Origin: a virus
DNA length: 46,535 bases
Strand: one strand, 5' to 3'
Virus record (IMG/VR): IMGVR_UViG_3300046010_005459
Span: 1-46,535 of that record
Shown here: piece after piece, positions 1 to 46,535 of the stretch
How the letters are laid out: each line of letters begins with the position of its first letter
How positions within the stretch are numbered: position 1 is the first letter of the stretch
Translations under genes and position numbers: made by a program
Notes under the pieces: generated by a model
The model's database searches: none
Told to the model about the DNA's origin: nothing
Seen by the model: only the letters and a program-made list of their open reading frames with translations

Positions 1-34
1 AGAGCACCAACAGTGAACAGTGAAAGGCGAAAAG

Positions 35-397
35 ATGGCATATTGGGGTTACCACGCAATGTTTGATTGCGGTTCTTGTGATAAAGATCTTGTGACTAGT
101 AAAGAAAACGTGTATAATTTCATTAAGGAACTAGTTCCTGCTATCGACATGGTCGCGTTTGGCGAACCGATGATCGAACACTTTGCTACTCATGCTCCTG
201 ACAAAGCTGGTATCAGTTTTGTTCAAATGATCGAGACCAGCAACATCAGCGGTCATCTCGTCGACTCAAACGGTGATGCATACATCGACATCTTCTCTTG
301 CAAACCAGTTGATATTGGGGTTGCACAGGATATGATCGAGAAATACTTCAAACCAGAAAAAGTTCGCGTCAACTTTATTACTCGTAGCGCTGGATGA
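35..397 (+). CDS. speD: S-adenosylmethionine decarboxylase-like protein (SpeD family)
   Basis: Small pyruvoyl-enzyme homologue of 120 residues, the usual length for bacterial SpeD. The three catalytic positions of the family are recognisable: S69 (site of self-cleavage and pyruvoyl formation), H74, and C89 in an IDIFSC segment, at the same relative spacing as S63/H68/C83 of the Thermotoga enzyme. The Glu normally just before the serine is Thr here (ETSN instead of ESH). SpeD makes decarboxylated AdoMet for spermidine synthesis; cyanophages carry it too. Related SpeD proteins have been reported that decarboxylate arginine or ornithine, so the substrate is not certain. I prefer the ATG at 35, which has GAAAGG seven bases upstream, over the in-frame GTG at 20. 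Confidence 0.8.
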   Translation: MAYWGYHAMFDCGSCDKDLVTSKENVYNFIKELVPAIDMVAFGEPMIEHFATHAPDKAGISFVQMIETSNISGHLVDSNGDAYIDIFSCKPVDIGVAQDMIEKYFKPEKVRVNFITRSAG

Positions 398-404
398 AGA
401 TACT

Positions 405-764
405 GTGACTGATATATTTGTATTTGGTTCGAATCTCGCAGGTCGGCATGGTGCCGGTGCAGCAAAGTTCGCTCGTGAAAATCACGGTGCCATTTACGGT
501 AAAGGGATAGGTCATCACGGAAATTCTTATGCAATTCCCACTAAAGATCATTCTCTGAACACTTTAGCGTTGGTTAGTATCAATAAGTTCGTGAAAGAGT
601 TCTTAGAATACGCAAAAAATAATCCAAGCTTAATTTTTAAATTGACACCCATCGGTTGCGGTCTCGCAGGATACTCTCCTAAAGACATCGCGCCGATGTT
701 TGTCGATGCGCCCTTTAATGTAAAATTACCTTTAGAGTTTCAACAAGTGATAGGTGGTTCATGA
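405..764 (+). CDS. Conserved phage protein of the A1S_2505 type
   Basis: 119-residue protein beginning at GTG. It has the conserved pattern of a family common in phages and bacteria: VFGSNLAGRHGAGAA near the N terminus, SYAIPTKD in the middle and IGCGLAGY near residue 90. The glycine-rich N-terminal turn and the GCGLAG segment resemble an ADP-ribose-binding macro-domain layout, but this is a resemblance only. The function is unknown. It lies 7 bases after speD and its stop overlaps the start of the next gene, so the three are probably translated together. Confidence 0.7.
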   Translation: MTDIFVFGSNLAGRHGAGAAKFARENHGAIYGKGIGHHGNSYAIPTKDHSLNTLALVSINKFVKEFLEYAKNNPSLIFKLTPIGCGLAGYSPKDIAPMFVDAPFNVKLPLEFQQVIGGS

Positions 765-1174
765 AGATAGGATTTGTATGCTCAACGTTTGATTTGTTCC
801 ATGCCGGTCATGTTGCAATGTTAGAAGAAGCGAAGAGACAATGTGATTGGTTGATTGCGGGTGTTCAAATTGATCCCTCGGTTGACAGACCTGAGAAGAA
901 CAAACCGATACAGTCGTTGATTGAGCGTCAAATTCAAGTTCGCGGTTGCAAATACGTAAATGAAATAATTGTGTATGGCACCGAAACTGATCTATATGAC
1001 CTATTGACAACTTTACCGATAGATATTAGAATCCTAGGTGAAGAGTATAAAAATAAGCACTTCACTGGAAGGGACCTCGAAATCCCGTGTTATTTTAATA
1101 AACGTAGACACGGATATAGTAGTACTGAGTTGAGAAATCGTGTATATAAAGCAAATGGAGAAGTAAAGGTGTAA
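761..1174 (+). CDS. Glycerol-3-phosphate cytidylyltransferase-like nucleotidyltransferase
   Basis: 137-residue HxGH-type nucleotidyltransferase similar in size and motifs to TagD/RfaE-C enzymes. The ATP/CTP-binding HAGH motif is at about residues 14-17 (FDLFHAGHV), and the second signature YSSTELR is at about 117-123, in the place of the ISTTxI motif of the family. Members join CTP or ATP to a phosphorylated alcohol or sugar; the substrate cannot be told from sequence. It could serve surface-sugar or nucleotide-sugar chemistry alongside the epimerase and glycosyltransferase at 35.7-37.7 kb. The ATG overlaps the previous stop by four bases. Confidence 0.75.
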   Translation: MKIGFVCSTFDLFHAGHVAMLEEAKRQCDWLIAGVQIDPSVDRPEKNKPIQSLIERQIQVRGCKYVNEIIVYGTETDLYDLLTTLPIDIRILGEEYKNKHFTGRDLEIPCYFNKRRHGYSSTELRNRVYKANGEVKV

Positions 1175-1176
1175 TT

Positions 1177-1662
1177 ATGTTTACCCAAAGGCAAATTGAA
1201 GAAATCGTAGACCTCTTGATCAATCTTGAGAAAACAACCAAAGTATATCTCGGTTGTGACTCAGTCAGATTTATGAAAGAAGGTCGTTGGTATGCTAGAT
1301 ACGCTACTGTCGCAATCGTTCACAAGAATGGTAAGCACGGTTGTCGAATTTTCAACAATGTCACAGTCGAACCCGACTATGATCTAAAGAAGAATCGTCC
1401 AAAGATGCGTATGATGAATGAAGTTTCTAAGGTTTGTCAACTTTACACACAACTTGCTCCATTCATTGATGAGTATGATATTGAGATTCACCTCGATATT
1501 AATACTGATCCAAAGCACGGTTCTAACTGCGCTGCAAACGAAGCAGCAGGTTTCGTTCTCGGCATGACCGGTATCGAACCTAAGTTGAAACCAGAATCAT
1601 GGGCAGCATCATTCGGTGCAGACGGTATCGCTCATGGTAGAGGAGTTCAAGAAGCGGCGTGA
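1177..1662 (+). CDS. RNase H-like YkuK/DUF458 family protein
   Basis: 161-residue protein with the opening YLGCDSVR (acidic residue on the first strand), a second segment IEIHLDINTDPKHGSN, and a C-terminal region ending FGADGIAHGRG. These correspond to the spaced acidic residues of the ribonuclease-H-like YkuK family found in Bacillus and many phages. The family is predicted to be a nuclease; no activity can be claimed from this sequence. The gene ends inside a terminator hairpin, so it is the last gene of the 5' transcription unit. Confidence 0.72.
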   Translation: MFTQRQIEEIVDLLINLEKTTKVYLGCDSVRFMKEGRWYARYATVAIVHKNGKHGCRIFNNVTVEPDYDLKKNRPKMRMMNEVSKVCQLYTQLAPFIDEYDIEIHLDINTDPKHGSNCAANEAAGFVLGMTGIEPKLKPESWAASFGADGIAHGRGVQEAA

Positions 1663-1675
1663 GTCGCTTCTTTTT
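1651..1675 (+). terminator. Rho-independent terminator overlapping a stop codon
   Basis: GAAGCGGC and GTCGCTTC form an eight-pair stem (one G-U) closed by a GTGA tetraloop and followed by five T. The TGA stop of the preceding gene lies within the loop and stem. Confidence 0.8.
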
Positions 1676-1677
1676 AT

Positions 1678-1769
1678 GGATGCATGGGCGAGTGGCTTAT
1701 GCCTACTGTTTGCTAAACAGTCGAACCCGTAAAACGGTTCCGCAGGTTCGAATCCTGCTGCATCCGCCA
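1678..1769 (+). tRNA. tRNA-Ser (anticodon GCU)
   Basis: Acceptor arms GGATGCA and TGCATCC pair over seven bases, with discriminator G and an encoded CCA. The anticodon stem ACTGT/ACAGT closes loop TTGCTAA, giving GCU for AGC/AGU serine codons. A long variable arm precedes the T arm (GCAGG/CCTGC around TTCGAAT), as expected for a class II tRNA. Confidence 0.93.
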
Positions 1770-1788
1770 TTATATCATGAGGTATTGA

Positions 1789-2250
1789 ATGTCGAATTTT
1801 GTTAACAACAAACAAGTTGGCGATAAAGGTGAGGCCTTAGTTTACGGTCTTCTCTATGCCAAACACAAAGAGAAACTGCAACATGTTTCTCAATACGGGC
1901 AAGAAGGTGTCTATCGTGACTACAAGAATAGACCTTTACCCGATTTCAAACTCCCTAAAAAATTCGTAGAAGTTAAAACCAAAAAGGGTTTTAAGGGTAT
2001 GATTAACATTGACGTTAAACAAGTCAATGATTACATCGAAGTTGCTAAAGATCATGGTGTCGGTATTAATGTTTACTTCGTTGACATTACAGAGGGCGCA
2101 GTGTATAAAATGGACGAGGAAACTTTACACAAACCTGAAGGCACAATCAAACCTAGCAACGGAAGACCTTTCTTCGTTTTTGCAAAAGAAAAACAAAAAC
2201 TTATCTTGACAAATGTGCCTAAACACATTATATCTAATGACCTAGCGTGA
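1789..2250 (+). CDS. PD-(D/E)XK nuclease-fold protein
   Basis: 153-residue protein with the restriction-endonuclease-like core. An N-terminal helix carries Glu in KGEALVYGLL (about residue 15), then PDFKL (Asp about 51) and FVEVKTKKG (Glu-x-Lys about 59-61), which together match E...PD...ExK. This layout is shared by Holliday-junction resolvase-like and other small phage nucleases that act in recombination or repair. There is no DNA-binding extension, and the exact substrate cannot be assigned. It follows the tRNA-Ser directly. Confidence 0.72.
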   Translation: MSNFVNNKQVGDKGEALVYGLLYAKHKEKLQHVSQYGQEGVYRDYKNRPLPDFKLPKKFVEVKTKKGFKGMINIDVKQVNDYIEVAKDHGVGINVYFVDITEGAVYKMDEETLHKPEGTIKPSNGRPFFVFAKEKQKLILTNVPKHIISNDLA

Positions 2251-2256
2251 TAAATA
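2249..2256 (+). promoter_or_regulatory. T4-late-like promoter box (GATAAATA)
   Basis: GATAAATA overlaps the stop of the nuclease gene and lies 58 bases before the Hsp20 start. It differs by one base from the T4 late -10 consensus TATAAATA. There is no -35 box, as expected for late phage promoters. Similar boxes recur before the virion genes. Confidence 0.45.
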
Positions 2257-2313
2257 ACACCGTCTACGCCATAATGGGTGGACATATTTAACCTTGCTTT
2301 TTAGGAGGAAACT

Positions 2314-2760
2314 ATGAATACATGCAATCCGAACACTAATCCATTTGACGCTTTTTTCAAACAATTCCCTACGCTAGTAGGATTTGATAGCGTCGCAAAA
2401 CAGCTTGAATCTATGCAAAAAGCTGTTCCAAATTACCCCCCATACAACATCAAAAAGATTGACGAGAACAAGTATGTCATTGAATTGGCAGTCGCAGGTT
2501 TCGGCAAGCAAGACATTGAAGTAGAGTTGAAAGATAAGACTCTTTCTATCAAAGGTAATGTCGCATCTGACGCAGGTGATAACGATCCATTCTTCTTGTA
2601 TCGTGGAATTGCCAATCGTGCATTCACTCGTAACTTTACTCTCGCTGATTCTGTCGAAATTCAAAACGCAGAACTCATGAACGGTATGCTCAAAATTTTC
2701 CTCGAGCATCTTTCTCCTCAGTTGAAGTCGTCTCGCAAAATAGACATCACGGAGAAGTGA
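2314..2760 (+). CDS. hsp20: Small heat-shock protein (Hsp20 / alpha-crystallin)
   Basis: 148 residues. An N-terminal segment beginning NPFDAFFKQFPTLVGFD is followed by an alpha-crystallin domain from about residue 45 to 140, with the hallmark stretches YPPYNIKKIDENKYVIELAVAG and LKDKTLSIKG. The tail is short and basic. Small heat-shock proteins are ATP-independent holdases that keep unfolding proteins soluble; T4-like cyanophages commonly encode one, probably to help folding or assembly of virion proteins. A very strong ribosome-binding site (AGGAGG) sits seven bases before the ATG, and the GATAAATA box upstream suggests late expression. Confidence 0.92.
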   Translation: MNTCNPNTNPFDAFFKQFPTLVGFDSVAKQLESMQKAVPNYPPYNIKKIDENKYVIELAVAGFGKQDIEVELKDKTLSIKGNVASDAGDNDPFFLYRGIANRAFTRNFTLADSVEIQNAELMNGMLKIFLEHLSPQLKSSRKIDITEK

Positions 2761-2761
2761 A

Positions 2762-2824
2762 ATGATAGATCCAGATCATTCGTTCTTCCGTGATTACAGC
2801 GAAAAGAAAAACGGCGGTAAATAA
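2762..2824 (+). CDS. Mini-ORF, 20 residues, unknown
   Basis: Short ORF starting one base after the hsp20 stop, with GGAGAAG just upstream as a possible ribosome-binding site. It encodes a charged peptide (MIDPDHSFFRD...). Its stop overlaps the next mini-ORF as TAATG, the spacing used throughout this genome, which is the main reason to list it. No homology recognised. Confidence 0.4.
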   Translation: MIDPDHSFFRDYSEKKNGGK

Positions 2825-2877
2825 TGTCACACATACCTTATTACGGCGAAGAAGACGAAAAACCAACAAAGAAATAA
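2824..2877 (+). CDS. Mini-ORF, 17 residues, unknown
   Basis: Starts at a TAATG overlap with the previous mini-ORF and ends just before the terminator at 2879. It encodes an acidic and lysine-rich peptide (MSHIPYYGEEDEK...). It could equally be an untranslated tail of the hsp20 message. Confidence 0.35.
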   Translation: MSHIPYYGEEDEKPTKK

Positions 2878-2878
2878 G

Positions 2879-2907
2879 AAAGGGAGCTTCGGCTCCCTTT
2901 TGTTTTT
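2879..2907 (+). terminator. UUCG-loop rho-independent terminator
   Basis: GGGAGC and GCTCCC form a six-pair GC-rich stem around a TTCG tetraloop, flanked by A-rich sequence on the 5' side and a T-rich tract on the 3' side. It separates the hsp20 unit from the replication unit. Confidence 0.92.
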
Positions 2908-2909
2908 GC

Positions 2910-2938
2910 TTGACATAACTAATATGTCCCATTATAAT
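2910..2938 (+). promoter_or_regulatory. Consensus sigma70 promoter for the polymerase operon
   Basis: TTGACA (2910-2915), a 17-base spacer and TATAAT (2933-2938): a perfect match to the housekeeping consensus at ideal spacing. It lies right after the terminator and 23 bases before the polymerase start, so host RNA polymerase should transcribe this operon early. Confidence 0.9.
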
Positions 2939-2960
2939 GATTTTTATTTAGGAGTATACC

Positions 2961-5471
2961 TTGAAGTTTTACACATCAGTAAACCTTGTCAAAAACAACA
3001 TCCTTCTGCGCGGGTATGACAACGGCAAGCGGGTTCAGGAATATGTTCCCTACAATCCGTTCATGTTCATTACGTCAAAAACAGGCAACACAAAGTATAA
3101 AACGCTTGATGGTAAACCTGTTGATCGTATCAATTTTGATTCCCCGTCAGAGGCGCGTGATTTTATTCGAACGTATAAAGACGTTTCGGGAATGACAATC
3201 TACGGTATGGACAAGTTTCAATACACGTTCATTTATGAAGAATACCCAGGTGAAATTCAATACGATCCTGAACTGATCAACGTTCTGAATATTGATATTG
3301 AAACACCGACCGATGAAGGTTTCCCTGATATTCAGAAGGCAGAAGTTCCTGTCGCAGCAATTACCATGAAGTGTCGAGACGAATATATCGTCCTCGGTAT
3401 GCAGGAATACGAACCTAAACTGCCTAACGTCAAATTCATTCGCTGCAAGGATGAACACAACCTACTTACGAATTTCATCAAAATTTGGAACATGCCTTCG
3501 TGGAACCCTGACATCGTGACGGGGTGGAACATTGAGTTTTTCGATATTCCATATCTGGTCAATCGTATCACGAAACTGCTCGGTGAACGTGAAGCGAAGA
3601 AATTGTCGCCGTGGGGATTCCTAGAAGAACATGAGATTGAGTCGCGTGGTCGCAAGCAGCAGGCATTCCGTCCTATGGGTGTCGCTGTCCTAGATTATGT
3701 GCAATTGTATAAGAAGCACACTTACGTCAAGCAGGAAACATATAAACTCGACTACATCGCCTATGTTGAACTCGGCGAAAAGAAACTCGACTATTCTGAC
3801 TACGACTCGCTTTACGATCTTTATATCAAAAACTATGAAAAGTTCATTGACTACAACATTCATGACGTTACACTGGTTGCGAAACTAGATGATAAGTTGA
3901 AACTATTTGAACTTGTATATGCACTTGCATATGACGCAAAGATCAACTACGATGATACATTTGCATCTGTGAAACCGTGGGATATTATCATCCACAACTA
4001 CTTGCTTGATAATAAGACAGTCATTCCGCAGTTTGACACACGGCCATCTGATCGTGAACTTCCTGGCGGTTATGTCAAGGAACCTAAACCTTCTATGTAT
4101 AAATGGGTTGTGTCATTCGACTTGAACTCACTGTATCCTCACCTTATCATGCAATACAATATCTCTCCTGATACGTTTGTCATGCGCCTGCCGTATGACA
4201 TGAGTGTTGACGATTTGCTGCGCGGTAAACTGAATGACATCCGTGAGGAGTTCGAAGATCGCAATTGTGCAATCACTGCGAACCTGTGTCTTTATGATAA
4301 AAAGAAACAAGGATTCCTCGCACAGTTGATGCAGAAAATGTATGACGACCGAGTTGTCTATAAAAATAAGATGATTGACGCAAAGAAGGAATATGAAAAG
4401 TCGCATTCCATTCAGGCGAGCAAAGACATCGCTCGTTACCACAACATGCAGATGGCGAAGAAGATTCAACTTAACTCCGCTTATGGTGCACTTGGTAATG
4501 AATGGTTCCGTTGGTTCGATATGAACCACGCAGAAGCAATCACTTTGTCGGGTCAGTTGTCCATTCGTTGGATTGCAAACAAAATGAATGAATATCTGAA
4601 TAAATTATTTAAAACGAAGGACTATGATTATGTCATTGCATGTGATACGGACTCGATGTATGTTAACTTTGATAAATTGGTGCAGTTGGTTTTTGCTGGA
4701 AGAAGTGAAGCTCCGAGTGACCTTGAAATCACAAGATACCTGGATAAAGTATGTCGGGAAAAGATTGAACCTTTTATTGATTCTTGTTACAAAGAACTTT
4801 CTGTATATGTTAATGCATTTGATCAGAAGATGAAAATGAAGCGAGAAGCAATCGCTAACAAAGGCATCTGGACGGCAAAGAAACGTTACATTCTGAATGT
4901 GTATAACCTTGAAGGCGTAGAGTATTCAGAACCTAAATTGAAGATGCAAGGTATCGAAGCAGTTCGCTCGTCAACACCTTCATCAGTGCGTGAATCTATC
5001 AAAGAAGCGCTAGAGATCATCATGAATAAAGATGAAAATTCGCTGCACAACTTCATTGAAGATTTCCGTGGACGTTTCTTCACGTTGCCTTTTGACGAGG
5101 TTGCTTTCCCTCGCGGGTGTAACGGGATGAATAAATACAGAGACGCAAGTCAAATCTATCGCAAAGGCACACCTATCCAAGTTAAAGGCGCACTGCTCTA
5201 TAATGAGTATGTCACCCGTAAAGGACTTGACAAGAAAGTCCCTGTTATCTTCGAAGGCGATAAAATCAAGTTTGCATACTTGAAAATGCCGAACCCGTTG
5301 CACAATCCAGTCATCTCGGTTCCCGATGAACTACCAAAGCAACTAGGCCTCCATAATTACATCGACTATAACACACAGTTCGAGAAGTCATTCCTCGAAC
5401 CGTTGAAAACAATCCTTGATGCTATCGGATGGCATCATGAACAAAAAGTAACTATTGAGGACTTTTTCTAA
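2961..5471 (+). CDS. 43: Family B DNA polymerase (T4 gp43-like)
   Basis: 836 residues, slightly shorter than T4 gp43. Exonuclease motifs: Exo I D112-I-E114 in NIDIETPTDEG, Exo II GWNIEFFD (D195), Exo III YNIHD (Y298...D302). Polymerase motifs: A with DLNSLYPH (D387), B with KIQLNSAYG (about 501-509), C with CDTDS (562-565). All key residues for proofreading and synthesis are present, so it should be the replicative polymerase. Translation starts at TTG, with AGGAG seven bases upstream and no better in-frame ATG near. It is the first gene after a consensus promoter and is followed by recombinase and helicase genes. Confidence 0.97.
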   Translation: MKFYTSVNLVKNNILLRGYDNGKRVQEYVPYNPFMFITSKTGNTKYKTLDGKPVDRINFDSPSEARDFIRTYKDVSGMTIYGMDKFQYTFIYEEYPGEIQYDPELINVLNIDIETPTDEGFPDIQKAEVPVAAITMKCRDEYIVLGMQEYEPKLPNVKFIRCKDEHNLLTNFIKIWNMPSWNPDIVTGWNIEFFDIPYLVNRITKLLGEREAKKLSPWGFLEEHEIESRGRKQQAFRPMGVAVLDYVQLYKKHTYVKQETYKLDYIAYVELGEKKLDYSDYDSLYDLYIKNYEKFIDYNIHDVTLVAKLDDKLKLFELVYALAYDAKINYDDTFASVKPWDIIIHNYLLDNKTVIPQFDTRPSDRELPGGYVKEPKPSMYKWVVSFDLNSLYPHLIMQYNISPDTFVMRLPYDMSVDDLLRGKLNDIREEFEDRNCAITANLCLYDKKKQGFLAQLMQKMYDDRVVYKNKMIDAKKEYEKSHSIQASKDIARYHNMQMAKKIQLNSAYGALGNEWFRWFDMNHAEAITLSGQLSIRWIANKMNEYLNKLFKTKDYDYVIACDTDSMYVNFDKLVQLVFAGRSEAPSDLEITRYLDKVCREKIEPFIDSCYKELSVYVNAFDQKMKMKREAIANKGIWTAKKRYILNVYNLEGVEYSEPKLKMQGIEAVRSSTPSSVRESIKEALEIIMNKDENSLHNFIEDFRGRFFTLPFDEVAFPRGCNGMNKYRDASQIYRKGTPIQVKGALLYNEYVTRKGLDKKVPVIFEGDKIKFAYLKMPNPLHNPVISVPDELPKQLGLHNYIDYNTQFEKSFLEPLKTILDAIGWHHEQKVTIEDFF

Positions 5472-5480
5472 GAGGAAATC

Positions 5481-5705
5481 ATGCCAGATCACATGCCTAA
5501 ACTAGATGACGATGACTTCGGTTTTTCGTTCACAACCACTGAAGAATTGACACCTGTGGATAAAGCACAGGGAATATACAATATGATCCTGCCACTTTTA
5601 AATAATTTGATGACAAATCCTGAGAAGGAATACATTCATTGGCCCGATAGAGTTAAAAAAATCGAGGCGTTCAAAGCAAAATTAAAAAAATACATTGAAC
5701 AATAG
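5481..5705 (+). CDS. Small acidic protein between polymerase and UvsX
   Basis: 74 residues with an acidic opening (KLDDDDFGFSF) and a helical, lysine-rich C terminus ending AKLKKYIEQ. Similar small proteins with a DDDFGF segment sit between replication genes in cyanophage-type T4-like genomes. The function is unknown; the acidic head could be a protein-interaction tail. AGAGGA before the ATG is a good ribosome-binding site. Confidence 0.7.
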   Translation: MPDHMPKLDDDDFGFSFTTTEELTPVDKAQGIYNMILPLLNNLMTNPEKEYIHWPDRVKKIEAFKAKLKKYIEQ

Positions 5706-5722
5706 AAAATACGTGTTATAAA
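5695..5722 (+). promoter_or_regulatory. Possible sigma70 promoter before uvsX
   Basis: TTGAAC (5695-5700), 16-base spacer, TATAAA (5717-5722), in the only real gap inside the replication operon. It is weaker than the other promoters and could be chance. Confidence 0.4.
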
Positions 5723-5757
5723 CATCATACAACCATATACGTCTACAAGAGGTAAAT

Positions 5758-6825
5758 ATGTCGCTCAGAGAAAAACTAATCAAGAATTCAACTGTTTCCT
5801 ATACTTCCACTCTAGAAGATAGTAAAATTTACACGAAGAAAGACGTGATCCCGACCCACGTTCCCATGATTAACGTTGCACTGTCGGGCACCGTTGACGG
5901 CGGTATTGTCCCTGGCATTACAATGCTTGCGGGACCGTCAAAGCATTTCAAGACAGGATTTGCATTGCTACTTGCATCAGCATTCTTGAAGAAATATAAG
6001 GACGGAATTATTCTATTCTATGACAGTGAATTTGGCACGCCGCAAGCATATTTCAAATCTTACGGAATTCCGTTTGACAGCGTTGTGCATACTCCTATCA
6101 CTGACGTTGAAGAACTTAAGTTCGATATGATGAAACAACTAGCAAATATCGACCGCAATGAGCATGTTATGATTGTTATTGACTCTATCGGCAACGTTGC
6201 ATCGAAGAAAGAAGTTGAAGATGCGATGAATGAAAAGTCAGTCGCAGACATGTCCCGCGCAAAACAACTCAAGTCGTTGTTCCGTATGATTACTCCACAC
6301 TTGACGTTGAAAGATATTCCCGCGGTTGTCATTAACCACACCTATAAGGAAATCGGGTTGTATCCTAAAGACATCGTGTCCGGAGGCACGGGTTCATATT
6401 ACGGCGCAGATAACATTTGGATTCTCGGTCGTCAACAAGACAAAGAATCATCAGGTGAAATCAGCGGATACCATTTCGTTATCAATATTGAAAAGTCGCG
6501 TTACGTCAAAGAGAAGTCAAAGATTCCGATCACTATTTCACATGAAGGTGGCATCAATCGTTGGTCGGGATTGCTTGACATTGCGCTAGAAGGCGGGTAT
6601 ATTGCAAAGACAAAGGTCGGTTGGTATGCGCTCGTCAATAGAGAAACGGGCGAAGTAGCAGACAAAAATATGCGTGCTGGTGACATTGTAGACAATAAAG
6701 ATCTATGGTTGAAGATGTTCAAAGACACTGACTTTGCTGAATACATCCACAAAAAGTATGCACTGTCTACGGGCAGTTTGGTCGATGAAGATGATTTTGA
6801 GGTAATCACAGAACATGCGGATTGA
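5758..6825 (+). CDS. uvsX: UvsX RecA-like recombinase
   Basis: 355 residues. The P-loop has the UvsX form GPSKHFKT (residues 59-66), close to GPSKSFKS in T4 rather than the RecA GPESSGKT. Walker B is VMIVIDSIGN at about 137-146. UvsX coats single-stranded DNA and drives strand invasion, starting recombination-dependent replication and repair. The start is ATG with AAGAGG upstream. The C terminus overlaps the helicase gene by 11 bases, suggesting coupled translation. Confidence 0.95.
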   Translation: MSLREKLIKNSTVSYTSTLEDSKIYTKKDVIPTHVPMINVALSGTVDGGIVPGITMLAGPSKHFKTGFALLLASAFLKKYKDGIILFYDSEFGTPQAYFKSYGIPFDSVVHTPITDVEELKFDMMKQLANIDRNEHVMIVIDSIGNVASKKEVEDAMNEKSVADMSRAKQLKSLFRMITPHLTLKDIPAVVINHTYKEIGLYPKDIVSGGTGSYYGADNIWILGRQQDKESSGEISGYHFVINIEKSRYVKEKSKIPITISHEGGINRWSGLLDIALEGGYIAKTKVGWYALVNRETGEVADKNMRAGDIVDNKDLWLKMFKDTDFAEYIHKKYALSTGSLVDEDDFEVITEHAD

Positions 6826-8227
6826 AACGTCTATCCTTGCAAATCTGTTATTCAATGAAGATTATGCAAGGAAAACAATTCCTTTCCTGAAGGATGAATA
6901 CTTTGCAGATTTCACCGAGAAGACGATTTTCGGTGAAATCGAATCCTACGTTAAGAAATACAATAAGTTTCCGTCAAAGGAAGCGTTGTTGATTGATTTG
7001 TCTACTAAAGACAATTTGAATGAAGAGCAATTCAAATCATCTGAGCAGTATGTCAATCATATGAAGGTTGACCCTGATACTCAGATTGATTGGTTGTTAG
7101 ATCAAACAGAAAAGTTTTGTCAAGACAAAGCAATCTATAATGCAATCATGAAAAGCATCAACGTCCTTGACGACAAGACAGGGGCGTTGTCAAAGGGTTC
7201 TATTCCCCAGATTCTGTCGGATGCACTTGCGGTATCATTTGATACTAGCATCGGTCACGACTTCCTTGAGGATTACGTTCCTCGGTATGAGTTCTATCAT
7301 CAAAAGGAAAAGCGCGTCCCGTTTGACATTGACTTCATGAACAAGATCACCAAGGGTGGTTTGCCTAATAAAACACTCAATATTGCACTTGCAGGCACGG
7401 GTGTAGGTAAATCATTATTCATGTGTCACTGTGCAGCAGGTAATCTGATGCAAAACTTCAACGTGCTATACATCACGCTTGAAATGGCAGAAGAACGTAT
7501 CGCTGAACGTATTGACGCAAACATGCTGAACGTCAATATTGATGATCTTGAAATCATGCCAAAAGATGTGTATGAAAAGAAGATCAATCGGTTGCAATCC
7601 AAGACAACCGGTAAGTTGATTATCAAGGAATACCCAACTGCATCTGCAGGATCTGCAAACTTCAGACACCTATTGAACGAATTGAAGATCAAACGCAACT
7701 TCAAACCCGATATTATCTACATCGACTATCTGAATATTTGTGCATCTTCTAGAATCAAGATGGGTGCAAACGTAAACTCTTATACCTACATCAAAGCAAT
7801 TGCAGAAGAGTTGCGCGGATTGGCAGTTGAATTTGATGTGCCTATCGTATCTGCAACACAGACGACTCGTTCAGGTTATTCTAATTCTGATGTTGACCTT
7901 ACTGATACGTCAGAATCGTTTGGTTTGCCTGCAACTGCTGACTTCATGTTTGCGTTGATCTCGACCGAGCAACTACAAGAATTGAACCAGATCATGGTGA
8001 AACAATTGAAGAATCGTTACAACGACCCATCAATGTTCAAAAGATTCGTAATAGGGGTTGACAGACCAAAGATGAAATTGTATGATGTAGAACAGTCGGG
8101 TCAGGATGATTTGCTTGACACGAGTGTAATGGATAAATCTGAGTTCGGTCGTAGGTCGGATGAGGAAGAGTCGGGTGTGACTAACTTCATGAAAAATTTC
8201 AAAGGCAAATTCAAGGACTTTAAGTAG
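6815..8227 (+). CDS. 41: Replicative DNA helicase, DnaB type (T4 gp41-like)
   Basis: 470 residues. The N-terminal domain runs to about residue 160, then a RecA-like motor domain with Walker A GTGVGKS (194-200) and Walker B DIIYIDYLN near residue 300. Motif NVLYITLEMAEERIAERID matches the H1a region of hexameric DnaB helicases, and SATQTTRSG is the motif H3 glutamine/arginine-finger region. It unwinds DNA at the fork on the lagging-strand template and works with the gp61-like primase at 21.4 kb. Confidence 0.95.
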   Translation: MRIETSILANLLFNEDYARKTIPFLKDEYFADFTEKTIFGEIESYVKKYNKFPSKEALLIDLSTKDNLNEEQFKSSEQYVNHMKVDPDTQIDWLLDQTEKFCQDKAIYNAIMKSINVLDDKTGALSKGSIPQILSDALAVSFDTSIGHDFLEDYVPRYEFYHQKEKRVPFDIDFMNKITKGGLPNKTLNIALAGTGVGKSLFMCHCAAGNLMQNFNVLYITLEMAEERIAERIDANMLNVNIDDLEIMPKDVYEKKINRLQSKTTGKLIIKEYPTASAGSANFRHLLNELKIKRNFKPDIIYIDYLNICASSRIKMGANVNSYTYIKAIAEELRGLAVEFDVPIVSATQTTRSGYSNSDVDLTDTSESFGLPATADFMFALISTEQLQELNQIMVKQLKNRYNDPSMFKRFVIGVDRPKMKLYDVEQSGQDDLLDTSVMDKSEFGRRSDEEESGVTNFMKNFKGKFKDFK

Positions 8228-8422
8228 ATGGGATACAAAGTAGTAATCGAAGGTGATGTCCATAACGTTGTGGAAAAGAAACTAGGCATTCGTGAGGAGT
8301 GTATCGTGTTTTCTTTCGACAACGAAGAAAGTGCGCGGAAAATGTCACGCCAACTAAATTTGGGACATGGTTTTGATGGTTGGACGCCAGATTTTTTCAA
8401 TATAAAATACGAGCGTGCATAA
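8228..8422 (+). CDS. Small protein of unknown function
   Basis: 64 residues beginning at an ATG immediately after the helicase stop. The sequence (MGYKVVIEGDV... LGHGFDGWTPDFFNIKY) looks like a small alpha/beta protein; no family recognised. It is the last gene of the replication unit, and its 3' end overlaps an ATAAATA box. Confidence 0.6.
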   Translation: MGYKVVIEGDVHNVVEKKLGIREECIVFSFDNEESARKMSRQLNLGHGFDGWTPDFFNIKYERA

Positions 8423-8425
8423 ATA
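8418..8425 (+). promoter_or_regulatory. T4-late-like promoter box (CATAAATA)
   Basis: CATAAATA spans the end of the small gene and points into the gene-free, hairpin-rich stretch that follows. It is one base away from the T4 late consensus TATAAATA. Confidence 0.4.
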
Positions 8426-8429
8426 AAAC

Positions 8430-8600
8430 CACTTGATCGGGCATAATGCCTTATCACCCAACAATTTGACACTTTACGTTCTCGAAACGTAAGAGGCAAG
8501 AGTGCTTTAATGCACGAAGGAATAGCTGAGGTCGCATCAAGAATGCCAGTGGGGTTCTGCTCAGTAGTGTCATAGGGGTCCTTCGGGACCCCTTTTTTAT
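8430..8600 (+). ncRNA. Candidate small RNA gene
   Basis: About 170 bases without a convincing ORF, between a late-type promoter box and a strong terminator. They contain a perfect hairpin TTACGTT/AACGTAA with loop CTCGA (8474-8492), a second short hairpin GTGC/GCAC (8502-8515), and the terminator stem at the 3' end. That order is the layout of a stand-alone small RNA. It does not look like tRNA or tmRNA, and no known family was recognised. It might also be only a long 3' leader of the upstream message. Confidence 0.45.
8574..8598 (+). terminator. Strong rho-independent terminator
   Basis: GGGGTCC and GGACCCC (7 pairs) close a TTCG tetraloop, followed by TTTTTT. It ends the replication unit and any small RNA from the preceding gap. 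Confidence 0.95.
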
Positions 8601-8603
8601 TGG

Positions 8604-8632
8604 TTGACATATTTTCCTAGTATTGATTATAT
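8604..8632 (+). promoter_or_regulatory. Sigma70-type promoter
   Basis: TTGACA (8604-8609), 17-base spacer, TTATAT (8627-8632). It follows the terminator directly and precedes the gene at 8656. The spacer contains ATTTTCC as in the promoter family found at 27147, 42297 and 45858-46410. Confidence 0.72.
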
Positions 8633-8655
8633 GCATTATCAACACAGGAGTTTTT

Positions 8656-9183
8656 ATGAATATCTTTTATATTGACCAGGACCCGACTCAGGCAGCACAA
8701 TGGATGGTTGACAAACATGTAGTCAAAATGATTCTCGAGTCAGCACAGTTGTTGTCAACAGCGCATCGTGTCCTTGACGGCAAAGAATATGTTGACGGAT
8801 CATCAGGTCGTAGGATCAAGCGTTGGATGCTTGCAGATGATCGTGAGCATGTGCTGTATAAGGCAACACATATCAACCACCCGTCAGCAGTTTGGTGTCG
8901 CACTTCAGTGTGCAACTATCAGTGGTTGGTTGATCACTTCTATGCATTACTTGACGAGTATACTTACCGTTATAATAAAAAGCACAAGTGTTCTGAACTC
9001 GCATACACATTGCAATCACCTCCGTTCAACCTCAAGGCATGGGACGAAACACCCATGCTCTGTGCAATGGATGACAAGTATATTGTATCGAAAGATGCAG
9101 TAGAAAATTATCGCAATTATTATAAGGCAGGTAAATCTGCATTACACAAGTGGACTAACCGCGAGGCACCCTATTGGATTTGA
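8656..9183 (+). CDS. Conserved phage protein of unknown function (DKHVVKM family)
   Basis: 175 residues from the ATG at 8656, preceded by CAGGAG. It shows the pattern of a protein frequent in large phages: an opening NIFYIDQDP, the invariant-looking DKHVVKMILESAQLLSTAHR block (given here in part), then THINHPSAVW and a C-terminal WTNREAPYW. The His/Glu-rich helix (DKHxVKM...ExxQLLxTAHR) could bind metal or nucleotide, but no biochemical role is known to me. It has its own sigma70 promoter and is separated from the virion genes by a late-type box. Confidence 0.75.
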   Translation: MNIFYIDQDPTQAAQWMVDKHVVKMILESAQLLSTAHRVLDGKEYVDGSSGRRIKRWMLADDREHVLYKATHINHPSAVWCRTSVCNYQWLVDHFYALLDEYTYRYNKKHKCSELAYTLQSPPFNLKAWDETPMLCAMDDKYIVSKDAVENYRNYYKAGKSALHKWTNREAPYWI

Positions 9184-9189
9184 TAAATA
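9182..9189 (+). promoter_or_regulatory. T4-late-like promoter box (GATAAATA)
   Basis: GATAAATAC overlaps the stop of the previous gene, 37 bases ahead of the first leader-bearing virion gene at 9219. It is the best placed candidate for the late promoter of the 9.2-14.7 kb block. Confidence 0.5.
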
Positions 9190-9218
9190 CATGAAAATAT
9201 CATTATATGGAGATTTTC

Positions 9219-10316
9219 ATGTTAAGTTTCAAAGGGTTTTTAATTGAAGCTGCTGACGGTATGGTCGGCACTATTGGTTCTGACGGAAAAGGTAAGCGTC
9301 ACACTAAAAATTATGTCATGAGTTTGCTTTCTGCAGAAGGCCGTAAAAAAACTGCTGACAGTTTTGAGAAACACGGAGGGTTGGGGGATCTTAGTAAATA
9401 TCCTGCCCCATTAAATAACGATAATCAACATACTCATGTATTGAGAACTTCTCAAAATGGTCATCCTGCAGGGACACAAGTTCATGTTACACACGCTACA
9501 GTAGATGATGCGGGTGCAATTACTGTTCATACAAAAGGACATGGCTCATTCTCACAAGCTGCGTTAATGAAACCTGATGCACTCAAAAAACCTGCTATAA
9601 CGAAAACAGGATTTGATGTTGAAGGTAAGATCGCACAAAATCTAGGAACACAGGCAGCAGGTTCAACTAAGCACGGATATGATTACCAATACAGTTCAGG
9701 TAGAGGTCATGTTAGAGGTAAGGTGAAAGAAGTCGGCGCTGCACCTGATATTCGTGGCGAATCTAAGTTAGACAAAGGCAAAATGGGTCAATCCACTTTC
9801 AAACATGACAAAGAGAAAGGTTGGCATTTCACAAATGAAGCCGTAGGCAAGCATTTCGAAAAAGCGACTGTCAAAGGATCTGATGGCAAAGAAAGAGGAA
9901 TTATTGAACACTTCAACAAATTCCACGGTGATGGTAAAATTGATAGAAGTTATTCTATTGACGCACCAAAAGGCGCAACAAGAAATTATCTCAACACAAG
10001 CAATGTAAATTCGTTGCATTTGCATAATAAGTCTGCAAACAAAGGAACAACTTTTACTATCGGTGACACACACCTAAAGGGTAAGACTAAGTTGGGTCAT
10101 TTGTCAGACGACCATTTAGACGCACTTGACGGCAAGTTGTCTATTGAAAAAACCACAACAGGTAGCACACAGGTTGCACACAGACCTAAAGCAGCTGTTA
10201 TGAAACAATATGCAAATCTTTCCACAACCGATGCGGCAAATCATCGTGATTTGACCAACGAAGAACATGCGAAAGAATTTAAAACACACGTTGACAAAAT
10301 CCCAGGAAATGCATAA
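9219..10316 (+). CDS. Putative capsid-targeted internal protein, possible nuclease
   Basis: 365 residues from the ATG at 9219, which has GGAG seven bases upstream (better than ATG 9207). The N terminus MLSFKGFLIEA resembles the T4 capsid-targeting leader, with a LIE cleavage-type site. The body is Gly/His/Lys-rich and soluble. A segment DIRGESKLDKGKMGQ near residue 180 has the D...ExK spacing of PD-(D/E)XK nucleases, and FDVEGKIAQNLG about 30 residues earlier could supply the helix Glu. The nuclease reading is tentative. It heads a run of five genes with the same kind of leader. Confidence 0.6.
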   Translation: MLSFKGFLIEAADGMVGTIGSDGKGKRHTKNYVMSLLSAEGRKKTADSFEKHGGLGDLSKYPAPLNNDNQHTHVLRTSQNGHPAGTQVHVTHATVDDAGAITVHTKGHGSFSQAALMKPDALKKPAITKTGFDVEGKIAQNLGTQAAGSTKHGYDYQYSSGRGHVRGKVKEVGAAPDIRGESKLDKGKMGQSTFKHDKEKGWHFTNEAVGKHFEKATVKGSDGKERGIIEHFNKFHGDGKIDRSYSIDAPKGATRNYLNTSNVNSLHLHNKSANKGTTFTIGDTHLKGKTKLGHLSDDHLDALDGKLSIEKTTTGSTQVAHRPKAAVMKQYANLSTTDAANHRDLTNEEHAKEFKTHVDKIPGNA

Positions 10317-11260
10317 TGATCAGATTCAAGAGTTTTATTGCAGAAAGTATCCGCCAAGGATTGCCGCATATCACTACGATGGATCATGAACAATTTAAAA
10401 ACCTAACTAAAGATGGTAAGGTTAAAATTTCATCCGCTACAGAAAAGACAGACGGATCAACTTTTTTAATTGGTCATGATGATAAAGGGTTTTATACACA
10501 ATACTCAGGGTCGGGTAGTGAACGTATGCGAACACCCGAAGATTACGCAGAAAGAGCTAAGAGACGCGCACAAGAGACGGGTAAACCTTTAGACATGACT
10601 GCGTCAAATGCTTTCGGCACTGCACACGCTGCATTACAAAAAAACAAACCTCTGCTACAACATTTGCAAGCAACAGCAGAACGTAGCGGCGGCGAAACTA
10701 AAGTTCGCGGAGAGTTGTTTTCAAAGGCATTATCACGACCGTCAGAAACACCAGGCGAAATAAAATTTGTCGGAACTTCTTATCATCCGGAACATATGGG
10801 CTCTGTGGGTAAATTTGTTATTCATACTCGCTTGCCTGAAAATCAACATCATGAAGTAGAAAAGTTTAAAAAAGAACTATCCTCACCCGAATTGAATTTC
10901 GATGACGACAATATTAAAAATTTCAAGGCAGGTGAAGTTGATGTTTCAAAACATATCGAAGGTATGAAAGACGTTAATGCAGAGTTACTCAAAGCGAGAA
11001 CCACGCCGAAGAACAAACAAGCAAAAGCAGAAGAAAACACTAAGTTCGACGCTGTGAAAAAAGCAGTGTCGGATGCTGTAGATAAACATGTGAAATCTAT
11101 GGGTGTCATGCCTAAGTGGGGTTCGGGTAGTGAGGGACTTGTCGTGCATCCTGAAGAGGGTTCATCCGCACCACGTTTCAAAATCACATCTGATGCATTC
11201 CGTGACTATAAAGCATCTGATGAATCTAAAAATTTCAAAAATCGGGCGGTGAACAAGTGA
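10316..11260 (+). CDS. Putative capsid-targeted polynucleotide ligase-fold protein
   Basis: 314 residues. The leader MIRFKSFIAES carries the IAE site of T4 internal head proteins. The body shows covalent nucleotidyltransferase motifs: I EKTDGS (lysine K44), III-like RGELF (131-135), IV SEGLVVH (272-278) and V FKIT (K289). This order is that of ATP-dependent DNA/RNA ligases, which seal 5'-phosphate/3'-OH ends. An insertion of about 100 charged residues separates motifs III and IV. RNA versus DNA substrate cannot be decided. It starts at a TAATG overlap and is followed by the nucleotidyltransferase gene. Confidence 0.7.
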   Translation: MIRFKSFIAESIRQGLPHITTMDHEQFKNLTKDGKVKISSATEKTDGSTFLIGHDDKGFYTQYSGSGSERMRTPEDYAERAKRRAQETGKPLDMTASNAFGTAHAALQKNKPLLQHLQATAERSGGETKVRGELFSKALSRPSETPGEIKFVGTSYHPEHMGSVGKFVIHTRLPENQHHEVEKFKKELSSPELNFDDDNIKNFKAGEVDVSKHIEGMKDVNAELLKARTTPKNKQAKAEENTKFDAVKKAVSDAVDKHVKSMGVMPKWGSGSEGLVVHPEEGSSAPRFKITSDAFRDYKASDESKNFKNRAVNK

Positions 11261-12156
11261 TCAGATTTAAACATTTTATTCTTGAAGGCGGAAACGTCAA
11301 AGTAAAGGACGCAGATGGAAAAGAAGTTTCCGCTGCGCCTTTTGCCATTAAAGATAGATCCGCACAAGCAAAAGACGTCCATGATGCGTTGTCTTCAATT
11401 CACAACTCATTCCATGCTGCAACAGGCAAGCACTTATTTGGAAAAGATGCAAAAGCGTTGTCAACAGGATCTGCATACTCGGGTTCTTCTAAGCAATTCA
11501 TGAACAAAGACAAGAGTCCTATCTCGGATGCAGAGTTCAAGAAACACAAACCAACTGTAGGTGACGTTGACGTTCAGGTTCCTAAAGAACATAAAGAAGA
11601 GTTGCATTCTCATTTGCAATCACAAATCGGTCAACGTCATGGCAAATATACTCTAGTCGGCATAAAGAAATCAGGTAATGAGACACATGCAGTGATGCGC
11701 CATGACAACGGAGAACATCATCAATTTGACTTTGAGCATGTCGCATATCACAACCATGAACCTGCAGAACATGAACAATTCTTACATAGTTCTTCATGGG
11801 AAGATTCTAAAAAAGGCATCAAAGGCGCTCACCACAAGATTCTATTGAACGCTGTTGCATCTGCGTCTGATCACAAATTCTCAATCACCCACGGTTTGCG
11901 TTCTAGGACAAATGCAGATGATCCTGGAGTTGCAGCGCCTAAAGAAGTGTCAAAAAAATTGTTCGGTCCTAAAGCAAACCACGAAAACGTCAATTCGTTT
12001 GTCGGACTCGCTGATTCTATCAGACGTCACGTCCCTGCTGAAAAGCATCAAGAAATTTATGACAAATTCAAAGGTGGTATGGCGAATAACAAAAACGTTG
12101 ATAGCACAAACGCAATTGCTCATTTGAAATCTACTCTAGGCACAAAGGACGAGTAA
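11257..12156 (+). CDS. Putative capsid-targeted polymerase-beta-fold nucleotidyltransferase
   Basis: 299 residues from GTG. The leader MIRFKHFILEG is nearly the same as that of the preceding protein. The core shows STGSAYSGSS (GS at 71-72), then GDVDVQV (D103, D105), and a possible third acidic residue in HQFDFEH (D158): the GS...DxD...D plan of the Pol-beta superfamily (kanamycin-type, CCA-adding and related enzymes). The C-terminal half, with KGAHHKILLNAV, is probably helical. The substrate, whether RNA end, small molecule or protein, is unknown. Confidence 0.65.
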   Translation: MIRFKHFILEGGNVKVKDADGKEVSAAPFAIKDRSAQAKDVHDALSSIHNSFHAATGKHLFGKDAKALSTGSAYSGSSKQFMNKDKSPISDAEFKKHKPTVGDVDVQVPKEHKEELHSHLQSQIGQRHGKYTLVGIKKSGNETHAVMRHDNGEHHQFDFEHVAYHNHEPAEHEQFLHSSSWEDSKKGIKGAHHKILLNAVASASDHKFSITHGLRSRTNADDPGVAAPKEVSKKLFGPKANHENVNSFVGLADSIRRHVPAEKHQEIYDKFKGGMANNKNVDSTNAIAHLKSTLGTKDE

Positions 12157-12157
12157 G

Positions 12158-12769
12158 ATGTTATCATTTCTAAAGTTTCTTATCAGAGAAGAATCCGAAC
12201 AGCATGCTTCAGTTATTCCTATGGTTGGGTTCAGTCCTATTTCCCACATGGGCCACGCAAAAGACCTCGGCGGTTCTTTATCAAAACTACCTGGTGAAAA
12301 GCACATCGGTATCTCGTCAAAAGCAGACGCATTCTCGCCAGAAGAACGTAAAGGGATTCTAGAGAAGCAATGGGGCAAAGGTAAAGTCAAGGTTCATATT
12401 GCAGATGGTGCAGGTGAATCTATCCGTGCTGCCCATGATTCCATGAAAGGTTCAGGACCTAAGCATCTTCACATTCTTGTTGGCGCAGACAGAAAATCTT
12501 TCGCTGAGGGGTTGAAAAAATCTCTAGAAGCGGGTAAAATAAAAGAGATGGGTGAACACAAGTTTGATTCCATCACTGTGCATACACCAGAAGATTCTGA
12601 TCGCAGTCATGGCATGTCCGGAACAAAGATGCGAGCGGCGGCACATGAAGGCAATGAAGAAGAATTTCACCGCCACATGGGTCCGGCGTTTAGTCGTGAA
12701 GAATCTAATGGTGTCATGAAAAAAGTTAAAGCAGGCATCGACTCAGGCAAAATTCCACTAAAGAGATGA
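12158..12769 (+). CDS. Putative capsid-targeted cytidylyltransferase/NMNAT-like protein
   Basis: 203 residues. Leader MLSFLKFLIREE, then an HxGH nucleotidylyltransferase core: GFSPISHMGHAKDL (H30-M-G-H33) and the second signature GMSGTKMRAAA (SGTKMR at 154-159), which matches the ISGTxxR motif of NMN/pantetheine adenylyltransferases. The order and spacing are right for this fold. Members transfer AMP or CMP to a phosphorylated substrate; NAD synthesis is one possibility but is not shown. The ATG follows the previous stop by one base. Confidence 0.72.
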   Translation: MLSFLKFLIREESEQHASVIPMVGFSPISHMGHAKDLGGSLSKLPGEKHIGISSKADAFSPEERKGILEKQWGKGKVKVHIADGAGESIRAAHDSMKGSGPKHLHILVGADRKSFAEGLKKSLEAGKIKEMGEHKFDSITVHTPEDSDRSHGMSGTKMRAAAHEGNEEEFHRHMGPAFSREESNGVMKKVKAGIDSGKIPLKR

Positions 12770-12771
12770 TC

Positions 12772-13380
12772 ATGAAAACATTTGCAGATTTTTTAGCAGA
12801 AGGCAATAGCATCCATTACTTCGATGTTGACAAAACATTGATGCATACTGATGCAACTAAAGTTCATGTCAACGACTCGAGTGGCAAGAGAGTTGCATCG
12901 CTCGACCCACAGGAATACAATCATCACAAATTGCCCGCAGGTCATAGTTATGACTATTCAGAATTTAAATCTGCTAAAAACTTTGAAAAAGCAAAACCTA
13001 TTCGCAAGGTTCTTGCAAAAATGAAAGCGATCAAAAACAACGGCGGAAAGACGGAAATTTTGACTGCGCGTTCTGACTTTGATGACAAAGAAGGTTTTGC
13101 AAAGACATGGAAAAAATACGGCGTTGACATTAGTCCTGGTCATACTCATGTGAGACGCGCAGGTAATTTAAGTTTGCCCACTCATGATGCAAAAGCGAAA
13201 ATCATTTCTGATGCAATCAAAAAACATGGGCACACTGAAGTTCATTTGTATGATGACCACAAACCGAATATTGACGCAATGCTTGCACTTAAAAAGGACC
13301 ACCCAGACGTATCATTCCACGGCCATCATGTAGAACACGGTTCCGATGGTTCAGTTAAACTCACTCATTATAAGGCGTAA
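12772..13380 (+). CDS. Putative capsid-targeted HAD-family phosphatase
   Basis: 202 residues if started at ATG 12772, giving MKTFADFLAEG, almost the same as the T4 internal-protein leader MKTYQEFIAE; the in-frame ATG at 12766 would add two residues. HAD motif I is FDVDKTL (D18, D20), motif II is ILTARSD near residue 100, and motif III/IV LYDDHKPN lies near residue 157. This is a complete acid-phosphatase layout like the phosphatase half of polynucleotide kinases. With the ligase-like gene in the same block, a nucleic-acid end-processing role is plausible but inferred. Confidence 0.75.
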   Translation: MKTFADFLAEGNSIHYFDVDKTLMHTDATKVHVNDSSGKRVASLDPQEYNHHKLPAGHSYDYSEFKSAKNFEKAKPIRKVLAKMKAIKNNGGKTEILTARSDFDDKEGFAKTWKKYGVDISPGHTHVRRAGNLSLPTHDAKAKIISDAIKKHGHTEVHLYDDHKPNIDAMLALKKDHPDVSFHGHHVEHGSDGSVKLTHYKA

Positions 13381-13382
13381 CC

Positions 13383-14696
13383 ATGGCACAGTATAGAAAA
13401 GACACACACAAATATTTGGGTGACGGCAAAACAATTTTTGAAGTTGTCATGTTGGCTGATCAATATGGTGGGATTGTCGGACCCGCAAACCCCACAGGAA
13501 CTGCAGTTGATGCATTCGGACGAATGAGAACGTCTGCACCATTGACGCTGTTTGACTCTTCACATAGATACAAAGATAATGGTTTGTGGAATACCTCAAA
13601 CAGTTCAGGAACAACTTATGCGTTCAATGCGAATGCAGGATTGATTGAACTCAATTTACCGACAACTTCTGGTGCTGAAATTATCAGAGAAACAACTAAG
13701 GTGTTCTCATATCAGCCAGGTAAATCATTACAAGTATTAAACACTGTTGTCATGGAGCCGCCTAAAGCAAATCTCAGACAACGAGTCGGTTACTTCGGTG
13801 CAAACAATGGAATTTATCTTGAAGCAAATGGAACAAATATTGCATTCGTTGAAAGATCTTATTCAAATGGTTCTTTAGTAGAAACAAGAGCTGAACAAGC
13901 GAATTGGAACGTTGACACGCTATTGGGTGCAGTTGAATCCAGTCCTTCCCAAAGAACGCTTGATATGTCAAAAGCGCAAATTGTTTTCCATGACATTGAA
14001 TGGCTAGGACTAGGAACTGTTCGTTGTGGGTTTGTCATTGACGGCAAATTGATACACTGTCACTCATTCCATCACGCAAATTATATTACGTCTACTTATA
14101 TGACAACTGGTTCATTGCCAGTTCGTTATGAAATCAGAAACACAGGAACAACTGCAAACAATTCAACCATGAAGCAAGTCTGCACGTCTGTTATGTCTGA
14201 GGGTGGATATGAACTTCGTGGTGTTCAGCAAGCGGTCGGAACGCCCGTAGGTTCAGGTTACTTGTGCGCTACTGCAAACACATTATATCCGATTGTTTCT
14301 ATTAGATTGAAATCATCAGCATCAGATGCTATCGTTATTCCTACAGCAGCATCGTTGTTAGGAAGAGGTAATGGCGTTGATTTCAAATGGAGTATCATCG
14401 CAGGCGGAACTGTATCGAATACACAGGCATGGACATCAGCGGGAACAAATTCTTCCGTTGAATACACATTGTCAGCAAACGCGATAACTGGTGGTAGAGT
14501 TTGCGCCACAGGTTATTTCAACTCATCTACGCAATCTTCTCCTACCATTGATATTCTAAAACAAGCATTGTTCCAATTCCAACTTGAACGTAATTCATTC
14601 GCCGAAACTACTGAGCCATTCACCATCGCAGTTCAAGCAGGAACAAACTCAAGCAATTGCTACGCTTCTTTGGATTGGGAAGAGATTTCTAGGTAA
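13383..14696 (+). CDS. Probable virion structural protein
   Basis: 437 residues, rich in Thr, Ser, Asn, Gly and beta-forming sequence, with few charges. The N-terminal region contains FGRMRTSAPLTLFDSSHRY, a stretch shared by structural proteins of large marine myoviruses. No signal peptide, coiled coil or enzyme motif is visible. The composition and the position at the end of the leader-gene block point to a capsid decoration, tail-fibre-like or other surface protein; I cannot say which. Confidence 0.65.
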   Translation: MAQYRKDTHKYLGDGKTIFEVVMLADQYGGIVGPANPTGTAVDAFGRMRTSAPLTLFDSSHRYKDNGLWNTSNSSGTTYAFNANAGLIELNLPTTSGAEIIRETTKVFSYQPGKSLQVLNTVVMEPPKANLRQRVGYFGANNGIYLEANGTNIAFVERSYSNGSLVETRAEQANWNVDTLLGAVESSPSQRTLDMSKAQIVFHDIEWLGLGTVRCGFVIDGKLIHCHSFHHANYITSTYMTTGSLPVRYEIRNTGTTANNSTMKQVCTSVMSEGGYELRGVQQAVGTPVGSGYLCATANTLYPIVSIRLKSSASDAIVIPTAASLLGRGNGVDFKWSIIAGGTVSNTQAWTSAGTNSSVEYTLSANAITGGRVCATGYFNSSTQSSPTIDILKQALFQFQLERNSFAETTEPFTIAVQAGTNSSNCYASLDWEEISR

Positions 14697-14729
14697 AAGC
14701 GGGTATGCATTAACCGCATAACATATTTC

Positions 14730-14737
14730 TATAAATA
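14730..14737 (+). promoter_or_regulatory. Exact TATAAATA late-promoter box
   Basis: Perfect match to the T4 late -10 consensus, 34 bases after the structural gene and 66 bases before the small ORF at 14803. A terminator-like hairpin lies only 13 bases downstream, so its use as a promoter is uncertain. Confidence 0.45.
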
Positions 14738-14749
14738 ATGATATAACGA

Positions 14750-14785
14750 ATCGTCGCCGCATAACGTGGGCGACGATTTTATTTT
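14750..14785 (+). terminator. Rho-independent terminator
   Basis: ATCGTCGCC and GGCGACGAT form a perfect nine-pair stem with a ten-base loop, followed by TTTATTTT. It would stop transcription of the 9.2-14.7 kb block. Confidence 0.82.
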
Positions 14786-14802
14786 GTCGAAAGGAAGAAA
14801 AA

Positions 14803-14961
14803 ATGATACATAATATAATTGCAACAATATTCAACTTAAGAAAAAGTAACGACGCTGATATACGTAGATGGGCAGAAATCGAATATAAAAAGGATTCTGA
14901 ATTTGCATATAATCACATAATATATCACGGTTGCACTCCAGATTTAAAACTTAACCGTTGA
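14803..14961 (+). CDS. Small protein of unknown function, 52 residues
   Basis: ATG with a good AAGGAAG ribosome-binding site upstream. The sequence has hydrophobic residues at the start (MIHNIIATIFNL) and a conserved-looking core RRWAEIEYKKD...FAYNHI, ending HGCTPDLKLNR. It sits alone between a terminator and a late-promoter box. No family recognised, but the codon pattern and the ribosome-binding site support a real gene. Confidence 0.6.
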   Translation: MIHNIIATIFNLRKSNDADIRRWAEIEYKKDSEFAYNHIIYHGCTPDLKLNR

Positions 14962-14966
14962 TTTGT

Positions 14967-14974
14967 TATAAATA
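14967..14974 (+). promoter_or_regulatory. Exact TATAAATA late-promoter box
   Basis: Perfect T4-late-type box located 103 bases before the gene at 15077, with no -35 element. It would give a leader of about 90 bases and is the likely late promoter for the 15.1-18.7 kb group. Confidence 0.6.
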
Positions 14975-15076
14975 TTAGCATCTGGTCAGGGCACGCCAAT
15001 CCCAGATCAGGTTCTTGTTGTTTTAGCTACGGCAAGGATCTGTTTAATTTTTCGGATCAGTCTAAGGAAAACTCCG

Positions 15077-16162
15077 ATGGAAAAAGATATAAACAAAACT
15101 AAAAAAGACCTAAAAAAACCCTCTTCGGTTAAATCTGTTATTAACACCAATCCTCAGCTCCCAGGTGTCGTTGAAAATGGTCCGGCCGTAGCTAAAACTC
15201 CCCTTGCTGAGAAAATATTACGTTTGTCAGGCAAAGTTAAATCGCGTAACGAATCTACGCAATTTAAAATGTCGCAAGAAAATGTTGATCTATTAATTGA
15301 CGCCGTGTTGACTGAAAATCTTGATGACAAGATTGAAAAGTTGTTGCGTGTCGGATTAGGTGACATTAACAAAATTTCCATGTATAGAAAAGCACTATCC
15401 GATCCTGATGCGGCAGTTAAAACAACTGTGCTTCGCAAATATATTGTTGACGTGCTTGACAAACTACTTGACATTATCGAAGACGATAATGTTCTCTATC
15501 AAAGATTACTTGCAAACCTAATGAAGCGCAAGTCAATGAAAGAATGTGCAATTACAGTTGCATTGAAGAAAAAATCAGAAAAATTTGATTACGACTTCGA
15601 AACACTTGCAGAAGTGTATTATCGCGGCGTGCAATCATGGGACAAAACAACAGGCACTACACCTGTTCAATTTGGTTTCAATAGAGTTAATTCATTTGTA
15701 AACAACGGTCGTGCTTATAGATTAGATGAAGATTTGGTTGTGCGAGACAAAGCACACACAACCAGTGCAGGTTTTAAAGCACAAGTTAGACATGAACCAG
15801 GCAAACCTGCTAAGTTTGTCAGAAGAAATACTGGTGAAATTAAAATCAATGAAGCAAATCCTGCAATTGAAACAGAACCAAAACTGAAAAAGAAAACAGT
15901 TAACAGAGAAATTTACGGCGTAAATCGCAAATCACAGGATCCGATGTCTGAAGGCAACGTTGATCCTAAGAAGCGTTTTATCGGAACAAAATCACTAACG
16001 GATACATATAAAAAAGACACTCCGGGTGAAAAATTAAAAGAAACAACAACAGGTGGGTTTGATAAAAAAATCAATGTGGCAGACGTTCCTGTCAGATTGA
16101 TCACCGGCAAAATCAAAAGACTTCCACCTGCAAAGAGCTCAAGTTCAAAAGGCGGTGATTGA
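15077..16162 (+). CDS. Probable virion or head-associated protein
   Basis: 361 residues, highly charged at both ends. The N terminus (MEKDINKTKKDLKKPSS) is lysine-rich and probably disordered. A central folded part ends with YYRGVQSWDKTTGTTPVQFG followed by NRVNSF, a block I associate with conserved proteins of T4-like cyanophages. The C-terminal 120 residues are basic and low in complexity. The context is head and internal proteins and the exact role is unknown. Good RBS TAAGGA upstream. Confidence 0.6.
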   Translation: MEKDINKTKKDLKKPSSVKSVINTNPQLPGVVENGPAVAKTPLAEKILRLSGKVKSRNESTQFKMSQENVDLLIDAVLTENLDDKIEKLLRVGLGDINKISMYRKALSDPDAAVKTTVLRKYIVDVLDKLLDIIEDDNVLYQRLLANLMKRKSMKECAITVALKKKSEKFDYDFETLAEVYYRGVQSWDKTTGTTPVQFGFNRVNSFVNNGRAYRLDEDLVVRDKAHTTSAGFKAQVRHEPGKPAKFVRRNTGEIKINEANPAIETEPKLKKKTVNREIYGVNRKSQDPMSEGNVDPKKRFIGTKSLTDTYKKDTPGEKLKETTTGGFDKKINVADVPVRLITGKIKRLPPAKSSSSKGGD

Positions 16163-16695
16163 TGTTAAGTTTTAAAAAGTTCGCAGAAACAAACGTGGTT
16201 TCTGAAGCAAAGGATGATCGTGAATACGGCTATGAGGGTGAGATGGCAATGTCTCAACTCAAGTCAATCATGCGTAATTCTAAGGAATTGCTCGACATGT
16301 TAGAACCCGACACTGATTTGCCTGAGTGGGTTCAATCAAAAATCACCCTCGCACAAGATTACATTCAAACCGCTGCTGATTACATGAGCACCGAAATGAA
16401 TGAAGAAGTCATTGATGAAAAAGTTGCAGCATGGCAGCGCAAAGAAGGTAAGAATCCTGAAGGTGGTTTGAATCAAAAAGGTGTAGAATCATATCGTAGA
16501 GAAAATCCGGGTTCTAAACTAAAAACTGCTGTCACTACTGAACCGTCAAAATTAAAACCGGGATCTAAATCAGCAAAAAGAAGAAAATCATTTTGCGCTA
16601 GAATGGGCGGAATGAAGAAAAGATTGACTTCTGCTAAAACTGCAAATGATCCTAATTCACGCATCAACAAAGCATTAAGAAAGTGGAACTGCTAA
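16162..16695 (+). CDS. DUF6321-type protein with capsid-targeting-like leader
   Basis: 177 residues from ATG 16162, which overlaps the previous stop as TGATG. The leader MLSFKKFAETNVVSEA resembles the leaders of the 9.2-13.4 kb genes, with possible cleavage at FAE or VSE. The C-terminal half matches the DUF6321 pattern: KGVESYRRENPGSKLKTAV, RRKSFCARMGGM and a terminal NKALRKWNC. This domain is strongly basic, with two conserved cysteines, and is found in many phages. A role inside the head, perhaps on DNA, is inferred. Confidence 0.75.
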   Translation: MLSFKKFAETNVVSEAKDDREYGYEGEMAMSQLKSIMRNSKELLDMLEPDTDLPEWVQSKITLAQDYIQTAADYMSTEMNEEVIDEKVAAWQRKEGKNPEGGLNQKGVESYRRENPGSKLKTAVTTEPSKLKPGSKSAKRRKSFCARMGGMKKRLTSAKTANDPNSRINKALRKWNC

Positions 16696-17132
16696 TGGAC
16701 GAATTTATTGAACAAATGAAAACTGTGCTTGCTAATACGTTTGCATTTTATTTGAAAGCACACAACTATCATTGGAACGTTGAAGGTCCTAACTTCAACG
16801 ACCATCATGCATTCTTTGCAACTATCTACAACGACTCATGGGGTGCAGTAGATGAAATTGCAGAACACATTCGCACGCTCGATGTTTATGTGCCAGGTTC
16901 ATTCGGTCGTTTCCGCGAGTTGTCACAAATTCAGGACGAGACAAACGTTCCAGATGCTCACGGCATGTTTACCAAACTAGAAGAAGACAATAAAAAAGTC
17001 ATCGCTTCTTTGAAACTTGCACAAAAAACTGCAGATCAAGTTGACGCAGTGGGTATTTCTAATTTCTTACAAGATCGCATTGACATCCACGAAAAGCACG
17101 GATGGATGATGCGTGCTATCATTAAGAGATAA
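16695..17132 (+). CDS. dps: Dps/ferritin-like protein
   Basis: 145 residues from ATG 16695 (TAATG overlap). The Dps signature is clear: HNYHWNVEGPNF (H26), DHHAFF (H38), and VDEIAEHIR (D53, E57), spaced like H51, H63, D78 and E82 of E. coli Dps. The residue matching D67 is Ala, so the inter-subunit ferroxidase site may be incomplete. Dps proteins form 12-subunit shells that store iron, remove peroxide and can bind DNA. Its place between head-protein genes suggests late expression; it has no capsid leader of its own. Confidence 0.88.
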   Translation: MDEFIEQMKTVLANTFAFYLKAHNYHWNVEGPNFNDHHAFFATIYNDSWGAVDEIAEHIRTLDVYVPGSFGRFRELSQIQDETNVPDAHGMFTKLEEDNKKVIASLKLAQKTADQVDAVGISNFLQDRIDIHEKHGWMMRAIIKR

Positions 17133-17135
17133 TAA

Positions 17136-18449
17136 ATGAAAAACTTATTCGAAACAATCAATACTATTCGTGCCAAGGGTGTAAACACTCCTCGCCTGGG
17201 AACTGATGACACAACAGTTCCTACGGTGCAAGGTGATATGCCTGCAGGGAAAGTAGAACCGAATCCCGCTGACAACTATAAAGCGGTCAAAAACAGAATG
17301 GCGCAAGTGAAAACAAAAATCATTGACGAAACTAATGGAGAAACAACCATGCCACAAGATAAAGTGAGCGCCTCTTTTCTTGAGGCATTGAACCAAGTTA
17401 AAGCAAACGCTGTTGCACTTGACGAAAAGAAGCACAAAAAGAATAAGCACGGACATGACGCAGTCGGTCATGAAGATGCAGACATTGACAACGATGGTGA
17501 CGTAGACAGTTCAGACAAGTATCTACACAATCGTCGCAAGGCAATCGGTAAGGCAATTGCTAAAGAAGAAGTCGAGGGACTCAACGAACTTTCAAAGAAG
17601 ACTCTTACATCGTATGTTAAGAAAGCAGCTGGTGATGCTGTTACTAAAGCTTATAGAGCAGGTGATGTTCGTGATAAAGACAGCGGTAAAAACTATATAA
17701 AAGCTCTAGGAAGACAAATTGGCATTTCTCAAGCAACTGATAAACTAGCTAAAGAAGAAGTCGAACTTGAAGAAGCAGCAACAGTTGTTCTACGCAAGGG
17801 CGGCGCAACTAAGCGTATGCGTTACAACCCTGCCACAATCGAAAGAATGAAAGCAGAAGGTTGGGTTCTTGCATCAGAAAGCTTTGTCGAAAAGGTCAAA
17901 GAACTATTCAGCATCGAAGAAGAAATCTCACTTGATGACGCAATTGCATTGGTTGAAGAAGAGCAAGCAAAGCGTGGTCGTGGTCGTCCTAAGAAGGCTG
18001 TTGATCCTAATGCAGCGCCGAAGAAAACATGGACACCTGGCGGTCGTGGTCGTCCACCAAAGAATAAAGATGCAGCATCAAAAGTGTCTACTTCTGATAC
18101 CAAAGCAGCTGCACCTGCTGCAAAAGAACCTGAAAAGCAAGATGCCGGTGACACTCAGCACATCCTTGTTCAATTGAGAAAAGCAGCAACAAACGAACCA
18201 GGTGAAAGCGGATCAGGTAAAAACACCATCAAGTATTTGAACAATACGACTGGTCAAGTTACTGCATCACAAGCACGCAATGCATTGACCATGCACGACC
18301 AAATTAAAACTGCGGGTGACAGATTCAAAGCACAACGCAGAATGGGCGGCAGTCACGAAGGTTTGACTGGATTCTTGGCAGGTAAAGAAGAAAACACAAC
18401 TGCAAAGCCAAAAGTCAGTTTAGCACAACCAGGTTGGAATAAAAAGTAA
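17136..18449 (+). CDS. Internal virion/head-core-like protein with AT-hooks and an EF-hand-like loop
   Basis: 437 residues, mostly charged and low in complexity. Visible parts are a calcium-loop-like DIDNDGDVDSSD at 116-127, ELSKKTLTSYVKKAAGDA at about 151-168 (a motif seen in phage head proteins), and two AT-hook-like motifs, RGRGRPKK at 280-287 and GRGRPPKNK at 303-311. AT-hooks bind the minor groove of AT-rich DNA. Acidic helical parts (EEEISLDDAIALVEEE) lie just before them. A DNA-contacting protein inside the head or prohead core fits best; the enzyme content is nil. Confidence 0.6.
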   Translation: MKNLFETINTIRAKGVNTPRLGTDDTTVPTVQGDMPAGKVEPNPADNYKAVKNRMAQVKTKIIDETNGETTMPQDKVSASFLEALNQVKANAVALDEKKHKKNKHGHDAVGHEDADIDNDGDVDSSDKYLHNRRKAIGKAIAKEEVEGLNELSKKTLTSYVKKAAGDAVTKAYRAGDVRDKDSGKNYIKALGRQIGISQATDKLAKEEVELEEAATVVLRKGGATKRMRYNPATIERMKAEGWVLASESFVEKVKELFSIEEEISLDDAIALVEEEQAKRGRGRPKKAVDPNAAPKKTWTPGGRGRPPKNKDAASKVSTSDTKAAAPAAKEPEKQDAGDTQHILVQLRKAATNEPGESGSGKNTIKYLNNTTGQVTASQARNALTMHDQIKTAGDRFKAQRRMGGSHEGLTGFLAGKEENTTAKPKVSLAQPGWNKK

Positions 18450-18703
18450 TGGCTATTAATGCTAACAGAATAATTACGGCAGCGTCAAAGACGGTGCCGG
18501 AAAACGCTCCAGAAGCGCTCGATGTCAAAATAGAGACATTGGCGAAAGAAGACAATCCTATGTCTAGAAAATTTGTTATAGAGCGCAAGCAGGTGAAAGG
18601 TGTTGCTTCTGGAAATACAGCACTCGTTGTCAATGGTAAAAAGAGAAGCATAGGAAGAAAATCACACTTCCTTCTCGATATGTTGACTTTAGATGACGAA
18701 TAA
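18449..18703 (+). CDS. Small basic protein of unknown function
   Basis: 84 residues, starting at a TAATG overlap with the previous stop. Basic centre (SRKFVIERKQVKG... GKKRSIGRKSHF) and acidic tail (TLDDE). It lies in the head-gene block and its end overlaps a late-type promoter box. No family recognised. Confidence 0.6.
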   Translation: MAINANRIITAASKTVPENAPEALDVKIETLAKEDNPMSRKFVIERKQVKGVASGNTALVVNGKKRSIGRKSHFLLDMLTLDDE

Positions 18704-18706
18704 ATA
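18699..18706 (+). promoter_or_regulatory. T4-late-like promoter box (AATAAATA)
   Basis: AATAAATAC overlaps the stop codon, 27 bases before the start of the structural gene at 18733, the same arrangement as the box at 9182. Confidence 0.42.
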
Positions 18707-18732
18707 CAAAGAAACATCCCAGGAGGAAAAAA

Positions 18733-19809
18733 ATGTCACAATGGAAAATGGATGACAGTGCTGCAAATTCAGTCAACTGGGCTGTAGCACAAGTCAAAAG
18801 AACACCGAACACTGCAAACAGAGACGCGCTTTACACGAATACAACACCTAATGCGTTTATTGACGGAACAACTGTAGGTCAGTTCGCAGTTGATGCAACT
18901 GAAATTGCAGTCGTAAACGGTTCAATCGCTGCATATACTATAACCTTCGCAGGTTCAGGTTATCGTGCAAACGCTACAGTCACTGTTTCAGGTAACGCAA
19001 CTTCAAACGCTACTGCAAACTCACTAGGTCGCATATCAGCGGTCAACGTGAATACTACAGGTTCTGGTTATACAACCAACCCAACAGTAACTGTTGCCGC
19101 ACCTGCAGCACAAACGTTCAACTCAAATACAGCTTTGTATCTTGATGCGACATTCAACTCAGATACAGGCGTTGCTAACAGCACTGATTTCATCACAACG
19201 AGTTCTGCACACGGATTCTCAAATGGTGATTTGGTTCAGTATCGCACCGCAACAGGTAACACAGCACTATCTGGTTTAACAAACGCTGCTAGTTACTACA
19301 TTCGCTTTGCTAATACCACTGCGTTCAAATTGTCTACTTCTGAAACCAGCGCAAACCTAGATTTGACGGCTGCTGCTACAGGTGAAACAGGTCACACACT
19401 TCGCCGTGTTGGTCAAGGTTTCATTTCAATCGGAACCAACGTATTGCAAAACGGTGACCGTGTAACTTACACTGTTGCTGCAAGTAACACTGCATTGACT
19501 GGTTTGACCAACGGTGCGACTTATTTTGTTGTTGGTGCAAACTCTACTGGAGTTGAACTTTCAACTACTAATGGCGGAAACGCTATTGTGTTAACACCTG
19601 GTGTATCAGAATCTGGTCACTCACTAACAGGTGAAACTGCAACTGCTGCTGCTGTGTTGTCATATGCAGGTCGTGGTGTAGCACACACAGGTTGGGTTTT
19701 GAGAACTGTAGGTTCAGGTGGTCGCGCAGGACGTGTCCAGTATGAAACTCTAGTTGCGGGCGGAATCATTTCTGACGGCGATGACGATACAATCTTTAAG
19801 GATGCATAA
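18733..19809 (+). CDS. Virion structural protein with internal repeats
   Basis: 358 residues, very rich in Thr, Ala, Asn, Ser and Gly and almost free of charged clusters. Two kinds of repeat are visible: GSGY-xxx-xxTVTV (twice in the first third), and a module of about 45 residues seen twice (HGFSNGDLVQY... SGLTNAASYYIRF... KLSTS, and LQNGDRVTY... TGLTNGATYFVVG... ELSTT). This is typical of beta-rich fibre, collar or decoration proteins. AGGAGG lies just before the ATG, one of the strongest ribosome-binding sites here, fitting an abundant virion protein. Confidence 0.72.
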   Translation: MSQWKMDDSAANSVNWAVAQVKRTPNTANRDALYTNTTPNAFIDGTTVGQFAVDATEIAVVNGSIAAYTITFAGSGYRANATVTVSGNATSNATANSLGRISAVNVNTTGSGYTTNPTVTVAAPAAQTFNSNTALYLDATFNSDTGVANSTDFITTSSAHGFSNGDLVQYRTATGNTALSGLTNAASYYIRFANTTAFKLSTSETSANLDLTAAATGETGHTLRRVGQGFISIGTNVLQNGDRVTYTVAASNTALTGLTNGATYFVVGANSTGVELSTTNGGNAIVLTPGVSESGHSLTGETATAAAVLSYAGRGVAHTGWVLRTVGSGGRAGRVQYETLVAGGIISDGDDDTIFKDA

Positions 19810-19815
19810 TAGCAA

Positions 19816-20337
19816 ATGACTGATAGAGCTAAAAAAATAAGTGAACTACAAGTAACCACTAGCGTTGCTAATACTGATAAGTTAGTCGTGTTGAAAGACG
19901 CGGCTAACGCTTCAATAGCGACAACTAGATCTATATCATTGAGTTCTTTAGCTCAATCATTAACGCCATTAGTGCAAGCATCAATACCGAATACGACTGT
20001 TATTTCTAACAGTGTAATTGTCGCATCAAATGGCAGCACACCTGTTCCTTTCTTTACCTATGATATAGGCCCGGGGAAATCAGGTTGCTGCCAATTAATG
20101 TTTCATGCCCGTGACAGTTTCACTAATAGCATCACTGGCGGGACATTAACTGCTGTCGCCATCGGCACAGAGGCTAACATGAATTACGATTCTGTTGCTG
20201 CTATCGGGACAAATCAAATAGGTTTCGGTATTCAGCCATTAGTTAACGCGGCTTCAAACACCGTTACGTTATTTTTTGCTAGAGACTCAGCAACAACTAC
20301 AAACGTCAGTATCAGATATACAGCGACTATATTCTGA
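19816..20337 (+). CDS. Probable fibre- or baseplate-type structural protein
   Basis: 173 residues. The N-terminal MTDRAKKISELQVTTSVANTD-type opening (given in part), followed by KLVVLKD, is common at the N terminus of phage fibre and surface proteins. The rest is beta-rich and polar (ISNSVIVASNGSTPVPFF, NVSIRYTATIF). No enzymatic motif. It immediately follows the repeat protein and is probably a structural partner. Confidence 0.6.
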   Translation: MTDRAKKISELQVTTSVANTDKLVVLKDAANASIATTRSISLSSLAQSLTPLVQASIPNTTVISNSVIVASNGSTPVPFFTYDIGPGKSGCCQLMFHARDSFTNSITGGTLTAVAIGTEANMNYDSVAAIGTNQIGFGIQPLVNAASNTVTLFFARDSATTTNVSIRYTATIF

Positions 20338-20339
20338 TA

Positions 20340-20732
20340 ATGTTAGAACGTATTGATGATTCGAATTTTTTATTATTTTGTGCAAAACATTATGACAACG
20401 CTCAATGTCATGACACTGAAGAGTTTTATGAAGATCTGAGAAGAATAAAATATATCAAGAAATTGATAACTCGTTATGTTGCTACAGGTGATTTGAAAGA
20501 ACGACTAATATTAAATCATTTGATAATCTTGCAAAATGTATTCGGTCCCATGATACTTTGCAAGATTATTTTTTTGAAAATGCCTAACCAATTGAAATAT
20601 ATTAAACCCTTTTTAGTTATGTTAAATATATTGCCTGATAAAATTTACAACGTGGGTAAAGAGGGTAAGACGTTTGTCACTGATGAAATCGAAATGGATT
20701 CGACGATAGTAAATGTGTTGAGGAATATATGA
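20340..20732 (+). CDS. Conserved T4-like phage protein of unknown function
   Basis: 130 residues. The core IKYIKKLITRYVATGDLKER followed by LILNHLIILQNVFGP is a pattern I recognise from a conserved hypothetical protein in cyanophage-type T4-like genomes. It is helical and hydrophobic with Lys/Arg patches, and no transmembrane prediction is certain. The position among structural genes suggests assembly or virion function; nothing more can be said. Its stop overlaps the next start as ATGA. Confidence 0.68.
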   Translation: MLERIDDSNFLLFCAKHYDNAQCHDTEEFYEDLRRIKYIKKLITRYVATGDLKERLILNHLIILQNVFGPMILCKIIFLKMPNQLKYIKPFLVMLNILPDKIYNVGKEGKTFVTDEIEMDSTIVNVLRNI

Positions 20733-20899
20733 AAAGCTTCAAAGAAAAACTTGCAGAAGAAGTTGCATCATCAGTTGCAACAAATGCAACTGCAGGAATT
20801 GCATCGTTGAACCCATCTGATCCAACCAATCCACCTATGTTCAAAAAGCGTAAGGCAAAATTAATTAAGACAATACTAAAAAGAAGAGAGCCTAAATGA
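20729..20899 (+). CDS. Small protein with capsid-targeting-like leader
   Basis: 56 residues with ATGA overlaps on both sides, too short for most gene callers. It starts MKSFKEKLAEEVASS, with a LAE site like that of T4 internal proteins, and ends in a basic tail (KKRKAKLIKTILKRREPK). A short leader plus a basic body is the build of T4 internal proteins IPI-III. The function is inferred from this resemblance only. Confidence 0.6.
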   Translation: MKSFKEKLAEEVASSVATNATAGIASLNPSDPTNPPMFKKRKAKLIKTILKRREPK

Positions 20900-21369
20900 C
20901 AGATCTGAACGAATTATCCAGAGAAGTTTCAAAGTTAAAAACAGATATGGCTCAAGTCAACACATTGGTTGATCGTCTTGACGTTACGATAGAAAAATTG
21001 ACAGAAGTGTCGACCACTGTTTCACAGCTATTAGCAGTTCAGGGCAGCAGATTGGAACAACAAGAAAAATCTGCAACTCAGCTTTCATTATTGCTAGAGA
21101 AAAGAAGAGACGAAGCGTCTGAGAACTATGAAATGTTACACAAACGTATAACATCTTCAGAAAGAGATTTCAAGCATGAAATTGAAAAACTCAACGACAA
21201 AATTCTCGATGAGATGAAAGCAATGCGAGATGACAACGCGAAACAACAACAAGCTATGATTAAAAAAATAACCGACCTAGAAAAATGGGTATGGGTTGTT
21301 TCAGGCGGTGCCGCTGTTGTAGGTTTCCTTATTTCCCACGTCATCGACCTTTCCAAATTTTTCAATTGA
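20896..21369 (+). CDS. Coiled-coil membrane-anchored protein
   Basis: 157 residues. A long heptad-containing stretch, residues 1 to about 125 (SREVSKLKTDMAQVN... LEKRRDEASENYEM), is predicted to be a coiled coil. One C-terminal transmembrane helix follows at about 133-150 (WVWVVSGGAAVVGFLIS) with a short tail. This resembles XhlA-like/holin-associated or inner-membrane spanin-like proteins of phages, but a lysis role is only a guess. Its stop codon lies inside the -35 box of the next promoter. Confidence 0.6.
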   Translation: MTDLNELSREVSKLKTDMAQVNTLVDRLDVTIEKLTEVSTTVSQLLAVQGSRLEQQEKSATQLSLLLEKRRDEASENYEMLHKRITSSERDFKHEIEKLNDKILDEMKAMRDDNAKQQQAMIKKITDLEKWVWVVSGGAAVVGFLISHVIDLSKFFN

Positions 21370-21393
21370 CAAACCTGTAGGGCTGTGTATAAT
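21366..21393 (+). promoter_or_regulatory. Sigma70 promoter for primase-thyX-nrd operon
   Basis: TTGACA (21366-21371), 16-base spacer, TATAAT (21388-21393). The TGA of the upstream gene is part of the -35 box. It is located 35 bases before the primase start. Confidence 0.85.
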
Positions 21394-21427
21394 CACCGTG
21401 TAGGTGTAAAATACATAGGTCTATTTG

Positions 21428-22483
21428 ATGTCTTGGCTGGAACAAAAATACATTAATCTTCTATCTCCACGACTACAACGCTTCAAACGAAAGTCAGGCG
21501 TGTTGTGGAATTTTCGTTGCCCAATCTGTGGCGATAGTGAAACAAATAAATCGAAGGCCCGCGGGTATATTTACTTGAATAAGGGCGAATATTTGTTCCA
21601 TTGTCACAATTGCAACGACACTAAATCATTTAAGAATTTCATCAAGATGATTGATGGCAATCTTCACAATGAATACTCTATGGAATTGTTGAAAGAAAAA
21701 GCGTCGCCGCAATACAAGCAACAAGAAGATGTTGTAGTAAAAATGGCGGCACCTGTTTTCAAAACTGATCCTCTCAAAAAACTTAAAAAGATCTCATCTT
21801 TGGTCAACCACCCTGCGAAGCGTTATGTTGTCCAGAGGCAAATTCCTACACCATATCATGCAAAACTATACTATGCAGATAAGTTCAAGGAATGGGTCAA
21901 CACTATCATTCCGAATAAATTTGAAATCATCTATGATGAACCTCGTCTCATTATTCCATTCGTAAATGACAATGGTGATATGATAGGATTTCAAGGCAGA
22001 TCGTTTAAACAGGACGATGCGTTACGATATATAACAATCATGATTGATGAGACCCAACCTAGATTGTATGGCATGGATGCTCTAGACACAAGAGATAGGA
22101 TTTACGTGTTTGAAGGTCCCATTGATTCTATGTTTATCCCGAACAGTATCGCAAGTGCGGGTGGCGAAATTAAACGTGAGTTGCCGAGATTAAAACTTGA
22201 CAAATCAGTATATACTGTTGTATATGATAATGAGCCACGAAATATAGGCACCGTCAAAAAAATGGAACATGCCATTGATGACGGTTATGAAGTTTGTATT
22301 TGGCCTGACACTATCACGAAGAAGGATCTTAATGATATGATCAAGGCAGAGGTCAATGATTTTAGTTATGTGAACACTGAACTAATTGGTCGCATTTCAA
22401 ATCGTATTCGTAAGATCATTGACCAGAACACATACTCAGGTCTACAAGCAAAATTGAAACTGACTCAATGGAGAAAATGTTAA
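21428..22483 (+). CDS. 61: DNA primase (T4 gp61-like)
   Basis: 351 residues from ATG 21428, near the length of T4 gp61. The N-terminal zinc-binding domain has C31-x2-C34 (RCPICGDS) and C59-H60-x-C62 (HCHNC). The C-terminal Toprim region includes YVFEGPIDSMF followed by SIASAGGEIK, then VVYDNEP, giving the acidic Glu and Asp pair for metal binding. It makes RNA primers on the lagging strand together with the gp41-like helicase encoded at 6815. It is the first gene after the promoter; the next start overlaps its stop. Confidence 0.92.
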   Translation: MSWLEQKYINLLSPRLQRFKRKSGVLWNFRCPICGDSETNKSKARGYIYLNKGEYLFHCHNCNDTKSFKNFIKMIDGNLHNEYSMELLKEKASPQYKQQEDVVVKMAAPVFKTDPLKKLKKISSLVNHPAKRYVVQRQIPTPYHAKLYYADKFKEWVNTIIPNKFEIIYDEPRLIIPFVNDNGDMIGFQGRSFKQDDALRYITIMIDETQPRLYGMDALDTRDRIYVFEGPIDSMFIPNSIASAGGEIKRELPRLKLDKSVYTVVYDNEPRNIGTVKKMEHAIDDGYEVCIWPDTITKKDLNDMIKAEVNDFSYVNTELIGRISNRIRKIIDQNTYSGLQAKLKLTQWRKC

Positions 22484-23169
22484 TGAAAGTGAAATTGTTT
22501 GGTCATACCACACCTGTTGAAGATCTCGACATTGAGGGTCTTAATGATGTGCAAGATTTGATAGCATATTGTGCAAAAGTTTCAAATCCACAATTTCAAA
22601 ATAACTTTGAGACATCAGAACGTCTTTTGACGTATCTCGCAGAACATGCTCACTGGTCACCTTTTGAAATGGTTAGTGCGACTATTGAAATCGAAACGAC
22701 TCGTGACATTGCAAGGCAAATTCTACGCCATCGTTCATTCAGTTTTCAAGAGTTCAGTCAGCGCTATAAAGAGGTTGACGCACTTGGTGAAGCGTTTGTC
22801 ATTCGTGAAGCACGGTTTCAACATCCAAAGAATCGTCAAGATTCAATTGTTCTTGACATGGAAAATGCAGAACATCTTGCAATCGCGTCTGAATGGGCGC
22901 GCCGTCAACAAATTTTAATTGACATTGCAAAACAACAATATGATTGGGCTCTCGGCGTAGGTATTGCTAAAGAAGTTGCAAGAGCTGTTCTGCCCGAAGG
23001 AAACACAGTGTCTCGCCTGTATATGCAAGGCACTATTCGTTCATGGATTCATTATATTCAACTACGCTCAGGCAACGGAACACAAAAAGAACATATGGAA
23101 ATCGCAATTGAAGTGGCGAAAGCGATCCAGGGTATCTTCCCGTTGGCAAGTAAATTCATTAATAATTAA
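22483..23169 (+). CDS. thyX: Flavin-dependent thymidylate synthase ThyX
   Basis: 228 residues. The ThyX motif RHR-x7-S appears as RHRSFSFQEFSQRY (82-95), with a second conserved segment LPEGNTVSRLYMQGTIRSW near residue 165. The enzyme methylates dUMP to dTMP using FAD, NADPH and methylenetetrahydrofolate. I chose ATG 22483 at the TAATG overlap, with GGAG upstream; two earlier in-frame ATGs exist at 22468 and 22477. It is followed by both ribonucleotide reductase subunits, forming a dNTP supply operon. Confidence 0.95.
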   Translation: MKVKLFGHTTPVEDLDIEGLNDVQDLIAYCAKVSNPQFQNNFETSERLLTYLAEHAHWSPFEMVSATIEIETTRDIARQILRHRSFSFQEFSQRYKEVDALGEAFVIREARFQHPKNRQDSIVLDMENAEHLAIASEWARRQQILIDIAKQQYDWALGVGIAKEVARAVLPEGNTVSRLYMQGTIRSWIHYIQLRSGNGTQKEHMEIAIEVAKAIQGIFPLASKFINN

Positions 23170-23181
23170 AAAGAGGTAACT

Positions 23182-24153
23182 ATGCTTTTCGAGGAACAAA
23201 TTGCGAGAAAACCAGATTTGTATCCATGGACAAAACCGTTCGTAGATGCAATATGGCAGGGATTTTGGACCCCTGATGAATTTAATTTCAGAGCAGATTA
23301 TTCTCAATTCAAAACAGATCTATCGCCACAGGAACAAGAAGTTGTAGTTCGTGCTTTGTCTGCTATTGGGCAGATTGAAGTTGCGGTTAAAACATTCTGG
23401 GCGAAAATTGGCGATCACATGCCACATCCGTCAATTCGTGACTTAGGATTTGCTATGGCAAATTCTGAGGTCATACATAATCTTGCATACGAAAAATTGC
23501 TTGACGTATTGCACCTGACGCATGTCTTTGAACAAAATTTGAATGAAGAAGTAATCAAAGGTCGTGTCAACTATCTCAGAAAGTATTTGAGAAAGGCATA
23601 CAAAGACGACAAGAAGCAATATGTCTACGCTATCACGTTGTTTACTTTATTTGTCGAGAACGTAAGTTTGTTTTCTCAATTTTATGTTATTATGCATTTC
23701 AATCGTAACCGTGCTATTTTGAAAGATTGCGCCCAGCAAGTTCAATATACTCGCAATGAAGAAATGCTCCACGCCCAGGTTGGTATCAAATTGATCAATA
23801 CTTTGCGTGAAGAATATCCTGAGTTATTTGACAAAGAACTTGAAAAGCGTATTGCAGAAGAATGCATTGATTCTTTGAAGGCAGAATCAAAAGTCATTGA
23901 TTGGATCATGGGCGATCTCGCACTCCCGGGTCTTGATGCAAAAATTCTGAAAAGTTTTATTGCAAAGCGTATGGCAGATTCTCTTGATCAAATCGGGTTT
24001 GATTCTTCACAGATTTATTACGACCCCGAACACATCAAACAAACGTATTGGTTTGATGAAGAACTACTCGGGTCAAACATGACTGACTTCTTCCAGAAGA
24101 GACCTGTTGAGTATGCAAGAGGAACAGCAATTACAGCAGATGATCTATTCTAA
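23182..24153 (+). CDS. nrdB: Class I ribonucleotide reductase, small (beta) subunit
   Basis: 323 residues. Metal ligands and radical tyrosine are visible: SEVIHNLAYE gives E, H and the radical Tyr at the E115/H118/Y122 spacing of E. coli NrdB. ENVSLFSQFY supplies another Glu, and RNEEMLHAQVG the last E/H pair. The first ligand appears to be Glu (GQIE) where E. coli has Asp84. It holds the di-metal/tyrosyl-radical cofactor that starts ribonucleotide reduction in NrdA. AGAGG precedes the ATG. Gene order is thyX-nrdB-nrdA. Confidence 0.94.
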   Translation: MLFEEQIARKPDLYPWTKPFVDAIWQGFWTPDEFNFRADYSQFKTDLSPQEQEVVVRALSAIGQIEVAVKTFWAKIGDHMPHPSIRDLGFAMANSEVIHNLAYEKLLDVLHLTHVFEQNLNEEVIKGRVNYLRKYLRKAYKDDKKQYVYAITLFTLFVENVSLFSQFYVIMHFNRNRAILKDCAQQVQYTRNEEMLHAQVGIKLINTLREEYPELFDKELEKRIAEECIDSLKAESKVIDWIMGDLALPGLDAKILKSFIAKRMADSLDQIGFDSSQIYYDPEHIKQTYWFDEELLGSNMTDFFQKRPVEYARGTAITADDLF

Positions 24154-24163
24154 GGGGAATAAA

Positions 24164-25813
24164 ATGGGATTTGAATGGGCAAACGAAGATTCACGAACTT
24201 TTCTTTCTAGAGGTTACATTGACGGCAATATGACTGTCGAGGAGAGGGTGCGTGAAATAGCAAAGGCAGCAGAAAAGATTCTGGACAAACCAGGATTTGC
24301 TGATAAATTTTATGACTACATGAGCAGAGGGTTTTACTCCCTCTCCTCACCCGTATGGGCAAACTTCGGAACTGATAAAGGTCTTCCTATTTCATGCAAC
24401 GGTGTCTATATTGATGACACCGTTGAATCTTTTTTTGACAAACTAGGTGAAGTCGGTATTCAATCAAAGAATGGCGCAGGCACCTCAGGTTATTTTGGAA
24501 ATATTCGCGCTCGTGGTTCTGATGTGCGCGGCGGCAAAAACGGCAAAGCAAATGGTCCCGCATATTATATGGCGTTGTGGGATACCGCTGTTGATGTGAT
24601 TAGTCAAGGTTCAACTCGTCGCGGTTCATTCGCGGCGTATCTTGACGTTGAACATCAAGACATCATGGAATTCCTTGAGATCCGTGAAGTCGGCGCACCT
24701 GTGCAAAATCTGTCATTAGGTGTTTGTATCACCGACAAATGGATGGAAGAAATGATTGCGGGTGACCCAAAGAAGCGCGAAGTGTGGGCAAGAATCCTGC
24801 GTAAGCGCCGTGAATCTGGATATCCTTATTTGTTCTTCAGTGACACTGTAAACAAAAACAAACCACAAGTTTTGAAGGATAAGAATATTCCGATCTGGGC
24901 ATCTAATCTTTGTTCTGAAATCGCATTGCCTTCTTCTAATGATGAGTCGTTTGTTTGCAATCTTGCATCAATGAATATTCTCACGTTTGACGAGTGGGTT
25001 AACACAGACGCCGTTGAAGTCATGACATGGTTCCTTGATGCAGTCATGGAAGAATATATTGAAAAGACAAACGATGTGCGTTACATGGAGGCATCTAATA
25101 ACTTCGCTCGTCGCTGGCGTGCATTGGGATTAGGACAACTCGGATGGCATTCATATTTACAATCAAAGATGATTCCGTTTGAATCTTTTGATGCACACAT
25201 GCTTGCTATGAAAGTCAGTAAATTCATTGATGACCGTTCACTGCTTGCATCAAAAGAACTCGCAGAAGAATACGGCGAACCAGAAGGACTATTGGGATAT
25301 GGTGTTAGAAATCTTACACGAACTGCTATTGCCCCTACTACTTCTAGCAGTTTTATTCTCGGTCAAGTATCTCCAAGTATTGAACCACTCGCGTCAAATT
25401 ACTTCACAAAGGACCTTGCTAAGGGTAAATTCACCTACAAGAATCCTTATCTTGTCAAAGTTCTCGAAGAACATGGAAAAAATACGTTCGACGTTTGGGA
25501 AACCATATTAATTCGTGGCGGTTCTGTTCAGCATTTGGAGTTCTTGTCACAGAATGAAAGAGACGTATTTAAGACGTTCAGCGAAATTGCACCTATCAGT
25601 ATTGTGCAACAAGCAGCAGCGCGTCAAAAATACATTGATCAATCGCAATCATTGAACATTTTAATTGCACCTGAAGTTGCAGCGAAAGATGTAAACGCAC
25701 TTATCATTGAAGGATGGAGACTCGGAGTCAAGACGTTCTATTATCAACGTTCTGCAAATCCTGCACAACAACTTGTCAGAGACATTATGACATGTGCGTC
25801 TTGCGAAGCATGA
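24164..25813 (+). CDS. nrdA: Class I ribonucleotide reductase, large (alpha) subunit, short form
   Basis: 549 residues from ATG 24164, with AAGGGGA upstream. Catalytic residues are present: C78 (ISCNG), the NLCSE triad N248/C250/E252, C265 (VCNLASMN) and the C-terminal CASC redox pair at 543-546. Compared with the E. coli subunit of 761 residues, the N terminus is about 150 residues shorter, so the ATP-cone that senses dATP is missing. The enzyme would then escape dATP shut-off and keep making deoxynucleotides during phage growth. It works with NrdB, and the glutaredoxin at 35186 may reduce it. Confidence 0.93.
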   Translation: MGFEWANEDSRTFLSRGYIDGNMTVEERVREIAKAAEKILDKPGFADKFYDYMSRGFYSLSSPVWANFGTDKGLPISCNGVYIDDTVESFFDKLGEVGIQSKNGAGTSGYFGNIRARGSDVRGGKNGKANGPAYYMALWDTAVDVISQGSTRRGSFAAYLDVEHQDIMEFLEIREVGAPVQNLSLGVCITDKWMEEMIAGDPKKREVWARILRKRRESGYPYLFFSDTVNKNKPQVLKDKNIPIWASNLCSEIALPSSNDESFVCNLASMNILTFDEWVNTDAVEVMTWFLDAVMEEYIEKTNDVRYMEASNNFARRWRALGLGQLGWHSYLQSKMIPFESFDAHMLAMKVSKFIDDRSLLASKELAEEYGEPEGLLGYGVRNLTRTAIAPTTSSSFILGQVSPSIEPLASNYFTKDLAKGKFTYKNPYLVKVLEEHGKNTFDVWETILIRGGSVQHLEFLSQNERDVFKTFSEIAPISIVQQAAARQKYIDQSQSLNILIAPEVAAKDVNALIIEGWRLGVKTFYYQRSANPAQQLVRDIMTCASCEA

Positions 25814-26454
25814 TTACTGATGATGTGACTGCGTGGGAACAACTTCCGCGCAGTCGTTGGATGTTGAATAAATTATATGTCCAACAACGCATAGGTAATC
25901 TATGCGGTCCTGTCGGTGTCGAACCGACGGCATATCCCGTTTGGGTTAAACCTACAATCAACGTCCATGGTTTAGGTATTGGTTCGAAAAAAGTGAACTC
26001 CTCGATTGAAATGAATTACGAACCGGGAATGATGTGGATGCCTTTCTATGTAGGTGAACATATCAGTTACGATATAAAGTATGAGCATGATGAAATCGTT
26101 GAAGTTTACGCAGCGAAGGGTTTGAATGGTCCTAATTTCAATGAATGGATCATAGAAAAGATCGAACCTGATAATAAACTAAAATATCTTGTATATAAAT
26201 TATCAGTGTGTGGGAAACTTCCGTCACATTTCAATATAGAAACTATTGGTGGCAATTTGATTGAATGTCATCCTAGATGGGCAGATGAATTTGTCGATTA
26301 TTACGATAAATGCCCGTTTAGACAATTAGTTTTATGGTCAAAGGATATTAATGAAACAACACCTGATGGATGGATTGACTGCAGAGAAGATCCGTGCAAT
26401 CAATGGACGGGTGAAATGAAACGTATTGCATACATTTACAAATTTAAGGAGTAA
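25810..26454 (+). CDS. Conserved phage protein of unknown function
   Basis: 214 residues from ATG 25810, an ATGA overlap with nrdA (the ORF is open further upstream but that part reads through nrdA in another frame). Features include SRWMLNKLYVQQRIGNLCGP near the N terminus, YPVWVKPTINVHGLGIG (a VKP..N..G.G pattern that recalls ATP-grasp-type loops) and MMWMPFYVGEH. The end, ETTPDGWIDC...NQWTGEMKRIAYIYKF, is rich in aromatic residues. Frequent in large phages. Co-transcription with nrdA is likely. Confidence 0.65.
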   Translation: MITDDVTAWEQLPRSRWMLNKLYVQQRIGNLCGPVGVEPTAYPVWVKPTINVHGLGIGSKKVNSSIEMNYEPGMMWMPFYVGEHISYDIKYEHDEIVEVYAAKGLNGPNFNEWIIEKIEPDNKLKYLVYKLSVCGKLPSHFNIETIGGNLIECHPRWADEFVDYYDKCPFRQLVLWSKDINETTPDGWIDCREDPCNQWTGEMKRIAYIYKFKE

Positions 26455-26457
26455 CAT

Positions 26458-26685
26458 ATGGGTTGGGCAAGTGGTTCCAGTATAGCATCAGAACTTATCG
26501 AAGCAATGTCAGAAATAATTGACGACGATACAGTTAGACATGCATTTTACAGCAGAATGATCGAAATCTTTGAAGATCATGATTGTGACACATTAGACGA
26601 ATGTTGCGGTATTGACGCTGCATTTGACGAAGCATGGGAAGAATATACAGATATTGAAGAAACTGATTGGTCAGAAGAAGAATAA
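26458..26685 (+). CDS. Small acidic conserved phage protein
   Basis: 75 residues, strongly acidic at the C terminus (EEYTDIEETDWSEEE). The pattern MGWASGSSIASELIEAM... FEDHDCDTLDECCGID is found in small proteins spread over many phages and prophages; no function is established that I know of. GGAG precedes the ATG. It is the last gene of the primase-nrd operon. Confidence 0.7.
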   Translation: MGWASGSSIASELIEAMSEIIDDDTVRHAFYSRMIEIFEDHDCDTLDECCGIDAAFDEAWEEYTDIEETDWSEEE

Positions 26686-26693
26686 GTGATTAC

Positions 26694-26720
26694 CCTCATA
26701 TATACTAAAAATGTATGAGG
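26694..26720 (+). promoter_or_regulatory. Hairpin sequestering a ribosome-binding site
   Basis: CCTCATA (26694-26700) and TATGAGG (26714-26720) form a perfect seven-pair stem with a 13-base loop. The 3' arm contains GAGG, the ribosome-binding site for the ATG at 26728. Folding would mask the site; a weak terminator function is less likely because no T tract follows. Confidence 0.5.
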
Positions 26721-26727
26721 ATCAACA

Positions 26728-27150
26728 ATGACTTGGCATATGAACGGTGAAGAGTTTACTTCTGAAATGATCGGCGACAACTTAGGTTTTGTTTATAGAA
26801 TAACTAACAAAACCAACGACATGAAATACATAGGCAAAAAACTATTCATTTCCACTGTCAAGTTACCGCCACTCAAAGGCAAGACGAAGAAGCGCACAGT
26901 CAAGAAAGAATCTGACTGGAAAAAATATTTTGGTTCGTCTGAAGAAGTCAAGACGCTCGTGGAAGAGATGGGTGCCGACGCATTCCACCGAGAAATCTTG
27001 CACCTATGTAAGACGAAGGGTGAACTAAGTTATGTGGAAGCAAAGTTGCAGTTCGACAACAACGTGCTGTTGCGTGACGACTACTACAACGGCATCATCA
27101 ACTGCCGCATCAACAAAACCCATGTAAAACATATGAAAATTTCCGGTTGA
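26728..27150 (+). CDS. GIY-YIG-type endonuclease-like protein
   Basis: 140 residues. The N-terminal GFVYRITNKTNDMKYIGKK matches the two halves of the GIY-YIG motif (GFVYRI ... KYIGKK). Further on, a basic segment LKGKTKKRTVKKESDWKKYF and EIL/EAK helices supply the other conserved positions. This is a nuclease fold found in homing endonucleases and repair enzymes; a short single-domain form like this one is common in T4-like phages. There is no obvious DNA-targeting domain beyond the basic linker. Translation may be controlled by the upstream hairpin. Confidence 0.7.
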   Translation: MTWHMNGEEFTSEMIGDNLGFVYRITNKTNDMKYIGKKLFISTVKLPPLKGKTKKRTVKKESDWKKYFGSSEEVKTLVEEMGADAFHREILHLCKTKGELSYVEAKLQFDNNVLLRDDYYNGIINCRINKTHVKHMKISG

Positions 27151-27175
27151 CATATTTTGGAATATATCTGATAAA
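27147..27175 (+). promoter_or_regulatory. Sigma70-type promoter of the repeated family
   Basis: TTGACA (27147-27152), 17-base spacer, GATAAA (27170-27175). The stop TGA of the previous gene is inside the -35 box. The spacer TATTTTGGAATATATCT and the leader AACAATGCATGATGA are close to those at 42297 and 45858-46410. Confidence 0.82.
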
Positions 27176-27202
27176 CAATGCATGATGAAAATGGAGACGA
27201 TA

Positions 27203-27373
27203 ATGGAAGACATCGTGATTGGCGAAGCACGCCGTGTGAATGCAAAGCCCTGCTCGTCAGAGTTTGAAATTTCTATGATGGGTGAGATCGCTGAATGGAT
27301 CATGTCTCAACCAATCAAATTTCATGATATGAAATGCGCTATCAATGCTTATTGGAATGAAAGGCTGAACTGA
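27203..27373 (+). CDS. Small protein of unknown function, 56 residues
   Basis: I prefer ATG 27203 because GGAG lies six bases upstream; in-frame ATGs at 27182, 27185 and 27191 are closer to the predicted transcript start. The peptide (MEDIVIGEARRVNA... KFHDMKCAINAYW) has no recognised family. It is the first gene behind the promoter at 27147 and abuts the membrane-protein gene. Confidence 0.55.
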   Translation: MEDIVIGEARRVNAKPCSSEFEISMMGEIAEWIMSQPIKFHDMKCAINAYWNERLN

Positions 27374-27571
27374 ATGGCAAACAATACTCAAACGCAATCG
27401 GGCGGCATCGGATTCTTCGGACTCCTAACTATCGTGTTTATTACGCTCAAACTCACTGGTTACATCGCATGGTCATGGTGGTGGGTTCTTGCGCCGTTGT
27501 GGGCTCCGCTTTCTGTTGTGCTTGTGATCTTTTTGATTGCACTAGTTGTAGCTGTATTTGTGTCAAAATAA
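27374..27571 (+). CDS. Small two-helix membrane protein
   Basis: 65 residues. After a polar start (MANNTQTQSGG) there are two hydrophobic segments, about 12-30 (IGFFGLLTIVFITLKLTGY) and about 40-63, with a conserved-looking WSWWWVLAPLWAPL between them. Similar small proteins occur in phage and bacterial genomes without known function. The ATG follows the previous stop without a gap. Confidence 0.65.
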   Translation: MANNTQTQSGGIGFFGLLTIVFITLKLTGYIAWSWWWVLAPLWAPLSVVLVIFLIALVVAVFVSK

Positions 27572-27582
27572 ATAAGGATAAT

Positions 27583-27658
27583 GCCCCTGTAGGCCAATGG
27601 TAGAGTCAGGAGACTTAAAATCTTTACAGTGTCGGTTCGAGTCCGACCAGGGGTACCA
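27583..27658 (+). tRNA. tRNA-Leu (anticodon UAA), short variable arm
   Basis: Acceptor GCCCCTG/CAGGGGT (first pair G-U), discriminator A and encoded CCA. The anticodon stem GGAGA/TCTTT closes loop CTTAAAA with anticodon UAA (reads UUA). T arm GTCGG/CCGAC around TTCGAGT. The variable region is only about five bases, whereas bacterial leucine tRNAs normally have a long arm; the three-pair D stem is otherwise Leu-like. Confidence 0.85.
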
Positions 27659-27666
27659 AAATCAAT

Positions 27667-27909
27667 ATGAAAATCACCGTAAAAGACGTTGTTGAACTTG
27701 CCAAAGAGGCAGAAAAAGAAAACCCGCTTATGTGGGAACATCTTAATTTAAATCAAGATGCCGCATATCAAGTCATCACTTCAGAAATGTTCGACATGAT
27801 CAATGATATTGATGATGATGACGAAAAAATCCTAACCATTCTTGTTGCACTTGTTCTTAGTCAGATGGAAAATTATGTGCTTAATGTCAAGGTTGGTTTG
27901 ATGAATTGA
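27667..27909 (+). CDS. Small acidic protein of unknown function
   Basis: 80 residues lying between two tRNA genes. It starts MKITVKDVVELAKEAEKENP and has an acidic middle, NDIDDDDEKILTI, followed by a hydrophobic helix. No family recognised. No strong ribosome-binding site is visible, so the start is the first in-frame ATG after the tRNA. Confidence 0.55.
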   Translation: MKITVKDVVELAKEAEKENPLMWEHLNLNQDAAYQVITSEMFDMINDIDDDDEKILTILVALVLSQMENYVLNVKVGLMN

Positions 27910-27914
27910 TTTAT

Positions 27915-27990
27915 GGGCCTGTAGCTCAACGGTTAGAGCTGAGCGCTCATAACGCTTAGGTTGGGGGTTCGAGTCCCTCCGGGCCTACCA
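27915..27990 (+). tRNA. tRNA with CAU anticodon (Met elongator or Ile2)
   Basis: Acceptor GGGCCTG/CGGGCCT (first pair G-U), discriminator A, encoded CCA. Anticodon stem GAGCG/CGCTT with loop CTCATAA gives CAU. The anticodon stem lacks the three G-C pairs of initiator tRNA. It could be elongator Met, or an AUA-reading Ile tRNA if the host modifies the C to lysidine. T arm GGGGG/CCCTC around TTCGAGT. Confidence 0.88.
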
Positions 27991-28006
27991 TAACAAAGGA
28001 GTTCAT

Positions 28007-28153
28007 ATGTCTAGTATCGAATACGCAGAAGCAATGGGTCTCAGAATTGCTTTGAGCAATCTAAAAGCAGTAGATGTGACCTATCAAGATGAACAATGGA
28101 TTGCCGTGACAGATTGGATTCGAGCTCGAATTAGTGAACTGGAGAAAAAGTGA
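28007..28153 (+). CDS. Small protein of unknown function, 48 residues
   Basis: ATG with a strong AAAGGAG five bases upstream. The helical peptide contains EYAEAMGLRIALSNL and WIAVTDWIRARISELEKK. Its stop overlaps the GTG start of the methyltransferase gene, indicating coupled translation. It is below the size used by many gene callers. Confidence 0.62.
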   Translation: MSSIEYAEAMGLRIALSNLKAVDVTYQDEQWIAVTDWIRARISELEKK

Positions 28154-28737
28154 AACATTTTTATATGGAACTAGACGGTTGGTTTACATTTCCTGCGCTT
28201 TATGATTTAGCAGTAAATGAAGCTCCGCAGAATGCACACTTTGTTGAAGTTGGTGTATGGAAAGGATGTTCCGCAGCATTTATGGCTGTTCAAATCATCA
28301 ACAGCGGAAAAAACATAAAATTTGACTGTGTTGACACATGGGAAGGCAGTGCAGAACACCAAACAGATCCTGATGTTATCTCCGGTAAACTGTATGAACG
28401 TTTTATTGAAAACATGAAACCTGTTGAAGGGCATTACACACCTGTAAGGATGGAAAGCACTGAAGCAGCAAAGTTATACGAAGATTATAGTTTAGATTTT
28501 GTTTTCATTGACGCTTCACATGACTATCAAAATGTCAAAAACGATATTATTGCATGGTATCCGAAAATTAAGGTTGGCGGAAAACTCGCAGGTCATGATT
28601 ACAACTGGGGAACAGTTCGCGGAGCAGTTCATGATCTACTTCATTACAGAGGCATCATGACTGATCACGTATCATGGTTTACTGTGAAACAAAATACAGA
28701 CCCCTTGATATATCAGATCAATCCTTACGTCAAATAA
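28150..28737 (+). CDS. Class I SAM-dependent methyltransferase-like protein
   Basis: 195 residues from GTG. Motif I is FVEVGVWKGCSAAFM (about 32-46, acidic-G-x-G type), the acidic second-strand end is FDCVDTWEG, and DFVFIDASHDYQNVKNDI follows, then GGKLAGHDYNWG. The set matches Methyltransf_24/macrocin-O-methyltransferase-like proteins. The substrate is unknown: it may modify a sugar or small molecule, perhaps in the same pathway as the epimerase and glycosyltransferase, but this is inference. Confidence 0.78.
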   Translation: MKHFYMELDGWFTFPALYDLAVNEAPQNAHFVEVGVWKGCSAAFMAVQIINSGKNIKFDCVDTWEGSAEHQTDPDVISGKLYERFIENMKPVEGHYTPVRMESTEAAKLYEDYSLDFVFIDASHDYQNVKNDIIAWYPKIKVGGKLAGHDYNWGTVRGAVHDLLHYRGIMTDHVSWFTVKQNTDPLIYQINPYVK

Positions 28738-28741
28738 TCAG

Positions 28742-28770
28742 TTGACAACAAAATAATTTCCTGATATATA
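28742..28770 (+). promoter_or_regulatory. Sigma70-type promoter before a tRNA gene
   Basis: TTGACA (28742-28747), 17-base spacer, TATATA (28765-28770). It lies 8 bases before the tRNA-type gene, so transcription would start at or next to the mature 5' end. Confidence 0.78.
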
Positions 28771-28778
28771 CAAATAAT

Positions 28779-28870
28779 GGAAGTGAGACTGGGTAGTCAG
28801 AGAGGTCTTATAAGCCTTTTAGCGCCAGATTAGCGTTCTTGACTGGGTTCGAGTCCCAGCACTTCTACCA
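28779..28870 (+). tRNA. Class II tRNA or tRNA-like gene, anticodon loop reads UAU
   Basis: Acceptor GGAAGTG/CACTTCT (first pair G-U), discriminator A, encoded CCA. T arm CTGGG/CCCAG around TTCGAGT. The anticodon stem GAGGT/GCCTT closes CTTATAA, giving UAU (Ile, AUA). A variable arm with a five-pair stem AGCGC/GCGTT is present, which Ile tRNAs lack, and the D arm folds poorly. The amino acid identity is therefore uncertain; it may be a divergent tRNA or a tRNA mimic. Confidence 0.65.
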
Positions 28871-28896
28871 AATTTCAATCGTGAAAGGACTACATA

Positions 28897-29079
28897 ATGG
28901 CTCGTAAAAAGCAACAAGTAACTAAAGAAGTTGAATCAATTAATATTGATGTCGCTGACAATGGATATGTTATTGTCTATAGCGGTCGTGATGACGAAGA
29001 CAGTTGGACGGACGCAAAAATTGTTGTGAAGACATTACAAGAAGTTTTTGCAGAAATTGAACGTGTCGCTAAACTGTAA
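28897..29079 (+). CDS. Small conserved phage protein
   Basis: 60 residues with a basic start (MARKKQQVTKEVESI) and the core GYVIVYSGRDDEDSWTDAKI. This latter pattern is seen in small proteins of several large phages; the function is unknown. GAAAGGA precedes the ATG. Confidence 0.6.
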   Translation: MARKKQQVTKEVESINIDVADNGYVIVYSGRDDEDSWTDAKIVVKTLQEVFAEIERVAKL

Positions 29080-29096
29080 TTGAAATTGGATTTGTA

Positions 29097-29300
29097 ATGA
29101 AAATTTATTTGCTTTCCGTTGCGTTTGTTGCATACGCAGTTGCAACCTTCGGTTTAATTATACCTTACCTAATCTCCGCTGCCTCTACTGTACTTGTTCT
29201 TGCAGGATTTTTTGTGCTTGCATTATTTCCTGTTATTTCCTATTACTACTACACAATGATTGTCAAACTGAAAAAAGGAAAACTCGATGAAACTTCGTAA
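29097..29300 (+). CDS. Small membrane protein with two transmembrane helices
   Basis: 67 residues: a hydrophobic segment at about 4-28 and a second at about 30-53 (STVLVLAGFFVLALFPVIS), then a basic tail (KLKKGKLDETS). Its 3' end overlaps the lipoprotein gene by 14 bases, suggesting that the two are made together and may act together in the membrane. Confidence 0.6.
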   Translation: MKIYLLSVAFVAYAVATFGLIIPYLISAASTVLVLAGFFVLALFPVISYYYYTMIVKLKKGKLDETS

Positions 29301-30153
29301 TATTGCTCTAATTGCTCTTCTCGCAGGTTCTGTCGCTGCGTGTTCTAAAGTGCCCGCAGGTAATGTCGGTGTTAAAGTGTATTTGCTTGGCGATTCAAAA
29401 GGTGTTGAAGTTGAAGAACTCGGCGTCGGTCGTTATTGGATCGGTTTCAATGAGGAACTTTATCTGTTCCCGACTTTCATGCAAAACTATGTTTGGACGA
29501 AAGATCCTACAGAAGGTTCTACTAATGACGAATCTATTTCGTTTCAAACTGTTGAAGGTTTGACTGCAAACGCGGATATCGGTATCTCTTATTCTATCGA
29601 CCCGACCAAAGTGACTGATATTTACCAGATGTATCGTCGCGGTGTTGATGAAATTACCGACACCTTCCTGCGTAATATGGTGCGTGATTCACTTGTGAAG
29701 GCAGCGGCATCGCAACCAATTGAACAGGTTTACGGCGCAGGTAAAGCGATTCTGATTGAAACTGTGCAAGAAGAAGTCGCAGCGCAAGTCACGGACCTCG
29801 GTATTATCATTGATAAGATTTATTGGATCGGTGATATTCGACTTCCTGACACAGTGATTGAATCTATCAACGCAAAGATCGAAGCAACTCAGCGTGCCCA
29901 GCAACGTCAAAACGAAGTTGCACAAGCACGTGCTGAAGCAGACAAGAAAATCGAAGAAGCGCGCGGTCAAGCTCAATCGCTTCTGCTAGTCGCCGAAGCA
30001 CAAGCAGAAGCAAACAAGTTGCTTGCTGAATCTTTGACTATGGAATTCGTGCAATATCAAGCGATCACACGTTGGGATGGCATTCTTCCTCGCATGACGG
30101 GTGATTCAGCAATTCCGTTCATTGATGTAACTCGAGAAGCGGGCATTCAATAA
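29287..30153 (+). CDS. SPFH/band-7 (prohibitin-like) lipoprotein
   Basis: 288 residues. A lipoprotein signal peptide MKLRNIALIALLAGSVAAC ends in a lipobox with Cys19. The SPFH domain covers about residues 25-200 (VPAGNVGVKVYLLG, LTANADIGISYSI, VRDSLVKAA). It is followed by an Ala/Glu/Gln-rich coiled-coil helix at about 205-250 (QNEVAQARAEADKKIEEAR). Prohibitin-type proteins form large ring scaffolds on membranes; T4-like cyanophages often encode one. The role may be to protect or reorganise the host envelope. Unlike most SPFH proteins it has a lipid anchor rather than a hydrophobic helix. Confidence 0.85.
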   Translation: MKLRNIALIALLAGSVAACSKVPAGNVGVKVYLLGDSKGVEVEELGVGRYWIGFNEELYLFPTFMQNYVWTKDPTEGSTNDESISFQTVEGLTANADIGISYSIDPTKVTDIYQMYRRGVDEITDTFLRNMVRDSLVKAAASQPIEQVYGAGKAILIETVQEEVAAQVTDLGIIIDKIYWIGDIRLPDTVIESINAKIEATQRAQQRQNEVAQARAEADKKIEEARGQAQSLLLVAEAQAEANKLLAESLTMEFVQYQAITRWDGILPRMTGDSAIPFIDVTREAGIQ

Positions 30154-30560
30154 TGGCAAGGTGGGGAGAAGTGCATTTCACTGATTTCTCTAATTTTGGT
30201 CGCGTCAAAAACTTCATGCAAAAGTTCGGGCAGGAGGTTAAATCCTCCCCCGAGTTCCCCGCTGAAAAAACTGTTGACTTGCGTGTTGAACTGATTAAAG
30301 AAGAACTACGTGAGTTGCAAGAAGCAATCGCTGCAAACGATATTGTAGAAGTTGCAGACGCACTTACAGATCTTCTGTATGTCGTCTATGGTGCGGGCGC
30401 TGCATTCGGTATTAATCTTGATGCGTGCTTTGAAGAGGTGCATGACAGTAACATGTCTAAGTTGATGCCTGATGGCACTGTTCTTAGACGCGAGGATGGC
30501 AAGATCATGAAGGGTCCGAATTATTTTCAACCTGACCTCAAAAAAGTTCTTGACATCTGA
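30153..30560 (+). CDS. mazG: MazG/PRA-PH-like nucleotide pyrophosphohydrolase
   Basis: 135 residues. The all-alpha NTP pyrophosphohydrolase signature is RVELIKEELRELQEAI (EE..E) followed by EVADALTDLLYVVYGAG (D..D) near residues 68-84, and EVHDSNMSKL. These acidic residues bind magnesium and the NTP. Such enzymes hydrolyse dNTPs or altered nucleotides; phage MazG proteins are proposed to adjust nucleotide pools. The ATG overlaps the lipoprotein stop (TAATG). It ends GPNYFQPDLKKVL, a tail shared by phage members of the family. Confidence 0.85.
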   Translation: MARWGEVHFTDFSNFGRVKNFMQKFGQEVKSSPEFPAEKTVDLRVELIKEELRELQEAIAANDIVEVADALTDLLYVVYGAGAAFGINLDACFEEVHDSNMSKLMPDGTVLRREDGKIMKGPNYFQPDLKKVLDI

Positions 30561-30579
30561 AAATAAGTGATGTAGTGTG

Positions 30580-30762
30580 ATGTTAGAAAAAGAAATCGAA
30601 TCACCTACTTTCAAAAAAGAGTTCTGGGCATGGTTCGATACTCTGCCCGTTCTCGAAAAACAAAAGTTTTGGTATTATGGATCTGATATGGCAGAAATAT
30701 TTTACTACAACAAAATTTACTCTAGATTGAAAATAAATGTTGACAATCGAAAAAATTCGTGA
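30580..30762 (+). CDS. Small protein of unknown function, 60 residues
   Basis: From ATG 30580 (a GTG lies one codon before). It is rich in aromatic residues (FKKEFWAWFDTLPVLEKQKF, then WYYGSDMAEIFYYNKIY), resembling small proteins of T4-like phages. Its last 23 bases contain the -35 box and spacer of the promoter at 30740, so the coding and regulatory sequences overlap. Confidence 0.55.
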   Translation: MLEKEIESPTFKKEFWAWFDTLPVLEKQKFWYYGSDMAEIFYYNKIYSRLKINVDNRKNS

Positions 30763-30768
30763 TATATA
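30740..30768 (+). promoter_or_regulatory. Sigma70-type promoter for the Y-RNA-like locus
   Basis: TTGACA (30740-30745), 17-base spacer, TATATA (30763-30768). Transcription would begin near 30775, just upstream of the first structured repeat. Confidence 0.82.
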
Positions 30769-30784
30769 AAATTCGTAATTAGGG

Positions 30785-30860
30785 ATGATTACAGCAACTT
30801 AACATATTCAAGGTGATGACTTCGGTCATTCGTCTCGACAATAACACTCCGGTGTTAGTC
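30785..30860 (+). ncRNA. Y-RNA-like repeat unit 1
   Basis: No ORF here. Ordered short blocks TTACAGCAA (30789), AAGGTG (30810) and CTCGAC (30834) recur in the same order and nearly the same spacing in unit 2. Between them sits a hairpin ATGAC/GTCAT with a TTCG loop; after them a hairpin TAACAC/GTGTTA with a TCCG loop (30842-30857). The location before a Ro60-like gene makes a Y RNA likely. The following 30861-31011 holds further short hairpins (TCTGT/ACAGA, GCATG/CATGC) and no ORF. Confidence 0.55.
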
Positions 30861-31011
30861 TATTTGCTAGTAAGAAAGAACTAGATAGTGCCAGTAGAAA
30901 TTGGATATTGTCTGTAGAAAACAGAATACTGCAGCAGGAACGGAACCCGCATGGTAGACATGCTGCGAGAGATAAAATTAATTGTGTTGTTCCCTCATCC
31001 CGCTGTTATTT

Positions 31012-31116
31012 AGGTTACTTACAGCAAATCTTATCGCCAAGGTGGCAAATTTGTCTTGAAAACAAACTCGACGGTTCGATTCCGTAACTATGTAACCTGT
31101 TGAATCTTAGATTCAA
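31012..31116 (+). ncRNA. Y-RNA-like unit 2 with tRNA-like domain (YrlA-type)
   Basis: AGGTTAC (31012) and GTAACCT (31092) can pair as an acceptor-like stem. Inside are a D-arm-like GCC-AAGGT-GGC, an anticodon-like arm TTTGT/ACAAA with loop CTTGAAA, and a T arm ACGG/CCGT around TTCGATT. Extra bases between T arm and outer stem (31086-31091) and before the D arm exclude a normal tRNA. A hairpin TTGAATC/GATTCAA (31100-31116) follows. Bacterial and phage Y RNAs encoded beside Ro60 genes are known to contain a tRNA-mimicking domain, which this fits. Confidence 0.65.
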
Positions 31117-31178
31117 TTCCGCCTAAACTATGCTCGTATAATGCAAACCAAACTGAATCTGTTGAAAAGGAAATGAAA

Positions 31179-32624
31179 ATGTCTACTTTTGCTAACGCTG
31201 TTAAAAATCAATCTACTCGCACCACGAATGGTATGAAGGCTCTCAAGTCAACCACTTCGTCTGCAGTTGATCTCTTCTTCAAAATTGGTGCGTCTCGTGG
31301 TAAGAATATCACGCCTGACTTCACTGCTGCATTCGTGGAAAACCGCGACTATGCAATTCGTATCGCTCAATGGGCGCGTGACGTCCGTGGCGGTGCCGGT
31401 GAGCGTCAAATCTTCCGTGATGTTCTTGTTGACCTCGAGCGCAAGGACACGGACGCCGCAAAGGCGCTTGTTCGCAAAGTTCCTGAACTCGGTCGTTGGG
31501 ACGACATGCTCGTCTTCAAGACGCCTGAAATGAAGGCGTTTGTCTACGACTTCATCAAAGAAGCTCTGGAAGCGAACAACGGTCTTGCAGCAAAGTGGAT
31601 GCCTCGCAAGGGTGCCATTGCTGTGGAACTCCGTGAACATTTCGGTTGGACTCCAAAGTTCTACCGTAAGCGTCTTGTTGAACTGACGAAAGTTGTTGAA
31701 CAAGAAATGTGTGCTAACAAGTGGGATGAAATCAATTTCAACCACGTTCCTTCTGTAGCGTCCGCCCGCTATAAGAAGGCATTTGCTCGCCACACCGATG
31801 TCTATAAGGAATGGGTTGCAAAACTCGTTTCTACGGACCCTGAGATCGCAAAAACTGTTAAGGTTAACGCCGGTGCAGTTTACCCTTATGATGTTCTGAA
31901 GGGTTTGATCTATGAAGGTGGTTACGGTGCAATCCGCCGTAAGTCCTACACCAAGGAGAATCTGCAACATATCGTTGCTCAATGGGAAGCGCTTCCTAAC
32001 TATGTTGGTGATGCGAACATCCTTCCTATTGTTGATGTTTCGGGTTCTATGACTTGCCGTGCAGGTGGCTATACTTCCAAGTCGGAAACGACTTGCCTCG
32101 ACGTTTCTGTTTCGCTTGGTCTCTACCTTGCGGATAAGAACAAGGGTAAGTTCAAGGATACGTTCCTTACTTTCTCTGGTTCGCCAGAACTCCTTCACCT
32201 GAAGGGTAACGTTGTTGACAAGATTGACCAAATGGTCCAATCGAAGTGGGCAATGAACACTAACCTCGACGCAGCGATCTCCAAGATCCTTGAAGTTGCG
32301 GTTAAGCACAACGTTCCTGCTGAGGAAATGCCTGACACGCTCATGATCCTTTCGGACATGCAGTTTGACCAATGCGCTAACTACTCTGCGTCAGAAATGA
32401 TTGCAAAGCGTTATGCGGATGCAGGTTACAAGATGCCACAAATCGTTTTCTGGAATCTTAATGCAGCGGACAACGTCCCGGTTAAGATGAACGAAAAGGG
32501 TGTTGCACTTGTATCAGGTTTCTCACCAGCTATCGTTAAGTCGGTGCTCTCTGCTGACATGGAGCAATTCACGCCAGAAGGGATCATGCGAAAGACGATC
32601 ATGTCTCCTCGCTACGACTACTAA
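31179..32624 (+). CDS. Ro60/TROVE-like RNA-binding protein with vWA domain (DUF2828-related)
   Basis: 481 residues from ATG 31179 (AAGG eight bases upstream; ATG 31173 is too close). The helical-repeat part, about residues 20-270, includes VDLFFKIGASRG, ARDVRGGAGERQIFRDVL and ELGRWDDMLVF, the pattern shared by TROVE/DUF2828 proteins. A vWA domain follows with the MIDAS motif DVSGS (286-290), then NTNLDAAI and LSDMQFD. Ro60 forms a ring that binds Y RNA and misfolded RNA; in bacteria it works with exonucleases. The Y-RNA-like elements upstream support this reading. G+C appears clearly above the window average. A terminator follows. Confidence 0.78.
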   Translation: MSTFANAVKNQSTRTTNGMKALKSTTSSAVDLFFKIGASRGKNITPDFTAAFVENRDYAIRIAQWARDVRGGAGERQIFRDVLVDLERKDTDAAKALVRKVPELGRWDDMLVFKTPEMKAFVYDFIKEALEANNGLAAKWMPRKGAIAVELREHFGWTPKFYRKRLVELTKVVEQEMCANKWDEINFNHVPSVASARYKKAFARHTDVYKEWVAKLVSTDPEIAKTVKVNAGAVYPYDVLKGLIYEGGYGAIRRKSYTKENLQHIVAQWEALPNYVGDANILPIVDVSGSMTCRAGGYTSKSETTCLDVSVSLGLYLADKNKGKFKDTFLTFSGSPELLHLKGNVVDKIDQMVQSKWAMNTNLDAAISKILEVAVKHNVPAEEMPDTLMILSDMQFDQCANYSASEMIAKRYADAGYKMPQIVFWNLNAADNVPVKMNEKGVALVSGFSPAIVKSVLSADMEQFTPEGIMRKTIMSPRYDY

Positions 32625-32634
32625 AACAAGAAAC

Positions 32635-32664
32635 AAGGGGGAGCGAAAGTTCCCCCTTGACACA
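32635..32664 (+). terminator. Rho-independent terminator after the Ro60-like gene
   Basis: AAGGGGGA and TCCCCCTT make a perfect eight-pair stem with a short GCGAAAGT loop. The 3' arm runs into the -35 box of the next promoter (TTGACA starts at 32657), so terminator and promoter share bases. Confidence 0.82.
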
Positions 32665-32685
32665 TTTTATGATATATGTGATAAA
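32657..32685 (+). promoter_or_regulatory. Sigma70-type promoter
   Basis: TTGACA (32657-32662), 17-base spacer, GATAAA (32680-32685). It drives the SLOG-SWIM-cPrr-phosphoesterase operon starting at 32713. Confidence 0.82.
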
Positions 32686-32712
32686 TGATTATGAATCGAC
32701 GATGAGGATCCG

Positions 32713-33054
32713 ATGAGAATTTGCGTGTGTGGAGGCAGGGATTATTATGACAAACACAAGGTTTGGAATACAATGGACACCTTTAGGTCAATCGTGCCCG
32801 ACTTCGTCCTTATTCACGGAGATGCGAAGGGGGCAGATTCACTTGCTGACGCATGGGCAAGATATAACGAAATCGAAACTGACCCATTTCCCGCCGACTG
32901 GGAACAGCACGGCAAAAAAGCAGGACCCATCAGAAACCGACAAATGATTGCATCAGGCATTGACTTGCTGCTTGCATTCCCGGGTGGCAAAGGAACTGCT
33001 GATATGATTGCAGCATGTAAGGCGGCAGGAGTTGTAGTGAAAGAAATCAAATGA
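32713..33054 (+). CDS. SLOG-superfamily protein (DUF2493/YspA-like)
   Basis: 113 residues. The opening MRICVCGGRDYYDKHKVW, the middle HGDAKGADSLADAWA and the end GIDLLLAFPGGKGTADMI match the DUF2493 group of the SLOG superfamily. This is a Rossmann-like fold predicted to bind nucleotides or nucleotide-derived signals or to process them. In bacteria these proteins are often linked to stress or conflict systems. It is the first gene of a four-to-five gene overlapping operon. Confidence 0.8.
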   Translation: MRICVCGGRDYYDKHKVWNTMDTFRSIVPDFVLIHGDAKGADSLADAWARYNEIETDPFPADWEQHGKKAGPIRNRQMIASGIDLLLAFPGGKGTADMIAACKAAGVVVKEIK

Positions 33055-33251
33055 CTTACTTCCAGCATCACAAAATTACGACTTCGGGTAACTGCCATGT
33101 AGGAACTGTGTGGTCGTTTCGCAATTGTAAAGTAGAAATGCATGAAGAAGGTTTTAATTGCACTTGTAAGAAACGACCCGTAGTCAAGTGCAATCACATT
33201 AGATCTGTTGAATTGGGACTTCTAGGTGTAGGACAAACGTATTACAAATGA
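33051..33251 (+). CDS. SWIM-type zinc-finger-like protein
   Basis: 66 residues overlapping both neighbours by four bases. NCTCKKRPVVKCNHI gives C-x-C-x(n)-C-x-H, the spacing of a SWIM zinc finger; an earlier GNCHVG adds one more Cys and His. SWIM fingers bind nucleic acid or proteins. No other domain is present, so it may be a small RNA/DNA-binding partner of the flanking enzymes. Confidence 0.58.
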   Translation: MTYFQHHKITTSGNCHVGTVWSFRNCKVEMHEEGFNCTCKKRPVVKCNHIRSVELGLLGVGQTYYK

Positions 33252-33628
33252 CTTACAAACTTTTTCTTGATGATTATCGCCACCCAAAATTCCTTGCAGA
33301 AAATAAGTATCCTTATAATCCGAAAGGCGCATGGGTTATTGCGCGTTCTTGTGCAGAAGCAATTAACATTGTAGAAGCGATGGGCGTGCCGCTGTTTGTT
33401 GCATTCGACCATGACCTGGAAGATGCACACTATGATGGCAAAGAAGGTCATGAGCGCACAGGTCTTTCGTTTGCGGAGTGGTTGACAGATTATTTCGATA
33501 ATAATAATGTCGAACTTGATGATGAATTTGATTGGTGCATCCACAGCATGAACCCGTCGGGTGCTGATCGGATTCGTCAGCACATGGCACGCTGGTATAA
33601 AAGATATTATGAGAGGAGATATGGGTGA
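33248..33628 (+). CDS. Cyclic-phosphate-processing receiver-like protein (cPrr type)
   Basis: 126 residues. The receiver-like fold shows LFLDDYRHP at the N terminus, VAFDHDLEDAH in the middle (D and H pair), a GLSFAEWL helix and the terminal IHSMNPSGADRI. This arrangement is that of the predicted cyclic-phosphate-processing receiver domain proposed in comparative studies of RNA repair. It is not a normal response regulator, having no phospho-accepting partner domain. Next to a Ro60-like gene and a phosphoesterase, handling of RNA 2',3'-cyclic ends is a reasonable but untested idea. Confidence 0.68.
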   Translation: MTYKLFLDDYRHPKFLAENKYPYNPKGAWVIARSCAEAINIVEAMGVPLFVAFDHDLEDAHYDGKEGHERTGLSFAEWLTDYFDNNNVELDDEFDWCIHSMNPSGADRIRQHMARWYKRYYERRYG

Positions 33629-34173
33629 CTAAGAACATTTGGGTGATCTCTGACACCCACTTCAACCATGCCAATATCCTCAAGTTCGAGGATAAGGTTG
33701 GCAAACCAGTTCGTGGTCAATTCAGTTCTGTTGAAGAAATGAATGAAATCATGATCCGGCGTTGGAATGAAGTCGTTAAGCCCGGCGATAAAGTATATCA
33801 TCTTGGTGACGTTGTATTCGGTCCTGACAAAGAAGCATGGCTGGCAAAAAACATGCCTCGTTTGATGGGTTCGAAGAGACTCTTATTCGGAAACCACGAT
33901 GAACCTTCACACTTTGTCGGTAAGGGTCAGTTCCAGAAAACTGCTCTGTGGCGGATTTTCCGGGATTTTAATATACTAATGACCCATGTTCCAGTGCATG
34001 AAACCACAGTGATGGAAGGACGTGGCGGTTCTGATCGACCAATGCTTAACGTCCATGGTCACATCCATCAAAATTTGGCGCCGTCCAAATACCATCACTG
34101 CGTATGTGTTGAGCATACGGATTATCGTCCAGTAAATATTGAAGATCTGGCAAAGATTGCGAGGAAACTGTGA
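33625..34173 (+). CDS. Calcineurin-like metallophosphoesterase
   Basis: 182 residues from GTG. All five metal-binding blocks are present: SDTHFNH, HLGDVVFGP, FGNHDE, THVPVH and VHGHIHQN. This gives a complete two-metal site. The short single-domain form is common in phages and bacteria, and members may act on phosphodiesters such as 2',3'-cyclic phosphates. The start overlaps the cPrr-type gene, so the two are translated together. Confidence 0.9.
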   Translation: MTKNIWVISDTHFNHANILKFEDKVGKPVRGQFSSVEEMNEIMIRRWNEVVKPGDKVYHLGDVVFGPDKEAWLAKNMPRLMGSKRLLFGNHDEPSHFVGKGQFQKTALWRIFRDFNILMTHVPVHETTVMEGRGGSDRPMLNVHGHIHQNLAPSKYHHCVCVEHTDYRPVNIEDLAKIARKL

Positions 34174-34550
34174 AAAAACCTGACGAACTTTATAATTTTG
34201 TCGCAAGCAACTATTACGCAACAGGAGAGGGGTCAACGACCTCTCTTCTGATCACTCGAGCATATCCTCGTAGTGAGGACTATGAAGTTCAACCAGAAAC
34301 TATTTACACTGACGGTAAATATCAACTCAATCCTGGTATTCTTGCAAATGGTGCAGGGTTTAGGGCAATTCGTGAATTTGCTGAAGTGTTTGATGGATGG
34401 TATGCTCGTGGTGCAGAAATCTATACATGGGAAAATTTCGAGAAAAAATATAAGGCATACATCCCGTTAGTCGTTTCTAACATCATGAATAGCGATGACA
34501 CTCCAGGAAATTTTCATTGGCATCAACAAATCCATATGAATTTTTCTTGA
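34170..34550 (+). CDS. Protein of unknown function
   Basis: 126 residues from GTG, overlapping the phosphoesterase stop. It contains DELYNFVASNYYATGEGSTT and FAEVFDGWYARGAEIYTWEN, suggesting a compact alpha/beta protein. No family recognised. Its TGA stop lies within the -35 box of the next promoter. It completes the operon that starts at 32713. Confidence 0.6.
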   Translation: MKKPDELYNFVASNYYATGEGSTTSLLITRAYPRSEDYEVQPETIYTDGKYQLNPGILANGAGFRAIREFAEVFDGWYARGAEIYTWENFEKKYKAYIPLVVSNIMNSDDTPGNFHWHQQIHMNFS

Positions 34551-34575
34551 CAAGCACTCAATAGGATCGTATATA
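34547..34575 (+). promoter_or_regulatory. Sigma70-type promoter
   Basis: TTGACA (34547-34552), 17-base spacer, TATATA (34570-34575). It shares bases with the upstream stop codon and precedes the small gene at 34585 and tRNA-Arg. The start codon is only about 10 bases after the -10 box, so the transcript may be nearly leaderless. Confidence 0.78.
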
Positions 34576-34584
34576 TAGGTTATT

Positions 34585-34809
34585 ATGAGCAATCAACGTC
34601 CTGGAAAAACACATCGCGCCGCACTTGGCGATTCTATGCAGGAAATGAACCTGCGTAATTTCTTCCGTTCTTGCAAAGAGATGCTAGAGGTTGCAGATGA
34701 ACCTGCTTCATTTGCTGCTTTTTATTTCGAACAAATTCAAGAACACATAGAAGCGGGCAATTCACTTCCACAAGACAAGCGTGAAATTCAACGTTTGCTC
34801 GGCATTTAA
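34585..34809 (+). CDS. Small protein of unknown function, 74 residues
   Basis: ATG without a visible ribosome-binding site, lying almost at the predicted transcript start. Helical sequence (GDSMQEMNLRNFFRSCKEML, EQIQEHIEAGNSLPQDKREI). No family recognised. It would be translated from a short-leader or leaderless message. Confidence 0.55.
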   Translation: MSNQRPGKTHRAALGDSMQEMNLRNFFRSCKEMLEVADEPASFAAFYFEQIQEHIEAGNSLPQDKREIQRLLGI

Positions 34810-34817
34810 TATAATTT

Positions 34818-34894
<77 letters not shown>

Positions 34895-34919
34895 TTTTAA
34901 CACAGCAAGAGGATATATC

Positions 34920-35186
34920 ATGGGCAAGTCTAAAGGCGGATCTGGTAAAACTTACACTTCAAAGGGGGAGCGTCGTTCTTCTATTAAAACGTCTAGAAAT
35001 GATCCCGGTCAGCGTATGCTGAATCAAATCAAGGCACTATACGAAGGCAAAAATATAGTGTGGAGTCTCCCTAATGTCTCTAAGGACGGCAAAGTTCTGC
35101 CTAACACTAGAGTGCCTGTTAACGGCAAAGAATTTCTTAATAACATTAAGAATATGAACAAAGGTCATAAAGAGGCTGAGGCCTAA
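34920..35186 (+). CDS. Conserved small basic phage protein
   Basis: 88 residues from ATG 34920, preceded by AGAGG; the longer reading frame runs back through the tRNA and is not used. Basic N terminus MGKSKGGSGKTYTSKGERRS, then RMLNQIKALYEGKNIVWSLP. Similar short proteins occur in cyanophage-type T4-like genomes. The function is unknown; nucleic-acid binding is possible from the charge. Confidence 0.65.
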   Translation: MGKSKGGSGKTYTSKGERRSSIKTSRNDPGQRMLNQIKALYEGKNIVWSLPNVSKDGKVLPNTRVPVNGKEFLNNIKNMNKGHKEAEA

Positions 35187-35425
35187 TGCGTGTCGAAATT
35201 TATACCAAACCACAATGCATCTATTGTGAGATGGCAAAAGCAACTTTTCGGTTGCAGCAATTAGAATACATTGAGTATAAACTTGACGAAGATTTTACTC
35301 GTGATGAAGTTCTTGCAAAATTCCCTGGTTACAATACGTTTCCGTTTATTGTGATTGACAATAACTTTGTTGGGGGTTATACTGACCTTCAAGCATACAT
35401 GAAAGGACTTGAAAATGGAAAATGA
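35186..35425 (+). CDS. Glutaredoxin
   Basis: 79 residues with the thioredoxin-fold active site CIYC (C11-x2-C14 in YTKPQCIYCEMAK), the cis-Pro segment TFPFIVIDN and GGYTDLQAYM, all at the spacing of small glutaredoxins/NrdH. It reduces disulfides, most likely in the phage ribonucleotide reductase whose NrdA ends in CASC. The start overlaps the previous stop as TAATG. Confidence 0.9.
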   Translation: MRVEIYTKPQCIYCEMAKATFRLQQLEYIEYKLDEDFTRDEVLAKFPGYNTFPFIVIDNNFVGGYTDLQAYMKGLENGK

Positions 35426-35699
35426 TTTTGATGTAGAAGTTGCACACCAAGCATACACTCAAATGCTGAAGAATAATGTTCTTCAAGTTACATTTAATAA
35501 AAAGTCGACTGGTGAACTACGCACCATGCGCTGCACTTTGAATAATCAATATCTCCCCGAGCAAACACAAACTGTTATTCGCGCAAAGGAATTTAATCCT
35601 GAAGTCGTTAGCGTGTTTGATCTCGACAAACAGGACTGGCGATCATTCCGCATTGACAGCGTAGTTGAGGTTGCAGTAGAAGAGGCAGTTAATGGTTAA
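35415..35699 (+). CDS. SH3-barrel-like conserved phage protein
   Basis: 94 residues from ATG 35415, overlapping the glutaredoxin gene by 11 bases. It has the conserved run VTFNKKSTGELRTMRCTL, then a YLPE element and NPEVVSVFDLDKQDWRSFRI. This matches a family of T4-like phage proteins predicted to form an SH3-like beta-barrel (DUF2693 type). Function unknown; perhaps nucleic-acid or protein binding. Confidence 0.7.
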   Translation: MENDFDVEVAHQAYTQMLKNNVLQVTFNKKSTGELRTMRCTLNNQYLPEQTQTVIRAKEFNPEVVSVFDLDKQDWRSFRIDSVVEVAVEEAVNG

Positions 35700-36708
35700 A
35701 AGAGTTCTCGTGACGGGCGGCGCAGGTTTCGTCGCCCATCACGTTATTGAATATATTCTTGAAAGCACTGATTGGAAGGTTGTCTCGTTAGATCGTTTAG
35801 ATTTTTCGGGCAACCTCAATCGCATTTCAGAGATCGTAAAACCTGAATATCAAAAACGTATCCGTGTTGTGCATCACGACTTGCGGGCACCTATCAATCA
35901 ACAAATCATTGATATGATCGGTGAGGTTGATTATATTTTGCATCTTGCTGCAGCATCTCACGTCACAAGATCAATTCAATACCCGATGGAATTTGTTGAA
36001 AGCAATATCATCGGAACAGTGAACCTTCTTGAATATGCAAGAACCCGTCCGTTCCTAGAGCGTTTCGTTTACTTCAGCACGGATGAAGTGTTCGGTCCTG
36101 CAATCAAAGGATTGACATTTGCAGAACATGATCGCTACAATTCTTGCAATCCTTATTCTGCGTCAAAAGCGGCAGCAGAAGAAATGTGTGTTGCGTATGA
36201 AAACACATACAAGATTCCGTTATACATAACTCACACTATGAACATTTATGGTGAGAGGCAGAATCCTGAAAAGTTTGTTCCTATGAGCATCAAGAAACTG
36301 CTCAATGGTGATAAACTGCAGTTGCATTATAATACAGCAACAGGTGAATATGGTTCGAGATCATATCTTCATGCAAAGGATGTTGCATCTGCGCTTATGT
36401 TTATTCTGCAACAAAAAAACATTCCGTTCCCTGCTAATCATGTCGGCGGCAAGTGTCATAAGTTTAACATCTCGTCTGGCAAATTGTATGACAATAAACA
36501 AATTGCAACAATTCTTGCAGACGCGCTTGACGTTGATCTAAAGTATGTTAATTATGATCCTAACATTGATCGTCCTGGGCATGACTTCAGTTATAATATT
36601 TCAGGTGATTACTTGAAAGCATTGGGTTGGGAACCGTCTATTTCAGTAGAAGAACGTATGCCTCAAGTCGCTAAGTGGTATAAACAAAAACAACAATGGT
36701 TAAAGTGA
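35692..36708 (+). CDS. NAD-dependent nucleotide-sugar epimerase/dehydratase
   Basis: 338 residues of the extended short-chain dehydrogenase family. The Rossmann GxxGxxG motif appears as VTGGAGFVAHHV at the N terminus. Catalytic elements are FYFSTDEVFGP-type (here VYFSTDEVFGP) and YSASK (the YxxxK pair) near residue 160, as in dTDP-glucose 4,6-dehydratase (RmlB). It probably remodels a nucleotide sugar for glycan or DNA modification. The next gene is a glycosyltransferase, so the two may form a pathway. Confidence 0.88.
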   Translation: MVKRVLVTGGAGFVAHHVIEYILESTDWKVVSLDRLDFSGNLNRISEIVKPEYQKRIRVVHHDLRAPINQQIIDMIGEVDYILHLAAASHVTRSIQYPMEFVESNIIGTVNLLEYARTRPFLERFVYFSTDEVFGPAIKGLTFAEHDRYNSCNPYSASKAAAEEMCVAYENTYKIPLYITHTMNIYGERQNPEKFVPMSIKKLLNGDKLQLHYNTATGEYGSRSYLHAKDVASALMFILQQKNIPFPANHVGGKCHKFNISSGKLYDNKQIATILADALDVDLKYVNYDPNIDRPGHDFSYNISGDYLKALGWEPSISVEERMPQVAKWYKQKQQWLK

Positions 36709-36715
36709 GGATATA

Positions 36716-37705
36716 ATGCCTTTTGCAAAAGATAAGTATTCGGGTAACGCTATGGGCGGAACCGAAATCATGAAAGTCAAACTCGGACAAGCATTGCCCG
36801 AGTCACTACTAGACAACTTCCAGATTTTTGTATCTCGAGTGCATGAAGAGTTGTCTGATAAACACGTCAGAATTCTTTGGCTCCAGGACCTAGCAGGTGA
36901 TCCTGAAGCAGAGCATCTCGCCAATGGTGGTTGGAAAAAGTTTCACAAACTCGTATTTTCTTCTTACTGGCAGATGCGAGGATTCATTGAACGATATGAC
37001 ATTCCGTGGTCAAAGTGTATCGTAATTCGTAATGGTATCAAACCGATTGATTTTGAAACTAAAGATCGTTCAAAGATAAAATTAGTTTATACTCCTACGC
37101 CGCATCGTGGTTTGAATATTCTATATCCCGTGTTTGATAAACTGTCTCAGGAATACGACAACATTGAACTCGATGTCTATTCTTCATTCAAATTGTATGG
37201 TTGGGATGAGCGCGATAAACCATTTGAACAATTGTTTGAACAACTGAAAGCGCATCCGAAGATCAATTATCACGGCACTGTTCCTAATGAACAATTGCGT
37301 GAAGAATTGGCGAAAGCACATATCTTTGCATATCCATCTACTTGGCAAGAAACATCGTGCATTTGTTTGATGGAAGCAATGAGTGCAGGATTGATGTGCG
37401 CTCATTCTAGTTTGGGTGCGTTGCCTGAAACGTCTGCGAATTGGACACATATGTATCCTTTCAATGAAAATATGCAAGAACATGCGAATATGTTTTACAG
37501 TGTATTGAAAGGTGTTATTGAAGATGTCAGAACAATGGATGATGACACCTACACGTCAAAAATTCGTGCGGCAAAAGCATACACTGATGTATTCCACAAC
37601 TGGGAATTGATCAGAAGACAATGGGAAGTTCTACTACAAGGTTTAGTCAATGAACCTAGAGAAATCCCGAAAGCACAGGGGGCGATGTTTGAGTATAGGG
37701 TATGA
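36716..37705 (+). CDS. Glycosyltransferase, GT4-like (GT-B fold)
   Basis: 329 residues. The C-terminal sugar-nucleotide-binding domain shows KLVYTPTPHRGLNIL and the E-x7-E region YPSTWQETSCICLMEAMSAG near residue 215, typical of GT4 enzymes. The N-terminal domain is short and starts MPFAKDKYSGNAMGGTEIMK. It would transfer a sugar, perhaps supplied by the upstream epimerase, to a protein, DNA base or cell-surface acceptor. GAGG overlaps the previous stop and serves as ribosome-binding site. Confidence 0.85.
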   Translation: MPFAKDKYSGNAMGGTEIMKVKLGQALPESLLDNFQIFVSRVHEELSDKHVRILWLQDLAGDPEAEHLANGGWKKFHKLVFSSYWQMRGFIERYDIPWSKCIVIRNGIKPIDFETKDRSKIKLVYTPTPHRGLNILYPVFDKLSQEYDNIELDVYSSFKLYGWDERDKPFEQLFEQLKAHPKINYHGTVPNEQLREELAKAHIFAYPSTWQETSCICLMEAMSAGLMCAHSSLGALPETSANWTHMYPFNENMQEHANMFYSVLKGVIEDVRTMDDDTYTSKIRAAKAYTDVFHNWELIRRQWEVLLQGLVNEPREIPKAQGAMFEYRV

Positions 37706-38805
37706 CAAACAAGCAGTCAGTAGATAAACTCATGATGGGACCGGAGCCTAAACCCTCCGGTCCTTTTTACCATGAAAGTGATATTCGTTTGATGGCTTTC
37801 TTCAACTGGTATAATTACTTCTACACAGTTGCAGATGCGCGGGAATGGATCGTTGCATGGATGAAAAACAACAGTTATGATAAAAAAGAAATTTCTGCGT
37901 TTGCAAAAATTCCAGACAATAAAATTTCCATGTCAAGTTGTTCGCTCGCCCGTATGGCAAACAACGGTGCTGTTTTAAACGATAAGTTGACTGACAAAAT
38001 TAAAAAAACTATAGCGACCACAAAAACTATAGTTAAAACTGAAAAAACGACTACAAATGTTGTTAATATCGCTGACAGGACAAAAGAAAAAGCGTCTGAA
38101 ATAATCGCGGAAATAGAAAGCAAGTTTGATGAATTTTACGCCAATGACTATGTCAACAAAGACTTTTCACTGTATGACTTTTTAAGAGCATCTGACGTTA
38201 AAAAGGTTTATGGTAAGTTCATTGTCGAATATTACGGACCTCTATTGAATGAACTGAATATAGTCATCGCCAAGAAAGACAAAGACCTAGAAGAAGGGTA
38301 TAGATATCTTTCAAAAAAACAGTTGACAGAATATTTAAAATTTGTCAAAATGATCATAGACGATACACAACGTTATGTCTCTAACCAAACGACCAGAGTT
38401 GTCAGAAAACCCATCAACCGTAAAGTGAAACCCGTTGATAACACCAAATTAGTTAAGAGTTTCAAGTATTTGAAAGAGTTTAACGAATTGAAACTCGTCA
38501 GTGTATCTCCTGAAACAGTTATCGGTGCATCTGTGATTTGGATATATAATGTAAAGACAAGGAAATTGTCTGTATTGAATTCCGCAGCAGATAAACCACT
38601 GACTATAAGAGGAAGTTCAGTAATCAACTATGATGAAACAACTTCCATTTGCAAAACTCTCAGAAAACCTGAAGATACATTGCAACAAGTGTTGAACGGC
38701 ACAAAAACTTCGTTGAAAAAATTAATGTCATCTTTGAGCACTAAAGAATCTACTGCTGTCGGAAGATCAAACCAAGACACTATCATATTAAGGTATTTCA
38801 AATGA
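37702..38805 (+). CDS. Conserved T4-like phage protein of unknown function
   Basis: 367 residues with an ATGA overlap to the glycosyltransferase. An N-terminal part (MAFFNWYNYFYTVADAREWI) precedes a lysine-rich central helix. A C-terminal domain KSFKYLKEFNELKLVSVSPE ... TIRGSSVINYD ... KTLRKPEDTL follows, which I recognise as conserved in large T4-like phages. No enzymatic motif. A perfect terminator-like stem lies inside codons 13-22, so the downstream ATG at 37792 should be kept in mind as an alternative start. Confidence 0.68.
   Translation: MTNKQSVDKLMMGPEPKPSGPFYHESDIRLMAFFNWYNYFYTVADAREWIVAWMKNNSYDKKEISAFAKIPDNKISMSSCSLARMANNGAVLNDKLTDKIKKTIATTKTIVKTEKTTTNVVNIADRTKEKASEIIAEIESKFDEFYANDYVNKDFSLYDFLRASDVKKVYGKFIVEYYGPLLNELNIVIAKKDKDLEEGYRYLSKKQLTEYLKFVKMIIDDTQRYVSNQTTRVVRKPINRKVKPVDNTKLVKSFKYLKEFNELKLVSVSPETVIGASVIWIYNVKTRKLSVLNSAADKPLTIRGSSVINYDETTSICKTLRKPEDTLQQVLNGTKTSLKKLMSSLSTKESTAVGRSNQDTIILRYFK
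37738..37768 (+). terminator. Terminator-like hairpin inside a gene start
   Basis: GGACCGGAG (37738-37746) and CTCCGGTCC (37755-37763) form a perfect nine-pair stem with an eight-base loop, followed by TTTTT. It lies 33 bases after the glycosyltransferase stop but inside the reading frame of the next gene. Confidence 0.62.
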
Positions 38806-39155
38806 CAAATGTAGTTTTTTTCCCGAAAGAAAAAAGAGGGTCGCCACCACAAACTATGGAAGAAGTGCAGGATACTGTTGAGATGGTTCGCCATGTCCAT
38901 GTAGAAGAAACGATGCAAATCCTGGCAGGGTCAATATTCGACAACCTAGCTCTGTCAGGGTTCAATTTCAATCCTGATGATGATTTTTACACTAAAGATG
39001 TTGCACTGGCGTTTGAGGCTCTGAAGTCGATGCTTTATAAATATCATGGAATGGAGTATCCCATTCAAGACATTGCAGAAAAAAATTTTGCTTTACAAAA
39101 AGACGGAACTGTCGTATTGTTGACTGATGATGAAACAGCAGAGGAAAAGGCCTGA
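38802..39155 (+). CDS. Conserved small phage protein
   Basis: 117 residues overlapping the previous gene by four bases. The conserved-looking middle is ILAGSIFDNLALSGFNFNPD, then YTKDVALAFEALKSMLYKY and YPIQDIAEKNFAL. This arrangement is known to me from hypothetical proteins of cyanophage-type T4-like genomes, placed as here just before RNase H. Function unknown. Its stop falls within a hairpin. Confidence 0.65.
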   Translation: MTNVVFFPKEKRGSPPQTMEEVQDTVEMVRHVHVEETMQILAGSIFDNLALSGFNFNPDDDFYTKDVALAFEALKSMLYKYHGMEYPIQDIAEKNFALQKDGTVVLLTDDETAEEKA

Positions 39156-39165
39156 AAAGCCTTTT
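39145..39165 (+). other. Hairpin at the rnh start codon
   Basis: AAAAGGC and GCCTTTT form a seven-pair stem with loop CTGAAAA. The TTG start of the RNase H gene begins in the 3' arm (39164), and the AAGG of the 5' arm could act as ribosome-binding site when unfolded. With its T run it also resembles a weak terminator. Confidence 0.5.
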
Positions 39166-40027
39166 GTATGATTTGATTATTCTTGACTTGAACCAGGTGA
39201 TGCTTTCGAATCTCATGATGCAAATGGGGTCCCATACCAATATGAAAATCGAACCTGACTTGGTTCGCCATATGGTATTGAACTCAATTCGCATGTATCT
39301 TAACAAATTTAAAGAAGAATACGGCGAACTAGTTATTGCTTGTGACAATCGCCGCTATTGGAGACGAGATGTCTTTCCGTATTACAAAGCAAACCGCAAA
39401 AAAGATCGTGACAAATCAGACATTGATTGGCAATCTATTTTTGATTGCATGAAAATGTTGCGAGAAGAACTTGCAGAAAATTTCCCCTATCGTGTTATTG
39501 ATGTTGACGGCGCCGAGGCAGATGATGTTATCGGTTCGCTTGCACAGCATTTTGGTGACGATATGATGCAACCGATTCTCATTCTTTCTGCAGACAAGGA
39601 CTTCATTCAATTGCAGAAGTTTATGAATGTGCGTCAATACGACCCCATTCGTAAAAAGTTCGTGTCGCATAATAATCCCACCATGTATACTAAAGAACAT
39701 ATCATGCGTGGCGACACTGGTGATGGTATTCCTAACTTCTTGTCTCCCGACAACTGCCTGGTCATTGGTTCGCGCCAAAAACCAGTTACGACTAAGAAAT
39801 TGGAACAGTGGATGCGAATGTCTCCGGAAGCGTTTGACAATAATGAAATGATTAGAAACTATAAACGCAATCAACAACTCATTGACCTGTCATTCATTCC
39901 TGAAGATATTAAAAACAAAATCATAAATGAATATGAGACCCAAAAAAATAAAACACGTTCTAAACTGTTTAATTACTTTGTGCGTTTCAAATTGAAAAAT
40001 TTAATGGAAAATATCCAGGAGTTCTAA
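39164..40027 (+). CDS. rnh: RNase H, T4 Rnh-like 5'-3' nuclease
   Basis: 287 residues of the FEN/RAD2 family, close in length to T4 RNase H (305). Metal-binding blocks: LIILDLNQ, CDNRRYWRRDVFPYYKANRK, DVDGAEADDVIGSL and SADKDFIQLQ, then GDTGDGIPN, in the T4 order. The C terminus SKLFNYFVRFKLKNLMENIQEF-like tail (shortened here) also matches T4. It removes RNA primers and trims lagging-strand 5' ends. The only usable start is TTG 39164, since an in-frame stop lies just upstream. Confidence 0.92.
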   Translation: MYDLIILDLNQVMLSNLMMQMGSHTNMKIEPDLVRHMVLNSIRMYLNKFKEEYGELVIACDNRRYWRRDVFPYYKANRKKDRDKSDIDWQSIFDCMKMLREELAENFPYRVIDVDGAEADDVIGSLAQHFGDDMMQPILILSADKDFIQLQKFMNVRQYDPIRKKFVSHNNPTMYTKEHIMRGDTGDGIPNFLSPDNCLVIGSRQKPVTTKKLEQWMRMSPEAFDNNEMIRNYKRNQQLIDLSFIPEDIKNKIINEYETQKNKTRSKLFNYFVRFKLKNLMENIQEF

Positions 40028-40028
40028 T

Positions 40029-40439
40029 ATGCGCTTAGGCATTGGTGAGATTTTGAAGAAAGTATCAGAATCTAAAACAAAAGAAGAAAAGATAGAGATA
40101 CTGCGAAAGAATGATTCTCCCGCTATTCGCACGATCTTAAAATATGCACTTGATCCTAATATCAAATGGGATCTCCCTGAGGGTGCTCCACCATATAAAC
40201 CATGTCAATTCCTTGACCAACATTCAATGCTGTATCAAGAAATTCGCCGTTTATATCTATTCCTTGAGGGTGGTAATCCTAACCTTAAACCTATTAAAAG
40301 AGAAGCACTTTTCATTAATCTTCTTGAATCAGTTGATCCTTTAGACGCACTAGTTCTGCTTGCTGCAAAGGATAAAAAACTGCCGTATAAAAATATTACT
40401 ATCAATCTTATCAATGAGGCATATCCAGGATTTATGTGA
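40029..40439 (+). CDS. DUF6433-type conserved phage protein
   Basis: 136 residues. The N-terminal ILKKVSESKTKEEKIEILRK and the following NDSPAIRTILKYALDPN, WDLPEGAPPYKP and DPLDALVLLAAKDKKLP are the pattern of the DUF6433 family found in T4-like phages. The function is not known to me. It is all-alpha by appearance. It sits between rnh and phoH, in the same place as in related phages, and probably belongs to DNA metabolism. Confidence 0.72.
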   Translation: MRLGIGEILKKVSESKTKEEKIEILRKNDSPAIRTILKYALDPNIKWDLPEGAPPYKPCQFLDQHSMLYQEIRRLYLFLEGGNPNLKPIKREALFINLLESVDPLDALVLLAAKDKKLPYKNITINLINEAYPGFM

Positions 40440-40609
40440 TGGGCAAATCTAAGCACAATAAATGGTTTGAAGAATACGAAGAATCACCCACTGCTCGCAA
40501 AAATGATTGGGAGCGAAGACGACAAGAAAAACGTCGTGCATGGGAGCAAAAACAATCAGCTATCAATCCTTATGAGCACCAGGATGATGATTCAAAGGAA
40601 TACGAGTAA
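40439..40609 (+). CDS. Small charged protein, 56 residues
   Basis: TGATG overlap with the gene before and TAATG overlap with the gene after. Highly charged and helical (WERRRQEKRRAWEQKQ), ending in an acidic tail (DDDSKEYE). No family recognised. The double overlap supports translation. Confidence 0.6.
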   Translation: MGKSKHNKWFEEYEESPTARKNDWERRRQEKRRAWEQKQSAINPYEHQDDDSKEYE

Positions 40610-40860
40610 TGCCGACTTATTTGTTTCGAAATAAAGAAACTGGAGAGGAATGGGAAGAGTCTATGGGCATCAGTGCAGCAGAAACTTATCTCGCTGAAAA
40701 TCCTCATATAGAAAGATTGGTTAATGGCGTCCCAGGTATTGCTTCTGGCGCCATGCATGGAAATAAATCCAAACCCGATGAAGGATTTAGAGATATTTTG
40801 AGAGAAATGAAAAAGAAATCAGAGAGAGGTATCAGCCGTAGCACGATCAACACTTTTTAA
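40609..40860 (+). CDS. Conserved phage protein resembling FmdB
   Basis: 83 residues. It begins MPTYLFRNKETGEEWEESMG, like the N terminus of FmdB-type small proteins, but without their Cys-x2-Cys zinc ribbon. The C-terminal KPDEGFRDILREMKKKSERG followed by STINTF is conserved in T4-like phages near phoH. Function unknown; it may act on transcription or assembly. Confidence 0.68.
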   Translation: MPTYLFRNKETGEEWEESMGISAAETYLAENPHIERLVNGVPGIASGAMHGNKSKPDEGFRDILREMKKKSERGISRSTINTF

Positions 40861-40886
40861 TAGCAATAATAATAAAAGAAGAAAGA

Positions 40887-41645
40887 ATGGATCAACAATT
40901 ATTACAGCCTAAACGCTTGACCCGCAAACAAAAGAGAATGATGCAGCAACTGGGTGTCGAATTACCAGAAACTGAAATTAAATATTCTCTGACACTAGAT
41001 GATTTTAAACCATTAACTGCTAATCAAAAAAAAGCACATCAATCATATAAAGCAGGATATAATTTACTTCTTCACGGATGCGCTGGTAGCGGTAAAACTT
41101 ATATTGCGATGCATTTTGCATTAAAAGATGTCATGTCTTCTGAAAATGATTTTGAAAAGGTTTATATCATCAGATCAACAGTTCCTACTAGAGATCAAGG
41201 TTTTCTACCTGGCAAAAAACAAGACAAAGAAGCAGTATATGAAACTCCATATATTCGCAACGCTGTTAAAATGTTTGGGTCTAACGATGCATATGCACGG
41301 TTAAAACAACAAGGCCACCTTGAATTTATGTCGACTTCTTATATTAGAGGTGATACATTAGAGAATTGTATTTTGGTTGTTGATGAAATTAATAATATGT
41401 CAGGACACGAGTTAGATTCTGTGATTACTCGTGCTGGCAATAATTGTAAAGTTATATTCTGTGGTGATGGGGCTCAATCAGATTTTATTAAAGATACTGA
41501 TAAGAAAGGTTTGTCTGAGTTTATGAGAATTATTGACAACATGCAATCTTTCGATTATATTGAATTTGGAGTAGAGGACATAGTCCGCTCAGGTCTCGTG
41601 AAAGAATATTTAATTGCAAAACACAAACTCAACGTCAAGATCTAA
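40887..41645 (+). CDS. phoH: PhoH-like P-loop ATPase
   Basis: 252 residues. Walker A is GCAGSGKT at about 65-72, preceded by LTANQKKAHQSYKAGYNLLL as in PhoH. Walker B is CILVVDEINNM near 160, and the sensor-like FCGDGAQSDF follows. PhoH is widespread in marine phages and T4-like phages; it is an RNA-helicase-like ATPase whose role in infection is unsettled. The ribosome-binding site is weak. Its 3' end overlaps the next reading frame. Confidence 0.92.
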   Translation: MDQQLLQPKRLTRKQKRMMQQLGVELPETEIKYSLTLDDFKPLTANQKKAHQSYKAGYNLLLHGCAGSGKTYIAMHFALKDVMSSENDFEKVYIIRSTVPTRDQGFLPGKKQDKEAVYETPYIRNAVKMFGSNDAYARLKQQGHLEFMSTSYIRGDTLENCILVVDEINNMSGHELDSVITRAGNNCKVIFCGDGAQSDFIKDTDKKGLSEFMRIIDNMQSFDYIEFGVEDIVRSGLVKEYLIAKHKLNVKI

Positions 41646-42300
41646 ACTGTTCAAACATGATTTTTTGGATTTTACTGAAATAAAAGAAAATTATGAGACG
41701 GGACAACGACGCTATCTATTACCTGATGGATCGTTAGTCCCGTCTGTGACAACTGTTCTATCGTCTCTTTCAAAGGACCATATTAACGTATGGCGTGAAA
41801 GGATTGGCACAGAAGCAGCAGATAAAATTACCAATCAAGCGAAGAATCGCGGAACTGCTATTCACCAATTGGCAGAAAATTATCTGTTCAATAAAGATGA
41901 CTATTCGGCAGGTGCAATGCCGATCAATCTGTATGACTTCAATTCAAATCTGAAACCGCTGCTAGACAAATATGTCGATGACCTTCGTGGCATTGAATCT
42001 CCTTTGTGGTCAACTAGATTAAAGACAGCAGGTCGAACTGACCTGATTGCAAATTGGCAAAACAATCCCGCTATCATTGACTTCAAAACCTCCCGCAAAC
42101 CTAAGAAAGAATCGTGGATCAAGAATTATTTCTTGCAAGCGACTTGTTATTCTTTAATGCTACAAGAACGCACTGGGATTGCCTGTAAGGATATTGTAAT
42201 TCTGATTGCAGTCGACCACGAAGAACCTCAGGTGTTTCACAAGAAACGCAAGGACTATGTTGAGGAAGTTGTTGAAATCTTTACGAATTATTCTGCTTGA
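41614..42300 (+). CDS. RecB/Cas4-like PD-(D/E)XK exonuclease
   Basis: Up to 228 residues. The nuclease core has KNRGTAIHQLAENYL (His of the RecB/Cas4-type first motif), GRTDLIANW (Asp) and AIIDFKTSRK (D-x-K), then QATCYSLML (Q...Y motif). All catalytic positions of the family are present. It probably degrades or processes DNA ends, for instance host DNA or recombination intermediates. The start is uncertain: no ATG is near, and TTG 41614 (overlapping phoH by 32 bases) is one option. Confidence 0.82.
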   Translation: MQNTNSTSRSKLFKHDFLDFTEIKENYETGQRRYLLPDGSLVPSVTTVLSSLSKDHINVWRERIGTEAADKITNQAKNRGTAIHQLAENYLFNKDDYSAGAMPINLYDFNSNLKPLLDKYVDDLRGIESPLWSTRLKTAGRTDLIANWQNNPAIIDFKTSRKPKKESWIKNYFLQATCYSLMLQERTGIACKDIVILIAVDHEEPQVFHKKRKDYVEEVVEIFTNYSA

Positions 42301-42325
42301 CATATTTCCGGATATATCTGATAAA
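42297..42325 (+). promoter_or_regulatory. Sigma70-type promoter of the repeated family
   Basis: TTGACA (42297-42302), 17-base spacer, GATAAA (42320-42325). The upstream stop TGA is part of the -35 box. The spacer TATTTCCGGATATATCT and the leader with ACATGATGA are close to those of the promoters at 27147 and 45858-46410. Confidence 0.85.
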
Positions 42326-42353
42326 CGTTACATGATGAATGAAAAGGTGAACT

Positions 42354-42914
42354 ATGGCAAAGCAAAGTGAAAAGATTTTTTCTAAAGGAGACATAATCGT
42401 ATCCAAAAGCGGTCATCGTCCGATGGTTGCTGAATCTGATGTGTATAAAGGCACTTATCGTTTTTATGCGCGCTATGTGCATAGCAATGTGCAAAGATAT
42501 GTGTATCGTGACACTATGAAACTTTATGATGAACAAACCCCTGCTAAGGAAAATGCAATGACTATCTATACTATTAAACTCGCTGAAGGTAAAACGACTT
42601 ACGGCACCAAAGTTGGTGTTAACTCTGCAAACAAGTTCCTTATGGAAGAAAAGGGAACTGGTGAGATTCTGGTTGTCGCACCTGATGCGGTCGAGGAAAT
42701 CGTTCCGCACACTGTTTCTGTGTCTGAAATTGGGTCTGAACGGGTCAACTATCACTATATGATTGAACCTGGCAAACTGCTCCCCGGCGATCTTGTTCTG
42801 CACACTTCTAAAGGTTCTAAGGAATTTTCTCTTGGAATTGTTCGCGCTGTTGACACTAAGTTTAAAGCCGCAAAAGAATTCCGCGGAGTTAAACTCGTAA
42901 CTGAAATGGTTTAA
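42354..42914 (+). CDS. Protein of unknown function, 186 residues
   Basis: Stands alone between its own promoter and a terminator, which implies independent, probably early, expression. Two parts are visible: a basic N-terminal part (FSKGDIIVSKSGHRPMVAES, YRFYARYVHSN) and a C-terminal part beginning with the MTIYTIKLAEGKTTYGTKVG stretch and ending FRGVKLVTEM. No known family. Alternating hydrophobic residues suggest beta structure. AAAGGTG is the ribosome-binding site. Confidence 0.65.
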   Translation: MAKQSEKIFSKGDIIVSKSGHRPMVAESDVYKGTYRFYARYVHSNVQRYVYRDTMKLYDEQTPAKENAMTIYTIKLAEGKTTYGTKVGVNSANKFLMEEKGTGEILVVAPDAVEEIVPHTVSVSEIGSERVNYHYMIEPGKLLPGDLVLHTSKGSKEFSLGIVRAVDTKFKAAKEFRGVKLVTEMV

Positions 42915-42943
42915 TGTAGGGGGCAACCCCTACATTTTTATTT
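42915..42943 (+). terminator. Rho-independent terminator with GNRA loop
   Basis: TGTAGGGG and CCCCTACA form a perfect eight-pair stem closed by GCAA, followed by TTTTTATTT. Confidence 0.92.
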
Positions 42944-42953
42944 GAGGTGTGAT

Positions 42954-43172
42954 GTGACACCAGCACAAGTAAGACGTAAATCCAAAACAATCAAAAAGAA
43001 TCTTGATAAGTGGAATACCGCTTATAAGGATTTGCAGGCTATTTGTCCACATATTGATCACTATCAGAAAAAAGAGGGCACTGGTAGTAGGTGGTGCAAA
43101 GATGATGAAGCGTATTGGGTTGAACATTATTGCTCTGACTGTGACAAAAGATGGATAACTGATCAGAAATGA
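42954..43172 (+). CDS. Small putative zinc-binding protein
   Basis: 72 residues from GTG 42954, with GAGG six bases upstream (a longer TTG start at 42942 would overlap the ribosome-binding site). Cys and His residues occur as CPHIDHY, SRWCKDD and HYCSDCDKRW, which could hold one zinc ion. Basic N terminus. The function is unknown. It overlaps the next gene by four bases. Confidence 0.6.
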   Translation: MTPAQVRRKSKTIKKNLDKWNTAYKDLQAICPHIDHYQKKEGTGSRWCKDDEAYWVEHYCSDCDKRWITDQK

Positions 43173-43450
43173 AAAAGTATAAACAATATCCGTGGAAGTT
43201 TAAGTTAGAATGGGATGGTATTGAATGGTGGCAGTCAGAAGTCACACTAGGTTCTGATCACTATTTCTATTACTTTAAATTTGACTTCGTGAATAAAGAA
43301 CAACGAGAAGCTCTTCGAAAACTTAAATGGCGACAGTTTGGGTTAAACCGATTCTATTATGATGGTCCTCATGCACAGTTTAACTTATACTTCTTTGTGA
43401 TATATTGGTCAACACCTTGGACAAAAATGCCAGAGGACCATTGGAAATGA
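43169..43450 (+). CDS. Protein of unknown function, aromatic-rich
   Basis: 93 residues with an unusual content of Trp, Tyr and Phe (KLEWDGIEWWQSEVTLG, DHYFYYFKFDF, FNLYFFVIYW). There is no clear membrane helix, so it is probably a compact beta-rich protein. ATGA overlaps on both sides. No family recognised. Confidence 0.6.
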   Translation: MKKYKQYPWKFKLEWDGIEWWQSEVTLGSDHYFYYFKFDFVNKEQREALRKLKWRQFGLNRFYYDGPHAQFNLYFFVIYWSTPWTKMPEDHWK

Positions 43451-43731
43451 ATCTAAAAGCACTGATTAATGAATTTGATCCCAGTCACTTTGACACTAGA
43501 CGCAAGACGCTAGAAAGGCGCAGGAATGTTCTTATAGAACAAGGTTATGATGTTAAACCGATCAGCGAAAAAAACATTGACTGTTTTTGGTTGACACTAG
43601 AACACAAAGGTCGTAAATTCAATATAACTGACATTGAAGACATTCACTTCTATATAGAGGCAATTGACAGTGAAACCCAAACTAATACAGTCAATCAAGG
43701 CAACCGAAACGGGCAACCGTTTTCCGACTGA
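43447..43731 (+). CDS. Protein of unknown function, 94 residues
   Basis: I take ATG 43447 (ATGA overlap) rather than the frame's earlier ATG at 43405, which lies inside the previous gene. Highly charged N-terminal part (DTRRKTLERRRNVLIEQGYD), then CFWLTLEHKGRKFNITDIED. The 3' end overlaps the next gene by 62 bases. No family recognised. Confidence 0.55.
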   Translation: MNLKALINEFDPSHFDTRRKTLERRRNVLIEQGYDVKPISEKNIDCFWLTLEHKGRKFNITDIEDIHFYIEAIDSETQTNTVNQGNRNGQPFSD

Positions 43732-44047
43732 TAGATATGACTTCATTCAAACTGAAGTATATTTGTCTGACGCTATTGATCATCCGATTAAACTTGACTA
43801 TGCAAAGGAATATCGTGTTGGTGTTCAATTAGGAACCTACGTCTGTATTCCTGGAGATGAATACGCTGCTATTAGATTGAATAGGGCGCAAAAAGAAGTC
43901 GGTCATATGATCTGCAAAGAAGTATATGGCGAGATTCGTGAAGAACTAATCAAACTTCGCTATGAAATTTATAACAAAATGGGATTTCATGCGAATGACT
44001 TGATCAAACGAGTTGACAATATTATGGATATGACTCATTATGATTGA
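43670..44047 (+). CDS. Protein of unknown function, 125 residues
   Basis: The likely start is GTG 43670, with TTG 43664 as an alternative; no in-frame ATG is near. It contains YDFIQTEVYLSDAIDHP and a helical C-terminal half (EVYGEIREELIKLRYEIYNKM shortened here). The long overlap with the preceding gene is unusual for this genome, so one of the two ends may be shorter than drawn. Confidence 0.55.
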   Translation: MKPKLIQSIKATETGNRFPTDRYDFIQTEVYLSDAIDHPIKLDYAKEYRVGVQLGTYVCIPGDEYAAIRLNRAQKEVGHMICKEVYGEIREELIKLRYEIYNKMGFHANDLIKRVDNIMDMTHYD

Positions 44048-44399
44048 CTTTCCTATCATCCTCAAAGGATACGCAATCTTCAATCCTGCTACAGGGTTGT
44101 GGTCGAAGGGTGGCACTGGTAATAGTTGGGGTAAGAATCCTAAGATCTGGTCAGCAATCGGTCATCTTAAAAACCATCTGCTGTTGAGTGTGTGTTGTCA
44201 ATATCATGACCACTGGAATGGTTTAACAAATAAGCGTTTCTTTATCAGCAACAAGTATCGCGGGTGCCAAGTCATTGATGTGACTACAGGAAATCCTGTT
44301 GACAACTTCGATATTTACGGGTATTATTATGACTATATTGCCCGCGAAAAAGCAGCGAGGGCGTATTACGCCGACTATGACATATACGAGGAACCGTGA
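44040..44399 (+). CDS. Protein of unknown function, 119 residues
   Basis: Starts at an overlap with the previous gene. The N-terminal part, IILKGYAIFNPATGLWSKGG, has the look of a short beta-repeat seen in small phage proteins with a W-x-x-x-G turn, and the end is rich in Tyr (YGYYYDYIAREKAARAYY). No family recognised. It belongs to the run of small genes behind the terminator at 42915. Confidence 0.6.
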   Translation: MIDFPIILKGYAIFNPATGLWSKGGTGNSWGKNPKIWSAIGHLKNHLLLSVCCQYHDHWNGLTNKRFFISNKYRGCQVIDVTTGNPVDNFDIYGYYYDYIAREKAARAYYADYDIYEEP

Positions 44400-44402
44400 T
44401 AC

Positions 44403-44660
44403 ATGAAACTATACCTAATAGAACGCCCGAATGACGTTAGGGGTTGGGAATATCCAACATTTAATATTGTATATCCAGTACTCGTTGATGGTATTACAGA
44501 GAGAACGTCGGAAATTGTTGAAGATGAAAACGGTGAAATTTACATAGAACAATATACTAATCAAAAATCTATGAGATTAACACACTTCAGAGTTTCTGGT
44601 TTGGGTCAAAAGTCAATTCATTCGGACTGGATCAAACGATTTACTGTGGTGCAGAAATGA
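44403..44660 (+). CDS. Protein of unknown function, 85 residues
   Basis: Acidic/basic mixed small protein (MKLYLIERPNDVRGWEYPTF, TSEIVEDENGEIYIEQYTN). It ends SIHSDWIKRFTVVQK. Probably beta-rich. The stop overlaps the next start. No family recognised. Confidence 0.6.
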   Translation: MKLYLIERPNDVRGWEYPTFNIVYPVLVDGITERTSEIVEDENGEIYIEQYTNQKSMRLTHFRVSGLGQKSIHSDWIKRFTVVQK

Positions 44661-44809
44661 AAATACCTACTCTGTGTCTATCATATGCCAAGAGTGTGCT
44701 TCGAGTCGTCGCATTTGGTGGATTGGCTGCAGGGTTTCTAGTTGCTGAAGTTACTGCTGGATTGCTGCTATTGGCAGAGTTAATTCGAATTGTGGAGGAA
44801 CGTAAATGA
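44657..44809 (+). CDS. Small single-helix membrane protein, 50 residues
   Basis: ATGA overlaps on both ends. One long hydrophobic stretch at about residues 15-41 (FGGLAAGFLVAEVTAGLLLL) followed by a charged tail (ELIRIVEERK), so it should insert in the membrane. It is shorter than most gene callers accept; the overlaps support it. Confidence 0.58.
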   Translation: MKIPTLCLSYAKSVLRVVAFGGLAAGFLVAEVTAGLLLLAELIRIVEERK

Positions 44810-45177
44810 TTGATCCAACAGAACTTAGATTCGGAAATCAAATTTTTAAGATTAACAAAATAACTAATTGGAATTCCAACAAAATTTATATGACAGACGC
44901 TGATGGTGTTGAGTGGTATCGTTATGACAAAGAAAAAGTTACATTTGAAATTGAATGCCTGACTTATTGTGGTAAAAGATTTGTAATTGAAGCGGGTGAA
45001 TGTCGAGCGGATACAGATATTAGTGAAGTTGAATATTTTTTCAAAAATGTAAAAGGTGAGATTGAACCTTATTACACTAGTGACTTTGAAGTGAATACTT
45101 TTAATCCTGATGAATACTTCTATACTCACTTTGAAGCGCAGCGAAAAGTTAACGAATTAAATGAAAAACTACGCTAA
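44806..45177 (+). CDS. Protein of unknown function, 123 residues
   Basis: Begins MIDPTELRFGNQIFK, an opening common in small phage proteins (a short beta element with LRxGN), then YMTDADGVEWYRYDKEKVTF and an acidic C-terminal half. GGAGG is a good ribosome-binding site. Its stop overlaps the following mini gene as TAATG. Confidence 0.65.
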   Translation: MIDPTELRFGNQIFKINKITNWNSNKIYMTDADGVEWYRYDKEKVTFEIECLTYCGKRFVIEAGECRADTDISEVEYFFKNVKGEIEPYYTSDFEVNTFNPDEYFYTHFEAQRKVNELNEKLR

Positions 45178-45254
45178 TGGAATGGGGAACTTTAATTGTA
45201 GTCGGTGTTATTGTTTTCATTTTGTATTTGAATTTTTATGATGACAGGAACTGA
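45177..45254 (+). CDS. Mini membrane protein, 25 residues
   Basis: TAATG overlap at the start and two bases to the next gene. Nearly the entire peptide is one transmembrane helix (LIVVGVIVFILYLNF) with a charged end. This type of very small membrane protein is common in phages but is usually not annotated. Confidence 0.5.
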   Translation: MEWGTLIVVGVIVFILYLNFYDDRN

Positions 45255-45256
45255 TA

Positions 45257-45721
45257 ATGTCTAACATGCTTGATTATACGAAACATGAACTTAATCTTAT
45301 CGGTCTAAAAGACGATTCCGAAGATGAAATGAATGTTGCGATGAGGAAACATATTTTGCATATGGTAAAAGAATTTGAAGAGGAAGGTCATTCTGGTCAT
45401 AGCGCATCTTATGCACTTGCAATTCTCAAAAAAGTCCTGAATTGGAAACCATTGACTGATCTTACTGGTGAAGATGATGAATGGATGGAAATTGCAGACG
45501 ACTTGTATCAAAACAAACGCGCTTTTGATGTGTTTAAAGATGCAAACGGCGCATATTGGTCAGGTGGTGTTGTGTTTTGGGAATGGTCTATTCATTCTGC
45601 TATTAATGGCGGAAAACCTTTTAAGTCATATTTCACATCTAAAGACAGTCGTGTGCCGATCACTTTCCCGTTCAGCATGCCTAGCGAACCTGAATACCGC
45701 GAAGCCAATCCTGATCGCTGA
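45257..45721 (+). CDS. Conserved phage protein of unknown function
   Basis: 154 residues. It contains MVKEFEEEGHSGHSASYALAI (cited in part), KVLNWKPLTDLTGEDDEW and VFWEWSIHSAINGGKPF, a composition that I know from hypothetical proteins of several phages of Gram-negative hosts; the function is unknown. The last gene before the terminator at 45742. Confidence 0.65.
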   Translation: MSNMLDYTKHELNLIGLKDDSEDEMNVAMRKHILHMVKEFEEEGHSGHSASYALAILKKVLNWKPLTDLTGEDDEWMEIADDLYQNKRAFDVFKDANGAYWSGGVVFWEWSIHSAINGGKPFKSYFTSKDSRVPITFPFSMPSEPEYREANPDR

Positions 45722-45741
45722 CATATAACTAAATTGCTGTC

Positions 45742-45775
45742 AAGGGCGGGTCGAAAGGCCCGCCTTTATATTTTG
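45742..45775 (+). terminator. Rho-independent terminator
   Basis: GGCGGG and CCCGCC pair with extension by AAG/TTT; loop TCGAAAGG; followed by TTTATATTTT. It isolates the small-gene cluster from the promoter repeats further on. The 80 bases after it hold only short imperfect repeats (CGCTTGTT twice). Confidence 0.88.
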
Positions 45776-45857
45776 CGCGTATATGCGAAGGCACCACAAG
45801 CGCTTGTTCTTACGTTCTTAGCGTCTAACCGCTTGTTATCTTAGCAAAACATTCTCC

Positions 45858-45886
45858 TTGACGCATTTTCCCGAATATTCGATAAA
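45858..45886 (+). promoter_or_regulatory. Tandem early-type promoter, copy 1
   Basis: TTGACG, 17-base spacer CATTTTCCCGAATATTC, GATAAA (45881-45886), followed by CAAAGCATGATGAAAC. The spacer carries the palindrome GAATATTC next to the -10 box. Confidence 0.82.
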
Positions 45887-45917
45887 CAAAGCATGATGAA
45901 ACGCGAAGGAGAAGCGG

Positions 45918-46094
45918 ATGTTTGAAGTGCTGGTCACGAAGGACTTTGAGGATGCTGCTAAGCGCTACGTCTTCCGTGGGCCTAATGCCCAAGACAATGC
46001 TTTCACCTACGCCGCGACCGTCCAGGAGATGGCGGATTGGGGTGGGTATGCAGTGATGGTCGAGGTCAAGGAAGTGGTTGACACTATTTCCTGA
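45918..46094 (+). CDS. Small protein of unknown function, 58 residues
   Basis: ATG with AAGGAG seven bases upstream. Sequence MFEVLVTKDFEDAAKRYVF ... WGGYAVMVEVKEV, a compact alpha/beta protein by appearance. Its G+C is clearly above that of the core genes. The last 17 bases, with the stop codon, lie inside the next promoter. Probably an early host-directed protein, but this is inferred only from promoter and size. Confidence 0.6.
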   Translation: MFEVLVTKDFEDAAKRYVFRGPNAQDNAFTYAATVQEMADWGGYAVMVEVKEVVDTIS

Positions 46095-46106
46095 ATATTC
46101 GATAAA
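46078..46106 (+). promoter_or_regulatory. Tandem early-type promoter, copy 2
   Basis: TTGACA, 17-base spacer CTATTTCCTGAATATTC, GATAAA (46101-46106), followed by CAAAGCATGATGAAGC, almost identical to copy 1 from the spacer middle on. Confidence 0.85.
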
Positions 46107-46134
46107 CAAAGCATGATGAAGCAGGAGACGCAAG

Positions 46135-46380
46135 ATGGCGAAGTTTGACCAAGAGACCGTAGCACGTTGGAAGCAGATGGCGGATGACTGGCTTGTCAAA
46201 GCACAGGATCCCGGCACCCGTGAAGACATCCATCTCGGCGCTGAAGCATGGGCAATTGCTCACCGCAGCGGAATAAGTGTCGAGGCCTATGCTGACCGGG
46301 AAGTCACGGACGCCCATATCGTCACCGCGCTGAAGCAGGTCTTCCCGAATGCTGTCTTCAAGGACCGCTACGTTTACTGA
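46135..46380 (+). CDS. Small protein of unknown function, 81 residues
   Basis: ATG with AGGAG upstream. Helical, charged sequence (FDQETVARWKQMADDWLVKA, GAEAWAIAHRSGISVEAYAD). G+C is high compared with the rest of the window. Between promoter copies 2 and 3. No family recognised; its layout matches early-gene arrays of T4-like phages. Confidence 0.65.
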   Translation: MAKFDQETVARWKQMADDWLVKAQDPGTREDIHLGAEAWAIAHRSGISVEAYADREVTDAHIVTALKQVFPNAVFKDRYVY

Positions 46381-46381
46381 G

Positions 46382-46410
46382 TTGACATCTTTTCCTGAAT
46401 ATTCGATAAA
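46382..46410 (+). promoter_or_regulatory. Tandem early-type promoter, copy 3
   Basis: TTGACA, 17-base spacer TCTTTTCCTGAATATTC, GATAAA (46405-46410), followed by CAAGACATGACAAAGG. Confidence 0.85.
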
Positions 46411-46434
46411 CAAGACATGACAAAGGAGATGTCC

Positions 46435-46535
46435 ATGCTGACAGTTGTTCTGGATTCGGTGAAGCGCACTCGTGGCAAAGAAGAGTATCGGATGGTGCCG
46501 CGAGCATCGGCGCTCGGTGTTGAAGTCATAGGTGA
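46435..46535 (+). CDS. Small protein, cut by the window end
   Basis: ATG with AAGGAG six bases upstream (an in-frame ATG at 46429 is too close to it). The first 33 residues are readable, MLTVVLDSVKRTRGKEEYRM then VPRASALGVEVIG, and the frame is open to the end of the window. Function unknown. Confidence 0.55.
   Translation, partial: MLTVVLDSVKRTRGKEEYRMVPRASALGVEVIG

Follow-up and report, generated by a model that had tools for sequence, protein, structure and literature searches.

A probable T4-like capsid-targeting leader shared by a cassette of predicted enzymes in a T4-like phage genome fragment

The internal proteins IPI, IPII and IPIII of phage T4, together with Alt, have an N-terminal leader of about ten residues in which positions 4 and 7 are aromatic and positions 8–10 read L/I-x-E, and in this group of phages, which possess a gp21 protease, one leader stands before bodies unrelated to each other. 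Mutagenesis of the IPIII leader with amber suppressors assigned targeting to residues 4 and 7 and processing to residues 8 and 10 (PMC9026906), and the T4 internal proteins are known to act on first-response defences (PMC12373910, PMC9391042). The locus described here resembles them in all of these leader features. Whereas the T4 proteins comprise small inhibitors of GmrSD (PMC12373910) and one ADP-ribosyltransferase, the leader is found here on a whole cassette of predicted nucleic-acid and nucleotide enzymes, and in relatives of the cassette, unlike in T4, the enzymes are fused into long chains.

The cyanophage cytidylyltransferase or NMNAT (T4-GC190) is a HIGH nucleotidyltransferase homologous to the fourth gene of the cassette (g4) and has the same genomic position, with gp41 on one side and gp61 on the other. 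Mass spectrometry detected it in purified virions of S-SM1 (PMC3037559), the virion proteins of S-SCSM1 include the NMNAT together with the neighbouring ORF89, 90, 92 and 93 (PMC9602691), and a virion cytidylyltransferase was reported for S-CREM2 by authors who caution about possible carry-over (PMC10665884); detection of enzymes in cyanophage virions could be of this origin. Of the cassette proteins, g4 alone has homologues with published detection in virions. The S-SM1 and S-SCSM1 enzymes begin with MKKFSAFLNE/A and MKSFLQFLKE/A (here and below a slash marks the boundary between leader and body) and thus carry the same leader as the cassette. In sequence the cyanophage homologues are distant from g4 (about 31% over half of g4). 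The cytidylyltransferase was the sole convincing leader gene in a scan of the S-SM1 genome. Some of the virion-detected neighbours in S-SCSM1 are without such a leader, which is therefore not the sole way into the head. In the text searched, the cyanophage virion papers report the protein with no mention of a leader, and describe no leader-bearing neighbours of the ligase, pol-beta or HAD type.

Two further systems are comparable. Polyvalent proteins, which combine several enzymes in one polypeptide, are regarded as packaged and delivered (PMC5512222), and one relative of the cassette, L033, likewise contains an internal HExxH peptidase-like region; the window differs in having separate genes, delivery here would depend on a leader predicted to be cleavable by gp21, and an RNA-ligase fold occurs together with kinase-like and pol-beta domains. 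In principle, phages are known to repair RNA in answer to tRNA-cutting defences (PMC9503650), and the Pnkp/Rnl1 tRNA repair system of T4 has counterparts here in a ligase fold, a PNKP-like HAD phosphatase and, in L033, a P-loop kinase-like domain. T4 makes Pnkp and Rnl1 after infection, whereas the cassette enzymes seem to be pre-packaged, and the cassette has extra nucleotidyltransferases and, in the window, no kinase. The single elements, namely the capsid-targeting sequence, gp21 sites, virion NMNAT and polyvalent proteins, are already known. The original prediction held that an entire enzyme operon marked in this way was not known to have been described, and neither a leader-tagged enzyme operon nor processed fusions were found in the literature searched, most subscription papers lying outside it.

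The stretch of DNA analysed, referred to as the window, is the 46,535-base virus record IMGVR_UViG_3300046010_005459, a fragment of a T4-like phage as judged by its genes for DNA polymerase B, uvsX and gp41 helicase. The cassette adjoins the replication genes gp43-uvsX-gp41 and gp61, and a terminator-like hairpin separates the helicase gene from it (Table 1).

Table 1. Coordinates and assignments of the cassette genes and neighbouring features in the window
Feature	Position	Strand	Leader or motif	Remarks
DNA polymerase B	2961-5471			in window
Intrinsic-terminator-like hairpin and T-run	8571..8601	+	AGGGGTCCTTCGGGACCCCTTTTTTA	read directly; between gp41 helicase gene and cassette region
Candidate late promoter	9182..9189	+	GATAAATA	one base off T4-type TATAAATA; 37 nt upstream of cassette
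g1, PD-(D/E)XK-nuclease-like signature (inferred)	9219..10316	+	MLSFKGFLIE (9219-9248)	365 aa
g2, RNA/DNA-ligase fold	10316..11260	+	MIRFKSFIAE (10316-10345)	314 aa
g3, polymerase-beta-type nucleotidyltransferase	11257..12156	+	MIRFKHFILE (11257-11286)	299 aa; GTG start; phrog_19290
g4, HIGH-type nucleotidyltransferase (cytidylyltransferase/NMNAT-like)	12158..12769	+	MLSFLKFLIRE (12158-12190)	203 aa; leader one residue longer than the other four; phrog_3041/395
g5, HAD phosphatase, PNKP-like	12772..13380	+	MKTFADFLAE (12772-12801)	202 aa
Sixth candidate, DUF6321 protein	16162..16695	+	MLSFKKFAETNVVSE/A	looser, weaker leader

All five N-termini named in the original prediction are present in the window at the positions given there. 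Longer open reading frames are possible from 9207 and 12766, and we favour the starts at 9219 and 12772 because these have purine-rich motifs upstream (GGAG and AAAGAG, respectively). Only these five genes match a strict leader pattern when all starts on both strands of the window are scanned. Chance was estimated with a looser template set by the T4 data, M..[FYW]..[FYW].?[ILVM].E, which matches internal positions of the window's proteins at a rate of 3.3e-4 each; 0.07 leader genes would be expected among 73 genes and five were seen (P ~1e-8), all of them consecutive. The proposal of a shared leader on unrelated bodies is thereby borne out. In a similar scan of phage T4, run as a control, the sole hits were ipII, ipIII and the hypothetical gene 61.1, so the scan is specific, within a design that is blind to leaders of other kinds such as that of Alt. 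In T4 itself the leader has been recognised on a few small inhibitors, Alt having a different one.

Alignment of the leaders over relatives gave the outcome anticipated for a capsid-targeting sequence. All five window genes have aromatic residues at leader positions 4 and 7, and among ten-residue leaders of the cassette and of its relatives F or Y, occasionally L, occupies position 4 and F or Y, occasionally I, position 7 (F/Y in 42 of 44 at each). Position 8 is L or I apart from one F and one V, and position 10 is E, with the qualification that the boundary of the leader was placed at E for g4, g5 and the rows from outside phages, so that E10 is independent evidence for g2 and g3 only. Positions 5, 6 and 9 vary freely. 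The conserved columns thus coincide with those mapped in T4 by mutation, 4 and 7 for targeting and 8 and 10 for gp21 cleavage. (L/I)xE stands directly before the body in 48 of 49 non-redundant homologues of g2 and g3, the exception having F at P3: in the g2 family 22 of 23 members have (L/I)xE and one has FxE, and the g3 family has (L/I)xE in 26 of 26, two of which are g2-g3 fusion junctions (L033 and L060). The triplet is retained although leader length varies among the families between 10 and more than 25 residues. M1, F4 and E10 are among the 24 invariant columns of the g1 family, whose members are 24–34% identical to the window protein.

The leader also behaves as a separable part. The g3 homologues of Vibrio phage Va1 and Xanthomonas phage X1 lack a leader and begin M-GGN, exactly at the predicted mature N-terminus, and that of Campylobacter phage CP220 carries a leader of another kind, which ends ILE/GGN. 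Residues 1–10 of the AlphaFold (AF2) models of g2 and g3 have pLDDT below 50 and the bodies about 90 (89.6 for the g2 model and 90.2 for g3); the last four residues of g2 also fall below 50. Fusions of g3 with g4, or of g2 with g3 and g4, occur in relatives with one N-terminal leader per chain, and at their junctions the internal FxxF part is lost and the xE site is kept. The g2-g3 junctions read LLRE/GGN, IIME/GGN and LLNE/GGN, the last in L057, while the g3-g4 junctions are mostly [I/L/V/M]xE with I or L at P3 in about half and V, M, T or A in the others; because P3 is less strict there, cutting at the g3-g4 junctions is less certain. Taken with gp21 in relatives and the virion homologues, these observations support the identification of a detachable T4-like capsid-targeting sequence with a predicted gp21 site.

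The description of the bodies as five enzymes stands for four of them by family or fold, while g1 is enzyme-like. The g1 family keeps E135, D155 and E181-x-K183 invariant, an E...D...ExK pattern from which we infer a PD-(D/E)XK-like protein, and g1 had no match in Pfam, PHROG or PADLOC. TEKTDG, of the motif I type (KxDG), is invariant in the g2 family alignment (A1), and the best fold matches of the g2 model in the PDB by Foldseek were RNA ligases, namely REL1 (RNA-editing ligase 1, E=4.9e-5) and T4 Rnl1; with motif I and a nucleotidyltransferase fold, g2 is a predicted ATP-dependent RNA ligase. GS and GDxD motifs are conserved in g3, whose model matched PolX and terminal uridylyltransferases (TUTases), with probability 1.00 to PolX at E=1e-3 and low TM values of 0.26–0.38, and g3 is predicted by fold to be a pol-beta nucleotidyltransferase. 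HMGH and SGTxMR are invariant in the g4 alignment (A4), and DxDxTL, TARxDxD and DD in g5, which matched the polynucleotide kinase family phrog_415 at E=2.9e-7. No PDB sequence was matched by the g2, g4 and g5 profiles; the g3 profile gave weak Cas12k matches only, judged to be chance, and Pfam matches to DUF2981, CjCas9_WED and DUF3801, far below cut-off, were rejected. No defence family was matched in PADLOC, and g1, g2 and g5 had no tblastn match in cultured phages. The orthologue of the DUF6321 gene in relative L001 has a clean leader, MLSFSEFITE, and DUF6321 is the last domain of the L033 polyprotein; the gene is probably a sixth member of the cassette. Together, the predicted bodies resemble a set for the repair of RNA ends and nucleotides, which would be incomplete in the window, where the cassette has no kinase.

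A search for the gp21-type protease (PF03420) that the prediction called for found none in the 46.5-kb fragment, whereas the protease is present in contigs of six relatives (G002, G006, G007, G009, G011 and G012) and in all eight cultured phages examined. Five of these six relatives also encode a gp23 with LxE at the position of the T4 gp23 cleavage (LTE, LAE, LFE, LNE and LNE). The leader on two G006 proteins encoded between portal and protease genes likewise speaks for packaging. An exact T4-type late promoter, TATAAATA, searched for within 80 nt upstream of the first cassette gene at 24 loci, was found 34–68 nt upstream in 8 of them, where about 0.2 would be expected. In the window and in L001 the sequence is GATAAATA, with one mismatch, at -37 and -40, respectively. 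The exact sequence is no commoner than chance across the window, and its placement in the relatives alone is informative.

We consider it likely that the five genes, and probably the sixth, encode internal head proteins and make up a cassette that is expressed late. Transcription would occur late, during head assembly, as the T4-type promoter upstream in many relatives suggests. The aromatic residues at leader positions 4 and 7 would then dock each enzyme on the prohead core, as the conserved positions and T4 mutagenesis suggest by analogy with IPIII, and a gp21-type protease would cut after the conserved (L/I)xE, removing 10–11 residues and freeing the folded enzyme. This part, packaging with cleavage of the leader, is strongly supported by comparison of the sequences and is very likely. 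By analogy with T4, and given the presence of g4 homologues in virions, the enzymes would remain inside once the head is filled and come out together with the DNA, and they probably enter the host. Once in the new host, and this step is the least certain, the set would most likely repair RNA ends, restore NAD or nucleotides, or both, before phage gene expression, and so counter host defences that act early, tRNA-cutting or NAD-depleting systems for example. Such a repair role is plausible but is put forward tentatively. More speculative still is a head-delivered kit of ligase, terminal nucleotidyltransferase and phosphatase, with a kinase-like domain in relatives, loaded by one targeting code, in some relatives as a polyprotein whose junctions are each cleaved by the head protease, and mending the damage of tRNA-cutting or NAD-depleting systems from the first minute of infection.

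The proteins might instead be packaged and cut yet serve only head assembly, as core filler or scaffold, their enzyme folds being relics or active only inside the producing cell. IPIII mutants of T4 do show head-assembly aberrations (PMC9026906), and in G006 the same leader is found on two proteins encoded between the portal and protease genes, where the T4 core genes 67 and 68 sit. The bodies, however, are of unrelated folds, and relics would not be expected to keep catalytic motifs such as TEKTDG in g2, HMGH and SGTxMR in g4 and DxDxTL in g5 invariant among relatives, so that we regard a purely structural role as improbable.

A leader that is not removed and docks the proteins on a target outside the head, such as the replication complex or a membrane, would fit the position of the cassette beside replication genes, and an amphipathic helix is able to bind many partners. 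It would not account for the strict (L/I)xE before the body, for leaderless homologues that begin at that very residue, for fusion junctions that keep xE sites without the aromatic part, for the late promoters or for the detection of leader-bearing homologues in virions, and we hold it to be very improbable. Short motifs are easily over-read, unrelated internal matches occurring at 3e-4 per position, and the leaders might then reflect chance, the hydrophobic starts being simply common, or common descent of duplicated genes. This reading has next to no probability and is refuted by the leader statistics (P ~1e-8), the invariance of M1, F4 and E10 in the g1 family down to 24% identity and the conservation of (L/I)xE; since the bodies have unrelated folds, an origin of the leader by duplication of a single gene was rejected.

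If packaging with a cleavable leader is correct and the same code marks enzyme cassettes of environmental T4-like phages, injected enzymes could be recognised in sequence by leader and (L/I)xE together, and a loading mechanism would be at hand for virion-associated enzymes, the cyanophage NMNAT among them. It further suggests that phages deliver repair enzymes before expressing any gene, which would help to account for phage survival under fast-acting host defences. The fusions amount to a natural experiment that sets a targeting part needed once per chain against a cleavage site kept at each junction. Several effector domains lie in one polypeptide in L033, L057 and L060, and the window has separate genes. 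The 2202-residue L033 has one leader followed by ligase, pol-beta, HIGH, HExxH, zeta-toxin/AAA_33-type P-loop kinase and DUF6321 regions, and xE-type junction sites are also present between its domains.

In the 2202-residue polyprotein of a related contig (see table), [ILV]xE sites lie between the listed regions. A perfect capsid-targeting leader, MKTFKEFIKE, forms the N-terminus of the 54-aa hypothetical product of T4 gene 61.1 (NC_000866 19130-18966), and on the strength of this sequence the product is a candidate T4 internal protein that has so far gone unrecognised.

Features of the window and of related loci
Feature	Location	Remarks
Predicted metalloprotease-like protein	G006 79418-78894	Stand-alone, leader-bearing
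Predicted metalloprotease-like protein fused with g5 (HAD) phosphatase	L046:4686-5660	One leader for the whole fusion
Polyprotein, 2202 aa	L033:6189-12794	Ligase, pol-beta, HIGH, HExxH, P-loop kinase and DUF6321 regions
Dps/ferritin-like protein	window 16683-17132	Assigned by eye; directly 3' of sixth leader gene (DUF6321)
DxDNDGDxDxSDKYLxNRRKAI-motif protein	window 17136-18449	Motif common to virion protein ORF92 of cyanophage S-SCSM1

The last protein listed is likely to be a further virion-internal protein. The C-terminus of another S-SCSM1 virion protein, ORF93 (L117 11627-11836), reads RTFKEFLEYIE, a leader-like motif. At window 45825-46533 the minus-strand peptides FIEYSGK and CFVYRIFGK recur between short ORFs, which suggests a repeated intergenic element.
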